64,000 nt of DNA from Myxococcus sp. RHSTA-1-4. GTDB lineage: Bacteria; Myxococcota; Myxococcia; Myxococcales; Myxococcaceae. Location of the stretch: assembly GCF_020037125.1 (NCBI RefSeq), contig NZ_JAIQDG010000001.1, positions 186,001 through 250,000 of the forward strand, given 5' to 3'. The translations under genes were made by a program, and so were the position numbers. Below are positions 1 through 64,000 of the stretch, in pieces. The number at the start of each line of letters is the position of its first letter. Positions within the stretch are counted from its first letter, which is position 1. Below the pieces are notes generated by a model, which was not told where the DNA came from, did not search any database, and saw only the letters and a program-made list of their open reading frames with translations.

Positions 1-201
1 GTCGAAGGGCGAGCGTCCGTCGAGCCGCACCTCGCCCTCGCACTCCACCAGTCCCAGCAGCGAGCGCAACAGGGTGGACTTCCCGCTGCCGTTGGGTCCG
101 ATGAGGGCCACGCGCCGCCCGGCCGGCACCGACAGGTCGATGCCCTTGAGCACCTCCGCCGCGCCGAAGCGCTTGCGCACCGCTCTCAGCTCAATCCGCA
201 T
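1..201 (-). CDS. nosF: NosF-like ABC transporter ATPase (partial, 3' end outside window)
   Basis: The first 67 residues of an ABC ATPase are visible and the rest runs off the left edge. A Walker A motif GPNGSGKST lies at residues 35-43 and is preceded by the usual N-terminal strand and '[13 protein letters not shown]' segment. The ATG at 199-201 overlaps the end of nosD by 11 bp. NosF is the cytoplasmic ATPase of the NosDFY complex that helps mature the copper centres of nitrous-oxide reductase. The nosF assignment rests on position after nosZ and nosD, because the visible part alone fits any ABC ATPase. nosY and nosL would be expected just outside the window. Confidence 0.8.
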
Positions 202-1525
202 GACCCGGCTCCAATTCGAGAGGCGCCATGCGCGGCGCCGCGTCCCGCATCACCGGCTTCGGCGAGAAGAGGGGCAGCAACTCGCCCGCGGCACGCACCA
301 GCGACAGCGTGGGCGAGCCCCGGAAGAAGGCGAGGTCCGGGTAGCGGGCCACCAGGTCGCCGGACAGGCTGCGCAGCTCGTAGGGCACGTCCCCCACGCC
401 GTCGGCGTCCAGGTCGTAGCCCGCGTAGTCGTCGAAGTCGTTTCCGCGCCACTCCACCGCCAGCGCGTCGCCGCCGCCCTCCACCTGCACCTGCGCGTGG
501 TTGTCCCGGAAGCTGTTGGCGCTGAAGGTGTTGCGCCGCTCGCTGCTGTGGAACACCACGCCCACGTCACCCAGGCGGAAGTGGTTGCCCTCGAAGAGGT
601 TGGTGTCGCCCTCCTGCAGCGGCGACGTGTCCAGGTAGAGGCCCACCGTGTTGTGGACCAGGAGGTTGTCCACCGCGGTGACGTTGCCGCTCTCCTTCAG
701 GCCCAGGCCGATGCCGGCCGCGCCCGTGGCCCCCGCGAGGACGTTGCGCCGCAGGGCGATGCCGCGGCTGTACATGACGAAGATGCCCACCTCGTTTCCG
801 GCGTAGCGGTTGTCCTCCACCACGTTGTCGTGGCTGTACATGAAGTGGGTGCCGTACCGGCCGCCGGTGACGGTGTTGCGGCGCACGGCATTGTGGCTGG
901 AGTACCAGACCACCACGTCGCGCCCGGCCTCCACGAGGTTGTCCTCGACGCGGGAGTGCTTCGTCTCCCACAGCCGGATGGCATCCCCGCGCATGCCCAG
1001 GGCCGCCCCGCCCGAGCCCACGACGTGGTTGCCTCGCACGGTGACGCCTTCCGTCCGCTCCACCAGGATGCCGAACACCGCGTTGCGCACCGTGACGCCC
1101 TCCACCAACGCGCCGTGCCCGCGCACGTGGACGGCGGCGTCCAGCGTGTCGAACCGGCCGCCGCTGCCGTCCACGGTGAGCCCGAGCAGCCGCGCGCCCT
1201 CCCCCTCCACGCGCACCGTGGTGCCCTCGCCGGAGGAGCGCACCACCGCCCCGCGCGGCCCCCACAGGGTGACGTGCGGGGGAAGGCGCAGCGGGCCCGG
1301 ATACGTGCCCGGCGCGAGGCAGAGCGCATCCCCCGCTCGCGCCGTGTCGAGCAGGGGCTGCACGGCGGTGCCCGCCTCCACCGGCCGGCACCCGGTGGGG
1401 CGCGCGGGCGTCGCGAGGACGGTGCCCTGACGCTCCCCTCTCGCGGGAGCGGGCCGGGCACAGCCGGCGAGGGTGAGTCCAACCGCGAGGACGGCACCGG
1501 CGGGAATGTGGGGAAGGAAGGCCAT
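191..1525 (-). CDS. nosD: NosD, nitrous-oxide reductase maturation protein
   Basis: The protein has 444 residues, with a lipoprotein-type signal peptide (LAGC, Cys22) followed by a right-handed parallel beta-helix made of many short Asn/Gly/Val repeats of the '[11 protein letters not shown]' and '[15 protein letters not shown]' kind. This carbohydrate-binding/sugar-hydrolase (CASH) repeat architecture is that of periplasmic NosD, which works with NosF and NosY in copper-centre assembly of NosZ. The gene lies downstream of nosZ in the same direction, with a 66-bp gap, and its stop overlaps the nosF start. Most NosD proteins are soluble periplasmic proteins, so the possible lipid anchor is a small peculiarity. 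Confidence 0.9.
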
Positions 1526-1591
1526 GGCGTGGGGTGTGGGAAGAAGTTGGCGCCCGGGACGGGGGGTGGTTCGTCCCGGGCGCCGGGAGGG

Positions 1592-3565
1592 TCACTTCGG
1601 CTCAACGAGGAAGTAACCCGCCATCTCGAGGTGCAGCGCCGAGCAGAACTCCGTGCAGTACATGGGGTACACGCCCGGCCTGTCGGCCACGAAGGTGACG
1701 TTGGCGTGTTTGCCCGGCTCCAGGCTCAGGTGGATGTTCTGCGAGCCGATGGTGAAGCCGTGCGTGGCGTCCTTCGCCTGCTCGATGTTGGTGATGTGCA
1801 GGTGGACCGTGTCCCCCTCCTTCACGCGGACGATGTCGGGCGTGAAGTGGCTGCGCACCGCCGTCATGTAGACGTGGACACCGTCCGCCGCGCGCACGAT
1901 GCGCTCCTTGCCCCCCTCCACCGCGTGCTCGTCCTTCTGGTGGGTCAGGGCATTCGTCCCGGCGGGCTTGTAGATGTCGACGGCCTTGATTTTGTCGGCC
2001 TTGATCATCTGCGCGTAGTGAGGCTCGCCCAGGGGAATGGGGCTGTCGTAGAGGAGCTGCATCTTCTGCCCGGTGGTGTCCACGAGCTGGAAGTTCTGCG
2101 GCAGCAGCGGGCCCACCGGCGCGAAGCGGTCGATGGCCCACTTGTTCATCGCCACCAGGAACTTCCCGTCGGGCGAGACGGTGTCTCCCTCGGCCGCCGC
2201 CAGGTGGCCGATGTTGTAGTGCGTGGGCAGCTTGTCCACGAGCTTCAGGTCCTTGAGCGACCACTTCGCGACCTTCGACTCGATGAAGACGGACGTGTAC
2301 GCGTAGCCCTCGTTGTCGAACTGCGTGTGCAGGGGCCCCAGGCCGATTTCACACTGGCCGCGGATGGCGTCCTGGAACGGGAGGATGGGCACGCCGTACG
2401 GGTCCTTCCCCGCCACCGTCCCGGCGGAGATGAGGGCCTTTATCTTGTCGATGCTGAAGACGGTGGCGTGTGTGTCCAGCTTGCCGCCGACGATGATGTC
2501 CTTGCCGTCCGGGGTGACGTCCACGCCGTGCGGGCTCTTGGGCTCGGGCACGAAGTAGAGCAGCCCCTCCGCCACCGCCGTCTCCAGGGGAATCACGCGC
2601 ATGCCGGCCACCGTCTCCGTCTTGCCGGCCTTCACCACCGCCTCCGCCTTCCGCCAGGGGATGACGTGGAGGTAGTCCATGTCGTTCTGGGATACGCCGG
2701 ACTCCAGCGGCGGGTTGCCCTCCAGGTTGCCGCCGTACGCGCGCTCGGTGTTGATGGAGTTGATGAAGATGTAGCCGTCGCTGGCCAGCTTCCCCGCGTC
2801 CGCCAGGTCCTGCATGTACGGCGGCAGCTCCATGGCCCACGACTCCTCGGGGACGATGCGGCCCTTCGCGCGGTCGAACTTCCAGAAGATGACCGCGCCC
2901 CGGTACTCGTCGTTGAACTGCTTCACGTCCGCGAACCGGCCCCCCAGCGGCGTGGGGTACTGGCTCGTCTCGATGACGTACTCGGTGTCGGGGGTGACGA
3001 ACGTGGCGCCGTGCTCGCTCTCGATGAGCTCGCTGGCGACAATCTGCGTGGTGGTGAAGTCCTTCAGGGACACCACGGCGATGCGCGGGTTGGCCTTGTC
3101 GTTGACGAAGATGTACTCACCGTCGTAGTCGCCCTTCGTCTCGGAGAGCGCCGGGTGGTGCATGTCCCCCCAGGTGAGCATCTTCCCGTCGCGGCTGCCC
3201 TGCTTCAGCAGCGCGTTGGTCTGGTCTCCATAGCCGTAGCCCTGCCAGGGCTCGGGCGTGAAGACGCCGATGTACTTGAGGATGCGCATGCTCGGCACCC
3301 CCATGACGATGAGGTTGCCCCCGTGCCCGCCCGAGGCGAAGAGGTAGTACTCGTCGTGCTTGCCCGTGGGCGTGTACGTCTTGAGCGCGGCCACCACGTC
3401 CGCCTCGGACAGCCCGCGCTTCTCCATCATGTCCCGCAGCCCGCCGCTCCCCAGGCTCGCGGACGCCGTGCCCGGCGGGCTCGCGCCGCCGCCGTTGGAG
3501 CCATTGCAGCCCAGTGCCAGCAGCACCGCGGCTCCGCACATCCACTTCGCTCTCCCGCTCTTCAT
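1592..3565 (-). CDS. nosZ: Nitrous-oxide reductase NosZ, clade II (Sec-type)
   Basis: This 657-residue enzyme reduces N2O to N2 in the periplasm. The start chosen is the ATG that gives a short Sec-type signal peptide ending LALGC (Cys20, possibly lipidated); the frame is open further upstream but has no signal there. The N-terminal seven-bladed propeller carries the CuZ motif DMHH (His136-His137). The C-terminal cupredoxin domain carries the CuA motif Cys637-x3-Cys641-x3-His645-x2-Met648. There is no twin-arginine signal, and with the adjacent cytochrome c gene this places it in the atypical, Sec-dependent clade II, as in Anaeromyxobacter. It lies 34 bp after nosC and 66 bp before nosD. Confidence 0.95.
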   Translation of the reverse strand: MKSGRAKWMCGAAVLLALGCNGSNGGGASPPGTASASLGSGGLRDMMEKRGLSEADVVAALKTYTPTGKHDEYYLFASGGHGGNLIVMGVPSMRILKYIGVFTPEPWQGYGYGDQTNALLKQGSRDGKMLTWGDMHHPALSETKGDYDGEYIFVNDKANPRIAVVSLKDFTTTQIVASELIESEHGATFVTPDTEYVIETSQYPTPLGGRFADVKQFNDEYRGAVIFWKFDRAKGRIVPEESWAMELPPYMQDLADAGKLASDGYIFINSINTERAYGGNLEGNPPLESGVSQNDMDYLHVIPWRKAEAVVKAGKTETVAGMRVIPLETAVAEGLLYFVPEPKSPHGVDVTPDGKDIIVGGKLDTHATVFSIDKIKALISAGTVAGKDPYGVPILPFQDAIRGQCEIGLGPLHTQFDNEGYAYTSVFIESKVAKWSLKDLKLVDKLPTHYNIGHLAAAEGDTVSPDGKFLVAMNKWAIDRFAPVGPLLPQNFQLVDTTGQKMQLLYDSPIPLGEPHYAQMIKADKIKAVDIYKPAGTNALTHQKDEHAVEGGKERIVRAADGVHVYMTAVRSHFTPDIVRVKEGDTVHLHITNIEQAKDATHGFTIGSQNIHLSLEPGKHANVTFVADRPGVYPMYCTEFCSALHLEMAGYFLVEPK

Positions 3566-3599
3566 GGCCGTGCCCTCGCTCCCGCTCACGTGCCCGCGG

Positions 3600-4046
3600 C
3601 TACTTCGCCGCGAGCCCTCGGATGTGCTCGCGCAGCCCGCGCACCACGGGCTTGTCCGCCAGGTCCGGGTTGGGTGGCATCGCCGGGCTGCGGCCGACCG
3701 CGCCTCCGCCGTACGCGATGATTTTCTCGATGTGCTCGTCACTCACCGCCGTCTGCCAGGACGTGTCCTGGAAGTTGCGCGGCGGCGGCGTGAGGCCCGC
3801 GGAGGCCGCTCCGTCTCCCGCGCCCCGAGGCCCGTGACACACCGCGCAGCGCGAGTTGAAGACCTCCTCCGCCTCCTTGAGCACGGCGGGCGAGAGCGCC
3901 TCACCGCCCTTCGCCGGCGCGGCCGCCACCGCCGTCCCCGAACCCGGCGGCGCAGCGCCCTTCTCGTTACACGCCATGCCGCTCCATGCGGCGCCCACCA
4001 CGAGCACCGCGGCCCCAAGCTGCCTTCGTAAGGCGTTGCCCCACAT
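3600..4046 (-). CDS. Small c-type cytochrome of the nos cluster (NosC-like)
   Basis: A 148-residue exported cytochrome with a hydrophobic N-terminus, a Cys at position 26 in SGMAC that could be lipidated, and a single haem-binding CAVCH motif at residues 67-71. A downstream Met in 'SPAMPPNPDL' is the probable sixth ligand. The ATG at 4044-4046 is favoured by a GGGAGG ribosome-binding site about 8 bp upstream. It is the first gene of the leftward nos operon and probably carries electrons to NosZ, as clade II clusters typically encode dedicated cytochromes. Its promoter should lie in the divergent region that holds the NsrR-like site. Confidence 0.85.
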   Translation of the reverse strand: MWGNALRRQLGAAVLVVGAAWSGMACNEKGAAPPGSGTAVAAAPAKGGEALSPAVLKEAEEVFNSRCAVCHGPRGAGDGAASAGLTPPPRNFQDTSWQTAVSDEHIEKIIAYGGGAVGRSPAMPPNPDLADKPVVRGLREHIRGLAAK

Positions 4047-4153
4047 CACGGACCTCCCGTTCCAAGCTGACCGACGAGGGCCCCTGCTGCGACAGACGTG
4101 CCAGGACACCTCGCCGCCTCGCGCCACTCGGTGAGGAAACGGGAACGGGCTAA

Positions 4154-4176
4154 AACAAGCATTCTAGATGCATCTT
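4154..4176. promoter_or_regulatory. Candidate NsrR (nitric-oxide sensor) operator
   Basis: An 11-1-11 imperfect inverted repeat. Read on the minus strand, the first half-site is AAGATGCATCT, which differs from the published NsrR half-site AANATGCATTT at one defined base; the other half-site GAATGCTTGTT also keeps most of the consensus. It lies 108 bp before the nosC start and 149 bp before the quinol NO-reductase start, so it could control both divergent units. NsrR is an Rrf2-family iron-sulfur repressor released by NO. No nsrR gene is in the window, so the assignment rests on the motif and on the function of both neighbours. Confidence 0.6.
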
Positions 4177-4325
4177 TTGCGCGCTCCGGGGGCCGGGAAC
4201 GCACGGACTGCGGCCCGCGCGGCGGGGAGCGCGGGTGCACCGGGAGGAAGCGCGCGTGGAACGCCCCTTGCTCAAGGGGTGGCCAGAAGCCTCACCGCCA
4301 CACCCCCTTTGCTGGAGCCGCTTCC

Positions 4326-6629
4326 ATGAAACACAAGAAGCTGTGGGCGCTACTGGGCGCCGTCATGCTCGTATCCTTCTTCGTCCTCGGCCGGGAGGGC
4401 GTGCACATCTCCCGGACGCTGCCGCCCATCCCCGAGCGGGTGACGACGCCGGACGGCACCCTGCTCCTCGAGGGTGCGGCCATCCAGCGCGGACAGAACG
4501 TGTGGCAGTCCATCGGTGGGCAGCAGGTGGGCTCCATCTGGGGCCACGGCGCCTACGTGGCGCCGGACTGGAGCGCGGACTGGCTGCACCGCGAGAGCCT
4601 CTTCATCCTGGACGCGTGGGCCCGCGCGGAGGGCCTGGCTGGCTACGAGGCGGCCCCGGCGGAGCGGCAGGCGGCCCTGCGCACGCGGCTCCAGGGGGTG
4701 ATGCGCACCAACACCCATGACGCGGCCACGGGCACGGTGACGGTGGACCCGCTGCGCGCCGAGGCCTACCGCGCCAACGCCGCGCACTACACGGACGTCT
4801 TCTCCAAGGGACGGCAAGCCTACGCCATCCCCGAGGGCGCGCTGACAAACGCCGCGAAGCTGGAGGACCTCAACGCCTTCTTCTGGTGGACGAGCTGGGT
4901 GGCGTCCACGAACCGGCCCGGCGACACGGTGAGCTACACGCAGAACTGGCCGCACGAGCCGCTGGTGGGCAACGTCCCCACGGCGGCCGCGTATATGTGG
5001 ACGTTCATCTCCGTGGTGCTGCTGCTGGCGGCGGTGGGCGCGCTCGTCTGGTACGTGAGCCGCAAGGCCGAGGAGCCCGAGGAGACGCCGCCCGCGAAGG
5101 ACCCGTTCCTGGGCATGGTGCTGACGCCGAGCCAGCGCGCCACGGGCAAGTACTTCCTGGTGGTGGTGGCGTTGATGCTGGTGCAGGTGGTGCTGGGAGG
5201 CGTCACGGCGCACTTCGGCGTGGAGGGTGACGGCTTCTATGGTGTGCCGCTGGCGAAGTACCTGCCCTACGCGGTGACGCGGAGCTGGCACACGCAGCTC
5301 GGCATCTTCTGGATTGCCACCGCGTGGCTGGCCACCGGCCTGTTCGTGGGCCCGGCGGTGAGCGGGGTGGAGCCGCGCTTCCAGCGCTTCGGCGTCAACT
5401 TCCTCTTCGTGTGCCTGGTCATCATCGTCGCGGGCGCCATGGTGGGCCAGTGGGCCAGCGTGCAGCAGCGGCTGGGCGGGGACCTCTGGTTCTGGTTCGG
5501 CCACCAGGGCTACGAGTACGTGGACCTGGGCCGCTTCTGGCAGCTCTTCCTCTTCGTGGGCCTCTTCGTCTGGCTGTTCCTCACCGCGCGCTCCATCTGG
5601 CCCGCGCTGAAGAAGCCGTCGGAGAACCGGCCCCTCATCCTGCTGTTCGTCCTGTCCTCGCTGGCCATCGCTTCCTTCTACGGCGCGGGGCTGATGTACG
5701 GGCAGCGCAGCCACCTGGGCATGGTGGAGTACTGGCGCTGGTGGGTGGTGCACCTGTGGGTGGAGGGCTTCTTCGAGGTGTTCGCCACGGTGGTGATGGC
5801 GTTCCTCTTCGTGCGGCTGGGCGTGCTGTCCGCGAAGGTGGCCACGCCGGTGGTGCTCTTCTCCACCATCATCTTCCTGGCGGGCGGCATCATCGGCACG
5901 TTCCACCACCTGTACTTCTCCGGCACGCCGTCGTCGGCGCTGGGGCTGGGCGCCACGTTCAGCGCGCTGGAGGTGGTGCCGCTGGTGCTGGTGGGCCGCG
6001 AGGTGTGGAGCCACCTGCGCCTGTCGAAGCTGGGGGGATGGATGGAGCGCTACCGCTGGCCCATCCTCTACTTCGTGGCGGTGGCCTTCTGGAACCTGGT
6101 GGGCGCGGGCGTGTTCGGCTTCCTCATCAACCCGCCGGTGGCGCTCTACTTCATGCAGGGCCTCAACCTGACGCCGGTCCACGGCCACACGGCGCTGTTC
6201 GGCGTGTACGGCATGCTGGGCATCGCGCTGATGCTCTTCACGCTGCGGATGGCGCGGCCGGAGGCGCGGTGGCGCACGCGCACGCTGGCCTGGAGCTTCT
6301 GGTGCCTCAACGGAGGCTTGGTGCTGATGGTGGTGCTGTCCATGCTGCCCATCGGCATCCTCCAGACGCAGGCGGCCATCGAGCAGGGCACGTGGTGGGC
6401 GCGCAGCGCGGAGTTCCTCCAGACGCCGCTGATGGACACGCTGCGCTGGCTGCGCGCGCCGGGTGACACCATCTTCGCCCTGGGCGTGGGCTTCCTGGCC
6501 TGGTTCGTGGTGGGGCTGAAGACGGGCTGGTCGCTGGAGCCCGCCGCCACGTTCCACCCGGAGCCCCTCCCGTCCGAGGCCACGCCCCCGCTGGGCATCG
6601 CCGCGCCCACCGCGCTGCGCCGGCGGTGA
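4326..6629 (+). CDS. norZ: Quinol-dependent nitric-oxide reductase (qNor)
   Basis: This 767-residue membrane enzyme reduces 2 NO to N2O with electrons from quinol, in a single chain that fuses NorC-like and NorB-like parts. An N-terminal transmembrane helix is followed by a periplasmic domain (GQNVWQSIGGQQVGSIWGHG, about residues 55-75), then about a dozen transmembrane helices with the haem-copper oxidase histidines, including the 'HGHTALFGVYGMLG' helix. The size matches the roughly 760-residue family norm. The start at 4326 is chosen because it puts the first helix at the N-terminus; the frame is open further upstream. It supplies the N2O used by the divergent nosZ. No nitrite reductase is present nearby. 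Confidence 0.93.
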   Translation: MKHKKLWALLGAVMLVSFFVLGREGVHISRTLPPIPERVTTPDGTLLLEGAAIQRGQNVWQSIGGQQVGSIWGHGAYVAPDWSADWLHRESLFILDAWARAEGLAGYEAAPAERQAALRTRLQGVMRTNTHDAATGTVTVDPLRAEAYRANAAHYTDVFSKGRQAYAIPEGALTNAAKLEDLNAFFWWTSWVASTNRPGDTVSYTQNWPHEPLVGNVPTAAAYMWTFISVVLLLAAVGALVWYVSRKAEEPEETPPAKDPFLGMVLTPSQRATGKYFLVVVALMLVQVVLGGVTAHFGVEGDGFYGVPLAKYLPYAVTRSWHTQLGIFWIATAWLATGLFVGPAVSGVEPRFQRFGVNFLFVCLVIIVAGAMVGQWASVQQRLGGDLWFWFGHQGYEYVDLGRFWQLFLFVGLFVWLFLTARSIWPALKKPSENRPLILLFVLSSLAIASFYGAGLMYGQRSHLGMVEYWRWWVVHLWVEGFFEVFATVVMAFLFVRLGVLSAKVATPVVLFSTIIFLAGGIIGTFHHLYFSGTPSSALGLGATFSALEVVPLVLVGREVWSHLRLSKLGGWMERYRWPILYFVAVAFWNLVGAGVFGFLINPPVALYFMQGLNLTPVHGHTALFGVYGMLGIALMLFTLRMARPEARWRTRTLAWSFWCLNGGLVLMVVLSMLPIGILQTQAAIEQGTWWARSAEFLQTPLMDTLRWLRAPGDTIFALGVGFLAWFVVGLKTGWSLEPAATFHPEPLPSEATPPLGIAAPTALRRR

Positions 6630-6691
6630 GGAGGCACGCGCTCTCAGCGCGAAAGGGGCGCCCGTCCCGCGGGGAGGAATCGCGGCGCTTC

Positions 6692-7393
6692 TCAGTGGAC
6701 CTTCACGCGGGCGGAGGACTCGCGCGCGATGCGGGGCTTGGGCGTCACCATGCGGGCGATGCCGTAGAAGAGCTGGTCCTCGGTGTAGACCTTGCGCACG
6801 CGGCGGTGGGTGCCGGGGACGTAGGCATGGCCGGGGCGCTCCAGCCACTGGAGGACGCGTACCTCGCCGGAGTAGGCGAGGGCGGCCAGCAGCTCCGGCG
6901 GGCACAGCTTGAGGTAGCGGCGCACCAGCGGCCGCAGCTTGCGGGAGAAGGACTTGCCCAGCACCGCGTGGCGCCGGCCGGAGTGCAGCGTCCCGTCGAA
7001 GCGGCGCGACAGGTGGAAGAGCTCGTGCAGCACCGTCTCCACGCGGGCTCGGGCGGTGGAGCCCCGGAAGAAGAGCGGGCGCAGGGTGATGGCGTAGAGC
7101 ATCCGCTTGCCGCGGATGCGGATGACGGGCTTGCGGCGGCCGGTGCGGTCCGTGCTCTTGCCGCCCCGGAAGCACAGCGGCTTCACCGTGCCCCGCGAGG
7201 CCCGCCGTGCTTCCCCGGCGACGACCAGGATGCGGCCCGACTTCACATGGGCGAACTCCGGCATCTTCTCGGAGATGTCCCGGATGAGGGCGCGAACCGT
7301 CTTGTTGAAGTTGGGGCGGCGTGGGACCACGAGTGGTGGACAGTCTAGCGGAAAAGTCCTTGGGGCGGCCCCGGTGCTGGCGACAATGTCCAT
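6692..7393 (-). CDS. Putative zinc metallopeptidase (HExxH), function unknown
   Basis: The protein is predicted at 233 residues and is very basic (many Arg/Lys clusters). A zinc-binding HELFH motif lies at residues 123-127, within 'VETVLHELFHLSRRFDG', and more His residues follow. No signal peptide or membrane segment is visible, so it is probably cytoplasmic. The substrate is unknown. The ATG at 7391-7393 is only 4 bp from the divergent lipoprotein start. A GTG about 60 bp further in ('VVPRRPN') would leave room for a shared promoter and is a serious alternative start. Confidence 0.65.
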   Translation of the reverse strand: MDIVASTGAAPRTFPLDCPPLVVPRRPNFNKTVRALIRDISEKMPEFAHVKSGRILVVAGEARRASRGTVKPLCFRGGKSTDRTGRRKPVIRIRGKRMLYAITLRPLFFRGSTARARVETVLHELFHLSRRFDGTLHSGRRHAVLGKSFSRKLRPLVRRYLKLCPPELLAALAYSGEVRVLQWLERPGHAYVPGTHRRVRKVYTEDQLFYGIARMVTPKPRIARESSARVKVH

Positions 7394-7397
7394 CGTG

Positions 7398-8228
7398 ATG
7401 CGCTCGACCTCGCCCTTGTTCCGTCTGGCCGCCCTGCTCGCCCTCGGCCTGGGGTGCGCCTCGGCCCCCACGAAGCCCTCCGGCCCCGCCGTCCTCACGT
7501 CCCAGGACACCACCGTGGTGTCCCAGGGACTCACCGAGGCCACCTTGCGCTACCGCGCCCAGGTGGCCAGCCCCGCCCCCGCAGTCCTGGAGCGGGCCGA
7601 CTACGAGCTGGTCTCCGATGGGCAGGTGCTGAAGACGGGCACCGCGAAGCTGGACGTCCCGCTGGAGCCCGGCGTCCCGGCGGACTTCTCCTTCGAGGAG
7701 CACGCTCCCTATGTGAAGAGCGAGGAGGACCTGGCGCGACTCAGCGCCCAGGGCGGCACCCTGCTGCTGGCGCTGCGCGGCACCCTGGTGGTCCGCTCGG
7801 GAGACCAGGAGGAGAAGCTCCCCTTCGCCGCCAGCCGCGCGGCCCGCGTGCCCCGGCTTCCCAAGGTGGTGGTGGCGGAGCTGGACGGGGCCCGCTACTC
7901 CCCCGAGGAGGTCCAGCTCAACCTCCGGCTGGGTGTGCAGAACCCCAACCCCTTCCCGCTGAAGCTGGACAAGCTGACGTGGCAGGTCTCCGTGGCGGGG
8001 AAGACGCTGGACAGCGGCACGCTGGCCCAGGCGGACAGCGTGGATGCGTCCGCCACGGGCGTGTACCCGGTGGAGGTGGCGGTGACGAAGGACACCTGGG
8101 GGCCGGACGTGAATGAGCTCATCTCCAAGGGCGTCCTGCCGTACGGGGTGACGGGCGAGCTGACGGGCCTCCTGCTGCGCGTCCCCTACTCGCTGTCTGG
8201 AGAGGTGAAGCTGAACGTGTCCCGGTAG
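7398..8228 (+). CDS. LEA type 2 (WHy-like) lipoprotein
   Basis: A 276-residue predicted lipoprotein with a signal peptide ending LGLGC (Cys20). It appears to contain two copies of a late-embryogenesis-abundant type 2 fold. The second copy is clearest, with the hallmark 'LRLGVQNPNPFPLKLDKL' segment followed by a 'SVAGKTLDSGTLAQ' hairpin. Such domains occur in many myxobacterial envelope proteins, but their job there is not established. A second LEA-type lipoprotein lies at 12701-13198. Start: the ATG is preceded by GTG, which could also serve. Confidence 0.75.
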   Translation: MRSTSPLFRLAALLALGLGCASAPTKPSGPAVLTSQDTTVVSQGLTEATLRYRAQVASPAPAVLERADYELVSDGQVLKTGTAKLDVPLEPGVPADFSFEEHAPYVKSEEDLARLSAQGGTLLLALRGTLVVRSGDQEEKLPFAASRAARVPRLPKVVVAELDGARYSPEEVQLNLRLGVQNPNPFPLKLDKLTWQVSVAGKTLDSGTLAQADSVDASATGVYPVEVAVTKDTWGPDVNELISKGVLPYGVTGELTGLLLRVPYSLSGEVKLNVSR

Positions 8229-8239
8229 AGTGGTGTCTC

Positions 8240-8944
8240 GTGCCCATCTACCTATTGAGTGACGAGCACCCGGAGCTGTTTCCTCCTCCGGAGCGTGCGG
8301 ACAAGAGCGGCGTGCTCGCGGTGGGAGGAGACCTGCGGCCGGAGCGGCTCCTGGCCGCGTACTCGCGTGGCATCTTCCCCTGGTACAGCGAGGGGGACCC
8401 CATCCTCTGGCACTCGCCGGACCCACGCTTCGTGCTGGAGCCGGACAAGCTGCACGTGGGCCGCTCGCTGCGCAAGACGATGGCCCGCGGCGCCTACGAG
8501 GTGCGCTACGACACGGCCTTCGCGCGAGTCATCACCGAGTGCGGCCGCGTGCCACGTCCCGGCCAGTCCGGCACGTGGATTACCGACGAGATGCTGCAGG
8601 CCTACGTCACGCTGCACGAGCTGGGCTTCGCGCACTCGGTGGAGGCCTGGGCGGAGGGCGAGCTGAAGGGAGGCCTCTACGGCGTGTCGCTGGGCGCGGC
8701 CTTCTTCGGTGAGAGCATGTTCGCCCTGGCGCCGGACGCGTCGAAGGTGGCCTTCGTCACCGCGGTGGAGCGCTTCAAGACGTGGGGCTTCCAGCTCATC
8801 GACTGCCAGGTGGAGACCGAGCACCTGGCGCGCTTCGGCGCGGAGTCCTGGCCGCGCAAGCGCTTCCTGACGGCGCTCGCCAAGGCGCTGAAGGAGCCCA
8901 CCCGCCGCGGAAAGTGGACGGAGGCGGCGTCCCCCACGGCGTGA
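8240..8944 (+). CDS. aat: Leucyl/phenylalanyl-tRNA-protein transferase
   Basis: A 234-residue cytoplasmic enzyme that transfers Leu or Phe from charged tRNA to proteins with N-terminal Arg or Lys, marking them for ClpAP degradation (N-degron pathway). Family hallmarks are the N-terminal 'GDLRPERLLAAYSRGIFPWY' segment, 'WHSPDPR', and the central 'GGLYGVSLGAAFFGESMF' motif. The GTG at 8240 gives the normal length and lies 11 bp after the lipoprotein stop, so the two may be cotranscribed. Confidence 0.95.
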   Translation: MPIYLLSDEHPELFPPPERADKSGVLAVGGDLRPERLLAAYSRGIFPWYSEGDPILWHSPDPRFVLEPDKLHVGRSLRKTMARGAYEVRYDTAFARVITECGRVPRPGQSGTWITDEMLQAYVTLHELGFAHSVEAWAEGELKGGLYGVSLGAAFFGESMFALAPDASKVAFVTAVERFKTWGFQLIDCQVETEHLARFGAESWPRKRFLTALAKALKEPTRRGKWTEAASPTA

Positions 8945-8983
8945 GGGCACGCGCAGCTCACGGGCCGAGAAAGTCGCGAGGCT

Positions 8984-9289
8984 TCAGTGCCCGGACGCGA
9001 CGGAGGCGGTGGTGAACTCCTCGGTCATCTGCCAGGTGAAGGCGAAAGCGGACCGGGGGCGCGCTGAAGCGAGCGCCTTCGCCTGGGGCCTGCACGCCTG
9101 AGCGGCCCTCCAGCCGAGCACGCCCAGGGATGCGAGCCCCAGGAGCGTGGGCCCGAGAGCGAGCGCTCGCACGCGGCGGGGCCTCGGCGCGACGAGGCCA
9201 TAGGAGGACACCACCAGAAGGACGGGAACAGCGCGCGGGCTCGAGCCGAGCCAGGAACGCAGCTTCGCGGGGAGGGAGAGGGGGCTCAT
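8984..9289 (-). CDS. Small hypothetical membrane protein
   Basis: A possible 101-residue protein with two hydrophobic stretches ('AVPVLLVVSSYGLVA' and 'LGPTLLGLASLGVLGW') separated by an Arg-rich segment, which fits two membrane helices with a short basic loop. A GAAGG sequence lies close to the ATG, closer than usual. No family is recognised. The opposite strand is also open, so the gene is only tentatively supported. Confidence 0.4.
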   Translation of the reverse strand: MSPLSLPAKLRSWLGSSPRAVPVLLVVSSYGLVAPRPRRVRALALGPTLLGLASLGVLGWRAAQACRPQAKALASARPRSAFAFTWQMTEEFTTASVASGH

Positions 9290-9401
9290 GGCCTTCAACG
9301 GTAGGGCACGCGCACGCGCCCGGCGGATGGCCGTGCATGCCCGCCGGTGGGGCGTGCTGGAGGACGGGCCCGGGCCTTCAAGTCCCGAGAGACCGCCTGC
9401 C

Positions 9402-10406
9402 TCAGCGCTTCTTGCACGGAGACAGCGTGCGCTTCGCGGTCAGCAGGTCCTCTTCCGTGGGGCTGGCGTAGCGGATGGCCTTGGGCGCCGCATTGGGCTT
9501 CGCCACGTCATGGGCGTAGAGCACGCCCAGGTGGCGGCTGAGCACCGTGCGTGGGCCGCTGGCGTCATAGAGGGTGCCGAAGTAGGAGCCACCGCCCTTC
9601 AGCGGCGCCGGGGCCAGCGCTCCGGGCGGGCGCAGCAGCAACAGGGTGAGGTCCTCCGTGGCCCAGTCGCACGGGTCCTTCTTCCCCTTGCGCTCCATCC
9701 ACGACACCGTGAGGTCATGGACCGCGCTCCCGTCGGTCCACTGGCTGCTGAAGCGCTCCCACAGGCGCACGCACTCGGGCGCCTCGCACTCACGCACGGG
9801 CACGAAGTCCACCAACTCCAGCGGCAGGCCCATGCCCGCCTTGCCCGTGCTGTTGTCGTTGGCGCGGCGCAGCTTGCACCCGGTGGGCGCGTCCTTCTGG
9901 CGCACCGCCACCGGTGTGCCGGACAGGCGGCCCGGAGGCAGCACGTCGCACTCCATCTGCAGCTCCGCCATGAGGTACGTCTTGCGCTCCTCGTCCGTGC
10001 CCATGCGCACCGCCCACCACGTCGTGGGCACCGCGCGGCAGGGCGCCGCGTCCGCCTTGCCGAACACCCACAGCGGCACGCTCGGGTCCGGCGCGCCCAG
10101 CTTGCGCACGTCCACCTCCGACGGCACCAGCTTCACGCCGGGACGCTCGGCCTCGACGCCCGGGAAGAAGGTGTCCTTCTTGTCGGGGATGACGGCCTGG
10201 TGGACCACCCAGCCCGCGCCGGGCAGCCCCACCACGGAGCGCGAGGTGAAGGGCACCAGGTCCGGCCGCGCGGGGCAGCCGCGCTCCGGCTCCAGGTCGA
10301 GCGTGGGCACCGCCTCGCCCTCATCCTGCGCGAGCGCTCCCACGGGCACGAGTAGCGACAGGCCCAGCACCAGCGCCTGCGAAGTCAGCCGGACCACGGA
10401 CATCAT
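9402..10406 (-). CDS. Secreted hypothetical protein
   Basis: A 334-residue protein with a clear Sec signal peptide (cleavage probably after VGALA, about residue 22). The start is fixed by a strong GGGGAGGAG ribosome-binding site 6 bp before a double ATG. Several Cys residues are spread through the mature part (for example 'RGCPARPD', 'CDVLPPG', 'CEAPECV', 'DPCDW'), suggesting disulfides in the periplasm or outside the cell. No catalytic motif is recognised. It reads like a myxobacterial lineage-specific envelope protein. Confidence 0.7.
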   Translation of the reverse strand: MMSVVRLTSQALVLGLSLLVPVGALAQDEGEAVPTLDLEPERGCPARPDLVPFTSRSVVGLPGAGWVVHQAVIPDKKDTFFPGVEAERPGVKLVPSEVDVRKLGAPDPSVPLWVFGKADAAPCRAVPTTWWAVRMGTDEERKTYLMAELQMECDVLPPGRLSGTPVAVRQKDAPTGCKLRRANDNSTGKAGMGLPLELVDFVPVRECEAPECVRLWERFSSQWTDGSAVHDLTVSWMERKGKKDPCDWATEDLTLLLLRPPGALAPAPLKGGGSYFGTLYDASGPRTVLSRHLGVLYAHDVAKPNAAPKAIRYASPTEEDLLTAKRTLSPCKKR

Positions 10407-10479
10407 CGGGCTCCTCCCCTCGAAGACGCCGCCGTCATACCTCAAGACGCCGACGTGAGCGCAGCGCGAGCCACACGGC

Positions 10480-11253
10480 TCAGCGCTTGCGATTCCGCTT
10501 CGGCGGCGGAGGCAGCACCTCCACCGGAATGGGCGCCTCCGCCTTCACCGCCGGGCCCGCGTCCGGAGCCGGGGGGGGAGGCTCGGGCGCCTTCACCTCC
10601 ACCCGGTCCTCCAGGGGCACCCGGCCCACGGAGCGGCGGAACAACTCCCACAGCGCGCGGCGGTGGACCTCCGGCGTGGCCGTGCCCGACAGCACCAGCC
10701 CCGCCCCGCTGTAGCGCGCCTCCAACCCCAGGGGTTGGAGCGCCGCCCCCACCGAGGCGAGCTGCTCCTGGAGGACGGGCACGTCGAAGGTCAGCTCCAG
10801 CTCCCGCGCCACGTACGCGTCCGTGCGCAGGTACTCCAGGAGCACCGCGCGGCACCCGGCGTCCTTCACGGTGGCGGACAGGGCGCGCTCGGCGCCCTCG
10901 GTGGCCTTCAGGTCCGGACACGCCTTGCGCGCCGCGGCCAGCCGGGGCGCGGGGTCCTCCGGCGGCGGCGTGCCCACCGTGAGGCGCCACACGGCGAAGC
11001 GCCCCTCGGCATACAGGAGGAGGAGCGTCCGTCCCGTCGACTGCCCGGTGAGCAACAGTTCGTTGCTCCCGGGGAGCAGCTCGGCGGTGGCCACGGAGGC
11101 GTCCTCCACCTCCACCCAGTCCACGGCGGCCAGCTTGTGGAACCGCTCCTTCCCGGGTTCCAGGGAGACGGCCAGGTCCACGGGCCAGGCGCCGGCCAGG
11201 GCCGGGACGAGGAGGGCCAGGAGTGCTCCAACGGAATACATTCGAGCGGGCAT
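10480..11253 (-). CDS. Exported protein with pilus-assembly N-terminal (CpaC/RcpA N-domain-like) and BON-like domains
   Basis: A 257-residue protein with a signal peptide (residues 1-22), then a beta-rich segment matching the N-terminal domain of type II/III secretion and Flp-pilus secretins ('VDWVEVEDASVATAELLPGS' followed by 'TGRTLLLLYAEG'), then an alpha/beta BON-like region ending 'GLVLSGTATPEVHRRALWELF'. The secretin pore domain itself is absent, and the tail is Pro/Ala-rich and basic. It is divergent from the CorC-like gene, with 54 bp between the starts. A role in an envelope or secretion complex is inferred from the domains only. Confidence 0.65.
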   Translation of the reverse strand: MPARMYSVGALLALLVPALAGAWPVDLAVSLEPGKERFHKLAAVDWVEVEDASVATAELLPGSNELLLTGQSTGRTLLLLYAEGRFAVWRLTVGTPPPEDPAPRLAAARKACPDLKATEGAERALSATVKDAGCRAVLLEYLRTDAYVARELELTFDVPVLQEQLASVGAALQPLGLEARYSGAGLVLSGTATPEVHRRALWELFRRSVGRVPLEDRVEVKAPEPPPPAPDAGPAVKAEAPIPVEVLPPPPKRNRKR

Positions 11254-11307
11254 CAGGGCTCCGGCGCAGTGGTACGTACCCCTAGCACGGGATAAGAGAG
11301 TGGCTCT

Positions 11308-12696
11308 ATGCCTACCTGGACCCTCTGGGTCGCCTGCCTGGCGCTGTGCTTCGTCCGGGCCCTGGTCGCCGCCGCGGAGTCCGCGCTCTACGGAACGTCG
11401 GACCTGCGCGCCCAGGAGCTGGCGGAGTCCCAGCCGGGCTCGGCCAGCCGCCGGGTGTACCGCCACAAGACGAACCGCGAGGCCACGGCCACCGCGCTGC
11501 GCCTGGGCACCCTGCTCAGCGGCTTCCTCGCCGCCGCCATCGGCGCCTTCGTCCCGCCGCGCATGCTGGACATGACCCGGTATGGCGAGGCGGCCTGGCT
11601 GCCCGTGGCCACCGTGGCCGCCGGCGCCCTCTTCGTGGGCGTGCTCGCCAGCCTCATGGAAGTCACCATGCGCGGCCTGGCCAACGCCAACCCGGAGCGC
11701 TGGGCGCTGCGGCTGTCCGGCCTGGTGTCGCTGCTGGTGGCCGTGCTCTACCCGCCCATGCGGCTGACGCTGGGGGTGCTCAACCTGATGGCGCGCACCT
11801 TCGGCCGCACGCTGCGCTTCGAGCCCCCGCCCCCGCCGCTGGAGGAGCTGGAGAAGCTGCTGGCCGCGCAGGCCGCGAAGAACGAGGTGGACAAGAGCGC
11901 CCCACAGCTCATCCGCTCCATCTTCGAGCTGTCCGACAAGCGCTGCCGCGACGTCATGGTGCCGCGCACGGACGTGGTGACGGTGGACAGCACCGTCTCC
12001 ACCGAGGAGCTGCTGCGGCTGCTCGCCGAGGAGAACCACTCGCGCATCCCCGTCTACCGGGACGACGTGGACCACATCATCGGCGTGCTGCACGCGCGCG
12101 ACATCATCCCCCTGCTCCAGCACCCGGAGCTCATCGTCCTCCACGACATCATCCGCCCCGCGCACTTCGTCCCCTGGCTGAAGCCCATCGGCGACCTGCT
12201 GCGGGACATGCAGAAGCGCAAGATTCACATGGCCATGGTCGTCGACGAGTACGGCGGCTTCATGGGCATCGTCACGCTGGAGGACATCCTCCGCGAAATC
12301 GTCGGCGACATCGGCGACGAGTTCGAGGTGGAGGAGAAGCTGGTGGAGAAGCTGGCCGACGGCAGCTTCCTGGTGGACGCCGCGCTGGAGGTGGACGCCT
12401 TCACCCAGGCCTTCGGCTTCCCCCTGCCCGAGGGCGAGTTCGACACGCTGGGCGGCTACCTGTCGTCGCTGGCGGGCCACCTGCCGGACGTGGGCGAGCG
12501 CTTCACCTACAACGGCTGGCAGTTCGTGGTGGCCACCAAGGAGGGCCCGCGCATCGACCGTGTGCGGATGACCCGCCTGAAGTCCGCCGCCACCAAGGAC
12601 GGACGGGAGCCCCGGGACGGCGCCTCGCGCGACAGCGGCAGTCAGCCCGCGGCCCGGGACACGCGCCCGGAGCCGGCCTCCTCCGCCAAGGGCTGA
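11308..12696 (+). CDS. CorC/HlyC-family (CNNM-like) membrane protein with CBS domains
   Basis: A 462-residue protein with a DUF21/CNNM membrane domain (residues about 1-160, three to four helices), a CBS pair (about 190-315, with 'DVMVPRTDVVTV' and 'HMAMVVDEYGGFMGIVTLEDILREIVGDI'), a C-terminal CorC/HlyC domain ('FDTLGGYLSSLAGHLPDVGERF') and a disordered polar tail. Proteins of this family are linked to Mg2+ or Co2+ efflux and homeostasis. The motif order is canonical. Which ion it handles cannot be read from the sequence. Confidence 0.9.
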   Translation: MPTWTLWVACLALCFVRALVAAAESALYGTSDLRAQELAESQPGSASRRVYRHKTNREATATALRLGTLLSGFLAAAIGAFVPPRMLDMTRYGEAAWLPVATVAAGALFVGVLASLMEVTMRGLANANPERWALRLSGLVSLLVAVLYPPMRLTLGVLNLMARTFGRTLRFEPPPPPLEELEKLLAAQAAKNEVDKSAPQLIRSIFELSDKRCRDVMVPRTDVVTVDSTVSTEELLRLLAEENHSRIPVYRDDVDHIIGVLHARDIIPLLQHPELIVLHDIIRPAHFVPWLKPIGDLLRDMQKRKIHMAMVVDEYGGFMGIVTLEDILREIVGDIGDEFEVEEKLVEKLADGSFLVDAALEVDAFTQAFGFPLPEGEFDTLGGYLSSLAGHLPDVGERFTYNGWQFVVATKEGPRIDRVRMTRLKSAATKDGREPRDGASRDSGSQPAARDTRPEPASSAKG

Positions 12697-12700
12697 AGCC

Positions 12701-13198
12701 TCAGTCCGCGTCCGGCCCCTGGGGCGGGGGCACCCAGTCCAGGCGCAGCCTGCGCTCGTCCTGGAAGGGGGCTCGCCGCTCCGTACCGCCGAAGCGCAGC
12801 ACCACCCCGCCCCGCACCGTGACGTTCCGGAGCGCCGGCGCCCCGGCGTCCGCCCCGGCGCCGGTGACGGGGTCGGTGGCCAGCGGGAAGAGCACCCGCA
12901 GCGGCAGCCGCGCGTCCGGCCCCAACGCCGAGGCCACCTGCTGCGAGCCCACCGCCACGCGCCGCCCGTCCACCCGCAGCTCGAAGTCCACCGAGGCCAG
13001 CGTGGCCGCGTCCGAGGAGGGGTTGCTCACCTCCAGCGCCAGGTCGAGCACCCCGGAGCCTTCCGGCCGGAAGTCCACGGCCACCGACTCCACGCGCACC
13101 GCCTCGTCATAGGCGCGGGGCCGGAAGGGCACCGAGCCCAGGCACCCGGACAGGACGCCGCCGCACAGCAGCGCCAGCACGGCCCGGCGCGCGCGCAT
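12701..13198 (-). CDS. LEA type 2 family lipoprotein
   Basis: A 165-residue lipoprotein with a lipobox LSGC (Cys19), then a single LEA-type 2 beta-sandwich recognised from 'LDLALEVSNPSSDAATLASVDFELRVDGRRVAVG'. Its ATG overlaps the stop of the upstream Ser/Thr kinase gene by one base (TGATG), so the two are almost certainly cotranslated. It resembles the larger LEA-type lipoprotein at 7398-8228. Function unknown; the kinase coupling suggests envelope-stress or signalling context, but this is inference. Confidence 0.75.
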   Translation of the reverse strand: MRARRAVLALLCGGVLSGCLGSVPFRPRAYDEAVRVESVAVDFRPEGSGVLDLALEVSNPSSDAATLASVDFELRVDGRRVAVGSQQVASALGPDARLPLRVLFPLATDPVTGAGADAGAPALRNVTVRGGVVLRFGGTERRAPFQDERRLRLDWVPPPQGPDAD

Positions 13199-14115
13199 CA
13201 GCCGCCCAGCAGAGGCTGGAGCGCCTCGACCGTCAGGGGCCAGCCCGCGCGGCGCGACAGCGCCTCCAGCGCCTTGATGAACTCCGCGGCCGTCTGGAAG
13301 CGCCGCGCCCGGTCCGCGAAGAGCGCCTTGCGCACCACCTGCACCGCGTAGTCCGGCAGGTCCGGCGCCACCGTCGACAGCAGCGGCACCCGCGCGTCGC
13401 GCACCTTGTGCATCAGCTCCGCCTCGTTGTCGCCCGAGTGCAGCCGGCGGTTGGCCCACAGCTCCCAGAGGATGACGCCCACCGCGTACAGGTCCGAGCG
13501 CGCGTCCACCGGCATGCCCAGCACCTGCTCCGGGCTCATGTACGGCACCGTGCCGCGCAGCGCGCCCGAGTCGCCGCGCATCATCCCCTCCACCTCCGCC
13601 ACGCCGAAGTCGGTGAGCTTCACGTCACCGTTGACGCCCAGCAGCACGTTGGCCGGGTTGACGTCGCGGTGGACGATGGTGGCGCCGTTCTCCCCCACCT
13701 TCGCCCGGTGGATGTAGTCCAGCGCCTTGAGCAGGCACCAGGTGATGTAGAGGGCGGACTCGGGCGGCATCGCCGCGCCGGCCTTCAGCAGCAGCTCCTG
13801 CATGTAGCCCAGCGTCCGGCCACTCACGAGCTCCTGCACCATCAGGTAGTCCGGCCCCGCCTTGAAGAGGCGGAAGGTGCGGACGATGTGCGGATGGCGC
13901 AGGCGCACCGTCAGCTTCGCCTCGTCGACGAAGGCCTTCACGTACGCGGTGTCGTTTCGGAACGACGGGTGCAGCCGCTTGATGACGACTTCGTCCGGCT
14001 CACCCGGCGACCGCTGCGTGGTGGCCCGGGCTCTCGCCTGGTACACCTCCGCCATGCCGCCGACCGCCAGTCGGCCAACCACCTCGTAACCGCCCAGGTC
14101 CGGAGCTTCCGCCAC
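13198..14115 (-). CDS. Hanks-type serine/threonine protein kinase
   Basis: A 305-residue kinase that is almost only catalytic domain. It has a Gly-rich loop 'GRLAVGGMAEV' (residues 14-24), ATP lysine K46 in VVIK, a catalytic loop HRDVNPAN (149-156, Asp151 and Asn156), DFG at 169-171, and SPE in place of APE. All catalytic residues are present, so it should be active. There is no transmembrane segment, so it is cytoplasmic. It is translationally coupled to the LEA-type lipoprotein downstream. Myxobacteria carry very many such kinases. Confidence 0.93.
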   Translation of the reverse strand: MAEAPDLGGYEVVGRLAVGGMAEVYQARARATTQRSPGEPDEVVIKRLHPSFRNDTAYVKAFVDEAKLTVRLRHPHIVRTFRLFKAGPDYLMVQELVSGRTLGYMQELLLKAGAAMPPESALYITWCLLKALDYIHRAKVGENGATIVHRDVNPANVLLGVNGDVKLTDFGVAEVEGMMRGDSGALRGTVPYMSPEQVLGMPVDARSDLYAVGVILWELWANRRLHSGDNEAELMHKVRDARVPLLSTVAPDLPDYAVQVVRKALFADRARRFQTAAEFIKALEALSRRAGWPLTVEALQPLLGG

Positions 14116-14150
14116 GGCGCAAGCCTACTGCGAATTTCCGTCCGCACCCA

Positions 14151-15584
14151 CTATTCAGCGCGGAGGCCGGTATAGAGGGCCTCGTATTTCCGGGCGGAGG
14201 CGCTCCAGGAGAAGTCCTTCTCCATGCCCCGGCGCCGGAACTCGCCCAGCCGGGGCGGGTCCGCGTAGAGGGCCAGGGCCCGGCGGAGGGCGGCCAGGAG
14301 GGCGGCCGGGTGGAAGGCCTCGAAGAGCAGGCCGTTGCCCTCCAGGCCCCCCTCCACGGTGTCCACCAGCCCCCCCGTGGCCCGGACGATGGGCACGGTG
14401 CCGTAGCGCAGCGAGTACATCTGGTTCAGCCCGCACGGCTCGTAGCGGCTGGGCATGAGGAAGAAGTCCGCCCCGGCCTCCACCAGGTGGGAGAGCGCCG
14501 GGTCGAAGCCGATGTGGACGGCCATCTGCTTCGGGTAACGGGCCTGCAACGCGCGCAGGCCGTCCTCCAGGTGGCCCTCGCCGCTGCCCACGCCGACGAA
14601 GCGGATGTCCGCCTGGAGCGCGGTGGGCAGCACGTCCAGCAGCAGGTCCATGCCCTTCTGCCACGCCAGCCGGCTGACGATGGCGAATACCGGCGCGTCC
14701 CCGTCCGGCAGCCCGAAGCGCGCCAGCAGCTCGCGCTTGCACACCGCCTTGCCCTCCAGCTCGCGCGGGCCGTAGCGCGCCGGGAGGAAGGGGTCCGCCT
14801 GGGGGTCCCACTCGTGCGCGTCGATGCCGTTGAGGATGCCGTGGAGCCGGTGGGAGCGGCGGCGCAGCAGGCCGTCCAGCCCATAGCCCTGCTCCGGCGT
14901 CTGGATTTCCCGGGCGTAGGTGGGCGACACGGTGGTGAGCGCGTCGGAGAAGACGAGGCCGCCCTTCAGGAAGTTGACGGCGTCGTAGAACTCCAGGCCG
15001 CCCTCGGCGACGAACAAATCCCACGGCAGGCCCAGGTCGCCCATGACGTCCTTGGGGAACTGCCCCTGGTAGGCCAGGTTGTGGAGGGTGAAGACGCTCT
15101 TCGCGCGGGCCAGCGGGGTGGAGCGGAAGCCGCGCTGGAGCGCCACCGGGACGAGCCCCGTCTGCCAGTCGTTGGCGTGGATGATGTCCGGGACGAAGCG
15201 CAGCCGCTGCGCGGCCTGGAGCGCGCCCACGGAGAGGTACGCGAAGCGCCGGGCGTTGTCCCCGAACTCGCCCCACGCGTCGCCGTACAGGCCGTGCCGG
15301 TTGCCGAAGAAGAACTCGTTCTCCAGGAAGAGCACCTCCAGGTTCTCCGACAGGCGCGCGGAGAGGATGGCCCCGGACATCTCCCCGAAGGGGAAGCGCA
15401 CCACCAGCGACTGGCCGGTGGGGGTGAGCCGCTCCGCCTCGCGCAAATCGCGATAACGCGGGGTGACGACCTTCACGTCATGGCCCAGGGAGGCCAGCGC
15501 GGCGGGCAGCGCCCCGGCCACGTCCCCCAGGCCCCCCGTCTTGGAGAACGGGGCCACCTCCGAGGAGATGAAGAGAATCTTCAT
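14151..15584 (-). CDS. glgA: Glycogen synthase (ADP-glucose, GT5)
   Basis: A 477-residue glucosyltransferase that extends alpha-1,4-glucan from ADP-glucose. The N-terminus has the substrate-binding '[14 protein letters not shown]' motif (residues about 14-27). The C-terminal GT-B half has '[12 protein letters not shown]' and the '[33 protein letters not shown]' region with the catalytic E-x7-E type motif. The length equals the bacterial norm. It is a single gene here; no other glg genes are adjacent. Confidence 0.95.
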
Positions 15585-15661
15585 GTGTCCACATTGACGG
15601 TTGGCACGGACGAGTCAACCGCGAACGTGCGCCTGGGTCGGACGTCCCCTATGTTCCGCCC

Positions 15662-16246
15662 GTGCAGATTCCACCGGACCCCATCCAGCGTTTCGCGGCC
15701 CTCTTCGAGCGGGCGAAGAAGGCCATTGCCGTGGACCCCAATGCCATGGTGGTCGCCACCGTGGGAGACGACGGGCGCCCCAGCGCGCGCGTGGTGCTGC
15801 TGAAGGACTTCGACACGCGCGGCTTCGTCTTCTTCACCAACTTCGAGAGCCGCAAGGGGCAGGAGCTGCTGGCGCACCCGCACGCCGCGCTCTGCTTCTA
15901 CTGGCAGCCGCTGGAGGAGCAGGTGCGCGTGGAGGGCCGCGTGGAGCGCGTGTCCGATGCCGAGGCGGATGCCTACTTCCAGAGCCGGCCGCGCGGCAGC
16001 CAGGTGGGCGCGTGGGCCAGCCTCCAGAGCCGTCCCCTGCCGTCCCGGGACATCCTGGACACGCGGGTCGCCGAGGTGGAGCAGCGGCACGCCGGAGGCG
16101 AGGTGCCCCGCCCCCCGCACTGGTCCGGCTTCCGCGTGGTGCCGGACCGCATCGAGTTCTGGCACGCCCGCCCCAGCCGGCTTCATGACCGGCACGTCTA
16201 CCTGCGCGATGGCGCCGGCTGGCGCACGGAGATGCTCTACCCGTAA
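15662..16246 (+). CDS. pdxH: Pyridoxamine/pyridoxine 5'-phosphate oxidase
   Basis: A 194-residue FMN enzyme that makes pyridoxal 5'-phosphate. The conserved parts are all present: '[25 protein letters not shown]', '[11 protein letters not shown]', '[13 protein letters not shown]', and the C-terminal '[13 protein letters not shown]' followed by 'WRTEMLYP'. The start is a GTG; an in-frame ATG would lie too far inside. It is transcribed divergently from glgA. Confidence 0.95.
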
Positions 16247-16258
16247 CCCGCCCGGCGG

Positions 16259-16948
16259 CTACCAGGGCAGCTCCGAGCCCTGGTAGTCGTAGAACCGGCC
16301 ACTGTGCTCCGGCCCCATCCCGTCGATGACGTGCAGCATGCCGCGCACGGAGTCCTGCGCCGGCAGCGGCGCCTGCGGGCCTCCCATGTCCGTCTGCACC
16401 CAGCCGGGGTGCAGCATCACCGTGATGAACCCCTCGCCGCGCAAGTCGTGGGACAGGGAGCGCACGCCCATGTTCAGCGCCACCTTGGACATGCGGTACG
16501 CGTAGGCACCACCGTCGGTGTTCTCCGCCAGCGAGCCCATGCGCGAGCTGACGTGGGCCACCTTCCGCAAGGCACCCCGGCGCAGCGCGGGCAACAGCGC
16601 GTTCGTCACGCGCAGGGGCCCCAGCGCGTTGATGGCGAAGGTGCGCGCCATGTCCGCATAGTCCACGTCCGGAAAGGCACACCACAGGCCGGGCACACCC
16701 GCGTTGTTGATGAGCACATCCACCGGCTGAGAACAGACATCCGCGGCAAACGCGCGAATGCTGGCATCGTCCTCCACGTCGAGTGCGTGGATGCGCAAGC
16801 GATTGCCCACCTCCCGTGTCAGTGGCGCCAGCCGCCGCGCTCCCTCGGGAGAGCGCACTCCCGCGTCGACGGTGTCCCCTCGCCGCAAGAGCTGCTGGAC
16901 GAATTCGAGACCAATACCCCTGCTCGCTCCGGTGATGACGTAGCGCAT
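16259..16948 (-). CDS. Short-chain dehydrogenase/reductase
   Basis: A 229-residue classical SDR with an N-terminal NAD(P) motif 'ITGASRGIG' (residues 5-13), NNAG, the catalytic Ser in 'AHVSSRMGS', and YxxxK as 'YAYRMSKVA'. Substrate unknown. An ATG three codons upstream is an equally possible start; neither has a strong ribosome-binding site. It lies between pdxH (convergent) and the hemY-type gene (divergent). Confidence 0.88.
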   Translation of the reverse strand: MRYVITGASRGIGLEFVQQLLRRGDTVDAGVRSPEGARRLAPLTREVGNRLRIHALDVEDDASIRAFAADVCSQPVDVLINNAGVPGLWCAFPDVDYADMARTFAINALGPLRVTNALLPALRRGALRKVAHVSSRMGSLAENTDGGAYAYRMSKVALNMGVRSLSHDLRGEGFITVMLHPGWVQTDMGGPQAPLPAQDSVRGMLHVIDGMGPEHSGRFYDYQGSELPW

Positions 16949-17059
16949 GAGAGGCATTAACGCGCCGAATGGACCGCGCAGGCAAAACGCGCCTGTTGAC
17001 GAGTGGCGACTGCGGGTGGGGAATGCATGGTGGTAACCGGAAGCAGTGCTCGCGGGTGA

Positions 17060-18502
<1,443 letters not shown>

Positions 18503-18625
18503 GTCCGAAATAGACGGGGCGACCGCTCGTTGTCAGGTAGCGACCGCTCGGGCCGGGGGCGTCAGCAAAGCGCGGGAAGACACGTCAGACTGGCAAGGCA
18601 TGCTTCCCGGAGTCAGGAGCCCACC

Positions 18626-18748
18626 ATGTTCACCCTCCCCTCCCCCCTGCTCGTCCTCGCCGCCATCCTCCTCTTCCCCATCGTCCTGGTGGGCAGCATG
18701 GTGCTCGACGTCTCCGAGACCGAGCTGGAGCAGGCCCCCGCGCGGTAG
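18626..18748 (+). CDS. 40-residue single-pass membrane peptide
   Basis: A short ORF with an AGGAG ribosome-binding site 7 bp upstream of its ATG. It encodes one long hydrophobic segment ('LLVLAAILLFPIVLVGSMVL') followed by an acidic tail, 'DVSETELEQAPAR'. It ends 31 bp before the sensor-kinase start and could belong to the same transcript. No family is recognised. The good ribosome-binding site and membrane-helix composition support a real small protein. Confidence 0.55.
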   Translation: MFTLPSPLLVLAAILLFPIVLVGSMVLDVSETELEQAPAR

Positions 18749-18779
18749 CGGCCCCTCCGGTGTAGGCTTCCGCCGGAGC

Positions 18780-19838
18780 ATGTCGGAGCCGCCGGAAGCC
18801 TCCATCGTCCGAGCCACGCTGAGGGCCCTCGTGGAGCCCCGGCGGCTGTTGCCCATCCTCCTGGTCGCCACGCCGCTCGTCGCCGCCCAGGTGCACTTCA
18901 GCCGCGAGCCGCTGGCCCTCTACCTGGGCATCCTGATGTGCCTGCTCTTCGTGGGCGTGGCGCCGGTGTCCTACCGCGTCCTCTTCCCGGAGGGCCTGGA
19001 CCTGAGCCACGGCGGCATCCGCCTGCTCCTCTACGCCACCGTGGGCAGCGGCGTGGTGCTCACCTCCGGCTTCGTGCTGCCGAAGCTGCTGGGCATGGGG
19101 CCCACCTTCCTCACCCAACGCTTCAACCTCGCCATCTGCGGCGCCCTCTTCCTCGTGGGGGGATGGGGCCTGGGCCGCGACATCGGCTTCGAGGAGAGCC
19201 TCACGAAGGAGCGCGCCCGCGCCGCGCGGCTCGCGCTGGAGGCAGAGCAGGCGCAGCTGCTCGCCCTGCGCAGCCACCTGGACCCGCACTTCCTCTTCAA
19301 CACCCTCAACGCCATCGCCGAGTGGTGCCGCGAGGACGGCGCCGTGGCCGAGGCCGCCGTGCTGCGGCTGTCCACCATGCTCCGCTCGGTGCTCGCGGGC
19401 GTGCGCAGCGCCACCTGGCCGCTGTCCCAGGAGCTGGAGCTCATTCGCACCCTCTTCGACCTGCACCTCTTGAGAGACCCGGACCTCTTCCAGCTTGGAA
19501 TGAACGTTCCTTCCACCGGCCTGGGGGACGTGCCCGTCCCCCCGCTGGCGCTGCTGCCGCTCGCGGAGAACGCCGTGAAGCACGGCCCCGCCGCCGGCCA
19601 CCGCGGCCGCCTGACACTGGACGTCGCCGTGCGCGACGACGCGGTGGAGGTGGCCATTGAAAACCCCGGCGCCTCCAAGGGCCCCCGCGAGGGCAGCGCC
19701 GGCCTGCCCACCGTGGAGCGGCGCCTGGCCCTGGCCTATGGCGGCCGGGCCCGGCTCGCGCTCGCCAGCACCGAGGGCCGCACCCGCGTCACCGTCACCC
19801 TGCCCCGCTCGGGTCCCCTGCCTGGAGTCCTCACGTGA
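18780..19838 (+). CDS. LytS/YehU-family sensor histidine kinase
   Basis: A 352-residue kinase with about four to five transmembrane helices in the first 145 residues, then a His_kinase domain with the motif 'LDPHFLFNTLNAIAEW' (predicted phospho-His170) and a degenerate HATPase domain ('PLALLPLAENAVKHG', 'GLPTVERRLALAYGG'). Its stop overlaps the GTG start of the LytTR regulator (GTGA), so the two form a coupled two-component system. No extracellular sensor domain is seen; the signal is probably sensed in the membrane. Confidence 0.9.
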   Translation: MSEPPEASIVRATLRALVEPRRLLPILLVATPLVAAQVHFSREPLALYLGILMCLLFVGVAPVSYRVLFPEGLDLSHGGIRLLLYATVGSGVVLTSGFVLPKLLGMGPTFLTQRFNLAICGALFLVGGWGLGRDIGFEESLTKERARAARLALEAEQAQLLALRSHLDPHFLFNTLNAIAEWCREDGAVAEAAVLRLSTMLRSVLAGVRSATWPLSQELELIRTLFDLHLLRDPDLFQLGMNVPSTGLGDVPVPPLALLPLAENAVKHGPAAGHRGRLTLDVAVRDDAVEVAIENPGASKGPREGSAGLPTVERRLALAYGGRARLALASTEGRTRVTVTLPRSGPLPGVLT

Positions 19839-20635
19839 GCCCGCCCCTGCGTGTCCTCGTCGCCGACGATGAGCTGCTCGCCCGCAAGCGCCTGTCGCGC
19901 CTGCTGACCGCCCTCCCCGGCGTGGAGGTGTGTGGCGAGGCCGCGGACGGCGAGGCCGTCCTCACCGCGGTGCGCGCCGGCGGCGTGGACGTGGTGCTGC
20001 TGGACATCCACATGCCCGGCCTCAGCGGCCTGGACGCCCTGGCCCTGTTGCCGGAAGGGCGCCCGCGCGTCATCCTCTGCACCGCCCACGCCGAGCACGC
20101 CGTGGACGCCTTCAACCATGGCGCCGTGGACTACGTCCTCAAGCCCGTGGAGCCCGCGCGCCTGCAGAAGGCGCTGGAGCGCGCGCGCTCGCGCATGGAG
20201 GCCGCGCCGGCCCCGAGGGAGTCCGCGAAGGCCGAGGCACAGGCCCCCGCCGAGCGCCCCGGAAGCGGCACCGTGGCGCGGGGGCTGGCGCGGCTGCCCA
20301 TCCCCACGCGCCAGGGCATCGTCCTGGTGGACCCGGAGACGATTTCCCACGCGGCGCTGGAGGACGAGCTGGTGACGGTGTTCACCGGACAGGGCGACTT
20401 CCTCACCGACTTCACCCTCAACGAGCTGGCGGAGAAGCTGCCCCCGGAGCGCTTCCACCGCGTCCACCGCCGCGCGCTGCTCAACCTCTCGCACGTCACC
20501 CGGCTGGAGCCGCTGGAGACGGGCGGCTACCTGGCGCGCACCGCCCGGGGCCACACGGTGGAGGTGAGCCGCCAGTCCGCGCGCGAGCTGCGACGCATGC
20601 TCGGCCTGCGCAAGAGCGCCGAGGACGAGGGCTGA
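19835..20635 (+). CDS. LytTR-family response regulator
   Basis: A 266-residue regulator with an N-terminal receiver domain (acidic pocket Asp11-Asp12, phospho-acceptor Asp57 in 'VVLLDIHMPG', Lys in 'YVLKPVE'), a Pro/Ala-rich linker, and a C-terminal LytTR DNA-binding domain ('FLTDFTLNELAEKLPPERFHRVHRRALLN'). It starts with GTG inside the kinase stop. Cognate partner of the upstream LytS-like kinase. Target genes are not evident. Confidence 0.92.
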   Translation: MSPPLRVLVADDELLARKRLSRLLTALPGVEVCGEAADGEAVLTAVRAGGVDVVLLDIHMPGLSGLDALALLPEGRPRVILCTAHAEHAVDAFNHGAVDYVLKPVEPARLQKALERARSRMEAAPAPRESAKAEAQAPAERPGSGTVARGLARLPIPTRQGIVLVDPETISHAALEDELVTVFTGQGDFLTDFTLNELAEKLPPERFHRVHRRALLNLSHVTRLEPLETGGYLARTARGHTVEVSRQSARELRRMLGLRKSAEDEG

Positions 20636-20848
20636 GGCCCCACCACGCACCCTGTCGGGAGAGTCCCCGCGAGCGGGGCGTGAAGCCGGCCGCGGCGTGA
20701 GAGGGCCTCCGTTGCCCCTCTCCTCGGGCGCCCGCGCTCCGCTGCTTCCGCGCTGGCCCGCCTGCGGCCACTTCACTTCACTTCATCCTGCTTGCACTGC
20801 CGTACCGCCAGCCCCCGCCGCGACCGGCCTCGCGGCCCGCGCGTCACC

Positions 20849-21676
20849 TCAGTCCACGCTCACTTCGATGTAGATGACCTTCTCGCCCTCGTTGCGCGCG
20901 AAGACGACGGTGCCGTTCTCCGTCCACCGCGGCGAGTGCCCCACACCCAGGCTGTACGCCGACTGCACCTCGAGCGAGCGGCTGAAGTCGATGACGCGCA
21001 CGTCGCCGTTGGTCAGGCTGGTGGTGCTGTAGACGATGAGGCGGCGCTGGTTGTCCGGCGACCACTGCACCGTGCCGCTCGACGCGGGGTTGGGAACGAG
21101 GGACGCGCCCTCCACCTGGACCTGGGCCCCGTTCGTCAACTGATGCAGGCCGGTGCCGTTCTCCCGCACCGCCCAGAGCGACGGCGTCCCCGAGCGCAGC
21201 GTGGACTGGAACAGCAGGCTGCGCCCGTCCGGCGTCCAGACCGGCTCGACGTCGTCGTAGCCGCGCGTCAGCTGCTGGACGAGGCCGGACTTCAGGTCGA
21301 ACACGTGCAGGTCCGCGCGCACCACCGGGTCACCCGCCTTGTACGTGTCCGGCAGCTTCGAGTACGCCACCTGGCGGCCATCCGGAGACATCACCGGAGC
21401 GCCGCTGCGCTGCGCGAGCATCCGCGTGCTCCCGTCGCTGGCCACCGCGTACAGCGTCAGGGACGTCGTCTGATACACGATGAGACGGCGCTCGGCGACG
21501 AGGGCCTCGTCGGACGACGACGCGTTCAGCTGCCGCGACTCCACCGCGTACGGCTCGGCGGCTCCCTGGGCTTCCGTCCCCCCCGGCTCGCCGCAACCCG
21601 CGAGCGCCAGAGAAGAAGCCATCCACATCGCGAGGGTCCTTCGGGTGAGGCGACTACGGACTTCGGTTGGATGCAT
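20849..21676 (-). CDS. TolB-like beta-propeller lipoprotein
   Basis: A 275-residue predicted lipoprotein with the lipobox LAGC in 'SSLALAGCGEPG'. WD40-like (PD40/TolB) blades follow: 'APVMSPDGRQVAYSKLPD', 'EPVWTPDGRSLLFQSTL', 'TVQWSPDNQRRLIVYST', 'SPRWTENGTVVFARN'. The start is supported by an AGAGGA ribosome-binding site. It probably acts as a surface or periplasmic binding scaffold; no enzyme domain is attached. It runs in the same direction as the Tyr/Glu-rich lipoprotein gene, 108 bp downstream of that gene's stop. Confidence 0.75.
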   Translation of the reverse strand: MHPTEVRSRLTRRTLAMWMASSLALAGCGEPGGTEAQGAAEPYAVESRQLNASSSDEALVAERRLIVYQTTSLTLYAVASDGSTRMLAQRSGAPVMSPDGRQVAYSKLPDTYKAGDPVVRADLHVFDLKSGLVQQLTRGYDDVEPVWTPDGRSLLFQSTLRSGTPSLWAVRENGTGLHQLTNGAQVQVEGASLVPNPASSGTVQWSPDNQRRLIVYSTTSLTNGDVRVIDFSRSLEVQSAYSLGVGHSPRWTENGTVVFARNEGEKVIYIEVSVD

Positions 21677-21784
21677 ACGGTCCTCTGGGTGGAAATGTCG
21701 TGGGTATTTCACGTCAGATTTCCCGAACAATCCATACAGTCTCGAATGACACCGGCACCTGGCCAACGCACGCCGCACACCGCG

Positions 21785-23206
21785 TCATTGTGACGCGAAG
21801 AGCGATGGCACCCGCGCCGCATCATCCCCAAGGATTTCCGACAGAACCTGGTAAGCAGGAGTAGGGAGCGTGGTGCCCGCGCGTGCACAGCGGGCCGCGT
21901 CATCCAAGGTGAGTGCGGGCGTGGAGCAGTAGGACTCGCGCCAGTGCTCCACGAGCCGCTTCGAGAAGAGCGCGCCCATGGCCTCCACCCGCGCATCGGC
22001 CCAGGCGTGGGGTGGTGTGAAGCTCACCCGCTTCGGCGTGACGTGGGCGTCATGGAAGGTGACGTCGTGCTCGTAGCCGGACTCGGAGAACTGGTCCTCC
22101 AGGACGGCGGTGACGGGGCCGCGCCGCGAGTCCAGCACCCCGGAGGAGGACAGGGCCAGCCGGTGGTCCACCGACAGGCGCAGCGCGCGGTACTCGAAGG
22201 TCCTCGCCACGTCGCGGTACTTCGTGACGGGCACGGTATAGGTGCGGGTGTACTTGCGGACCTTCTTGACGGTGCGCGTCTTCTTCTCGCCCTTGCTGTC
22301 CGTGTACTCCTCCTCCTCCGTGTAGGGCTCTTCAATCGTCTGCGTGCGTTCCTCGTGGTCCGTGTACGGCACCTTCTCGGTGTACGGCGCGGTGAGCTCC
22401 ACGTTCTGACTGTCCTTGCGCGTGGAGAAGCGCCCCGCCAGGGAGAAGTCCACCCGGGAGGTGGCGCCGGGAGAGAACCAGGGCGAGGACTCGAAGGCCC
22501 GCGTCAGCCTGTCGCGCAGGAGGTCCAGTTGCGCGGGCCCGAAGCCGTCCACGTCGCCGGAGAACCCGGGAGGGCCGAAGAGCTCCGGAGCCGGAGGGGG
22601 CTGGGGCGCGTACTCCCGCCAGCGGCCGCAGTAGCGGAAGACCAGCTCCTTCCAGTGCGGGGCATCCTCCGAGGAGACGCCCCTCAGCCGCTGGCAGGTC
22701 TCCTTGCCGCTCTGGAGCACCACGCTCTCCATCTCCCGCTGGATGACGGCCATCTCCCGGTGCGCCAGCAGCGGCCGCTTCCGGACGAGGGCGTGCTCCG
22801 CCGTCAGTGCCAGCCCCTGCCGGGCCGGGGCGCCGATGAGCTGGCGCAGGTGCTGGTGCGTTCCGCCCATCTCCTCCAGCAGGGAGCTCTCCAGCGCGCC
22901 GTTCAACTTGGAGTTCCACTCGGCCCGGTGGTCGAGGAAGCGCAGCAGATGGTCCTCCGCGTTCTCGTCCTTGCCCTCCATGCGGTAGCGCCGGGCGTTG
23001 CCCAACAGCTGCTCCAGCGCCTTCCAGCGCAGGTCATCGCGGACGGTGACCAGCTCCTGCTCGTAGGGGCTCTTGCGGACGAGGTCGTCGTAGAGGGCGG
23101 CGGCCTCGACGAACTGGCCCTTGCGGGCCAGGTCATCGGCGCGGCCGCGCAGGGTGGTGCAGGCGCTCAACAGCAGCAGGGGCAGCAATCGGAGGAGTCG
23201 GACCAT
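21785..23206 (-). CDS. Hypothetical lipoprotein with Tyr/Thr/Glu-rich repetitive segment
   Basis: A 473-residue lipoprotein: a very short signal peptide with lipobox LLSAC, an alpha-helical, TPR-like N-terminal half ('GQFVEAAALYDDLVRKSPYEQEL'), and a beta-rich C-terminal half. Around the middle lies a striking charged, Tyr-rich stretch whose units read 'PYTEKVPYTDHEERTQ', 'EPYTEEEEYTDSKGEK' and 'RKYTRTYTVPVTKYRD', first acidic and then basic. An ATG six codons upstream (23224) is an alternative start. No known family is recognised. Confidence 0.7.
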   Translation of the reverse strand: MVRLLRLLPLLLLSACTTLRGRADDLARKGQFVEAAALYDDLVRKSPYEQELVTVRDDLRWKALEQLLGNARRYRMEGKDENAEDHLLRFLDHRAEWNSKLNGALESSLLEEMGGTHQHLRQLIGAPARQGLALTAEHALVRKRPLLAHREMAVIQREMESVVLQSGKETCQRLRGVSSEDAPHWKELVFRYCGRWREYAPQPPPAPELFGPPGFSGDVDGFGPAQLDLLRDRLTRAFESSPWFSPGATSRVDFSLAGRFSTRKDSQNVELTAPYTEKVPYTDHEERTQTIEEPYTEEEEYTDSKGEKKTRTVKKVRKYTRTYTVPVTKYRDVARTFEYRALRLSVDHRLALSSSGVLDSRRGPVTAVLEDQFSESGYEHDVTFHDAHVTPKRVSFTPPHAWADARVEAMGALFSKRLVEHWRESYCSTPALTLDDAARCARAGTTLPTPAYQVLSEILGDDAARVPSLFASQ

Positions 23207-23329
23207 GCGTGGCCGGGAGGTCATTCGGGTCGGAGCAGGTGCACAGCCAGCCCGCTGACGCACCCGGCGCGCGGATATTCACCGCGATGCGCAATCCGCC
23301 GCAATCCGCTTCGTGACGGAGGACGCGGC

Positions 23330-24820
23330 CTACTCCACCGGCCAGGTATGGACGGGCTCTCCCGAGTCCGCGTGGCGCAGGTAGCGCTCCAGCATGGCCG
23401 CCAGCGCGTCCCACCGGGGCATGTGGGACTCCAGGTGGGCCAGCATCCGCCACTGCCAGCGAGCCCCCGTGCGCCGCAGGGCCACGCGCCGCTCGATGAC
23501 GGCCAGCAGGGCGTCCGCCTCGGCCGCGTCCACCCCGGCCGCCACCAGTCCCCGCCGCGCCACCGGCAGCAGCCGGGGCACCAGCTCCACCACCGGCACG
23601 GGACGGGGGCTGGGCGCCGCGTCCGCGGGCCACAGCAGCTCCGCGTCCAGGCCCTGCCGTGCCGCGCGGATGAAGTTGCCGGAGGCATGGACGAAGGGCA
23701 GCGCGGGCAGGAGCGCGTCCACCTGCTCCGCCAGCGCCAGCGTCAGGCCGTACAGGAAGGCGCCGTTGGCCACCATGTCCACCACCGAGGGCCCCGCGGG
23801 CAGGGCACGCAGCTCGATGCGCAGGTGGCCGGAGTCCTTGGGGTCGTAGATGGCCCGGTTCCACGTCCATACGGTGCTCTGGTGCAGCCGCAGCTCGTCC
23901 AGCCCCGGAAGCCCGCCCGCCTTCACGCACTCCAGCGGCGACTCGCGCCCCAGCACCGGCAGCAGCGGCGGGTGCAGCGCCACCGACTCGGCGAACAGCT
24001 CATGGGCGCCCTCGCGCACCCAGCCGTGCCCGAAGGACACGCGCGCGTGCGGCTGGAAGCCCCCCTCGCCCGGCTCGCCCCGGTCATCCACCGCCTGGCG
24101 GAAGAGCGCCACCCGCGTCTCGTCCCACAGCCGCCGTCCGAGGAAGAGCGGCGAGTTTCCGGACACCGCCAGCACCGGCGCCGTGGCGAGCTGCGCCGCG
24201 TTGTACGTCCGCGCGAAGTCACCGGGTGCGACCCGCAGGTGGTACTGGAGCGACGTGTTGGCCCCCTCCAGCGTCACGTTGTCCCAGCTGAGCGCCAGCG
24301 AGTCCTCCGGCCCATGGATGGACACCTGGAAGGGCGAGGCGCGGCGGGCGCGGATGGCGGCCGACAGCGCGCGGTAGCGGGGCAGCCCCGTCAACGCGCC
24401 GCTGCCCAGGTCCGCCTCGCGCAGCGTGGGGAGGATGCCGATGACGGCCACCCGCGCGCCCTGCGTGGCCGCCGCGCGCCGCACCTCGCCCAGCGTGTCC
24501 TCGAACTCCGCGCGCAGCGCGGTGAAGGGCTGGCCGGCCAGCGGCCCCGGGCGCAGGTTGACCTCCAGGTTGAAGCGGTCCAGCTCCAGCGTCACCCGCG
24601 GGTCCATCGTCCGCGCCAGCACCTGCCGGTTCACCGGCAGCGGGAAGCCCGCGGCGTCCACGAGATGCAATTCCAGCTCCGCGCCGATGGTGCACCGGCC
24701 CACCCCGAAGCCCGGACGCGCCAGCAGCACGCGCAGCGCCTCCAGGCTCTCCTTCAGCCGCCGGGCGAAGCGCTCGTAGTCCTCCGGATGGAACTCCTCC
24801 TGCTGGATGGCCAGACCCAT
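23330..24820 (-). CDS. Glutamate-cysteine ligase family 2 (GCS2/YbdK-like) protein
   Basis: A 496-residue ATP-grasp-like ligase of the GCS2 family, recognised from 'FGVGRCTIGAELELHLVD' near residue 40, 'DRFNLEVNLRPGPL', and the C-terminal 'HLRIELRALPAGPSVVDMVANGAFLYGL'. Members join glutamate to an amine or cysteine; the exact acceptor cannot be read here. It is longer than YbdK (about 370 residues) because of a C-terminal helical extension. Divergent from rlmN. Confidence 0.8.
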   Translation of the reverse strand: MGLAIQQEEFHPEDYERFARRLKESLEALRVLLARPGFGVGRCTIGAELELHLVDAAGFPLPVNRQVLARTMDPRVTLELDRFNLEVNLRPGPLAGQPFTALRAEFEDTLGEVRRAAATQGARVAVIGILPTLREADLGSGALTGLPRYRALSAAIRARRASPFQVSIHGPEDSLALSWDNVTLEGANTSLQYHLRVAPGDFARTYNAAQLATAPVLAVSGNSPLFLGRRLWDETRVALFRQAVDDRGEPGEGGFQPHARVSFGHGWVREGAHELFAESVALHPPLLPVLGRESPLECVKAGGLPGLDELRLHQSTVWTWNRAIYDPKDSGHLRIELRALPAGPSVVDMVANGAFLYGLTLALAEQVDALLPALPFVHASGNFIRAARQGLDAELLWPADAAPSPRPVPVVELVPRLLPVARRGLVAAGVDAAEADALLAVIERRVALRRTGARWQWRMLAHLESHMPRWDALAAMLERYLRHADSGEPVHTWPVE

Positions 24821-24957
24821 ATGGGCTCACGTTGCGCATGGCCGCCTGCCCATGCACCGCGACGAAGGGGCTCGCCGGCCCGCCCGCCCCCCTCTCCCTT
24901 CAGGTATGCCGCCCCCGGACGGCAGATGCACGCCCGCCGGGTGTGTTATCTCCGTCC

Positions 24958-26043
<1,086 letters not shown>

Positions 26044-26259
26044 GTCCGGTGGCGCGGAGCGCGTTGGAAGCCCACGCGCGTGTCACCCGCCTCCGTTAAC
26101 GTCCGCCGCGGCGCGCGCAAGTGCGGGTCCGGCACCACACCCGCCACGTGTGGGCGTCCTGTCGGCGACGGACGTCCGGGGTGAAAGCGGCGGGCCCCCC
26201 TTGCACGCGACATGGACGTGGGCACATTCTTTCCATCGGCTTCCCCGGGGAGGTGGGCG

Positions 26260-26637
26260 ATGCTTTCCATTCAGGAGCACGCGACGCTGGATGAAGCGAG
26301 CAGCGACCTGCTCGACTTCATCCTCGAGCCGGCCAACTGGCTTTCGGTGGCACAGACGGACCCGGCCGCATGGCCCGGTCAGAACGCGGTGTACCAGCGC
26401 CGCGTGGGCACCCTGCGCATCTGCGCCTCGGTAGACGTGGGCGCCACGCTGGACGTGTTCCTGCACATCGCCTTCCGCGCACCGGGCCTCACGCCGGTGA
26501 AGGCGGCGGACCACCTGGAGGGCTTCCTCAAGCAGCGCCTGCCCCTCACGCCCAACTCCGAGTGGCAGGTGGAGGTCGACGAGCGCCGGTGGATCCACTT
26601 CTCCCGGCGCTACGCGGCCCCGCACCTCAAGGCTTGA
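26260..26637 (+). CDS. Small hypothetical protein
   Basis: A 125-residue soluble protein whose start is fixed by a GGGGAGG ribosome-binding site 6 bp upstream. It has no signal peptide and no recognised motif. Alternating strands and helices ('LRICASVDVGATLDVFLHIAF') suggest a small alpha/beta fold. Its 3' end overlaps the convergent cyclase gene by 11 bp. Confidence 0.65.
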   Translation: MLSIQEHATLDEASSDLLDFILEPANWLSVAQTDPAAWPGQNAVYQRRVGTLRICASVDVGATLDVFLHIAFRAPGLTPVKAADHLEGFLKQRLPLTPNSEWQVEVDERRWIHFSRRYAAPHLKA

Positions 26638-28252
26638 GCGGCATCAACTGGTAGTGGCGCAGCGGCTGCGCCACGTTCTTCACGGGCGTCTCCGTCAGCG
26701 GTCCGAAGCGCAGGCCCTGGAAGAAAGGCTCGCGTGAGCCGCTCAGCACCTCGCGCACGCTCTCCATCACCAGCGTCTCCCGGAAGCCCGCCAGCGACTG
26801 CAGGCGCGCCGTCTGGTTCATGCCGCTGGAGAAGGCCGTGTACTGCCGGTTCGGCCCGAAGAGGCCGCAGTTGGCGTTGGCCAGGTTGACACCCACGGCC
26901 ACACCCAGCCCGGGCAGCTTCACCCGCTGGCACAGCGCGGCCACCTCCTCGCGCGCGCCGAGCGACGCGGTGAAGGCCTGGATGTCGCACGCCGCGCGCA
27001 CCGCGGCCTGCGCGCGCTCCAGCCGGGTGGACTTGAAGAAGGGCGGGCCGAAGAGGCCGATGACGCAGTCGCCCACCATCTTGTCGAACACGCCGCCGTG
27101 CTCCCAGATGCAGCCCACGGCGCGCTGGCTCCACTCGTCCACGAAGCGGCCGATGTTGCGCGGGCTGTCGAAGCCCTGCTCGCAGATGCGGGTGAAGCCG
27201 TTGATGTCCGCGAAGAGGATGCCCACCTCCTGGTCCTGCGCGCGCAGATGCTGGGCGTAGTTCGGGTCCTGCAGGAGCGCGTCGATGGCGGCGTTGGGGA
27301 AGAACTGCGACAGGTGGATGCGCTCGCGGTTGTAGTCCAGCAGGCGCTGGCTGAGCGTGGAGGCCAGCACCCGGATGAGGTCCATGGCGTAGGCGGAGAA
27401 GCCCTCGTCGCTCCAGATGACGATTTTGCCCAGCGGCTCGCTGGTGGCCGCGCCGGAGATGAGCACCGCCTCGGTGGTGCGGCCGCCGAAGAGCTGCCTC
27501 AAGGAGGACTCCTCGCCCGCCAGCAGCCGGGGGCCGTGCTGGCGGATGGCCTTCTCCAGCAGCGGGCTGGGCTGCTCCCCGCTCTCGAACTCCAGATGTC
27601 CGTTGCGGTACGTGCGGTAGTGCAGCAGGTGGGGCTGCACCGCGTCGCGGTACAGGAGGAGGAAGCCCGGCAGCCGCACGCGCTGCGACAGCGTCAGCAC
27701 CGCCTGGTCCATGCCCGCCTCGAAGACGGGGTTGGCCAGGTGCGCGTTGCACTGGAGGATGAGCTGGTGCTTCTCCGACGCGGTGTGGACGAGGCACAGC
27801 ACCGTGTCGAGCTGCTCGGCGATGGTGTCCAGCACGCGCAAGAGCCGCGCGGAGGCCTCGGGCGAGGTGTGGTCTCCCGCGAAGAGCATGCCGAAGGTGC
27901 CCACGCGCGTGCCGGCCACGTCCAGCGGCTGGGTGACGAGCGTGTCCTCCCCCAGGCGCCGCGCGCCGGAGAGGCCCTCCAGGAGCGAGCCGGGGAAGCA
28001 GTCTCCCCAGTCACCCTCGCTCCACGTCCGCTCCACCAGCTCCTCGTCCCGGGTGGTGACGGCCATGGCCCGCGCGCCGGCCAGCTTGAGGACGGGCGGG
28101 AAGCAGCGCCGGAAGGACTGGCTGAGGTTCTCCCGCTCGCGGAGGCTCTCCTCGAGGAGGTCGTCCACGGCGCGCTGGAGCGTGCGGAGCGCCTTGTACT
28201 CCTCCAGGGTGATTTCGGCGGGCGACGGGTGTGGGTGCGGCGCGGTCGGCAT
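26627..28252 (-). CDS. Class III adenylate/guanylate cyclase with GAF-like sensor region
   Basis: A 541-residue soluble protein. The first 330 residues contain a coiled start and one or two GAF-like domains ('GARAMAVTTRDEELVERTW', 'SEPLGKIVIWSDEGFSAYAMDLIRVLASTL'). The C-terminal catalytic domain shows the first metal Asp in 'ILFADINGFTRI', the second in 'FDKMVGDCVIGLFGPP', and the transition-state Asn and Arg in 'GMNQTARLQSLAG', so it should be active in making a cyclic nucleotide. Ligand and product specificity are uncertain. Confidence 0.85.
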   Translation of the reverse strand: MPTAPHPHPSPAEITLEEYKALRTLQRAVDDLLEESLRERENLSQSFRRCFPPVLKLAGARAMAVTTRDEELVERTWSEGDWGDCFPGSLLEGLSGARRLGEDTLVTQPLDVAGTRVGTFGMLFAGDHTSPEASARLLRVLDTIAEQLDTVLCLVHTASEKHQLILQCNAHLANPVFEAGMDQAVLTLSQRVRLPGFLLLYRDAVQPHLLHYRTYRNGHLEFESGEQPSPLLEKAIRQHGPRLLAGEESSLRQLFGGRTTEAVLISGAATSEPLGKIVIWSDEGFSAYAMDLIRVLASTLSQRLLDYNRERIHLSQFFPNAAIDALLQDPNYAQHLRAQDQEVGILFADINGFTRICEQGFDSPRNIGRFVDEWSQRAVGCIWEHGGVFDKMVGDCVIGLFGPPFFKSTRLERAQAAVRAACDIQAFTASLGAREEVAALCQRVKLPGLGVAVGVNLANANCGLFGPNRQYTAFSSGMNQTARLQSLAGFRETLVMESVREVLSGSREPFFQGLRFGPLTETPVKNVAQPLRHYQLMPLKP

Positions 28253-28285
28253 GGCGGCGTTTCTACCGCCGCCGGGCCGGTGCTG

Positions 28286-29140
28286 TCACAGGGCGGGTGT
28301 GTGCGGCCGGCCACCCACCACCTGCCCCCCGGCCACTTCGATGAGCCAGTAGCCCTCGTGGCCGGCCTCGGTGGAGGAGCCGGCGCCGAAGAGGTGGGGG
28401 CGGTCGGCGGTGGCCGGGTGGTGGTAGCGCTCGTGGATGTGGCCGTGGAGGACGGCGAAGCGCGGGCCGGGGAGCAGGCGCAGCAGGGCGTCCGCGTCCC
28501 GGAGTCCGTGATTCCACCGGTCCGCGCGACCCTTGCGGGTGCGGGGCGCGTGGTGGACGGTGACGAGCACCGCGCGGCCGTCCAGGCGGGGGTCCTTCAG
28601 CATGGCCGCCAGGCCTTCGAGCTGGGCCTCGCCGATGACGCCGTAGGGGAAGGCGGGCAGCGGGGCCCTCCGGGTGGACAGCAGGCCCACCACGGCGGCC
28701 TCGTCTCCAACGAGCCGGACGAAGGGATACGCGCCCTCCCGGCGGTACTCGGGCATGTCGCTCTGGAGCAGTTGGCCGAAGTGGCGCGCGAAGCGGTCCC
28801 TGCGAATGCTGCCAGGGGTGAAGACGTCATGGTTGCCGGGGACGATGGTGCAGCGGCTCGGGTCCTCCGCCAGCGGGCCCAGCGCCCGCCGGGCGCCCGC
28901 GAACTCGCCGTCGAGGGCGTAGGCGGTGAGGTCGCCGGAGAGGACGACATGGTCCACCCCGTGCGTCTCCGCCTCGTGGGCGATGGTGGAGAGGACCTGG
29001 GGCGCGCGGGCGTACCGCTTCGCACGGCCGCCCGCGGTCAGCTCGACCAGGGCAAACCAGCGCCGCCAGCCGAGCCGAAGCAGGGAGAGCGCACGATAGT
29101 CCTCGGTGATGTGGACGTCGGAGCAGTGGAGGATGTGCAT
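28286..29140 (-). CDS. Calcineurin-like metallophosphoesterase
   Basis: A 284-residue enzyme with the full metal-binding set: 'CSDVHI' near the N-terminus, 'SGDLTAYAL', 'PGNHDVF', 'VTVHHAP' and 'LHGHIHERYHHP'. Members hydrolyse phosphodiesters or phosphomonoesters, including cyclic nucleotides (CpdA-like). It lies 33 bp downstream of nothing in its own direction but directly precedes the cyclase gene, so a link to cyclic-nucleotide turnover is possible though unproven. The ATG at 29138-29140 puts the first motif at residue 7, the family norm. Confidence 0.88.
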   Translation of the reverse strand: MHILHCSDVHITEDYRALSLLRLGWRRWFALVELTAGGRAKRYARAPQVLSTIAHEAETHGVDHVVLSGDLTAYALDGEFAGARRALGPLAEDPSRCTIVPGNHDVFTPGSIRRDRFARHFGQLLQSDMPEYRREGAYPFVRLVGDEAAVVGLLSTRRAPLPAFPYGVIGEAQLEGLAAMLKDPRLDGRAVLVTVHHAPRTRKGRADRWNHGLRDADALLRLLPGPRFAVLHGHIHERYHHPATADRPHLFGAGSSTEAGHEGYWLIEVAGGQVVGGRPHTPAL

Positions 29141-29215
29141 CGAGATGTTCCGGCTGGGCAACGGCCGGCCAGGGGCCGACATTCTCCCAGATGCCGGACG
29201 GGGGGAAGCGATTCG

Positions 29216-29651
29216 TCAGGGGCCCGCTACATCACTCCCGGCATCGGGCATCGGGAATGAAGCAGGGATGCCCGCGTCCCCCGGGACGGGTGCTGAAAGC
29301 ACTCCACGGACTCGCAGGCTCGCCGTGCTCCCGTCACGCGCATGGAACCTGAGCTCCGCCTCGATGCACGTCACCTCCGGTCCGTTGAGCCCTTTCGATG
29401 AGCCGCCTGTCCAGGAGGAGGTTGCCTTCCTCGGAGGTCACCAGCAGCCGGCCGTGGAGTGTTTGTCCGTCGAAGCGGACATCCTGAAACTCCATCCGAG
29501 CCCTCGCGGAAGGGGCGGCACCTCCATCCAGGCGCTCAGACGCGCCCGCTCCTTCCGCCGCGTTGTCAGTGACGTCTCGCCGAGGCCGAGACGCCCCCGC
29601 ACAGGCCATCAGCAACATGAGCGTGGCCGCAGTGATGACAGACGGGTTCAT
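29216..29651 (-). pseudogene. Small lipoprotein gene with an apparent +1 frameshift
   Basis: The ATG at 29649-29651 starts a lipoprotein (signal peptide ending LLMAC) that reads well to 'EEGNLLLDRRLIE'. It then shifts into a frame with A/T-ending codons and stops at 29334 (105 residues). Removing one A from the AAA run (29393-29395) restores a G/C-ending frame that continues 'GLNGPEVTCIEAELRFHARD' and ends at 29216-29218, about 144 residues in all. The start overlaps the stop of the metzincin-signature ORF (ATGA), so the two form one operon. It is either a disabled gene or a homopolymer sequencing error. Confidence 0.55.
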
Positions 29652-30070
29652 TCGCATGGGAGGTATCCATCGTCCCCGGGTACGCCGAGTCCCTGGTGGT
29701 GACGCCACCCGCAGGAATGCGCGAGTTCATGAACCATGGCCCTGGCGCGGCAAACTCGCGATGCCGGCTGTTCACACCAGTTGCTCTCCTTGGAGGGAGG
29801 GTCGCAGGAAACCGGCCTGTCAGAGAAGCGGACGACATACCCCAACGGAACGATTCCCTCTGCCTCAGCCGCCTCCCTTCACTTCCTCTGGCTCTCCTCG
29901 CTACCGCAGTTGACCTTGACTCCAGCGCACTGCATCTCCACGCACGTCCGGAGGCACACGTCGGAAATCCCCCCCGCGGCGGCCTGGCACTCCTCCACCG
30001 TGGGCAACTCGCGAGTGCGGAATGAGCCCACGCATCGAGGGAGAGGCGATGGAGACACGAATGCGTGCAT
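29648..30070 (-). pseudogene. Cys-rich protein with metzincin-type zinc motif, interrupted by an in-frame TGA
   Basis: A strong AGGAGGGGG ribosome-binding site precedes the ATG at 30068-30070. The frame encodes a 63-residue Cys-rich segment ('ECQAAAGGISDVCLRTCVEM') and stops at a TGA (29879-29881). The same frame then continues for 76 codons with 'VHELAHSCGWRHHQGLG', an exact HExxHxxGxxH metzincin zinc signature, to a TGA that overlaps the next gene (ATGA). The best reading is one 140-codon gene with a nonsense codon. No Met-turn is visible after the motif and no signal peptide is evident, so protease activity is doubtful. Two separate cistrons are the alternative. Confidence 0.5.
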
Positions 30071-30157
30071 AGCACCCCCTCCTGAAGGCAGGTAGGCGGG
30101 CGTAGCACCGCCACATTCCACCAGGGTCCATGGCCTCGGTTATTGTCCTCCTCGACG

Positions 30158-31402
30158 ATGAATCGAATCGCGCTCCTGCTCGCCCTCCTCCTCGCCGCCC
30201 TTCCCGCCGCCGCGCAATCCGCCGCGCCCCGGAAGGCACATGCGCGCGCGGTGAAGGTCGCGGTGCTCCCCTTCCAGGCCGTCTCCGCCGGCGTGCCCGC
30301 GCGCGCCGGGCTCCGCGCCACCGCGCGCCTCGTCTCGGAGGTCCACGTCACGGAGGGCCTCGCCCTCGCCGAGCCTCCGCCCCCTTCCGCGGAGACGCCT
30401 CCACCCGAGCCCCTCGCCGCCGCGCGCGAGGCGGTGAAGGAGGCCACCGCCGCCCGGGAGTCCCGCGACTTCGCCCGTGCGGACGCCGCGCTGACCCGCG
30501 CCCTGGAGGCGTACGCCGCCGGGGCCGCGCAACTCCAGGACGCCTCCGAGCTGGCGGACGCGTACGCCCTGCGCGCCGCCGTGCGCTACGCCACCGGCCG
30601 TGATGAAGAGGCCGCCGCCAGCCTCACCCACGCGCTCGCCGTCGCTCCCGGGCGCGCCGTCCCGCTGGCCTCCACGTCTCCCCTCTTCGCGAAGACGGTG
30701 GAGCGCGTGCGCGCCTCCCAGCAGGCCCAACCTCGCGGCGGCGTGCGCTTCGAGTCCGTCCCGCCGGGCCTCGCGGTGACACTGGACGGCCAGCCCGTGG
30801 GCACCGCACCCGTGCGCGTCACGGAGGTGCCTCCCGGCGCGCACCTGTGGCGCGCGGTGCTGCCCTCGGGCGACGCGGTGGGAGGCGTGGTGGAGGTGAC
30901 CCCAGACCAGCAGGCCGTGGTGAAGGTGCGCCCCGCCGGCACCGGCCCCGACGCGGCGCTCGCCCTGGCCCTCTCCGGCAACCGGCTGGACACCGCCGCG
31001 CTCGATGCCGCGTCGGCGCTGGGACGCGCGGCGGGCGCGGACCTCGTGGTGCTCGGCACCGTGTCGCGTGCGGGCGCGGGGCTCGCCCTCGACGCCTTCG
31101 TCCTCGCGCCAGGAGACAGGTCCCCGCGCCGCCTGCCGCGCCTGTCCGTGGACGCGGACCTGCTGGAGGCCGGCGCGCCGCTGCGCGGGTGGGCCGCCGC
31201 CCTGGCCTCGCGTGGCGTGGAGGCCGGCGTCACCGAGGCGCTCCCCGCCGAGCCCGCCGCGGACGTGGCCTTCGCCTCCCTGCCCGCGCAGGTGGTGTAT
31301 CCGGCGAGCGCAGAGCGCGCCCCGGCCGGAGAGAAGCCCGCCGCGCCGGCTCCGGACCGCAAGCCCCTGGCCCCCAACCGCAAGCCGCTGGTCCGCCCGT
31401 GA
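30158..31402 (+). CDS. Exported PEGA-domain protein
   Basis: A 414-residue protein with a Sec signal peptide (cleavage near 'PAAAQSA'), a helical middle region, a PEGA domain ('GGVRFESVPPGLAVTLDGQPVGTAPVRVTEVPPGAHLWRAV', about residues 195-235), and a C-terminal domain ending in a basic Pro-rich tail with two 'RKPL' repeats. PEGA domains are common in surface proteins of myxobacteria and are thought to be binding modules. Its TGA stop lies inside the GTG start of gluQ (GTGA), so the two are cotranslated although functionally unrelated. Confidence 0.75.
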   Translation: MNRIALLLALLLAALPAAAQSAAPRKAHARAVKVAVLPFQAVSAGVPARAGLRATARLVSEVHVTEGLALAEPPPPSAETPPPEPLAAAREAVKEATAARESRDFARADAALTRALEAYAAGAAQLQDASELADAYALRAAVRYATGRDEEAAASLTHALAVAPGRAVPLASTSPLFAKTVERVRASQQAQPRGGVRFESVPPGLAVTLDGQPVGTAPVRVTEVPPGAHLWRAVLPSGDAVGGVVEVTPDQQAVVKVRPAGTGPDAALALALSGNRLDTAALDAASALGRAAGADLVVLGTVSRAGAGLALDAFVLAPGDRSPRRLPRLSVDADLLEAGAPLRGWAAALASRGVEAGVTEALPAEPAADVAFASLPAQVVYPASAERAPAGEKPAAPAPDRKPLAPNRKPLVRP

Positions 31403-32346
31403 GCCCCTTCCGTGGACGCTTCGCGCCCAGCCCCACCGGGCGCATGCACCTGGGCAACATCCGCAGCGCGCTGCTCGGGTGGCTCCAGGCCCGCGCCGCG
31501 GGAGGCGCCTTCCTGCTGCGCATCGAGGACCTGGACCGCGCGCGCTGCAAGCCGCAGTACGTCGACGACCTGATGCGCGACCTGGAGTGGCTGGGCCTCA
31601 CCTGGGACGAGCAGCCCCTCTTCCAGAGCCAGCGCGACGACGTCTACCGCGACGCGCTCGCGAGGCTGGAGCGCGAGGGGCTCGTCTACCCGTGCTTCTG
31701 CACGCGCGCGGAGATTGCCCGCGCGGCCAGCGCCCCCCACGGCCTCTCCGAGGAAGGCCCCCGCTACCCCGGCACCTGCGCGCACCTCACCGCCGCCCAG
31801 GTGGCCGAGCGCGCCCGCACCCGCGCGCCCGCGTACCGCTTCCGCGCGCGCCCGGGCGAGGTGCGCTTCGTGGACGAGCTGCTGGGCCCCTACTCCCAGG
31901 ACGTGGAGGCCGTGGTCGGCGACTTCGTCGTGCGCCGCAATGACGGCGTGGCCAGCTACCAGCTCGCGGTGGTGGTGGATGACGCCGCCAGCGGCATCAC
32001 CCACGTGCTTCGCGGTGACGACCTGCTGTCCTCCACGCCCCGGCAGCTCCAGCTCTACGCCGCGCTCGGCCTGACCGCCCCGGCCTTCCTCCATGTCCCG
32101 CTGGTGCTCGGGGAGGACGGCAAGCGGCTGGCCAAACGCGAGGGCGCCTTCGCCCTGGCGGAGCTGCGCGAGCGGGGCCTTCCTCCCGAGCGGGTGCTGG
32201 GTCTGCTCGCCGCCTGGAGCGGGCTGGGTGACGGCGGCCCCGTGACGCTGGATGCGCTGGTGCGCAGCTTCCGCGTGGAGTCGCTGCCTCGCGCCCCCGT
32301 GGTGGCCCGCGAGTCGGTGCTCGTCGAAGCCCTCGGCTTGCGCTGA
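31399..32346 (+). CDS. gluQ: Glutamyl-Q tRNA(Asp) synthetase
   Basis: A 315-residue truncated paralogue of glutamyl-tRNA synthetase that attaches glutamate to queuosine in tRNA(Asp). It has 'RFAPSPTGRMHLGNIRSALL' (HIGH-equivalent HLGN), 'LRIEDLDRAR', a zinc-type Cys pair around 'YPCFCTRAEI' with a third Cys in 'YPGTCAHL', and 'GKRLAKREGA' as the KMSKS equivalent. The anticodon-binding domain of GltX is absent, which separates GluQ from GltX. The GTG start overlaps the upstream stop. Confidence 0.92.
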   Translation: MSPFRGRFAPSPTGRMHLGNIRSALLGWLQARAAGGAFLLRIEDLDRARCKPQYVDDLMRDLEWLGLTWDEQPLFQSQRDDVYRDALARLEREGLVYPCFCTRAEIARAASAPHGLSEEGPRYPGTCAHLTAAQVAERARTRAPAYRFRARPGEVRFVDELLGPYSQDVEAVVGDFVVRRNDGVASYQLAVVVDDAASGITHVLRGDDLLSSTPRQLQLYAALGLTAPAFLHVPLVLGEDGKRLAKREGAFALAELRERGLPPERVLGLLAAWSGLGDGGPVTLDALVRSFRVESLPRAPVVARESVLVEALGLR

Positions 32347-32447
32347 AGCCCTCGCTGTCCCGCCTTCCCCTCCGTCTTTCCGAGGAGGCGGCCGGACAGG
32401 TGGGAATCGTGTGCCCGTGGACACATGCCCATCTTTGCCTCGGACTT

Positions 32448-32479
32448 GAGCGCCCCCGCATTCAGGGCGCTCCCTGAAT
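32448..32479 (+). promoter_or_regulatory. Two overlapping, mutually exclusive inverted repeats in a 5' leader
   Basis: GAGCGCCC (32448-32455) can pair with GGGCGCTC (32465-32472). ATTCAGGG (32460-32467) can pair with CCCTGAAT (32472-32479). Both are perfect 8-bp stems and they share bases, so only one can form at a time. They end 16 bp before the ATG of the membrane-protein gene and just before its GAGAGG ribosome-binding site. This arrangement would suit an RNA switch or a nested operator. No known riboswitch class is recognised. Confidence 0.4.
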
Positions 32480-32495
32480 CGCGAGAGGCAACACC

Positions 32496-33434
32496 ATGGC
32501 CGAAATCGTGGAGAAAGAAAGACCCGGCGTCGTCCCAGCTGTCGCGGGAGTTCCCTTCAGGCTGAGCTGGAGCGCCATCCTCGGGGGCACCTTCGTCGCG
32601 CTCGGCGTGTGGATACTCCTCTACTCGCTCGGCCTCGCGCTCGGGCTGTCCGCCATGGACCCGGCGGACCCGGGCAGCGCGCGCTCGGCGGGCATCGGCA
32701 CCGGCATCTGGAGCCTCGTCGCTCCCCTCATCGCCCTCTTCGTCGGTGGCTTCGTGGCCGCGCGCACCGCGGGGGTGCTGGACAAGGGGGGCGGCGCACT
32801 GCACGGCGCGGTGCTGTGGGGCCTGACGACGCTGCTGGGCACCATCCTCATGGGCATGGCCCTCACCTCGCTGATTGGCACGGTGTTCCGCACCACCGGC
32901 GCCGTGGTGGGTGCCGCCGGCCAGGCCGTGGTGGGCGCCGCGTCCCAGGGTGGAGAGGCCGCGCAGGCGTTCGGGTTGGATGCCGACGACGCGCTCGCCC
33001 CCATCAACCAGCGGCTGAGCCAGGAGGGCAAGCCAGCCATCACCGCGGACCAGTTCCAGGCGGCCACCCGCGACGTCATCAACACCGCCATCCGCACCGG
33101 CAAGCTCGACCGGAACCTGCTCGTCACGTCCATCGCGGAGAACACGAACCTCTCCCGCCAGGACGCGGACGAGGTCGCCACCCGCGTCGAGCAGCAGTTC
33201 AACCAGAGACGGGCCCAGCTGGGTGAGCAGGCCGGCCAGCTTGGCCAGCAGGTCCAGCAGGGCGCGCTCAAGGCCGCGGACACCACCGGCCGCGTCTTCT
33301 GGGGCATCTTCGGCGCCCTGCTGCTCGGCCTCGTCTCCGCGGTGCTCGGCGCCACGCTGGGCGTCAGCCGCCGCCAGCGCGTCTACGCGGAAGGCGCCGT
33401 GACACCCGGCCCCCGCCGCGAGGTGTACCCATAA
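32496..33434 (+). CDS. Four-helix membrane protein of unknown function
   Basis: A 312-residue protein with predicted membrane helices near residues 27-52, 72-92, 105-128 and 268-288. Between the third and fourth is a long soluble helical segment with Gln-rich heptads ('LGEQAGQLGQQVQQGALKAAD'). The N-terminal 'SWSAILGGTFVALGVWILL' resembles a widespread but uncharacterised family of small membrane proteins found in proteobacteria. The leader carries the alternative hairpins described at 32448-32479. Confidence 0.75.
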   Translation: MAEIVEKERPGVVPAVAGVPFRLSWSAILGGTFVALGVWILLYSLGLALGLSAMDPADPGSARSAGIGTGIWSLVAPLIALFVGGFVAARTAGVLDKGGGALHGAVLWGLTTLLGTILMGMALTSLIGTVFRTTGAVVGAAGQAVVGAASQGGEAAQAFGLDADDALAPINQRLSQEGKPAITADQFQAATRDVINTAIRTGKLDRNLLVTSIAENTNLSRQDADEVATRVEQQFNQRRAQLGEQAGQLGQQVQQGALKAADTTGRVFWGIFGALLLGLVSAVLGATLGVSRRQRVYAEGAVTPGPRREVYP

Positions 33435-33513
33435 GGCCGCGGCGCAGCCTCCCCCACTCCGGACGACGATGGTCCGCCACGCCGCCGTCCGGAGGTCTAG
33501 GCTCCAGGTGACG

Positions 33514-34158
33514 ATGCCGAGCCGCGCCACCATCCGCTGGATTCTCATCCCCGGGCTGAGCCTGGGCGTCCTCGTGCTGAGCGCCGCCCTCTCCTTCTGG
33601 CTCACGCGGCCCGGAGACGTCGCCTCTCCTCCCCGGGACATCCCCGAGGCCCCCGGCCCGGCCCCGGAGCCCCTCCCGGGCACGCCGCCCTCCTCCCTCT
33701 CCCCGCCCACCGTCGGACAGCCCCCGGTGGTGCCGCCCCCCGCCTTCCCCTCGCCCCGGAGCCAGGTCCCGGTGCCGCCCGCCTCGGAGCCCGCCGGGGC
33801 GCGGCGGGTGGTGGAGGCCGAGCCCGTCATCGAGTCCACCACCGGCCGCATCGACCCCGAGGACGTCCGCGTCGCCATCCGGGCGGTGACTCCGCTGGTG
33901 CAGCAATGTTTCGAGGACGCGGCACAGCGAAACCGGGGTCCCCAGACAGTGCGGCTGCGCTTCACCGTGGAGCCGGGGGGCGAGGGGGGCCGGATGAGCG
34001 CGGGGGAGCTGCTGGAGAGCACCATCCCGGACCCGATGGTCCAGGCGTGTGTGCTGGATTCGCTGCTGGACGCCCGGTTTCCGGCCCCGCCGGGTGGGGG
34101 AAAAGCGACGGTCGTCTACCCCTTCCAGTTTCGCGTACTGGGGGAGGCTGGCCGGTAG
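33514..34158 (+). CDS. AgmX/PglI C-terminal-domain (TonB-like) protein
   Basis: A 214-residue protein with one N-terminal membrane anchor ('ILIPGLSLGVLVLSAALSFWL'), a long Pro-rich periplasmic spacer, and a C-terminal domain like that of the myxobacterial gliding-motility proteins AgmX and PglI ('AIRAVTPLVQQCFEDAAQRN' and 'DARFPAPPGGGKATVVYPFQF'), which has a TonB-like fold. The architecture is that of a periplasm-spanning coupling protein. The partner is not identified. Confidence 0.7.
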   Translation: MPSRATIRWILIPGLSLGVLVLSAALSFWLTRPGDVASPPRDIPEAPGPAPEPLPGTPPSSLSPPTVGQPPVVPPPAFPSPRSQVPVPPASEPAGARRVVEAEPVIESTTGRIDPEDVRVAIRAVTPLVQQCFEDAAQRNRGPQTVRLRFTVEPGGEGGRMSAGELLESTIPDPMVQACVLDSLLDARFPAPPGGGKATVVYPFQFRVLGEAGR

Positions 34159-34199
34159 GGCCGGGTTTTGCGTAAGGTGCCTGCTGCCCCCCATCGTTC

Positions 34200-35036
34200 A
34201 TGCCCGTCACCGTCGAACAGCTTGGTTCCCAGGACGCGGAAGCGCTGCGGGCGCTGCTTTCGAAGGACCCCATCCACAACCTCTACCTGCTGGGGTTGCT
34301 GGAGGAGTTCGGAGTCGCGCCACGCGGGCGGGTGTCCTTCGCCTTCTACGGGCGCTTCGACAACAAGGTGCTCACCGCCGCCGTCTTCGTGGGCGGTGAC
34401 GGCGGGCTGGTGGTGCCCAGCGCCAGCGACGCCACCGCCACCAGCGTCATCGCCGACGCGCTGGCGTCCTCCCTGAAGCTGCGCGGCACGGTGGGAGACA
34501 AGGCCGCGGTGGACGCGCTGGTGCGCAGCCTGTGCCCGGGCAAGCCGCGCCTGTCGCGCACGCAGCGGCTGTTCAGCGTGTCCGCGGACGACCTGGGCCC
34601 CTTCACCAACCCGCTGCTGCGGCTGGCGCGCGAGGAGGACCTTCCCCGGCTGCTTCCGCTCGCCCAGGGCTACGTGCGCGAGGCCATGGAGAGAGACCCG
34701 CTGGCGGAGGACCCCCGGGGCTACGAGGCCCGCGTCATCCAGCGCGTGCGCCAGCGCCGCACCTATGTCCTGGAGGAGGCCGGCGGGCTGGTCTTCAAGG
34801 TGGATATCGGCAGCCGCTCCCAGTACGGCGCGGAGCTGGAGGGCATGTACACCCTGCCCGCCGAGCGGAAGAAGGGCCACGCCACGCTGTGCCTGGGGCA
34901 GATTTCCCGGCACCTGTTGTCCTCGCTGCCGCGCCTGACGATGCGAATCGACGAGCGGGACGAGAGCACCGCCCGCATGGCGCGCAAGGTCGGCTACCTG
35001 GCGGGCCGCACCCAGCGGCTCGTCCTGGTCGAGTAG
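34200..35036 (+). CDS. GNAT-family N-acetyltransferase
   Basis: A 278-residue two-domain protein: an N-terminal DUF4081-like region and a C-terminal GNAT domain with the acetyl-CoA-binding stretch 'GMYTLPAERKKGHATLCLGQI' and the terminal 'RDESTARMARKVGY'. Substrate unknown. It is followed 29 bp later by miaE and may share its transcript. Confidence 0.82.
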   Translation: MPVTVEQLGSQDAEALRALLSKDPIHNLYLLGLLEEFGVAPRGRVSFAFYGRFDNKVLTAAVFVGGDGGLVVPSASDATATSVIADALASSLKLRGTVGDKAAVDALVRSLCPGKPRLSRTQRLFSVSADDLGPFTNPLLRLAREEDLPRLLPLAQGYVREAMERDPLAEDPRGYEARVIQRVRQRRTYVLEEAGGLVFKVDIGSRSQYGAELEGMYTLPAERKKGHATLCLGQISRHLLSSLPRLTMRIDERDESTARMARKVGYLAGRTQRLVLVE

Positions 35037-35065
35037 CCGCGCCTGCCCTACAGTCCCGGGCGTCC

Positions 35066-35689
35066 ATGAGCCGTCCCACGCCTTCCCGCCGTCCCCTCTC
35101 TGGAGAGGGGCCCGTCATCCTCCACGCCGCCACCGACCCCCGCTGGCTGCCGCTGGCCCTCGAGCGTTTCGACGAGGTGCTGGTGGACCACGCCCACTGC
35201 GAGAAGAAGGCCGCGGCCAACGCGCTGTCGCTGCTCCAGGTGTACCCGGACCTGCCGGGGCTGCCGTCGCAGATGGCGCGGCTGGCGCGCGAGGAGAGCG
35301 CCCATCTGGCCAAGGTGCTGGAGTTGATGGAGGCGCGCGGCCTCACCCTGACGAAGGACTCGGGCGACCCGTACGCGCAGGCCCTGCAGAAGCTGGTGCG
35401 CAACTCGGCCGCCGAGCGCCGCATCGACCGGCTGCTGGTGGCCGCCATCATCGAGGCCCGCTCGTGCGAGCGCCTGTCGCTGCTCGCCGAGGGACTCACG
35501 GACCCGGCGCTGGCCCGCTTCTACGGAGAGCTGGCCCAGTCCGAGGACGGGCACCAGTCCCTCTTCTTCCGGCTGGCCGTCACCGCGGCCGGGGGCAACG
35601 AGGCCACCGTGCGCGAGCGGCTGGAGTGGATGCTCGAGCGCGAGGCCCGCATCATCACCGACATCGGCCTGCGCGCCGCCGTCCACTGA
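35066..35689 (+). CDS. miaE: tRNA-(ms2io6A37) hydroxylase MiaE
   Basis: A 207-residue ferritin-like di-iron monooxygenase that hydroxylates the isopentenyl group of 2-methylthio-N6-isopentenyl-A37 in tRNA. The metal ligands lie in 'DHAHCEKKAAANALSLLQ', 'LAREESAHLAKVLELM', 'AAIIEARSCERLSLL' and 'AQSEDGHQSLFFRLA', the four-helix-bundle pattern of Glu and ExxH motifs. Start and length fit the family. Confidence 0.9.
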   Translation: MSRPTPSRRPLSGEGPVILHAATDPRWLPLALERFDEVLVDHAHCEKKAAANALSLLQVYPDLPGLPSQMARLAREESAHLAKVLELMEARGLTLTKDSGDPYAQALQKLVRNSAAERRIDRLLVAAIIEARSCERLSLLAEGLTDPALARFYGELAQSEDGHQSLFFRLAVTAAGGNEATVRERLEWMLEREARIITDIGLRAAVH

Positions 35690-35696
35690 GGGCGCG

Positions 35697-37565
35697 TCAG
35701 GGCCCCGCCGCTCCCACCGGGGCGACGGTGCTCACGGGGGTTCCCCGCGCGGGAGCCTCGGGGCCCTTCGACTGGAAGGGCCATACCCAGGGCACGGCCA
35801 CCACCAGCGCGGCCACGAGCATCGCGGTGAGCGGCGTGCCCAGGCGGAAGAAGTCCGTGAAGCGGTAGTGTCCGGGGCCGTAGACGAGCACGCAGCTCGG
35901 CTCCAGCGGGGTGATGAACGAGCAGCTCGCCGCCAGCGTCACGCCCATGGCGAAGGCCCGGGGGTCCACGCCAAGCTGCTGCGCCGCGTTCAGCGCCACC
36001 GGCAGCACCACCAGCGCCGCCGCCTGGTTGCTCATGGGCGCGGACAGCATGATGGTCAGCACCATCAGCAGCGCCAGCACCATGCGCGGGCCGCCGTACG
36101 CCCCCAGCCCCGCCACCGCGTTGCCGATGAACCTCCCCGCGCCGCTCTCCTCCATGGCCAGGCCCAGCGCCATCATGGAGCCGATGAGCAGCACCACCCG
36201 CCAGTCCACCCGGAAGGCGATGCGCGCGTCCACGCACCCGGTGGCAATCATCGCCAGCATGCCGGTGAGCCCCGCCACCGCCAGCGGCACCAGCTCCAGC
36301 GTCCCCGCCCCCAGCGCGCCCAGGAAGAGCACCACCGCCAGCAGCGCCTTGCCGTAGCGCGGCGGCTGGTACTCGCGGCCGCCCAGCACCACCAGGTTGG
36401 TGCCCCTCGCCAGCTCCGGCACCTTCTCGCGGGGGCCGCGCAGCAGGAGCACGTCGCCCACCGACAGCGGCAAGAGCGACAGCGAGCGCTCCCCGAAGAT
36501 GCGCCCCAGCAGCTGCAGCTTGGTGACGCGCTGAATCGCCGGCGCGCGGTGCAGCGCCAGCGCCACCAGGCCGTAGCGCTCCAGGAAGAGCGTCTCCTTC
36601 AGGCTGCGCCCCACCAGCGTGCTGCCCTGGGGCACGCTGGCCTCAATCAGGATGGTGTCCCTGTCGCTCAGCTCGACGTCCGACAGCTTCACGTCCGGGC
36701 GGATTTCGATGCCCCTCAGGTCCTTCACCCGCAGGATGTCCTCGCGGTTGCCCTCGATGATGAGGCGCTCGTCCCCATGAAGCCTGTACGTGGGCACGGC
36801 CGGCAGCGTCTGCCCGTCGCGGATGATGCCGATGACGCGCAGGCCCAGCCCTTCCGTGATGTCCGCCAGCTCCTTGCCCACGTAGCGCGAGTCCGGCGGC
36901 AGCATCGCCTCGGTGATGTAGTCGCGCAGCGTCCAGTCCTCCATGGCCCCCTGCCCCTCGCGCGCGGGCAGCAGCAGGGGCGCCAGCAGCACCACCACCA
37001 GGATGCCGATGACGGCCAGCGGGAAGCCCACCGGCGCCAGCTCCGCCACTCCGATGCCGGGCATCTCCATGCGCTGCAGCGCCGCGGACACCACCAGGTT
37101 GGTGGACGTGCCGTAGAGGAAGATGGTCCCCCCCAGCATCGACGCGTACGCCAGCGGCAGCAGCACCTTGCTCTTGGGCACCTTCGCCCGTTGCGCCGCG
37201 CCGATGGCCACCGGCAGGAAGGCCGCCGTCGTCACCGTGTTGGAGATGATGGACGAGAAGGCCGCCACCGCCACCATCATCGCCAGGACGAATGTCTGGT
37301 GGCCGAAGCGCGCGAAGAACGCCAGCCGCTGCCCCACGAGCTGCACCACGCCCGTGGAGGCGAGCCCCTGCGTCATCGCCAGCAACGTGAAGATGAAGAT
37401 GACGGTGTCATTGCTGAACCCCTCGAAGGCCTGCGAGGGCGTGAGCACTCCCGTCAGTGCCAGCAGGCACACCACCACCAGCGAGCTGACCTCGATGGGG
37501 ATGGTGTCGATGGAGAACAGCACCAGCGCGACGACAACGATGCCGAGGACAATGGCGATGGTCAT
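35697..37565 (-). CDS. SLC13/ArsB-like ion transporter with paired RCK_C (TrkA-C) domains
   Basis: A 622-residue permease with about ten to eleven transmembrane helices split by a central cytoplasmic region (about residues 215-415) that contains two RCK_C/TrkA-C domains ('ITEGLGLRVIGIIRDG', 'RLIIEGNREDILRVKDL'). SLC13-type signature stretches are 'SNTVTTAAFLPVAIG', 'YGTSTNLVVSAAL' and 'LSAPMSNQAAALVVLPVAL'. Members take up sulfate, dicarboxylates or other anions with Na+. The substrate is not determinable. It is divergent from pckG. Confidence 0.88.
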   Translation of the reverse strand: MTIAIVLGIVVVALVLFSIDTIPIEVSSLVVVCLLALTGVLTPSQAFEGFSNDTVIFIFTLLAMTQGLASTGVVQLVGQRLAFFARFGHQTFVLAMMVAVAAFSSIISNTVTTAAFLPVAIGAAQRAKVPKSKVLLPLAYASMLGGTIFLYGTSTNLVVSAALQRMEMPGIGVAELAPVGFPLAVIGILVVVLLAPLLLPAREGQGAMEDWTLRDYITEAMLPPDSRYVGKELADITEGLGLRVIGIIRDGQTLPAVPTYRLHGDERLIIEGNREDILRVKDLRGIEIRPDVKLSDVELSDRDTILIEASVPQGSTLVGRSLKETLFLERYGLVALALHRAPAIQRVTKLQLLGRIFGERSLSLLPLSVGDVLLLRGPREKVPELARGTNLVVLGGREYQPPRYGKALLAVVLFLGALGAGTLELVPLAVAGLTGMLAMIATGCVDARIAFRVDWRVVLLIGSMMALGLAMEESGAGRFIGNAVAGLGAYGGPRMVLALLMVLTIMLSAPMSNQAAALVVLPVALNAAQQLGVDPRAFAMGVTLAASCSFITPLEPSCVLVYGPGHYRFTDFFRLGTPLTAMLVAALVVAVPWVWPFQSKGPEAPARGTPVSTVAPVGAAGP

Positions 37566-37818
37566 GGAACCCGCCACCAACCTGTGTGCTCCCACCCGAT
37601 GCGGTGAGTCCCCTGGCGCACTGCGCCGTCCACTACTGGATGCCCGGTCGCTGATAAGTGGAATTAGGAGAGCCCCGCTCGGAAGGCCGGTTGACTGACG
37701 GACGCCAGTTGCATTCCCGGCCTCCATCCAGAAGGTTTGTCGTCTCCCCCGCTGGTAGGTTGCTGCCCCTTGGGGGCGGACGCGGGAATCCCTATTTCGA
37801 GACGACGAGGATACTTCG

Positions 37819-39612
37819 ATGGCTTCGACGCAAGTGGCGGCGGTGGGCGAGAAGGCCCCCACCAAGAACCCCACGCTGCTGGCCTGGGTGGCGAAGATGG
37901 CCCAGATGACGCAGCCGGATAACATCGTCTGGTGCGACGGCTCCGAGGAGGAGAAGAAGCGCCTGACGGACCAGGCGGTGAAGGAGGGCATCCTCATCCC
38001 GCTGAACCAGCAGAAGCGGCCCGGCTGCTACCTGCACCGTTCGAACCCCAACGACGTGGCGCGCGTCGAGCACCTCACGTTCATCTGCACGCCCAACAAG
38101 ACGGACGCCGGCCCCACCAACAACTGGATGGACCCGGAAGAGGCGTACACCAAGGTCGGCCAGCTCTTCGACGGCTGCATGAAGGGCCGCACCCTGTACG
38201 TGGTGCCCTACGCCATGGGCCCCATCGGCAGCCCCTTCACCAAGATCGGCATCGAGCTGACCGACAGCATCTACGTCGTGCTGAACATGCGGATCATGGC
38301 CCGCATGGGCAAGCAGGCGCTGGACATGCTGGGCGACAGCGACGACTTCAACCGCGGCCTGCACAGCACCGGCGACGTCAACCCGGACCGCCGCTACATC
38401 TGCCACTTCCCCCAGGACAACACCATCTGGAGCTTCGGCTCGGGATATGGCGGCAACGTGCTGCTCGGGAAGAAATGCCTCGCGCTGCGCATCGGCAGCT
38501 ACCTGGGCCGCGAGGAGGGCTGGCTGGCCGAGCACATGCTCATCCTCGGCGTCACCAACCCCAAGGGTGAGACGACCTACGTCGCCGCCGCCTTCCCGTC
38601 CGCGTGCGGCAAGACGAACTTCGCGATGATGATTCCTCCGGCCGAGTACAAGGGCTGGAAGGTCGAGACGGTCGGCGACGACATCGCCTGGATGCGCCCC
38701 GGTCCGGATGGCCGCCTGTACGCCATCAACCCGGAGGCCGGCTACTTCGGCGTAGTGCCGGGCACCAACTACAAGACCAACCCCAACGCGATGGAGACCA
38801 TCGCGAAGGACACCCTCTTCACCAACGTGGCGATGACGCCGGATGGTGACGTGTGGTGGGAGGGCAAGGACGGCGAGGTGCCGGACGAGCTCACCGACTG
38901 GCAGGGCCGGCCCTGGAAGAAGGGCAGCGCGGAGAAGGCGGCGCACCCCAACAGCCGCTTCACCGCGCCCATGACGAACAACCCGGCGCTGAGCCCCAAG
39001 GCCAACGACCCGATGGGCGTGCCCATCTCCGCCCTCATCTTCGGCGGCCGCCGCTCCAACACCGTCCCGCTGGTCATCCAGGCCTTCAACTGGACCCACG
39101 GCGTGTTCCTCGGCGCCACCATGGGCAGCGAGACGACGGCCGCCGCCACCGGCAAGGTGGGCGTGGTGCGCCGCGACCCCATGGCCATGCTGCCCTTCTG
39201 CGGCTACCACATGGGCGACTACCTCCAGCACTGGCTGAACATGCAGAAGTCCATCCCCCAGCTGCCGAAGATCTTCCAGGTCAACTGGTTCCGCCAGGAC
39301 AAGAACGGCAAGTTCGTCTGGCCGGGCTACGGCGACAACATGCGCGTCCTGGAGTGGATCGTGAACCGCGTCCACGGCCGCGTCCCCACCCAGGAGACGC
39401 TGCTGGGCTGGGTGCCGCGCGCCGACGAGGGCCTCAACCTCAAGGGCCTGGACATCTCCCCCGAGGCGGTGGCCGAGGCCACCTCCATCAAGGAGGACGA
39501 GTGGAAGGCCGAGCTCAAGAGCCAGGAGGTCTTCTTCGAGCAGCTCGGCACCAAGGCCCCCGAGGCCCTGATGCTCCAGCGCAAGCTCCTCATCTCGCGC
39601 CTGGAGCACTGA
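37819..39612 (+). CDS. pckG: Phosphoenolpyruvate carboxykinase (GTP)
   Basis: A 597-residue gluconeogenic enzyme that converts oxaloacetate and GTP to PEP, GDP and CO2. It has the P-loop '[14 protein letters not shown]' with the hyper-reactive Cys of GTP-dependent enzymes, '[11 protein letters not shown]', and '[19 protein letters not shown]'. The length is typical. A GAGG ribosome-binding site lies 8 bp before the ATG, and a strong intrinsic terminator follows. Confidence 0.96.
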
Positions 39613-39640
39613 GCCTCCCCCTGGCGACCTGAAGCCCTCT

Positions 39641-39692
39641 GGGGCCGCCTCCCTCCCGGTAGACCGGGTGTGGGGCGGCCCCGGTGCTTTTT
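39641..39692 (+). terminator. Rho-independent terminator of pckG
   Basis: A 9-bp GC stem, GGGGCCGCC (39641-39649) with GGCGGCCCC (39674-39682), encloses a second perfect stem, CCCGGT (39655-39660) with ACCGGG (39663-39668). A five-T run follows at 39688-39692. It starts 28 bp after the pckG stop. Confidence 0.88.
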
Positions 39693-39753
39693 CACGGGAA
39701 GTGAAGCACCCGGCTTCGCGGGGCGGGCGGCTCCGGGCTAGGCTTGGGGCACC

Positions 39754-40575
39754 ATGAGATTGGCTTTTGTGTTGTCGGCGGCCCTCGCGCTGGCGCCGCC
39801 GGTGGCGCTCGCCCAGCGCGGCGCCAGGAATCCGACGGCCCTCATCCGCGAGGGAGAGCGGCTGTACCAGGCCGGGAAGTACCGCGAGGCGGCGGAGGCG
39901 CTGAAGAAGGCGCAGGAGATGTCGCCCAACCCGAAGCTCATCTACAACATCGCCGTCGCCCTGGAGAACGCGGGCGAGCTGCGCGAGGCCCTCTCCTGGT
40001 ACCAGCAGTACGTCGGCAACACGGAGGGGACGGACGCCACGCTGCTCAAGCGCAGCGCGCGCGGCATCGACCGCATCCAGGTGCTCCTCAAGAAGGAGGA
40101 GCAGCAGCAGGCCGCGGCGGAGGCCGAGCGCCAGAAGCTCCAGGGCGAGGCGGAGGCGGCGCGGCGCAAGGCGGAGGAGGAGCAGCTGGCGGCGCGGCGC
40201 GCCGAGGAGGAGAACCAGCGCCGGCAGCAGGCCGAGTACGCGCGCGCGCTGAAGTCCTACCAGCGCCAGCGCATCGCCGCCTTCGCCGTGGGCGGCGTGG
40301 CGGTGGCCGGCGTGGGCGCGGGCGTGCTCTTCGGGATGCAGGCGCGCGACTCGCGCGAGCAGTTCGACGCCGCCACCCGCGTGGAGGACAAGCAGGCCCG
40401 CGCGGACGACACGAAGAGCAAGGCGCTGCTGGCGGACATCGGCTTCGGCGTGGGCCTGGCCGGGGCGATTACCGCCATCATCCTCTACCCGAAGGAAGGG
40501 CCGCCCGTGGCGGGTGAGGTGCGGGTGACGCTGGCGCCCCGGGGCGCGGGCGCCGGAATGGAGGTCAGCTTCTGA
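39754..40575 (+). CDS. Exported TPR and coiled-coil protein
   Basis: A 273-residue protein with a Sec signal peptide ending near 'VALAQRG', two TPR-like repeats ('GERLYQAGKYREAAEALKKAQ' region and 'LENAGELREALSWYQQYV'), a charged Glu/Arg/Gln coiled coil (about residues 105-165), and two membrane helices ('IAAFAVGGVAVAGVGAGVLFG' and 'IGFGVGLAGAITAIILY'). Its TGA overlaps the ATG of the solute-binding protein by one base, so the pair is cotranslated and likely acts together at the envelope. Confidence 0.75.
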   Translation: MRLAFVLSAALALAPPVALAQRGARNPTALIREGERLYQAGKYREAAEALKKAQEMSPNPKLIYNIAVALENAGELREALSWYQQYVGNTEGTDATLLKRSARGIDRIQVLLKKEEQQQAAAEAERQKLQGEAEAARRKAEEEQLAARRAEEENQRRQQAEYARALKSYQRQRIAAFAVGGVAVAGVGAGVLFGMQARDSREQFDAATRVEDKQARADDTKSKALLADIGFGVGLAGAITAIILYPKEGPPVAGEVRVTLAPRGAGAGMEVSF

Positions 40576-42002
40576 TGCGCGCGCTGGGACTGATGACGTG
40601 TGGCGCCCTGCTGCTGTCGGGCTGCAGCTTCACCACGGCGAGCGGGCTCACCGAGTGCGAGACGAGCGCGGACTGCGCCTCCGCGCAGGTGTGCACCGCC
40701 GGCTTCTGCCTGCCCCAGCCGGAGGGCTGTGGCGACGTGTTCGGCCCCACCTCGGCGGCCAACCCCATTGCCCTGGGCGCGGCGCTGCCGCTGACCACCA
40801 CCGAGGGCCCGGACGAGTCGGAGGCCCAGGCGCTCAACGCCATCAAGCTGGCAATTGAAGAGGTCAACCAGCGCGAGGGCATCAACGGCCGGCCCTTCGT
40901 CCTCTATATCTGCGACACGCGCGCGGACAAGGACCGGGCCCGGGTGCAGGCCGAGTGGCTGGTGAAGGAGAAGGAGGTGCCCGTCGTCTTCACCTCCGGC
41001 AGCGGCCAGACGATTGCCGCCTCCAGCGCCACCATCGCCGCGGGCGCGCTGCTGATGACGCACACCGCGACGAGCGCGGACATCGCCACGCTTCAGGACA
41101 CGCCCCAGGGCGCCACGGCGGGCCTGGTGTGGCGCACCGCGCCCTCGGACACGCTGCAGGGCCGCGTCATCGGCGACCTGCTCCGGGGACGCATCACCGT
41201 GGCGGAGACGACACAGCCCTTCGCCGGCGTGGACCACGTGGCCATCGCCTACGTGGACGACCCGTACGGGCAGGGCCTGTCCGCCGCGGTGGCCCGGCGG
41301 CTGGATACCCAGCAGGTGGACACCGGTAAGTACAACCGCAACGGGGACGTCACCCCGGCGGTGACGCTCATCAGCGGCTCCCCGGCCGACATCACGGTGA
41401 TGGCCGGCTTCTCCGAGGACAACGCGAAGATTGTCAGCCAGCTCGCGGCCCAGGGGCGCACGGGGCTGAAGTGGTTCTTCACGGACGCGAGCAAGGACCG
41501 GGGCTTCTTCACCCTGCTGGGCACCTCCAGGAGCCAGGTGGAGGGCGCCTACGGCACCGCCCCGGCCCAGGCCCGTCCCGGGGACGACGTCTACCGGCAG
41601 TTCGACCTGCGCTTCCGGGCCGCGTACAACAACACCAGCCCGGGCCAGTTCTCCTACACGGCGCACGCCTATGACGCCATGTACCTGGTGGCGCTGGGCA
41701 CCGCCTACGCGGCGGGCGCGGACGCCGCCAGGCCGCAGCCCATCACCGGCGCCCGCATCGCCGAGGGACTGGCGCGCATGACTCCGGCGGCGGGAGTCTC
41801 CGCGCCGGCCTTCGCCCTGGGCTTCGGGGACTTCATCGAGGCGCGCAACGCCATGCGCAACGGGACGGTCATCGACGTGAAGGGCGCCAGCGGCGAGCTG
41901 GACTTCGACGCCACGGGCGAGGCTCCGTCCGAGTACGAGCTGTGGAAGGTGGAGAACGGCGCCTTCAAGACGGTGCAGCTCGTCAACCCGCCGGCGGACT
42001 GA
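40575..42002 (+). CDS. Periplasmic-binding-fold (Leu/Ile/Val-binding-like) lipoprotein
   Basis: A 475-residue lipoprotein with the lipobox LSGC, then a short Cys-rich module ('CETSADCASAQVCTAGFCLP') typical of myxobacterial surface proteins, then a type I periplasmic-binding fold as in branched-chain amino-acid ABC receptors ('INGRPFVLYICDTRADKDRA', 'PVVFTSGSGQTIAASS', 'YDAMYLVALGTAYA'). No permease or ATPase gene is adjacent, so it may be a sensor or scavenging receptor rather than part of a standard importer. The 3' end overlaps the convergent aminotransferase gene by 20 bp. Confidence 0.82.
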   Translation: MRALGLMTCGALLLSGCSFTTASGLTECETSADCASAQVCTAGFCLPQPEGCGDVFGPTSAANPIALGAALPLTTTEGPDESEAQALNAIKLAIEEVNQREGINGRPFVLYICDTRADKDRARVQAEWLVKEKEVPVVFTSGSGQTIAASSATIAAGALLMTHTATSADIATLQDTPQGATAGLVWRTAPSDTLQGRVIGDLLRGRITVAETTQPFAGVDHVAIAYVDDPYGQGLSAAVARRLDTQQVDTGKYNRNGDVTPAVTLISGSPADITVMAGFSEDNAKIVSQLAAQGRTGLKWFFTDASKDRGFFTLLGTSRSQVEGAYGTAPAQARPGDDVYRQFDLRFRAAYNNTSPGQFSYTAHAYDAMYLVALGTAYAAGADAARPQPITGARIAEGLARMTPAAGVSAPAFALGFGDFIEARNAMRNGTVIDVKGASGELDFDATGEAPSEYELWKVENGAFKTVQLVNPPAD

Positions 42003-43173
42003 GCGGGCCCTCCTCCAGCACCCGCGCCAGCACCTCCACGGCGGCGGCGAACACCTCGGGCTCCGGCAGGAGCGACAGCACGAGGAAGGCGCCGCCGCCG
42101 AAGTCGTAGAAGAAGCCCGGCTGCGCCAGCACACCCGCGTCCAGCAGGGCCAGGCACGTGGCCTCCTCGCCGGGCTCCCGTGGAATCCGCAGCACCGCGC
42201 TCCACCCGCCGCGCGCGGGCACCACGTCCCACGTTGCCCCCTCCGGGCGCGCGGCCAGGAGGCGCTGGCGGTTGCCCCTCACGCGCTCCAGCACCGCCGC
42301 CTGGAAGCGGGGCGCGTGGGCCAGCAGCGCCGGCAGGGCGAGTTGCACGGGCGTGCCCACCGGCAGGTACGTGTCCGCCACCCACTCCAGCCGGGCCAGC
42401 GCCTCGTCACGGAGGGAGGCCGGGCCACCCACGTGCGTCCAGGCCAGCTTGAGGCCGGGCAGGCCGGCGACTTTCGACAGGCCGGACAGCGTGAAGGTGA
42501 GCGAGGGCAGCGCGCGCCCGGCCACGGTGGCGACGCGGTCCGGCTCGGCGTCCCAGGCGAAGTCGCTGAACACCTCGTCGGAGATGAGCGCGAGCCCGTG
42601 GCGCGCGCACGCGTCCGCCAGCGCGGCCAGCTCGCCCTCGTGCAGGTACTGGCCGGTGGGGTTGCCGGGGTTGACCACCAGCACCGCGCGGGTGCGGGCG
42701 TCGCGCGCGGCCTCCACCTCGCCCACGTCCAGGCCGAAGCCGTGCGCGAGCGGCAGGCGGTAGGGCCGGGCCTCCACGCCCTCCAGGCGCGCGAGGTGCT
42801 CGAAGAGGGGATAGCCCGGCACGGGGACGAGGACGTTGTCCCCCGGCTCGCACAGCAGCTTGAAGAGCCAGCCGTAGGCCTCGCTGGTGCTGGCCGTCAG
42901 GACCAGGTGCTCGGGGGAGACGGCCGCGCCGCGCCGCGCGTGGTGGGCGGCGAGGGCGTGGCGGGCGGAGGTGAGACCGAGCGGCTCCGGGGCGTAGCCA
43001 CAGGCACCGGGAGGGGCGAGGAGGGCCGCGTCCGGCGCGGGCAACCCCACTCGGGTGGGGTTGGACTCGGTGAGGTCCAGCAGGGGGAGCCCGCGGGCGC
43101 GGTGCCGGGCGAGCGCCTCGGCCAGCGGATTCGGAGTGCGGGGGAAGTCGGTGCGCGCGGAGAAGCCGCTCAC
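41983..43173 (-). CDS. Class I/II PLP-dependent aminotransferase
   Basis: A 396-residue fold-type I enzyme. It has 'NPTRVGLPAPD', 'TASTSEAYGWLFKLLCEPGDNVLVP', 'VVNPGNPTGQYL', 'ISDEVFSDFAW', and the PLP lysine in 'TLSGLSKVAGLPGLKLAW'. The amino-group donor and acceptor are not evident. Its ATG overlaps the TGA of the upstream hypothetical gene (ATGA), so the two are translated together. Confidence 0.88.
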   Translation of the reverse strand: MSGFSARTDFPRTPNPLAEALARHRARGLPLLDLTESNPTRVGLPAPDAALLAPPGACGYAPEPLGLTSARHALAAHHARRGAAVSPEHLVLTASTSEAYGWLFKLLCEPGDNVLVPVPGYPLFEHLARLEGVEARPYRLPLAHGFGLDVGEVEAARDARTRAVLVVNPGNPTGQYLHEGELAALADACARHGLALISDEVFSDFAWDAEPDRVATVAGRALPSLTFTLSGLSKVAGLPGLKLAWTHVGGPASLRDEALARLEWVADTYLPVGTPVQLALPALLAHAPRFQAAVLERVRGNRQRLLAARPEGATWDVVPARGGWSAVLRIPREPGEEATCLALLDAGVLAQPGFFYDFGGGAFLVLSLLPEPEVFAAAVEVLARVLEEGPLSPPAG

Positions 43174-43448
43174 AGGCCCGTCTGCAACATGGCGCTGGCC
43201 ACGCGGCGGATGAGCTCCCGGCGCAGCTCCTTGCGGCAGTGCTCGATGGCCTTCTCGTGCGGCCGGGGCAGCTCCGGGTTCCGGGCGCGCAGGGCGGTCC
43301 GGAGGACCAGCTCGACCTTGGAGGGCTCGATGTGGAAGAGCCGGGGACCTTCCTTCTGCAGGAAGTAGGAGAGTCCCCTCTGGTCGAGGAGCTTGTTGAA
43401 GAAGCGTCGGACGTCCGCGTGGAACGTGAGGTCGATGATGTCCGCCAT
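43170..43448 (-). CDS. Small conserved-looking hypothetical protein
   Basis: A 92-residue soluble, charged alpha-helical protein beginning MADIIDLTFHADVRRFFNKLL. The start at 43448 is preferred over upstream in-frame ATGs (43487, 43529) because a terminator hairpin with a six-T run lies at 43470-43497 and would fall inside the longer versions. It is coupled to the aminotransferase by an ATGA overlap. No family is recognised. Confidence 0.6.
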   Translation of the reverse strand: MADIIDLTFHADVRRFFNKLLDQRGLSYFLQKEGPRLFHIEPSKVELVLRTALRARNPELPRPHEKAIEHCRKELRRELIRRVASAMLQTGL

Positions 43449-43469
43449 TCGAAAGGCGTTCTCGCGCGG

Positions 43470-43497
43470 AAAAAACGGCCCGTCCATTTCACGGCCG
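43470..43497 (-). terminator. Rho-independent terminator downstream of the biotin operon
   Basis: On the minus strand CGGCC and GGCCG pair across a 12-nt loop and are followed directly by six T residues (43475-43470). It lies between bioD and the downstream hypothetical gene. The five-pair stem is short but fully GC. Confidence 0.6.
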
Positions 43498-43552
43498 AGT
43501 GACACGAAAACTTGCGCGGCCTGTAGCACCGCCGCGGCGGCGGAAACGCGCC

Positions 43553-43576
43553 GGAGGCCGATTTTCCGGCCTCCGC
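43553..43576 (-). terminator. Perfect 9-bp hairpin just after bioD
   Basis: CGGAGGCCG and CGGCCTCCG pair perfectly around a 6-nt loop, starting 4 bp after the bioD stop codon. No long T run follows directly, so it may protect the 3' end or pause polymerase before the terminator at 43470-43497. Confidence 0.55.
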
Positions 43577-43580
43577 GCGC

Positions 43581-44258
43581 TCACGGCAGCAGCGGCTTCA
43601 GGGCCCGGCGGAAGGCGGCGCGGCGGCGCCGCGCATCAGGGATGTACGGCACCGGGCCGAGCACCGGCACGCGGTGGCGCTCCTCCAGGAGCTGGCGGTT
43701 GTCGGCCTCGGAAGAATCCTTGCCAGCAGTGCCGCGGGACAGCAGCACGGCACGCACGGGGATGCGGCGCGAGGCGAGCGCCTCGAGCGACAGGGCGGTG
43801 TGGTTGAGGGTGCCGAGGCCCGAGCGAGCCACCAGCAGCACCGGCAAGCGCAGGGCGGCGACGAGGTCGATGACGTCGTGCCACGAGTCCAGGGGCACGA
43901 AGAGGCCGCCCGCGCCCTCCACCACCACGGGCCCGTGGCGCAGCTTCTCCCAGGCGGCCAGGGTGACGTCCCAGTCCGGCTCCCGGCCCAGGCGGCGCGC
44001 GGCCACGCCCGGGGCCAGGGGCGCCTTGAAGCGGTGGGGACAGAGGGCGTCCACGGGCAGCGTGCTGCCCGCCGCCTCGCGCATCGCCAGCGTGTCCGCC
44101 GGGGCGCTCAGGAAGGCGCAACCGCTCTCGTAGGGCTTGAAGCCCTGGGGCTTCAGCCCCGCGTCCGCCAGCAGCGACAGCAGCGCGCTGGAGGCCTCCG
44201 TCTTCCCCACCCCGGTGTCCGTACCGGTGACGAAAATCTGGAACGGCCTGCTAGCCAT
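43581..44258 (-). CDS. bioD: Dethiobiotin synthase
   Basis: A 225-residue ATP-dependent enzyme that closes the ureido ring of dethiobiotin from 7,8-diaminopelargonate and CO2. It has the P-loop '[18 protein letters not shown]' (residues about 10-27), 'KPYESGC' and '[13 protein letters not shown]'. It overlaps the end of bioF by 8 bp and is the last gene of the bioB-bioF-bioD operon. Confidence 0.95.
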
Positions 44259-45402
44259 GATGGACTCCGGCCCGGCGAAGCGCGTCCAGCGCCAGGTCCA
44301 CGTGGCCCACGGTGTGGGCGGCGGAGAGGCAGAAGCGCAGGCGGCTGGTGCCCTCGGGCACGGTGGGCGGGCGGATGGCCTTCACCAGCACGCCCGCCTC
44401 GCGCAGGCGCCGCGCGGCATCCAGGGCCCGCTCGGGCTCGCCGAGGATGATGGGGAAGATTGCGCCGCGGGCCTCCACGCGCAGGCCGGCGGCGAAGCGG
44501 CGGATGTTGCGCCACAGCCGCTCGCGCAACTCCGGGTCGCCCTCCACGCGGTCCACGGCGGCCTCGGCGGCGGCGCACAGCGCGGCGGGCAGCGCGGTGG
44601 AGAAGACGAAGGGCCGCGCGCGCGACACCAGCAGGTCCGCCACCCCGCGCGAGGTGGCCACGTACGCGCCCATGCCCCCCAGCGCCTTGCTCAGCGTGCC
44701 CATGCGCAGGTCCACCCGGCCCTCCAGGCCCAGCTCCTCGCACAGGCCCGCGCCGCGGGCGCCCAGCACGCCGGTGGCGTGGGCCTCGTCCACCATCAGC
44801 GCGGCGCCGTGCGCCTCGCAGGCCTCCACGATTTCGCGCAGCGGGGCCACGTCCCCATCCATGGAGAAGACGGTGTCCGTCACCACCAGCTTGCGCCGCG
44901 CGGGCGTGTCCGCCAGGGCGCGCGAAAGCGCCTCCACGTCCGCGTGCGGGTAGACGACGACGCGGGCGCGGGACAGGCGGCAGCCGTCCACGAGGGAGGC
45001 ATGGTTGAGGGCGTCGGAGAAGACGGCGTCCCCGGGCCCCACCAGCGCGGGGAGGATGCCGGTGTTGGCGGCATAGCCGCTGTTGAAGAGGAGGACGGCC
45101 TCGGCGCGCTCGAAGGCGGCCAGCCGCGCCTCCAGCCGGTGGTGCGCGGTGGTGTCGCCCACCACGAGCCGGCTGGCGCCGGTGCCCATGCCGTACCGCT
45201 CCAGCGCGGCGGCGGCGGCCGCGCGCACCGACGGCGACGCGGCCAGCCCCAGGTAGTCGTTGGAGGCGAAGTTGACGAGCGTCTCCCCGCCCACCTGGAC
45301 CACCGGCCCCTGGGGCGAGTCGAGCGGCTCCAGGTACCGCCGCAGGCCGCGCGTGGAGAGGGCGTCCAGGTCCTCCCGCGCCCAGGCCGAGACAACACTC
45401 AC
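44251..45402 (-). CDS. bioF: 8-amino-7-oxononanoate synthase
   Basis: A 383-residue PLP enzyme joining pimeloyl thioester and alanine in biotin synthesis. It has '[20 protein letters not shown]', '[14 protein letters not shown]', '[16 protein letters not shown]', and the PLP lysine in '[15 protein letters not shown]'. The start is a GTG at 45400-45402, set by an AGGAGGGG ribosome-binding site inside the 3' end of bioB. Only 2 bp separate the bioB stop from this GTG. Confidence 0.95.
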
Positions 45403-45404
45403 GT

Positions 45405-46439
45405 CTACCCCTCCTGCCGGGGCTCCAGCGGGCGGATGCCGGCCTTCTCCAGCAAAGCCATGTCCTGGCCGTACTCGGGGTTGCCGGTGGTGAGCAGCTT
45501 CTCGCCGAAGAAGAGCGAGTTGGCGCCCGCCATCATGCACAGCAACTGCGCCTCCTCGCTCATCTGCTGACGGCCCGCGGACAGGCGCACCATGGCCTGG
45601 GGCATGAGGATGCGGGCGGTGGCGATGGTACGCACCATGTCCACCGTCTCCACGCGCTGCTGCCCGGCCAGCGGGGTGCCCTCGACGGGGACGAGCGCGT
45701 TGATGGGCACCGACTCCGGGTGGTGCTCCTGGTTGGCCAGGGTGCGCAGGAGGTTGCAGCGGTCGTCCACGGACTCGCCCATGCCGATGATGCCGCCGCA
45801 GCACACGGAGATGCCGGCGTCACGCACCCGGTCCAGCGTCCGCAGCCGGTCGTCATAGGTGCGGGTGGAGATGATGTCGCCGTAGTGCTCGGGCGAGGTG
45901 TCCAGGTTGTGGTTGTACGCGGACAGGCCCGCCTCCTTGAGGCGCCTGGCCTGGCTGTCGGTGAGCATGCCCAGCGTGGCGCACGCCTCCATGCCCAGCG
46001 CGCGCACGCCGCGCACCATCTCCAGCACGCTGTCGAACTGCGGGCCGTCCTTCACCTCGCGCCACGCGGCGCCCATGCAGAAGCGCGTGGCCCCGGCGGA
46101 GCGGGCCTTCGCCGCGGCCTCCAGCACCTCCGGCACGGCCATCAGCTTCTCCGCCTTCACGCCCGTCTTGTAGCGGGCCGCCTGCGGGCAGTACGCGCAG
46201 TCCTCGGAGCAGCCGCCCGTCTTGATGGACAGCAGCGAGCACAGCTGCACCTTGTTGTCCTGGAACACGGCCCGGTGCACCGTCTGCGCCCGGTGGACCA
46301 GGTCCAGCAGGGGCATGGCGTAGATGGCGCGCACCTCGGCGAGCGACCAGTCATGGCGCACCTCGACGCCCGGAGGCGGCGGCACGGCCGTGTGGGTGTG
46401 GGCGTGGAAGGCCTCGCTGGAGGCGGAGGTGTCGGACAT
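45405..46439 (-). CDS. bioB: Biotin synthase
   Basis: A 344-residue radical-SAM enzyme that inserts sulfur into dethiobiotin. The SAM cluster motif C-x3-C-x2-C lies at Cys77, Cys81 and Cys84 in '[13 protein letters not shown]', and '[12 protein letters not shown]', '[11 protein letters not shown]' and 'RLSAGRQQM' are present. A GAGGAG ribosome-binding site precedes the ATG. It is the first gene of the biotin operon. bioA, bioC and bioH are not in the window, and no BirA-type operator palindrome was seen upstream. Confidence 0.96.
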
Positions 46440-46555
46440 GGGCTCCTCGGCAGGCGTGAGGAGCGCGAAGGTGTCCGGGCGGCGGGGACTTGTCAACGCT
46501 GGTGAGCAACGAGGTTGACGACTTTCGGCCCCGCCCCATTCGAAAGAGGCTGCCG

Positions 46556-46827
46556 CTAGACGTGGACGCGGCGCCTGCGGCCGGCCATGCCCACCAGGAA
46601 CAGCACCAGCATGGCGCCCAGGACGGAGAACAGCAGCCCGGACGGGTGCCGGTCGAAGATGCGGCCGTCACAGCGGAACAGGGAACCGATGAAACCGCCC
46701 ACGAAGGAGCCGGCGACGCCCAGCAGCGCGGTGGCGATGAGCCCCATGGACACTGGTTGCCCGGCATCAGCGCGCGGGCGATGAGGCCCGCCAGCAGGCC
46801 GATGACCAGGAAAGCGATGATCCCCAT
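46556..46827 (-). pseudogene. GlsB/YeaQ/YmgE-family membrane protein gene with a 2-nt frameshift
   Basis: A strong AGGGAGG ribosome-binding site precedes the ATG at 46827. The first 24 codons read 'GIIAFLVIGLLAGLIARALM' then PGNQ. The family normally continues with 'SMGLIATALLG', but here that part lies two bases out of frame: 'SMGLIATALLGVAGSFVGGF' through a third helix to a TAG at 46556. Plus-strand GGACACTGG around 46748-46756 has one AC too many. The 272-nt span is not divisible by three. The encoded protein would be a small three-helix general-stress membrane protein. It is either a real slippage mutation or a sequencing error. Confidence 0.75.
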
Positions 46828-47256
46828 GGCAACCTCCCTTGCTCGAGGGGCGCCGCGGGGTGCGACGCCCGGTTGGAAGCAAGGTGGTCCGTCCCTCCCG
46901 GCCGTACAACTTGACACGCGGGGGTTGACACCGTGCCTGCCTGCTCTCTGCCCGGGCCTGACAAACCGCGCTCTGCGCCCTCAGTTCGGAACTCGCAGTT
47001 CTCGAACGCGCTCAAGCCCGAAATTCGGCACCACAGCATCGTGCAACACCGGCCGTCGCACATTCGACGTCGGGGTAGTCTGTAGGGCGAGCCCGCGCAC
47101 CTGATTGATAACTTGCAGTTTCATAATGAAGTGGATTGGCGCGACGGGCAAGGAGGATTACAAGTCGCGCGCCCGTTCTTACGCGCCCCATCGACTACGG
47201 GTCCTGGCCGCCCCACTCGACGATGCGCCGGCCACCCCTGCTAGCCTGAGTCCACT
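46828..47256 (+). ncRNA. Gene-free leader of the deaminase island, with three inverted repeats (possible regulatory RNA)
   Basis: No convincing ORF lies in these 429 bp. Three short inverted repeats occur within 85 bp: TTCGGAACT/AGTTCTCGAA (46985-47006, one bulge), CCGAA/TTCGG (47018-47028) and CGTCG/CGACG (47054-47069). Related AvcD deaminases are preceded by a small inhibitory RNA (AvcI). This leader is in the right place for one, but no match to a known AvcI was or could be made. An AT-rich patch near 47105-47130 may hold a promoter. Confidence 0.25.
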
Positions 47257-48882
47257 ATGTCCGCAGCAGAGGCCATCCGTACACTCCCACTCGGTTCCCG
47301 AACAGGAACTGGTACCGGGTCGCGGGAAATCCTGAAAGAGCACACCGCCAACGAACTGGTGTTCGCCGTCGTTGGCCATGCTGGCTCTGGCACCACGTTC
47401 ATCGCGAGCACCCTTGCGAGGCTGCTTGCCAGTCCCCAAGGTGGTTCCTACGAGGTCGAACTCCTGAAGGGGCGCGAGGTCATCGTGGACTGGGCGCTTG
47501 AGCGCGGGCGACTAGCAGAGCCACCACGACGAGGTGACCTCACGCACACTATCGAGTTACAGAACTTGGGCGATGAACTGCGGAGCACTGACGCAACAGC
47601 GGTCGCCCGCCGCATGGCAGTTCTCATCCGAAAGACCCGAGCCAAGATGCAGGGCAAAAAGCCAAGCCCTGAACCGGTCCTGCCAGATGGTAAACCCAGG
47701 GCCTACATCATTGACGCCCTTCGGCATCCAGCGGAGGCATATCTCCTTCGAAGCCTCTACCGTAATGCCTTTTCGCTAGTTGGCGTCGTGTGCCAAGAGG
47801 AGATCCGCCGTAAGCGACTCCAGCAGAAGTACCCTGATGCAGGCGCCAACTCCATTGCCAAGTTCATGGAGCGCGACGCCAAGGACTCCGAGAAAAAGCA
47901 CGGCCAGCGAGTCGTAGACACCTTTCACCTTGCGGACTTCTTTCTTGATAACAGCGAAGATCGCCAGGTGGAGGATGGCGGCCAGAAAAAAGAGAATCCG
48001 CACTGGAAAGTAGATGAACACCTCCTGCGATTGGTCCGAATCGTCAAGCCCAAGCAAGATACTATCGAGCGGCCTACTGCAAGCGAAACGGCGATGCACG
48101 TCGCCTATGGGGCACAAATGCGTAGTGCGTGCCTATCTCGTCAGGTTGGAGCAGCCCTCGTCGATCCTTCTGGGAACGTAGCAGCGACTGGAACCAACGA
48201 AGTACCCAAAGCTGGCGGTGGAGTCTACGGACAAGGCGCTGACAGCATCGCGTCGCCCACTGAGCACCGCTGTGCGTTTCGTCCAGATAAGTACTGCAGC
48301 AACAATCTTGAGCAGGACGAGATTGCCGAAGAGGTCCTCAATACAGTTCATGATATCAAACCGTTGAGTTCGGAAGAGCGCAAACAACTCAAAAGCATGC
48401 TGCGCAAAAACTCTCGCATCGGAGGCCTCCTCGAATTTAGCCGTGCCGTGCATGCCGAAATGGATGCACTACTAGGCGCAGCGCGCATGGGAGTATCCCC
48501 CAAAGGATGCCGCCTGTTCGTGACGACATTCCCATGCCACTACTGTGCGCGTCATTTGGTCGAAGCAGGCGTAGATGAAGTTCAGTACATTGAGCCCTAC
48601 CCCAAGAGTCGTGCTTTGAAGCTCCACGGAGATTCTATCACAGAGCAAGCTCGGGATTGGAGGCCACCAAGCCAAGGTGGCACCAAGGTACTGTTCCGGC
48701 CGTTCACAGGAGTAGCGCCCAGGCTCTACTGGCGTGCATTCCTCAAGGATCGCGAACTCAAATCAAGCGACGGACGCATGCAGATTGGCGAGCCTGAGTG
48801 GGGTACAGCTTGGGACATTAGCAAGCTGAGCTACGCGGACTTGGAAACAAAGCTCATGGAGACGGAGTCCTCGTATGGCTAG
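47257..48882 (+). CDS. AvcD-like anti-phage deoxycytidine-nucleotide deaminase
   Basis: A 541-residue two-domain protein. The N-terminal half is a P-loop NTPase-like domain with 'VVGHAGSGTT' (residues 38-47), which lacks the usual Walker Lys, and 'YIIDALRHPAEAYLLRSLY'. The C-terminal part, from about residue 276, is a zinc dCMP/dCTP deaminase with catalytic HAE (His399, Glu401) and PCHYC (Cys427, Cys430). Architecture and length match AvcD and the defensive dCTP deaminases, which drain dCTP during phage infection. Codons end far more often in A or T than in the flanking genes, a sign of horizontal transfer. It overlaps the next gene by 8 bp. Confidence 0.85.
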   Translation: MSAAEAIRTLPLGSRTGTGTGSREILKEHTANELVFAVVGHAGSGTTFIASTLARLLASPQGGSYEVELLKGREVIVDWALERGRLAEPPRRGDLTHTIELQNLGDELRSTDATAVARRMAVLIRKTRAKMQGKKPSPEPVLPDGKPRAYIIDALRHPAEAYLLRSLYRNAFSLVGVVCQEEIRRKRLQQKYPDAGANSIAKFMERDAKDSEKKHGQRVVDTFHLADFFLDNSEDRQVEDGGQKKENPHWKVDEHLLRLVRIVKPKQDTIERPTASETAMHVAYGAQMRSACLSRQVGAALVDPSGNVAATGTNEVPKAGGGVYGQGADSIASPTEHRCAFRPDKYCSNNLEQDEIAEEVLNTVHDIKPLSSEERKQLKSMLRKNSRIGGLLEFSRAVHAEMDALLGAARMGVSPKGCRLFVTTFPCHYCARHLVEAGVDEVQYIEPYPKSRALKLHGDSITEQARDWRPPSQGGTKVLFRPFTGVAPRLYWRAFLKDRELKSSDGRMQIGEPEWGTAWDISKLSYADLETKLMETESSYG

Positions 48883-49450
48883 GTCGGGCGCAGTCTCCCA
48901 TCTCAGGTTGGTTGTTGCTTCCGAGGAAGAAGCTCCATCCACTTCACAAAACACGCAGACGCGCAGGGCGGTTCAGATGCCGCTCTTCTTCCATTCCGAC
49001 CCAAGATTCCTAGGGTTGGTGGATATGTCTGCGATGACTGCCAGCCCATTTGTTTCTCTTCTGAAAGAACTGCGCCCCCGCTGGGTGATGGACTTGCGAC
49101 CACTCCCTTTGCTTGATCTGGGAGGCACTAACCGGAGGTGGTTCTTCGATTTCTTCCAGCAACACGGAATACAATATTGTGATGTGTCTGGACGCCTCGG
49201 AGTCTCGATGCGCAACGACGCAGCCCTGTGCTCAACGGATGCAGCTGTTGCTATCAATGCTCTGCTTTCCCAAGCGGCACCTGATCAACGCGGATCCATT
49301 GGTCCAATAATCGTCCTCCTAGAGGATGCCAGGAGCATTGAAATTGCGGAGCGCATTCTCCCTTCAGCCCTCAAACCTGCTCCGTTGGAAGGCTGGGAAA
49401 CCTATCTGCTGGATGCTCGGCTCCTATCCCGTTCAGTCCGGAGGGCATGA
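48875..49450 (+). CDS. Small DUF488-like partner of the deaminase, function unknown
   Basis: A 191-residue soluble protein whose ATG lies 8 bp before the end of the deaminase gene, so translation is coupled. After an apparently disordered 35-residue start it reads 'MPLFFHSDPRFLGLVDMSAM', then 'LRPRWVMDLRPLPLLDLG', 'FDFFQQHGIQYCDVSGRLG' and 'IGPIIVLLEDARSIEIAERI'. The order resembles DUF488 proteins (HS-N near the start, VDVR, GI-x-Y, then a strand and a helix), but similarity is low and their late Cys/His is missing. Its low-GC codon use matches the deaminase. It could be an effector, an activity modulator or an antitoxin. Confidence 0.6.
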   Translation: MARSGAVSHLRLVVASEEEAPSTSQNTQTRRAVQMPLFFHSDPRFLGLVDMSAMTASPFVSLLKELRPRWVMDLRPLPLLDLGGTNRRWFFDFFQQHGIQYCDVSGRLGVSMRNDAALCSTDAAVAINALLSQAAPDQRGSIGPIIVLLEDARSIEIAERILPSALKPAPLEGWETYLLDARLLSRSVRRA

Positions 49451-49574
49451 ACTCACTCTTCGCAAGGCATCCGACCGGCCGCTTGGCCCAGTACTTGGCG
49501 CCTCGACCTCTGTGTAAGTAAGCAGGCACTAGAGCGAGAGCGGATGTCAGGTGTCTAGTGTACATCCCTCACCC

Positions 49575-50939
49575 ATGGCGAAGGCGAAGACGCACTACAC
49601 CTGCCAGGCGTGCGGGTACCAGACGGCGAAGTGGCTCGGGAAGTGCCCGGACTGCGGCGCGTGGAGCTCGCTGCTGGAGGAGACGGAAGCGAAGGCGGAC
49701 GAGAAGCGCCCGGCATGGGGCGCCTCGGGTGGGGCCGCGCGGCCCATGCTGCTCAAGGACGTGAGCGGCGAGACGGAGGTGCGCCGCCGCACCGGCATCG
49801 CCGAGTTCGACCGTGTGCTGGGCGGGGGCGTGGTGAGCGGCTCCGTGGTGCTGCTGGGCGGAGACCCGGGCATCGGCAAGTCCACGCTGCTGCTGGCGGC
49901 CCTGGACAGGCTGGCGCGCCACGGGCCGGTGCTCTACGTGTCGGGTGAGGAGAGCCTGCGCCAGACGAAGATGCGCGCCGAGCGGCTGCGGGTGGAGGCG
50001 GAGGCCATCCACCTGTTCGCGGAGACGGACGCGGAGCGGGTGCTGGCGGCCGCCGAGTCGCTCAAGCCGCAGGCGCTAGTGGTGGACTCCATCCAGACCA
50101 TGTACCTGCCGGAATTGGGCAACGCGCCGGGCAGCATCACCCAGGTGCGCGAGGTGGCGGGGCGGCTGATGGCGTACGCCAAGCGCACGGGGGTGCCCAC
50201 CTTCATCGTGGGCCACGTGACGAAGGAGGGCTCCATCGCGGGCCCGCGCGTGCTGGAGCACATGGTGGACACCGTCCTCTACTTCGAGGGCGAGCGCGGC
50301 CACCCGTTCCGCATCCTCCGCGCACACAAGAACCGCTTCGGCTCCACGAACGAGATTGGCGTCTTCGAGATGAAGGGCGCGGGGCTGGTGGAGGTGTCGG
50401 ACCCGTCCGCCCTCTTCCTCTCCGAGCGGCCGGTGGGCAAGTCGGGCAGCGTCGTCACCAGCACGCTGAACGGCACGAGGCCCCTGCTGGTGGAGGTGCA
50501 GGCGCTGGTGGCGCCCACGGGCTACGGCACCGCGCGGCGCACGGCCATTGGCGTGGACGGCAACCGCGTGGCGCTGCTGGCGGCGGTGCTGGAGAAGAAG
50601 GAGGAGATTCCGCTGGTGGGCTGCGACCTCTTCGTCAACGTGGCGGGCGGAATGCAGCTCAGCGAGCCCGCCTGTGATTTGGCGGTGTGCGCGGCGCTGG
50701 TGAGCAGCCTGCAGAACCGGCCGATGGACCCGCACACGCTGGTGCTGGGCGAGGTGGGCCTGGCGGGCGAGGTGCGTGCGGTGGGCCAGGTGGAGCCCCG
50801 GCTGGCGGAGGCCGCGAAGATGGGTTTCCAGCGCGTGGTGATGCCGGCAGGCAGCGCGCGGCGGCTGGAGAGCGCCGGGAAGATGCGGGTGGTGGGCGTG
50901 GAGACGCTCAGCGAGGCGCTGGCGGCGATGTTCGACTGA
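49575..50939 (+). CDS. radA: DNA repair protein RadA
   Basis: A 454-residue recombination helicase that promotes branch migration. It has a C4 zinc finger (Cys10, Cys13, Cys24, Cys27), Walker A 'GGDPGIGKSTLLLAAL', the RadA-specific 'HKNRFGSTNEIGVFEM', and a C-terminal Lon-like domain ('VGCDLFVNVAGGMQLSEPACDLA'). It is a core gene that marks the right edge of the low-GC island. Confidence 0.96.
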   Translation: MAKAKTHYTCQACGYQTAKWLGKCPDCGAWSSLLEETEAKADEKRPAWGASGGAARPMLLKDVSGETEVRRRTGIAEFDRVLGGGVVSGSVVLLGGDPGIGKSTLLLAALDRLARHGPVLYVSGEESLRQTKMRAERLRVEAEAIHLFAETDAERVLAAAESLKPQALVVDSIQTMYLPELGNAPGSITQVREVAGRLMAYAKRTGVPTFIVGHVTKEGSIAGPRVLEHMVDTVLYFEGERGHPFRILRAHKNRFGSTNEIGVFEMKGAGLVEVSDPSALFLSERPVGKSGSVVTSTLNGTRPLLVEVQALVAPTGYGTARRTAIGVDGNRVALLAAVLEKKEEIPLVGCDLFVNVAGGMQLSEPACDLAVCAALVSSLQNRPMDPHTLVLGEVGLAGEVRAVGQVEPRLAEAAKMGFQRVVMPAGSARRLESAGKMRVVGVETLSEALAAMFD

Positions 50940-50979
50940 GAGGTCCGGACACCGCGCGCCAGCTCGGGGGGCGCGGGAC

Positions 50980-51873
50980 TCAGCCCTTCGCGGCCATGAA
51001 GTCGCGCAGTGCGCGGACGACCTCCTTCGGCCGCTCCAGCGTGAGCCCGTGGCCGCACTCGGGGAACTTCCGGAGGGTGAAGTCCTTCACGTACTGCTCC
51101 AGCCCGACGAGGCCGTCCTGGAGGAGGTAGGGGTCCTGCTCTCCCCACAGGATGAGCACGGGCACCTTCACCTGCAGTTGCTCGGGAGAGAGCCCGTCCA
51201 CCAGGTTTCCGCCACCGGGGTTGCCCTGGCCGTCCGGCGGGCCGAGCCGCGCGGCGCGGTAATAGTCGAGCCCCGCCTTCATCGCCCCGGGCTGGCGCCA
51301 CGCCTCCAGCCAGTCGTTGATGTCCCCCTCACTCAGGTCCGCCCCACGTGAGCGCACGTCCGCGAAGAGGGCCTGCCGTCCGAAGGCGAAGTCGTTGGCC
51401 ATGAGCGTGGCCTCGGAGCCCGGGGCGCGGAAGGCCAGCATGTACTGGCTGGCCTCCTGCTGCCGCGGGTTCTCCCGCAAATCACGCAGGAAGAGCGCGG
51501 GGTGCGTGATGTTGATGGCGGCGAAGCGCTTCACCGTGTCGGGGTGGCGCAGCAGGTAGCTCCACCCCAGCAGGGCGCCCCAGTCCTGGCACACCAGGGT
51601 GACCTGCTTCACCCCCAGGTGGTCCACCAGCCCGCGCACGTCCGCCACCAGGTGCTGGATGCCGTAGGCCTCCACGTCCTCCGGACGTGACGTCCGGTTG
51701 TAGCCGCGCAGGTCCGGCGCGATGACGCGGCAGTCCTTCGCCAGGTCCGCCATCACCCGCTTCCACACGCCCCAGTACTCCGGAAAGCCGTGCAGGAAGA
51801 GGACGGGCTCGCCCTCCCCCGCCGTCACGTAGTGCATGCGGATGCCATTCACGTCCGCGTATTCGTGCTTCAT
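50980..51873 (-). CDS. Alpha/beta-fold hydrolase, epoxide-hydrolase-like
   Basis: A 297-residue hydrolase with the oxyanion motif 'FLHGFPEYWGVW' (near residue 30), the nucleophile elbow 'VCQDWGALLGW' with Asp as the nucleophile as in epoxide hydrolases and haloalkane dehalogenases, the acid in 'WGEQDPYL', and the His in 'ECGHGLTLERP'. A GAGGAG ribosome-binding site lies 6 bp before the ATG. The ATG overlaps the stop of the luciferase-like remnant upstream (ATGA). Confidence 0.88.
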   Translation of the reverse strand: MKHEYADVNGIRMHYVTAGEGEPVLFLHGFPEYWGVWKRVMADLAKDCRVIAPDLRGYNRTSRPEDVEAYGIQHLVADVRGLVDHLGVKQVTLVCQDWGALLGWSYLLRHPDTVKRFAAINITHPALFLRDLRENPRQQEASQYMLAFRAPGSEATLMANDFAFGRQALFADVRSRGADLSEGDINDWLEAWRQPGAMKAGLDYYRAARLGPPDGQGNPGGGNLVDGLSPEQLQVKVPVLILWGEQDPYLLQDGLVGLEQYVKDFTLRKFPECGHGLTLERPKEVVRALRDFMAAKG

Positions 51874-52040
51874 GTCCGTGCTCCTCGTGCTCCCGGTGCG
51901 GGGGCAGGTCTCCTCGAGACATACGGAGCCTGGCCACCCGGCTGGCGATGGAGCCCGGCACTGTGCCCTACGGCGCCGTGGTCGTCGCCGGTCCAGTGCT
52001 CCTTCGGGTGTTGCATCTCCGAGAAGATGTCGAGCCGCAT
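51870..52040 (-). pseudogene. Remnant of a luciferase-like flavin monooxygenase gene
   Basis: A perfect AGGAGGGGA ribosome-binding site precedes an ATG at 52038-52040. The first residues 'MRLDIFSEMQHPKEHW' match the start of bacterial luciferase-like (LLM) monooxygenases, normally about 350 residues long. After about 22 residues the similarity ends, and the frame closes after 56 residues with a TGA overlapping the hydrolase ATG. A large in-frame deletion of an LLM gene that once headed this operon is the simplest explanation. Confidence 0.55.
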
Positions 52041-52427
52041 GTCCCCTCCTGGGTGGAGTGAGCCTGGGACAGTCCCGGCGGCAAGCCTGTATCGCCTGCA
52101 ATCCAGTGAATCACCGGGCAAGGATGTTTTCGAGCGCGGACCGCTGTCTTGTATAATTGAAACTCCATGCTTCGCATGCAGCCGGCCGTGCGCCCCGCGC
52201 CACGAAGGCAGGCACGCCCACCTTGCGAGACATTGCTCCTTCCCGCCCTTCCCAGGCGCATGTCCCTCGGGGACCAGGGGCCTGTTCCTCCGCCAACCCC
52301 AGACACTGATAACCGTTCTCGGTGCTGAAATACCTCACCCCATGCCTTGAATGGCGATGGAGAGTCCTGCTGTTTGTGGCGCCACCCGCCAGGCCCCCCC
52401 TCGACTCGACCTGGCGGCTGGAGCCCC
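52041..52427. other. Gene-free divergent region before the chitinase gene
   Basis: No supported gene. It contains a TATAAT hexamer at 52152-52157 on the plus strand, unusual in this GC-rich sequence, with only a poor match to a -35 box (TTTTCG or TTTCGA, 18-19 bp upstream). It may hold the chitinase promoter, leaving a long 5' leader of about 270 bp, and on the other strand the promoter for the hydrolase unit. Confidence 0.4.
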
Positions 52428-54356
52428 ATGAAAAAACAGCTCGCGTGGTTCATGTTGGCGGTCGGAGCGCAGCTCACCGCGTGCGGTGGCGCGTCCGACC
52501 TCGAAGGCACGCTTCCGGAGGGCTCCGCCCCGGAGTTTCCACCTCAAGAGGCTTCCCCGCCTCCCGTCCCCGTTGACGTGACACCCGCCGCGGTGGGCGA
52601 CACCACCCTCTACGCGGACGCGCTCGGCTCGGGCTGGGCGGACTGGTCCTGGGCCACGCACAACCTCGCGGTGACATCCCCCGTTGCCTCCGGTACGCGC
52701 GCCATCTCCGCGACGTTCGGCCCCTGGACGGGCCTCTACTTCCACAACGCGGGGGTCCCCACCGCGGGGCTCCAGTACCTGGAGCTGCAGGTCCACGGCG
52801 GCGCGACGGCCAACCCCGCCCTCACCGCGTACGCCACCGTCGCCAACCAGGCGCGCCCCACGGTGAGGGTCAACCCGTACTGTGATGGCGGCATCATCAG
52901 GGCCGGAGCCTGGACGCGGTGCCGCGTGCCCCTGTCCGCGCTCGGCGTGGCCAACGTCACGCTGGACGGCATCGTCCTCCAGGAGGGCGCCGGCCGCTCG
53001 CTGCCGGTGATGTACTTCGACAACCTCCGCCTCGTCGCATCCACGGCACCCACGGTGAGCATCACCGTGAGCCCCACCAGCGCGTCGCTCGCGCCGGGCG
53101 CCACGCGGACCTTCACGGCTTCCGTGACGGGCAGCACCCACACGGCGGTGACCTGGTCCGTCCAGCAGGGCCCGGCCGGCGGCACCATCACCTCCGGCGG
53201 CGTGTACACCGCGCCGCAGACGGCGGGCACATACCAGGTCATCGCCACCAGCCAGGCGGACACGACGAAGAAGGCCACCGCCACCGTCACCGTCACCGCG
53301 CCCACCCCGGGCGGCACCGGCAAGTGGGTGTCGGGTTATTACACCGGCTGGAACGCGGACATGTACCCGCCGGACAAGGTCGACTTCAGCGCGATGACGC
53401 ACATCATGGTCGGCCGCGCCACGCCCCGGCCGGACGGCACCGTGAGCGCGGCCTTCGACAATGACAACGGCCCGCAGATTGCGCGCACCCTCGCCACGCG
53501 GGCCCACGCGGCCGGCCGCAAGGCCCTCATCATGGTGGGCGGCGCCGGTGAGCACGACAACTGGGTGGGCGCCGCCAGCAACGCCAACCGGGCGAGGTTC
53601 GTCCAGAACCTGCTCGCCGCCATGGACAGCCTCGGCTACGACGGCCTCGACCTCGACTGGGAGCCCGTCGAGACGGCCGACAAGCCCAACCTGCTCGCGC
53701 TGGTGAAGGAGCTGCGCGCGGCGCGCCCGGGCATGCTGCTCACCTTCCCCATCGGGTGGATCAACATCAACATGCCCACGGACGCGGACCCCTGGTTCGC
53801 CAACCTCGTCCCCTACGTGGACCAGATCAACGTCATGTCCTACGAAATGGTGGGCCCGTGGGACGGCTGGCAGTCCTGGTACACCTCCGCGCTCCAGGGA
53901 CACTCCGGCAACCGCCCGACCTCCGTGTCCGCCAGCCTCAACGGCTGGGTGGGCGCGGGCATCCCCAAGGCCAAACTGGGCATGGGCATCCCCTTCTACG
54001 GAATGGCCTGGCGCAACATCACCGGCCCGTACCAGGACTTCACCCACTGGTCCGACTACGTGGGCAGCGACAACTCCTTCCCGTACAAGAAAATCCTGCA
54101 GCTCTCCGCGTCGGGGACGTACCACTGGGACGCGGTGGCCGCGGCCAGCTACCTCACGTTCAGCACTCCCGTGGAGGACGGCACCGTGCGCTGGATTTCC
54201 TACGACAGCCCGCAGGCCATCGCCGCCAAGGGCGCATACACGCGCGACAACGGCTTCGGCGGCACCATCATCTGGTCCATCAACCAGGGCTGCACCGACC
54301 CCACCACCGGCGCCAACCCACTGCTGGACGCGGTGAGGAGCGCCTTCCTTCAGTAG
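52428..54356 (+). CDS. Secreted GH18 chitinase (lipoprotein-like signal)
   Basis: A 642-residue exported enzyme with a signal peptide ending 'QLTACGG', where Cys may be lipidated, and a Pro-rich linker. An N-terminal beta-sandwich domain follows (about residues 58-205, expansin/CBM-like), then an Ig-like Big-type domain ('SITVSPTSASLAPGATRTF', about 210-290), then a GH18 TIM barrel. The catalytic motif DGLDLDWE is at 405-412 (Glu412 the acid/base), and 'QINVMSYEM' and a terminal Trp in 'TIIWSINQGC' are present. It would hydrolyse chitin or a related beta-1,4-linked polymer, in keeping with predatory life. Confidence 0.92.
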   Translation: MKKQLAWFMLAVGAQLTACGGASDLEGTLPEGSAPEFPPQEASPPPVPVDVTPAAVGDTTLYADALGSGWADWSWATHNLAVTSPVASGTRAISATFGPWTGLYFHNAGVPTAGLQYLELQVHGGATANPALTAYATVANQARPTVRVNPYCDGGIIRAGAWTRCRVPLSALGVANVTLDGIVLQEGAGRSLPVMYFDNLRLVASTAPTVSITVSPTSASLAPGATRTFTASVTGSTHTAVTWSVQQGPAGGTITSGGVYTAPQTAGTYQVIATSQADTTKKATATVTVTAPTPGGTGKWVSGYYTGWNADMYPPDKVDFSAMTHIMVGRATPRPDGTVSAAFDNDNGPQIARTLATRAHAAGRKALIMVGGAGEHDNWVGAASNANRARFVQNLLAAMDSLGYDGLDLDWEPVETADKPNLLALVKELRAARPGMLLTFPIGWININMPTDADPWFANLVPYVDQINVMSYEMVGPWDGWQSWYTSALQGHSGNRPTSVSASLNGWVGAGIPKAKLGMGIPFYGMAWRNITGPYQDFTHWSDYVGSDNSFPYKKILQLSASGTYHWDAVAAASYLTFSTPVEDGTVRWISYDSPQAIAAKGAYTRDNGFGGTIIWSINQGCTDPTTGANPLLDAVRSAFLQ

Positions 54357-54416
54357 CGGGGAGGGAGCACGGCCGGTGACACCCGAGCGGCGTCACCGGC
54401 CCCTTCCGGGCTCGGG

Positions 54417-55010
54417 TCAGGTCGCCGGAGGCATCTCCGGGAGGAGCGCGGGATTCGTCCCCGGCGCGCCCTCGGGCAGGACGGCGTAGCGGAGCAGCAC
54501 CACGCCGTTCTTGTAGACCTTGGTGGACAGCAGCTCCAGGCTGCTCACGTTCCGCAGCCGCGTGACGAGCGGAACGCCCGAGCCCAGCAGCAGCGGGTTC
54601 AGCTTGAGCACCACCTCGTCGACGAGCCCCGCTTCCAGCAGCATCGACGCGAAGTTCGCGCCGCCGGCGAGGTAGATGTCCTTGCCCTGCTGCTCCTTCA
54701 GCCGCCGGATGACGCCAATCGCGTCCTCGGAGACGAGCTTCACGCGAGGGTTGGGACTCTCCTTCATGGTGCGCGTGAAGACATACGTCTCCATCATCGG
54801 ATAGGGGTCCGTCACCCCCATCTTCAACCCGGGCTCGTAGGTGCGCCGGCCCATCACCACCGTGCCATAGGTGGAGAAGGACGCGCTGTAGTCGGCGATA
54901 TGCTCGCTGTCCTTCACCAGGCGCTCCTGCAAGAAGGCGCCCCAGGTGTCGTCCTCGTGGGCGATGAAGCCGTCGGTGGTGGAAGCAACGTGGTACTTGA
55001 GCTTACGCAT
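54417..55010 (-). CDS. Dihydrofolate-reductase/RibD-C family reductase
   Basis: A 197-residue NADPH-dependent reductase-like protein of the YyaP/RibD C-terminal group. It has 'HVASTTDGFIAHEDDTWGAF', 'TVVMGRRTYEPGLKMG', 'DIYLAGGANFASMLLEAGLVDE' and 'LNPLLLGSGVPL'. The true substrate of this group is often unknown. An AGGAG ribosome-binding site 7 bp upstream supports the ATG at 55010. Confidence 0.85.
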   Translation of the reverse strand: MRKLKYHVASTTDGFIAHEDDTWGAFLQERLVKDSEHIADYSASFSTYGTVVMGRRTYEPGLKMGVTDPYPMMETYVFTRTMKESPNPRVKLVSEDAIGVIRRLKEQQGKDIYLAGGANFASMLLEAGLVDEVVLKLNPLLLGSGVPLVTRLRNVSSLELLSTKVYKNGVVLLRYAVLPEGAPGTNPALLPEMPPAT

Positions 55011-55440
55011 ACGGATATCTCCTGAGCTGCGCATGCGCCCGGCGCACCGGGCGGACGGTGAATGGGATTCGCGGCGGGGACTCGGTCAGGCCAACGCAGG
55101 GGACGGCAAGCCTTGACGCACCACGGCCGGGATGCCGGGGCGACGAGGGCGGTCACTCAATGCGTTGTCAGCGAGAGGAGGTCATGGGACGACGCCGTGA
55201 GGCGCCGATGCCCCGTATACGCCTGCCTTCCGTGCATTTGCAACCCTGCCTCATCGGACCGGGGGCGGGCAAAGCACGGAACAGGACATCCGCCGCCTCC
55301 ATTGCCAGGAGCCCGGTCATCCTCTCGGGAGGGCGCCGGGCTCTTCGCGCCCGAGGCCTGGCGGCCGTCCGGTCACGAAGCACATCGGCGCGCTCCCCCC
55401 ACGAGGGGGGCACTGTGCCTCCCCCGGAATAGGAGAAGCC
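55011..55440. other. Intergenic region with a C6/G6 hairpin before the NlpC/P60 gene
   Basis: No supported gene in 430 bp. An ATG at 55183 has AGGAGG only 2 bp upstream, too close, and the frame's Arg-rich product has no family character. A perfect 6-bp GC hairpin, CCCCCC-ACGA-GGGGGG (55395-55410), ends 30 bp before the next start codon and could act in the leader of that mRNA. Confidence 0.4.
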
Positions 55441-56295
55441 ATGCCTGAACAGGAAACGTACATGCCAACGCCGGGCCGGGCCCCCAAGGCCGACCCCATC
55501 CTCAAGGAGGGCTCGAGGGGAGACGCCGTCAAGGAGCTACAGATGCTGCTCGCCAGAGCCGGGTTCAGCGCGGGAGCGGCCGACGGAATCTTCGGGGCGA
55601 TGACGAAGACTGCGGTGATGAACTTCCAGCGCGCTCGAGGGCTGACGGTGGACGGCATCGTCGGCCCGGCCACCTGGGCCGCGCTGAGGGGGGCCATCAC
55701 GCCCGAGCCCACGCCCGTGAGCGAGCTGCGCACGAAAATCATCGCGGAAGCGCAGTGGGGCATCTCGAACACCAGCTCCATCCACTACAAGCAACTGCGC
55801 CCCATGGACGGCATCAACCAGCGGCGCAAGCTGCCGCTCAACACCGACTGCTCCGGGTTCGTCACGCTCTGCTACAAGTGGGCGGGCGCGTCCGACCCCA
55901 ACGGCCTGGGCTACAACGGCCAGGGGTACACGGGCACGCTGCTGAGCTACCTCAGCCGCATCTCGCAGTCCCAGGTGCAGGCGGGGGACCTGGTCCTCTG
56001 GGCCCGTAACGGCAAGGGAGAGCACGTCGCCCTGGTCCTCGAGCCGGGCAGCGACCCGATGCTCGTGTCCCACGGCGAGGAGTCCGGTCCCTACAAGGTC
56101 CGGTTCTCCTCCTCCAACCGCTACCACTCGGGCGCGGACGTGTACTGGTTGAGGCTGTCCTCCGTCGACGGCGTCACCCGCGAGGCCCCACCCGAAGCGC
56201 TCCGGGCGCCACCACCCCAGGTCATCGGCGCAACGGACGCGCCCAGCGAGGTCGGACTGTCGCGCGAGGCCGTGCCCCCGCCTGGCAAGCACTGA
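55441..56295 (+). CDS. Peptidoglycan-binding NlpC/P60-type hydrolase
   Basis: A 284-residue protein with an N-terminal PG_binding_1 domain ('LKEGSRGDAVKELQMLLARAG' to 'DGIVGPATWAAL', residues about 20-82) and an NlpC/P60-like Cys peptidase domain with the nucleophile in 'TDCSGFVTLCYKWAG' and the His in 'GKGEHVALVLEPG'. No signal peptide is seen, so export would need another route. A GGAG-type ribosome-binding site precedes the ATG. It probably cleaves peptidoglycan stem peptides of self or prey. Confidence 0.85.
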   Translation: MPEQETYMPTPGRAPKADPILKEGSRGDAVKELQMLLARAGFSAGAADGIFGAMTKTAVMNFQRARGLTVDGIVGPATWAALRGAITPEPTPVSELRTKIIAEAQWGISNTSSIHYKQLRPMDGINQRRKLPLNTDCSGFVTLCYKWAGASDPNGLGYNGQGYTGTLLSYLSRISQSQVQAGDLVLWARNGKGEHVALVLEPGSDPMLVSHGEESGPYKVRFSSSNRYHSGADVYWLRLSSVDGVTREAPPEALRAPPPQVIGATDAPSEVGLSREAVPPPGKH

Positions 56296-56351
56296 CGGCC
56301 TGACGCGAGGCCTGCCGGGGCGCCGGGGCTCGGCTAGAGTCCGCCGCGCCC

Positions 56352-57836
56352 ATGGCCGACACAGCCCGACACGCCTCGCGGTGGAGGGACGCACTGGGGT
56401 CGCTCCCGGTGCGGCTGCTGGTGGCGTTCCTCGTGCCCACGCTGCTCTTCGTCGCGGTGGCGGGCACGGCGGTGTACCAGCTCGCGCGCGCCATCCTCGA
56501 GGAGGAGCTGGGCACCAGCCTCTCCGCCATCGCCGCCGCCACCGCCAGCCAGGTCAACGGCGAGCGCATGCTGACGGTGGAGCCCGGGGACGACGTGGCC
56601 GGCACCCGCACGTGGCGCAACCTGGCGCGGCTGCTGGAAGGCATACGCGAGGCCAGCGGCGTGCGCCGCGTGTATGCCGTGGACGTGCAGGGCCGCGTGC
56701 GCGTGGACGTGGGCGGCGGACTGCCGGTGGGCGTGGAGGTGCCGGAGCTGGCCCGGGACAGGCTGGAGCTGGCCCGCGTCTTCGCCGGGGAGCGCGCCGC
56801 CAGCCAGGTGCTCTTCACCGGCACCGACGGGAATCTCTACAAGACGGGCTATGCCCCGGTGCGCCATGAGGGCCACGTGGTGGGCGCCGTGGCGGTGGAG
56901 GGCAGCGCCGACTTCTTCGGCCCGCTGCAGCGGCTGTCGCGCACCTTCGCCATCATGGGGACGGTGGCGCTCGCCGCGCTGGCCGTCATCGCGCTGCTCA
57001 CCGCGCGCGGGCTGGCCCGGCCGCTGCGGCGGCTCATGGACTCCGCGCTGCGCATCGGCCGGGGTGACCTGACCACGCCCGTTCCCTCGGAGCCCACGCG
57101 CGAAATCGGCGTGCTGGCGCGCGAGCTGGAGGTCATGCGCGGCGCGCTGGAGAGCCGGGACAGGCAGCTCAAGATGATGCTGGCCGGCGTGGCCCACGAG
57201 GTGCGCAACCCCATTGGAGGCATCGCCCTCTTCTCCGGACTCCTCCAGGAGGACCTCCAGGCGGGCGCCCACTCCGAGGCCGGCGAGCACGTGGCGCGCA
57301 TCCAGCGAGAGGTGGCCTACCTCCAGCACATCGTCGAGGACTTCCTCGCCTTCGCCCGCGAGCAGCCGCTGGCGCGCGCCCCGGTGGAGGCCCCCGCGCT
57401 GCTGTCCGGCGCCTGCGAACTGCTCGCCGCCGAGGCCGCCGCCCGCGGCGTCGCCGTGGAGGTGGAGGCCGCGCCCGCGGCGCTGGAGGCGGACGGCAGC
57501 CTGCTCACCGCCGCGCTGGTGAACCTGGTGAAGAACGCGGTGCAGGCCTCGCCTCCGGGAGGCCGGGTGCGAGTGTCCGGCGCCGCCACGAACGGCCGCT
57601 ACACCATCCAGGTGCGCGACACCGGCCCCGGCGTGCCCGAGTCCGAGCGCGAGCGCATCTTCGAGCCCTTCTTCACCACGCGGGAGAAGGGCACGGGCCT
57701 GGGCCTGCCGCTGGCGCGCAAGATTGCCCTCGCACACGGAGGCGACCTGAGGCTCGCCTCCGTCCCCGGTGACACCACCTTCAGCCTCACGCTGCCGCTG
57801 GGCGCGGAAGGCGCGGGCATCAGCCCGCCGAGGTGA
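56352..57836 (+). CDS. Membrane sensor histidine kinase
   Basis: A 494-residue kinase with TM1 (about residues 20-45), a periplasmic sensor domain (about 46-195), TM2 ('IMGTVALAALAVIALLTARGL'), a HAMP domain, a HisKA domain with 'VAHEVRNPIGGIALFSG' (phospho-His282), and a HATPase_c domain with N box 'NLVKNAVQA', 'DTGPGVPE' and 'GTGLGLPLARKI'. No response regulator gene is adjacent, so it is an orphan here. Its end overlaps the convergent chemoreceptor gene by 17 bp. Confidence 0.92.
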   Translation: MADTARHASRWRDALGSLPVRLLVAFLVPTLLFVAVAGTAVYQLARAILEEELGTSLSAIAAATASQVNGERMLTVEPGDDVAGTRTWRNLARLLEGIREASGVRRVYAVDVQGRVRVDVGGGLPVGVEVPELARDRLELARVFAGERAASQVLFTGTDGNLYKTGYAPVRHEGHVVGAVAVEGSADFFGPLQRLSRTFAIMGTVALAALAVIALLTARGLARPLRRLMDSALRIGRGDLTTPVPSEPTREIGVLARELEVMRGALESRDRQLKMMLAGVAHEVRNPIGGIALFSGLLQEDLQAGAHSEAGEHVARIQREVAYLQHIVEDFLAFAREQPLARAPVEAPALLSGACELLAAEAAARGVAVEVEAAPAALEADGSLLTAALVNLVKNAVQASPPGGRVRVSGAATNGRYTIQVRDTGPGVPESERERIFEPFFTTREKGTGLGLPLARKIALAHGGDLRLASVPGDTTFSLTLPLGAEGAGISPPR

Positions 57837-59616
57837 ACTGCCGCGCCATCTTCCCCACCTCGCCAGAGACGGTAGACAGGGCGGCGGTGGCCTCCTGCGT
57901 GGACTCCAGGCGCTTCAGCGTGGCGTCCATGATTTGCGACAGGTCGCCGATGGCGGTGAAGATTTGCGAGAAGCCGGCGTTCTGCTGCGTCACGGCGGCG
58001 GCAATCTGCCGCGCGGCGGTGGAGTTCTCCTGGGAGATGCGCGACAGCTCGCGCAGCGACTCGCCCGACTCGCGCATCTGGTCCAGTCCGGTGCCGATGG
58101 TCCGCACGCCCTGCTCACCCATCAGCGCCGCGTCGCGGATGCCGGTGCTGATGTCCTGGAGGATGCCGCGGATGCGGCGCGTGGACTGGATGGACTGGTC
58201 CGCCAGCCCGCGAATCTCGCGGGCCACCACCGCGAAGCCCCGCCCCTGCTCTCCCGAGCGCGCCGCTTCAATCGCCGCGTTCACCGCCAGCAGGTGCGAC
58301 TGGTCCGCCAGGTCCTTCACCGTCTCGGTGATGTCGCCAATCTGCGTGGTGCTCTCCGCCAGCCGCACCAACCGCTGCTGGATGCCGTCCACCGCGCGGC
58401 GGATGTCGGCCAGCCCGGTGACGCTCTGCTCCACCGCCGTCTCGCCCCTCTGGCCCAGCTCCTCGGCGCGGCGGGCGACATTGAGCACCGCCTCCGCGCG
58501 GTCGGCCGCCATCAGCGAGGTGCGCTTGATTTCCTCCGACGTCACCTGCGCCTCGTGCAGCGCCGCCGCCTGCCGGGTGAGGCTCTGCTGCTGCTCGTCG
58601 TTGGCCGTCCGCAGGTGGCTGGCCGCGTCGCTGAGCTGCGTCGCGGCGGACTGGAGCGTCAGGGGGAGCTGCCGCAGCTTGGCCAGCACCGCGTTCATGC
58701 CCGAGGCCAGCACACCTATCTCGTCCGTGGACACCCACTCGGGCGACGCGGTGCGGCCCTCCGCCAGCGCTTTGATGGCCACGCCCACCGCGCCGGTGCC
58801 CTCGGCCTGCCGGCGCGCCAGCATGTACGTGGTGATGGTGGGCAGGATGAGCACCAGGCCGGCCACCCACGCCATGGAGCCGAGCAACTCCGTCAGCAGC
58901 GTGCCGCCCAGCTCCTCCAGGAGCTGCGCGGAGGAGACGGCGCCCTGCCCCGCCAGCCCGGCGCGGAGGGAGTCGCGCAGCCCCAGCATCTTCACCGTCA
59001 TCACACACCCGCTCAAGAGCAGCGTGGAGGCGATGGAGGCCACGAAGGTGAAGGGCAGGAACCAGGCCTGGCGCGGCCAGAAGAAGCCGCCGCCCCGGGG
59101 CGTGACGCCCGGGTGCGCGCGCTGCTCCTCCAGCGCCAGCGGGACGAGCTGCTTCTCCAGCCTGAGCGCGATGGGGAACGACATCACCACGCCGAAGCAG
59201 AAGGCGACGGTGGAGCCCAGCACCACGCGCAGGACTTCCTTGTCGAACTGGATGCAGACCGGGATGCTGAAGAACAGCCCGCCCAGCGCCCACGCCGCGT
59301 ACGTGGTGAAGACGGTGCTCTGCCACGGCAGCCGGAGGATGCGGCCCAGCCGCTCTCCGGGCACGTCACCCGGGCGGTGCCGCAGGGCCCGCGAGGCCAG
59401 CATCCGCAGCGCCACCCAGGGATAGACGGTGCCGAAGAAGAGGATGAGCCCGGGCGCGATGCGGGTGGTGGCCCACAGGCCCTCCTCGGCGTTGAGCCCC
59501 ATGGACAGCGCGATGAGGTACGCGCAGTTCATGCCGGGCAAGGCCACCCAGCTGATGAACGTCAGCGCACCACGTCTGGCGAAATCACTGACGGCCTTCT
59601 CGTCCACGTTGTCCAT
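57820..59616 (-). CDS. Methyl-accepting chemotaxis protein with polytopic membrane N-terminus
   Basis: A 598-residue chemoreceptor with about five to six transmembrane helices within residues 1-265, no large periplasmic ligand domain, a HAMP-like linker ('LAEGRTASPEWVSTDEIGVL') and a cytoplasmic signalling domain with the conserved tip 'IEAARSGEQGRGFAVVAREI'. A membrane-embedded sensor suggests sensing of lipids or membrane state. No cheA or cheW is adjacent. Upstream operator-like repeats lie at 59769-59789. Confidence 0.9.
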   Translation of the reverse strand: MDNVDEKAVSDFARRGALTFISWVALPGMNCAYLIALSMGLNAEEGLWATTRIAPGLILFFGTVYPWVALRMLASRALRHRPGDVPGERLGRILRLPWQSTVFTTYAAWALGGLFFSIPVCIQFDKEVLRVVLGSTVAFCFGVVMSFPIALRLEKQLVPLALEEQRAHPGVTPRGGGFFWPRQAWFLPFTFVASIASTLLLSGCVMTVKMLGLRDSLRAGLAGQGAVSSAQLLEELGGTLLTELLGSMAWVAGLVLILPTITTYMLARRQAEGTGAVGVAIKALAEGRTASPEWVSTDEIGVLASGMNAVLAKLRQLPLTLQSAATQLSDAASHLRTANDEQQQSLTRQAAALHEAQVTSEEIKRTSLMAADRAEAVLNVARRAEELGQRGETAVEQSVTGLADIRRAVDGIQQRLVRLAESTTQIGDITETVKDLADQSHLLAVNAAIEAARSGEQGRGFAVVAREIRGLADQSIQSTRRIRGILQDISTGIRDAALMGEQGVRTIGTGLDQMRESGESLRELSRISQENSTAARQIAAAVTQQNAGFSQIFTAIGDLSQIMDATLKRLESTQEATAALSTVSGEVGKMARQFTSAG

Positions 59617-59768
59617 GACTCGTGCCCCCCGGCGCGAGCGCGTCCCTCAGCGTGGCTGCCCCCCGGGACGTGGCATGAAACAGCGCACTTCCCCGCCGCC
59701 GCGCATGCCCGCGCTCATGGATGCAGCTTAATGAGCAACTCCTCACGGATTCCAGCCACCGGGGCCGA

Positions 59769-59789
59769 ACAAGTGCTCACAAGTGTGAG
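59769..59789. promoter_or_regulatory. Operator-like repeats upstream of the chemoreceptor gene
   Basis: ACAAGTG occurs twice in direct orientation at 59769-59775 and 59779-59785, exactly 10 bp apart (one helical turn). The second copy overlaps an inverted repeat CTCACA-AG-TGTGAG (59776-59789). Located about 155 bp before the chemoreceptor ATG. The regulator is unknown. Confidence 0.35.
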
Positions 59790-59833
59790 AAAGAATTGAA
59801 ATCCACGCATTGCCTGTGTGGATGTAACAATTC
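59790..59833 (-). terminator. Hairpin terminator after the P450 gene
   Basis: On the minus strand GAATTG, a short gap, ATCCAC, an 11-nt loop, GTGGAT, a short gap and CAATTC form a two-part stem that is followed by TTTCT. It begins at the stop codon of the P450 gene. The stem is AT-rich for this genome, so moderate confidence. Confidence 0.5.
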
Positions 59834-61172
59834 AGGAGCACAGTCGCTCAACTGTCATGCGCAGACCACCTGACGGAGCGAGGGTGACGGCGCGGCGCTG
59901 GGGTCTCACCTGTGCGTCCATGGGCTTCAGCTCGAAGCGCGAGAGGACGAGCCCCAGCACCACCTTCATCTCGTAGAGCGCCAGGGCCATGCCGATACAT
60001 CGGCGCACACCGCCGCCGAAGGGCAGATATTCGAAGGGGGAGTAGGCGCGCTCCAGGAAGCGCTCCGGGCGGAAGTCTTCCGGCTCCGTGAAGGCCTCCG
60101 GCCGGTGGTGGGCGAGGTAGATACACGCCGCCACCGTGACACCCGAGGGAACCTCGTAGCCCTGCACCCGGAACGGCACCTGCGTGCGGCGCGCCACCAC
60201 GGGGATGATGGGGTGCAGGCGCAGCGTCTCCTGACACACGGCCTTCAGCCAGGGAGCGGCGCTCCCGGCCAGCGCGGAGGGCGCCGGCTCCGCGCCCAGC
60301 CCGCGCAGCTCCTCGCGCAGCCGCGCCAGCGTGCCGGGGAAGGCATGGAGCCAGTGCAGCGCCCAGGCGATGGCAGTGGCCGTCGTCTCGTAGCCTGTCA
60401 CCACCAGCGTCATCAGCTCGTCGCGCAGCACGGCGTCTTCCAGGGGCGCGCCGTCCTCGTACGTGGCGGACAGCAGCATGCCCAGGATGTCGCCGCGCTC
60501 GACGTCCCTCACCGCGCGCCGGTGCCGCACCTCCTCCAGCAGCAGCGCGTCGATGCGCTCCAGGCTCCGCTTGAAGGCGGCCCACGCCTCGGACTGGAGG
60601 TCGTCGCGGAGCTGGCCGATGTTGCCGAGGTTGAACTTCGAGTCATTGAGGAAGGCCTGGATGCGCGCGCTCAGCTCCTCCGCGCGCTCGCCGCCCTCCA
60701 ACCCGAACACGGCCGTGAGGATGACCCGCAGCGACACGCGCTGCATGACGTCCTGGATGATGACGGACTGCCCGGGGCGCCAGTCCTGGATGGCGGCCAG
60801 GGTGGCCTCACGCACGAGCGCGCCGTACTGCTCGATGCGCCGCGAGTGGAACGCCGGCCCCAGCATCCGCCGCTCGCGCTGGTGGGGCTTCTCCTCCAGC
60901 AGCAAGAGCGAGTGCGCGCCGAGCAGCGGCTTGAGCACCACGTTGCCCTCGCCCGCGTGCAGCACGGAGGGGTCGGCGGTGAAGATGTCCCGCAGCGCGT
61001 CCGGGTGCGAGAACATCACGTAGGTGCCGTGGCTGCCGAGGTCGAGCGTGAAGGCGTCTCCCAGCCGCTCACGGCAGCTTCGCAGCAGCTCGTAGGGGCG
61101 CGCGCGCCATTGCAGCGACTGCTGCACCGCCGGCAACTCCACGCGGGGCGGGAGCGGAGAATCGGTCTGCAT
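59832..61172 (-). CDS. Cytochrome P450
   Basis: A 446-residue soluble P450. It has the haem-Cys loop 'FGGGVRRCIGMALALYEMK' (Cys392), the I-helix oxygen-activation motif 'VVTGYETTATAIAW', ExxR as 'ETLRLHPIIPV', and the PERF-type 'FRPERFL'. It resembles the CYP families common in myxobacterial and cyanobacterial secondary metabolism. The start at 61172 gives the normal length. It is divergent from the acyl-carrier-protein operon and may act on its product. Confidence 0.93.
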   Translation of the reverse strand: MQTDSPLPPRVELPAVQQSLQWRARPYELLRSCRERLGDAFTLDLGSHGTYVMFSHPDALRDIFTADPSVLHAGEGNVVLKPLLGAHSLLLLEEKPHQRERRMLGPAFHSRRIEQYGALVREATLAAIQDWRPGQSVIIQDVMQRVSLRVILTAVFGLEGGERAEELSARIQAFLNDSKFNLGNIGQLRDDLQSEAWAAFKRSLERIDALLLEEVRHRRAVRDVERGDILGMLLSATYEDGAPLEDAVLRDELMTLVVTGYETTATAIAWALHWLHAFPGTLARLREELRGLGAEPAPSALAGSAAPWLKAVCQETLRLHPIIPVVARRTQVPFRVQGYEVPSGVTVAACIYLAHHRPEAFTEPEDFRPERFLERAYSPFEYLPFGGGVRRCIGMALALYEMKVVLGLVLSRFELKPMDAQVRPQRRAVTLAPSGGLRMTVERLCS

Positions 61173-61528
61173 GGGGGACCTCGCGGGGTGCCCTGAGGCT
61201 ACTCCGACTCCCTCCCCACCCCGTAGGGCCCCTCCCGGGTGGGCAGGGGCCTTCCCGAGGACGCCTGAGGGAACGCACCCTGTGCACCCTGGGCGCCGCC
61301 ACACCTACCCGGGTGTCTGACAATGCTCATTAACAAGAAATTGATAAAAATCTGCGCCACCCCTCTTCTCATTTTCGGCCGTATCTGTATCTTTTTACCA
61401 ATCGCTGTTTTCGGGCTGGGTGGGTCGGTGGACGGCACGGTGGGGGGACGTGGCCCGGTGATGGAGCGTGGTGCGGCTCCTGGAGTGACCAACCGGGCCC
61501 TTCGCGGGGTCCCCCAGACCGGGGTTCC
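61173..61528. other. Divergent intergenic region between P450 and acyl carrier protein genes
   Basis: No supported gene in 356 bp. The stretch 61318-61410 is strikingly AT-rich against the genome background, with runs such as TTGATAAAAA (61341-61350) and a direct repeat GTATCTGTATCT. It probably holds the promoters of both divergent units. A 69-codon frame starting at 61323 has no ribosome-binding site and is not called. Confidence 0.5.
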
Positions 61529-61804
61529 ATGATGCAGACCAGGATTGAAAGCGATTCCGTCCTCCAGGCCGTGGTGGCGGCGACCCGCGCCGCATGCAAG
61601 CTGCCACTCCCGGAGGTCATCGACCGGGGCCATTGCTTCGTCACCGACCTGGGCTTCGACTCGATGAGCATTGCCCGGCTGGCGCTGGAGCTGGAGGACC
61701 GGGTCCAGCAGCCGGTGCTCCTGGACGACTGGATTGCCAGTGAGCCGGACCCGTCCGCGCTGACCGTGGGCTCGCTGTGCAACTACGTCTCGGCGCTCGG
61801 GTAG
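61529..61804 (+). CDS. Acyl carrier protein
   Basis: A 91-residue phosphopantetheine carrier with the attachment motif 'TDLGFDSMSIARLALELED' (Ser45, in the DS-type motif). It is a discrete carrier heading a biosynthetic operon, 6 bp before the FadB-like gene. It is divergent enough from the housekeeping AcpP (the Cys in 'RGHCFVTDLGF' is unusual) to suggest a dedicated carrier. Confidence 0.88.
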   Translation: MMQTRIESDSVLQAVVAATRAACKLPLPEVIDRGHCFVTDLGFDSMSIARLALELEDRVQQPVLLDDWIASEPDPSALTVGSLCNYVSALG

Positions 61805-61810
61805 GTCCTC

Positions 61811-63769
61811 ATGTCCACGAAGCTCTTCGGGATGCAGTGGGTGGGCGACGTCCTGGTGCTCACGCTGGACACGCCGGGCGGTGACTTCAACATCTTCAGC
61901 CACGAGGCGGCGGTGCAGCTCCTGGAGCTGCTGGAGGGCGTGGACCGCGAGCGCGTGCGCGCCCTGGTCATCCGCAGCGCCAAGCCGGGCAGCTTCATCA
62001 ACGGCGTGGGGCTGATGATGGCGGGCACGGCCCAGGCGCCCGAGGACATTCCCCGGATGACGGAGACGGTGACGCGGGCGTACCGCGCGGTGCGCGAGTT
62101 CCCCGCCCCCACCATCGCCGCCATCCGCGGCAACTGCTACGGCTGTGGGGTGGAGTTCTCGCTGCACTGCGACTACCGCGTCGCCGCGCACACGTACGAG
62201 ACCCACTTCTACATGACGGAGATTGCCGAGTACCTGTTCATCCCGGCCTTCGGCAGCACGCAGGACCTGCCCCGCCTCATCGGTCTGGAGAACGCCACGG
62301 ACGCGCTGCTGTGGGGCGAGCGCTGGTCCGCTCCGGAGGCGGTGCGCCGGGGACTGGTGGACGCCTGCTTCGATGACGCGGACTTCGACGGCAGCGTGCT
62401 GCGCTTCGTGGACGCGCTGCTGGAATGCGGCGGCGGCAAGCGCCAGCAGGCGTCCGCTCCGGCCCGCGCGCCGGTGCCGGCGGACTTCGAGACGCGGACC
62501 CGCGCCCGCATCGCGAGCCTGCCTCCCGCGTACCAGCCCGTCTATACGGAGTGCCTCGACCTGATGCTGCACGCGGCGCGGCGGGGCCGGGCGGAGGCGC
62601 GGGACTACCAGCTCGAGGTGGAGGCCTGCGGGCGCGCGGTGGTGAACCCCATCGCCAAGGCCGCGCTCTCCATCTTCTTCGTGCGGAGGCTCGCGCTGCA
62701 CCACAGCCTGCGCGAGCACGAGCTGCCGCCGCTCACGCACCTGGTCATCGACGCGGAGGACGCGCGGCTGGCGGCGCTGGCGGAGGACCTGCGCACCCGT
62801 CGCGTGCGCGGCCTGTCGGTGGAGGTGGCTCCCCAACAGCCACCGCCGGGGGTTCCGGTGCTGCACGTCACGCGCTACGCCCCCGAGGGGGAGCCCCTGC
62901 CCGAGGGCGCGGTGTCGCTGGCGGTGGACCTGGTGAGCGGCCCGCTCCGGCAGGTGTCGGACCTGGTGCTGTACGCCCCGCTGCTGGAGGCCGGCCTGCC
63001 CGTGGTGGAATTGCGCGCCGCGGAGGGCCGCCCGCCCGAGGAGGCGCGCACCCTGTTCGCCCTGCTGCACCGCGCGGGGTTCCACCCGGTGATGTCACGC
63101 GCGGCGGAGGAGCCCGTCCTCAACGCGCTGCTGGGGGCATACCTGGGGCCGCTGGTGGCCCATGTGCTCGCGGGCGGCGACGCGCGCGACGCCCTGGCCA
63201 CGGTGCGCGCGTTCGGCTTCGCGCGCTCGCCGGCGGAGCTCATCCGCGCCCTGCCGCGTCCCGCGCTGGCCCTGGCGCTGGCCCCGCACCTGCCGGCCGC
63301 GGCCTCGTTCGAGCGCGTCGAGGAGGCCCTGGAGGCACTGGCCACGGCGGAGCCCCGGGGCGCGCATGGCTCGGCTCCGCTCGCGGACGCGGTGCTCATC
63401 TCGCTGCTCGGCTTCGCCACCCGCGCGCTGGCGGACCGCACGCTGGGGCACCCCACCGTCGTGGACGTGCTGGCGCGCGAGCTCATCGACTTCCCGCTCG
63501 GCTACGGCAGCCTCTGCCGCTACCTCACGCGCGAGCGCGCCGCCCGGCTGCTCACCTCGGACGCGGTGCACGCCCTGCTCCCTGGCGAGCCCATGCAGGC
63601 GCTGGACGCGTTCGTCACCCGGGGCCGCGATTTCTATCCACAGGCCCGTCCCGCCGCCGCGCGTGCCCCGGCACAGGCCTCGCCGCCGGCCGTGGCCGCC
63701 GCGCTCCCCTCACCCGGGGCGCTCCCCGTGCCCGAGGCGCGCCCCACCCCGCGGAGCCTGCATGTCTGA
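61811..63769 (+). CDS. FadB-like fusion: enoyl-CoA hydratase plus degenerate hydroxyacyl dehydrogenase
   Basis: A 652-residue protein. Residues about 8-205 form a crotonase domain, with oxyanion stretches 'GSFINGVGLMMAG' and 'GNCYGCGVEFSLHCDYRVAA' and the Glu of 'MTEIAEYLFIPAFGSTQDLPRLIG'. The remainder aligns in order with the FadB/FadJ dehydrogenase half: C-terminal domains like 'LLGAYLGPLVAHVLAGGDAR' and 'LARELIDFPLGYGSLCRYL' are there, but the NAD-binding GxGxxG is absent where expected ('THLVIDAEDARLAALAEDL'). A hydratase that has lost the redox step is inferred. The downstream SDR, which overlaps by 8 bp, could replace it. Confidence 0.8.
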   Translation: MSTKLFGMQWVGDVLVLTLDTPGGDFNIFSHEAAVQLLELLEGVDRERVRALVIRSAKPGSFINGVGLMMAGTAQAPEDIPRMTETVTRAYRAVREFPAPTIAAIRGNCYGCGVEFSLHCDYRVAAHTYETHFYMTEIAEYLFIPAFGSTQDLPRLIGLENATDALLWGERWSAPEAVRRGLVDACFDDADFDGSVLRFVDALLECGGGKRQQASAPARAPVPADFETRTRARIASLPPAYQPVYTECLDLMLHAARRGRAEARDYQLEVEACGRAVVNPIAKAALSIFFVRRLALHHSLREHELPPLTHLVIDAEDARLAALAEDLRTRRVRGLSVEVAPQQPPPGVPVLHVTRYAPEGEPLPEGAVSLAVDLVSGPLRQVSDLVLYAPLLEAGLPVVELRAAEGRPPEEARTLFALLHRAGFHPVMSRAAEEPVLNALLGAYLGPLVAHVLAGGDARDALATVRAFGFARSPAELIRALPRPALALALAPHLPAAASFERVEEALEALATAEPRGAHGSAPLADAVLISLLGFATRALADRTLGHPTVVDVLARELIDFPLGYGSLCRYLTRERAARLLTSDAVHALLPGEPMQALDAFVTRGRDFYPQARPAAARAPAQASPPAVAAALPSPGALPVPEARPTPRSLHV

Positions 63770-64000
63770 GCCACGCGTCGCCGTCGTCACGGGGGCGGCG
63801 GGAGGCATCGGCCGCGCGGTGGTGCGGCGCCTGCTGCGCGCGGGCCTGCACGTGGTGGCGACCGACTCCGCCGAGGCGTCCCTGCGGGAGCTGGAGGAAG
63901 TCCGGGCGGACGCCCCCCGCCTGGGCCTCGAGGTCATGGACGTGGCGGACGTGGAGTCCATCCGCCGCGTCGCCGCGAGCGTGGACGCGGCCCACCACCG
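63762..64000 (+). CDS. Short-chain dehydrogenase/3-oxoacyl reductase (partial, runs off right edge)
   Basis: The first 79 residues of an SDR are visible, with the NAD(P) motif 'VVTGAAGGIGRAVVRRLL' and a second strand 'VVATDSAEASLRELEE'. The ATG lies 8 bp inside the end of the FadB-like gene. A FabG-like 3-oxoacyl-ACP or hydroxyacyl redox step in the same pathway is inferred from context. Confidence 0.85.
   Translation, partial: MSEPRVAVVTGAAGGIGRAVVRRLLRAGLHVVATDSAEASLRELEEVRADAPRLGLEVMDVADVESIRRVAASVDAAHH

Follow-up and report, generated by a model that had tools for sequence, protein, structure and literature searches.

The question raised by this locus is whether the open reading frame (ORF) that overlaps the 3' end of an AvcD-type deaminase gene is a fixed partner of that deaminase and, if so, what it contributes. 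AvcD-type deaminases have been described either as the deaminase alone or as the deaminase together with an RNA antitoxin, and the depletion of dC nucleotides on infection is known for the family. A second protein, as supposed in the initial annotation of the window (the whole 64,000-nucleotide stretch of Myxococcus sp. RHSTA-1-4 DNA that was analyzed), would make this locus a variant of such systems.

Organization of the locus

The avcD gene (47257..48882, + strand) starts with ATG and encodes a protein of 541 amino acids with a degenerate P-loop domain followed by a zinc deaminase domain. The partner gene (48875..49450, + strand) also starts with ATG and encodes 191 amino acids, comprising a disordered N-terminal tail and a DUF488-derived domain. 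These coordinates agree with the initial annotation, which had placed two ORFs here with an overlap of 8 bp; both lie on the same strand. A GGAG stretch is located a few bases 5' of the partner ATG, and there is no space for a promoter between the two genes.

The low-GC setting between a stress-membrane gene and radA, noted previously, was also confirmed. The GC content of the avcD–partner segment is approximately 0.55–0.57 compared to approximately 0.70 in its surroundings, and the segment is flanked by the region of a GlsB-type membrane gene (approximately 46.5–46.8 kb) and by radA (from approximately 49.55 kb). The corresponding site was empty in 19 of 19 genomes of the same genus, in which the flank up to approximately position 46948 is joined to radA (approximately 49570 onward) with about 50 nt between them. 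Therefore, the window carries an insertion of about 2.6 kb (46949..49569, unstranded) that corresponds exactly to the avcD–partner pair, the sole genes within it. Another genome of the genus, G105, has its own avcD–partner pair at 12.86 Mb and its radA at 8.61 Mb. Because the insertion consists of exactly the pair and the G105 pair lies at another site, the two genes appear to move as a unit, and the locus is best described as a putative horizontally moving two-gene anti-phage cassette. The possibility that the partner is passenger DNA of the island was rejected, since the pair constitutes the entire cassette and occupies different sites in different genomes.

The first gene encodes a predicted deaminase of the AvcD family

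The avcD product exceeded the cut-off of NF041025 (anti-phage dCTP deaminase; 403 bits versus 400), scored 479 bits with the PADLOC dCTPase model, and matched Pfam dCMP_cyt_deam_1. Homology thus identifies the first gene as one for a predicted dCTP/dCMP deaminase of the AvcD family, in line with the initial assignment. The zinc and catalytic motif HAE (residues 399–401; 48451..48459, + strand) and the zinc motif PCHYC (residues 426–430; 48532..48546, + strand) were found at the residues first reported and were invariant in an 11-row alignment. The accompanying description of a P-loop had to be amended. The sequence GHAGSGTT has T at the position of the Walker A lysine, and the relatives in the 11-row alignment likewise have no Lys there; as this lysine is missing in all rows, the domain is better named a degenerate P-loop. 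AvcD reading frames in two pieces, due to a frameshift or a sequencing error, were observed at G098 (contig C7:24654-25963) and L046:2432-4049.

The partner accompanies a single AvcD clade

AvcD relatives were gathered by AvcD similarity alone, without use of the partner, from a species-genome scan (8 loci), 145 genomes of the order, 195 genomes of the phylum, plasmids, and viral contigs; coverage outside Myxococcota was given by the collection scan, the plasmids, and the viral contigs. A search with a partner profile showed that each of the 19 independent AvcD genes of the window clade is immediately followed by a homologue, and the distance between avcD and the partner ranged from -98 to +3 nt when measured from the first possible start codon. 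These loci came from four myxobacteria, an Alphaproteobacteria MAG, three Acidobacteriota, Variovorax, Hyphomicrobium, Stutzerimonas, Nitrospira, three plasmids, three viral contigs, and a more divergent myxobacterium (L018). The pairing is not a matter of chance, because it recurs in every one of the loci, all of which were found through the AvcD sequence and not through the partner. An interpretation of the partner gene as a fortuitous ORF was similarly rejected on the basis of its conservation in all 19.

The partner was absent beside 25 AvcDs of other clades. A tree was constructed with 43 AvcDs, including 18 of the 19 partnered ones (L046, in which avcD is split, was omitted), and the partnered AvcDs formed one side of a single branch (SH-aLRT 98; one change, with 0 of 500 shuffles as low). 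L018 forms a long branch, and its placement in the tree is the least sure.

The partner itself was also used as the query. Four matches at an E value of 1e-3 or better were obtained in the 195 Myxococcota genomes, all of them adjoining AvcD, and every match in 72,556 plasmid records adjoined AvcD as well, so that no confident partner match away from AvcD was found in these genomes (at E 1e-3) or plasmid records. Two weaker matches in the Myxococcota genomes (E values, 0.008 and 0.016) came from remote families. Scans of viral contigs with single partners returned nothing or just the already known locus, and the partner alignment offered no pattern conserved enough for a collection-wide scan. 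These results bear out the proposal of a fixed partner: within this sample, it is an obligate, overlapping companion of one AvcD clade. Absence of the partner beside other myxobacterial AvcD genes had been named as evidence against such a pairing. It was indeed absent at 8 of 13 of them, but these 8 belong to other AvcD clades, and their lack of a partner thus counts against the pairing only if "AvcD" is taken to mean the whole family.

The partner derives from DUF488

The 191-residue partner showed no match in Pfam, NCBIfam, PADLOC, or PDB sequences. AlphaFold predicted a DUF488-like alpha/beta core at residues 45–165 (49007..49369, + strand; mostly pLDDT 80–93) behind a disordered N-terminal tail (pLDDT approximately 40–55), and a Foldseek search of the model against the PDB gave nothing significant, just weak alpha/beta matches. 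The core bears the signature DLR..P..D..R..Y.D with conserved R75, P78, D81, R87, Y101, and D103. In a profile–profile comparison by hhalign, in which the DUF488 side consisted of DUF488 proteins from the same bacterial family, the partner profile scored 94.6% against DUF488 with all 19 members and 73.6% (E value, 2.9e-5) without three divergent partners. The match to Pfam DUF488 (PF04343) extends over approximately 110–120 columns and includes a shared D(V/L)R..P...R core. Moreover, the divergent partner of L018 passes the Pfam DUF488 model itself (39.3 bits; cut-off, 22.2).

The window partner differs from Pfam DUF488 in having no Pfam match, in extending N-terminally into a tail that carries a clamp-type motif, and in lacking CxE..CHR, the C-terminal DUF488 signature, which is present in the DUF488 alignment and absent in the window partner and its near relatives. 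The earlier description of the partner as DUF488-like therefore stands with respect to the profile–profile comparison and the bridging L018 partner, but not with respect to the Pfam match and CxE..CHR in the window protein. By these comparisons, the partner is DUF488-derived and falls outside DUF488 by the Pfam rule. Since the signature residues of DUF488 have been lost, its domain probably binds rather than catalyzes.

A clamp-type motif in the partner tail

Two short motifs were identified in the tail. LRLV (residues 10–13; 48902..48913, + strand) is located at the extreme N-terminus and is recognizable as an LxLV-type sequence in 19 of 19 partners. QMPLF (residues 34–38; 48974..48988, + strand) matches the consensus of a Q-x-x-L-F sliding-clamp-binding-like motif. 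Across the family, this motif lies at residues 22–41, with Q present in all 19 partners and strict Q-x-x-L-F in 15; its variants include QMPLF in the window, QLSLF (L007 and L047), and QLELF (L018). The clamp-binding consensus is QL(S/D)LF and is loosely kept (PMC9690074). Shuffled tails contained Q..LF in 0.43 of 19 on average and in 4 at most, and the AvcD ORFs of the collected loci, which served as a control, contained one Q..LF in 34,456 residues. Both results led us to reject an effect of composition.

The C-terminal parts of two other proteins of the same genome carry comparable sequences, QSSLFG in DnaE and QLGLFP in DinB. Judging from these, the host clamp plausibly reads the QxxLF form, and the partner tail is a putative binder of the beta sliding clamp on the strength of a five-residue motif. 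There is a precedent in Caulobacter, where a motif of this kind mediates the binding of SocB, the toxin of a toxin–antitoxin pair, to DnaN (PMC9690074). Like SocB, the partner is a small protein of toxin–antitoxin type with a clamp-binding motif, but the resemblance between them is by motif only and is drawn from the description in that review.

Fusion of the partner to SPARTA components

The partner ORF runs without a stop codon into TIR-APAZ in two alphaproteobacterial loci, namely, the Alphaproteobacteria MAG (L002) and a Rhizobium gallicum plasmid (L046/L137). The gene order in both is avcD, the partner::TIR-APAZ fusion, and a short pAgo gene, forming composite AvcD–SPARTA operons (L002:7556-11058 and L137:2994-6400, NZ_CP092345.1). 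According to PADLOC analysis, the TIR-APAZ part scored 452 bits in L002 and 367 bits in Rhizobium, and the short pAgo scored 680 and 575 bits, respectively. Compared with SPARTA chains in the PDB, the L002 proteins gave E values of 1e-66 (TIR-APAZ) and 1e-130 (pAgo). The avcD gene of R. gallicum is annotated as two pieces. The fusion protein was matched by 34 plasmid records, of which the Rhizobium record is the only one covering most of it, including the partner domain.

Thus, in two relatives the partner forms the N-terminal domain of a TIR-APAZ protein that is followed by a short pAgo gene, whereas the window pair is accompanied by neither a TIR-APAZ nor a pAgo gene. No report of a fusion of AvcD or a DUF488-like protein with SPARTA was found in the open-access literature searched. 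The fusions show that the partner module is transferable to a second immune effector, and because it is joined to the TIR-APAZ effector in two loci, a targeting module fits better than a dedicated antitoxin.

Accessory genes of other AvcD clades

AvcID of Vibrio and E. coli (ETEC) is a type III toxin–antitoxin system composed of a dC deaminase toxin and the RNA antitoxin AvcI, which is lost once transcription stops (PMC10511110). The window deaminase resembles this toxin in its domain order, in HAE and PCxxC, and in exceeding the NF041025 cut-off. It differs in belonging to another clade, with approximately 31–35% identity to the E. coli, Klebsiella, Vibrio, and Photobacterium plasmid copies, and in that its clade has the obligate downstream protein partner and no detectable small ORF or conserved RNA in the upstream AvcI region. 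No Rfam match was obtained in 46400-49800, a search that would miss a structured RNA without a model. Upstream of the pair, no conserved DNA is shared by the window and G076, a relative with 70% identity, a comparison that a structured RNA without sequence conservation would escape.

Several of the classical AvcDs examined (E. coli, Klebsiella, Photobacterium, and viral copies) have no downstream partner but are preceded by a small ORF that ends in K(I/L)xW. These ORFs, of 56–61 amino acids with K(I/L)xW just before the stop codon, lie at the expected AvcI position (L049:2148-2318, L050:2209-2394, L098:2652-2828, L159:705-887, and L160:2195-2377), and none appeared among the upstream ORFs listed for the partnered loci. 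The 8 of 13 myxobacterial AvcDs that lack the partner belong to a different clade with a small downstream ORF bearing W-P-x-W; such ORFs, of 60–113 amino acids with conserved W-P-x-W-(K/M/L), were identified at L019-L026, L051, L094, and L095, which include all 8 of them. A third AvcD group, from viral contigs, has a small downstream ORF (L086:4466-4678, L091:1619-1903, L088:1686-1916, and L092:3149-3511) with QLSLTLEF, QLSLDF, or QxSLLL near its N-terminus, a possible clamp-type motif. The small accessory ORFs of other clades that were tested gave no convincing Pfam family match. Overall, the AvcD tree is sorted by accessory gene, with four label changes against a minimum of three.

As for the plasmid loci, avcD is almost the sole cargo gene of 4.6-kb plasmids of E. 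coli and Klebsiella (L159, L160, and others). On the Pseudosulfitobacter plasmid (L047:4995-6593), a ThiF-type adenylyltransferase gene and a multiubiquitin-domain gene adjoin the avcD pair in a defense-like neighborhood.

Possible role of the partner

Our best reading, held tentatively at a little short of even confidence, is a two-protein AvcD variant in which the partner is an adaptor that tethers the effector to the sliding clamp. This role is favored because it explains both the clamp-type motif and the SPARTA fusion. AvcD, with an activity taken here from its family, would deplete dC nucleotides on infection. The partner would act as an adaptor or sensor, its tail docking on the beta sliding clamp and its DUF488-like domain holding or controlling AvcD, which would thereby be positioned at the replication fork or be released when the fork is disturbed. 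In this clade, the partner may have taken the regulatory place that AvcI RNA has for the AvcD of Vibrio and E. coli. An AlphaFold model of the read-through AvcD–partner chain of the Nitrospira locus (L009) gave no reliable interface.

The partner might instead be an antitoxin protein, which keeps AvcD inactive and disappears upon infection, so that a type III (RNA) AvcID would have become a type II (protein) system. Such a swap of regulators would leave behind an obligate partner and a missing AvcI-region pattern, and the partner is obligate and overlapping, the K(I/L)xW ORF is unseen upstream of partnered genes, and the upstream DNA is not conserved. However, an antitoxin has no need of a clamp-binding motif, its fusion to the effector subunit of the unrelated SPARTA system is hard to explain, and the toxin gene stands first in the pair. 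We consider this explanation unlikely. A role as a second effector is improbable; in this scheme, the partner would block the sliding clamp in the manner of Caulobacter SocB, and dC depletion and clamp blockade together would stop phage replication. The motif in the tail and the binding of SocB to DnaN through such a motif (PMC9690074) speak for it, but simple clamp blockade would not require the conserved DUF488-like core, and the TIR-APAZ fusion points to a module for aiming an effector, not to an effector as such. The least probable explanation is that the DUF488-like domain acts as an enzyme on, or as a sensor of, the nucleotides that are substrate or product of AvcD (dCTP, dUTP) and that QxxLF contacts AvcD instead of the clamp, given that R75, P78, D81, R87, Y101, and D103 could form a ligand site and that a ParB-CTPase-fold protein fused to DUF488-HTH binds CTP, which is ascribed to the ParB-type fold (PMC12704722), but that the DUF488 CxE..CHR signature is absent and QxxLF copies the motif form of DnaE and DinB of the same genome.

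The adaptor reading can be extended into a broader one, which we regard as conceivable but doubtful. A DUF488-derived adaptor would tether immune effectors (AvcD, and SPARTA by fusion) to the beta sliding clamp, making the replication fork the site at which infection is sensed or countered, and different small accessory proteins would have arisen in the various AvcD clades, with a clamp-type motif (QLSLDF) in at least one more of these proteins.

No paper linking DUF488 or a clamp motif to this deaminase was found in the open-access literature searched, and an earlier mention in subscription papers is possible. The findings indicate that in one entire AvcD clade the system consists of two proteins, the second being widely conserved and unannotated, and that accessory genes sort with the clades across the whole AvcD family. 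Calling this defense by a single gene would miss part of the system in this clade. Should the clamp motif prove real, it would offer a testable explanation of how nucleotide depletion by an effector could be coupled to phage replication.
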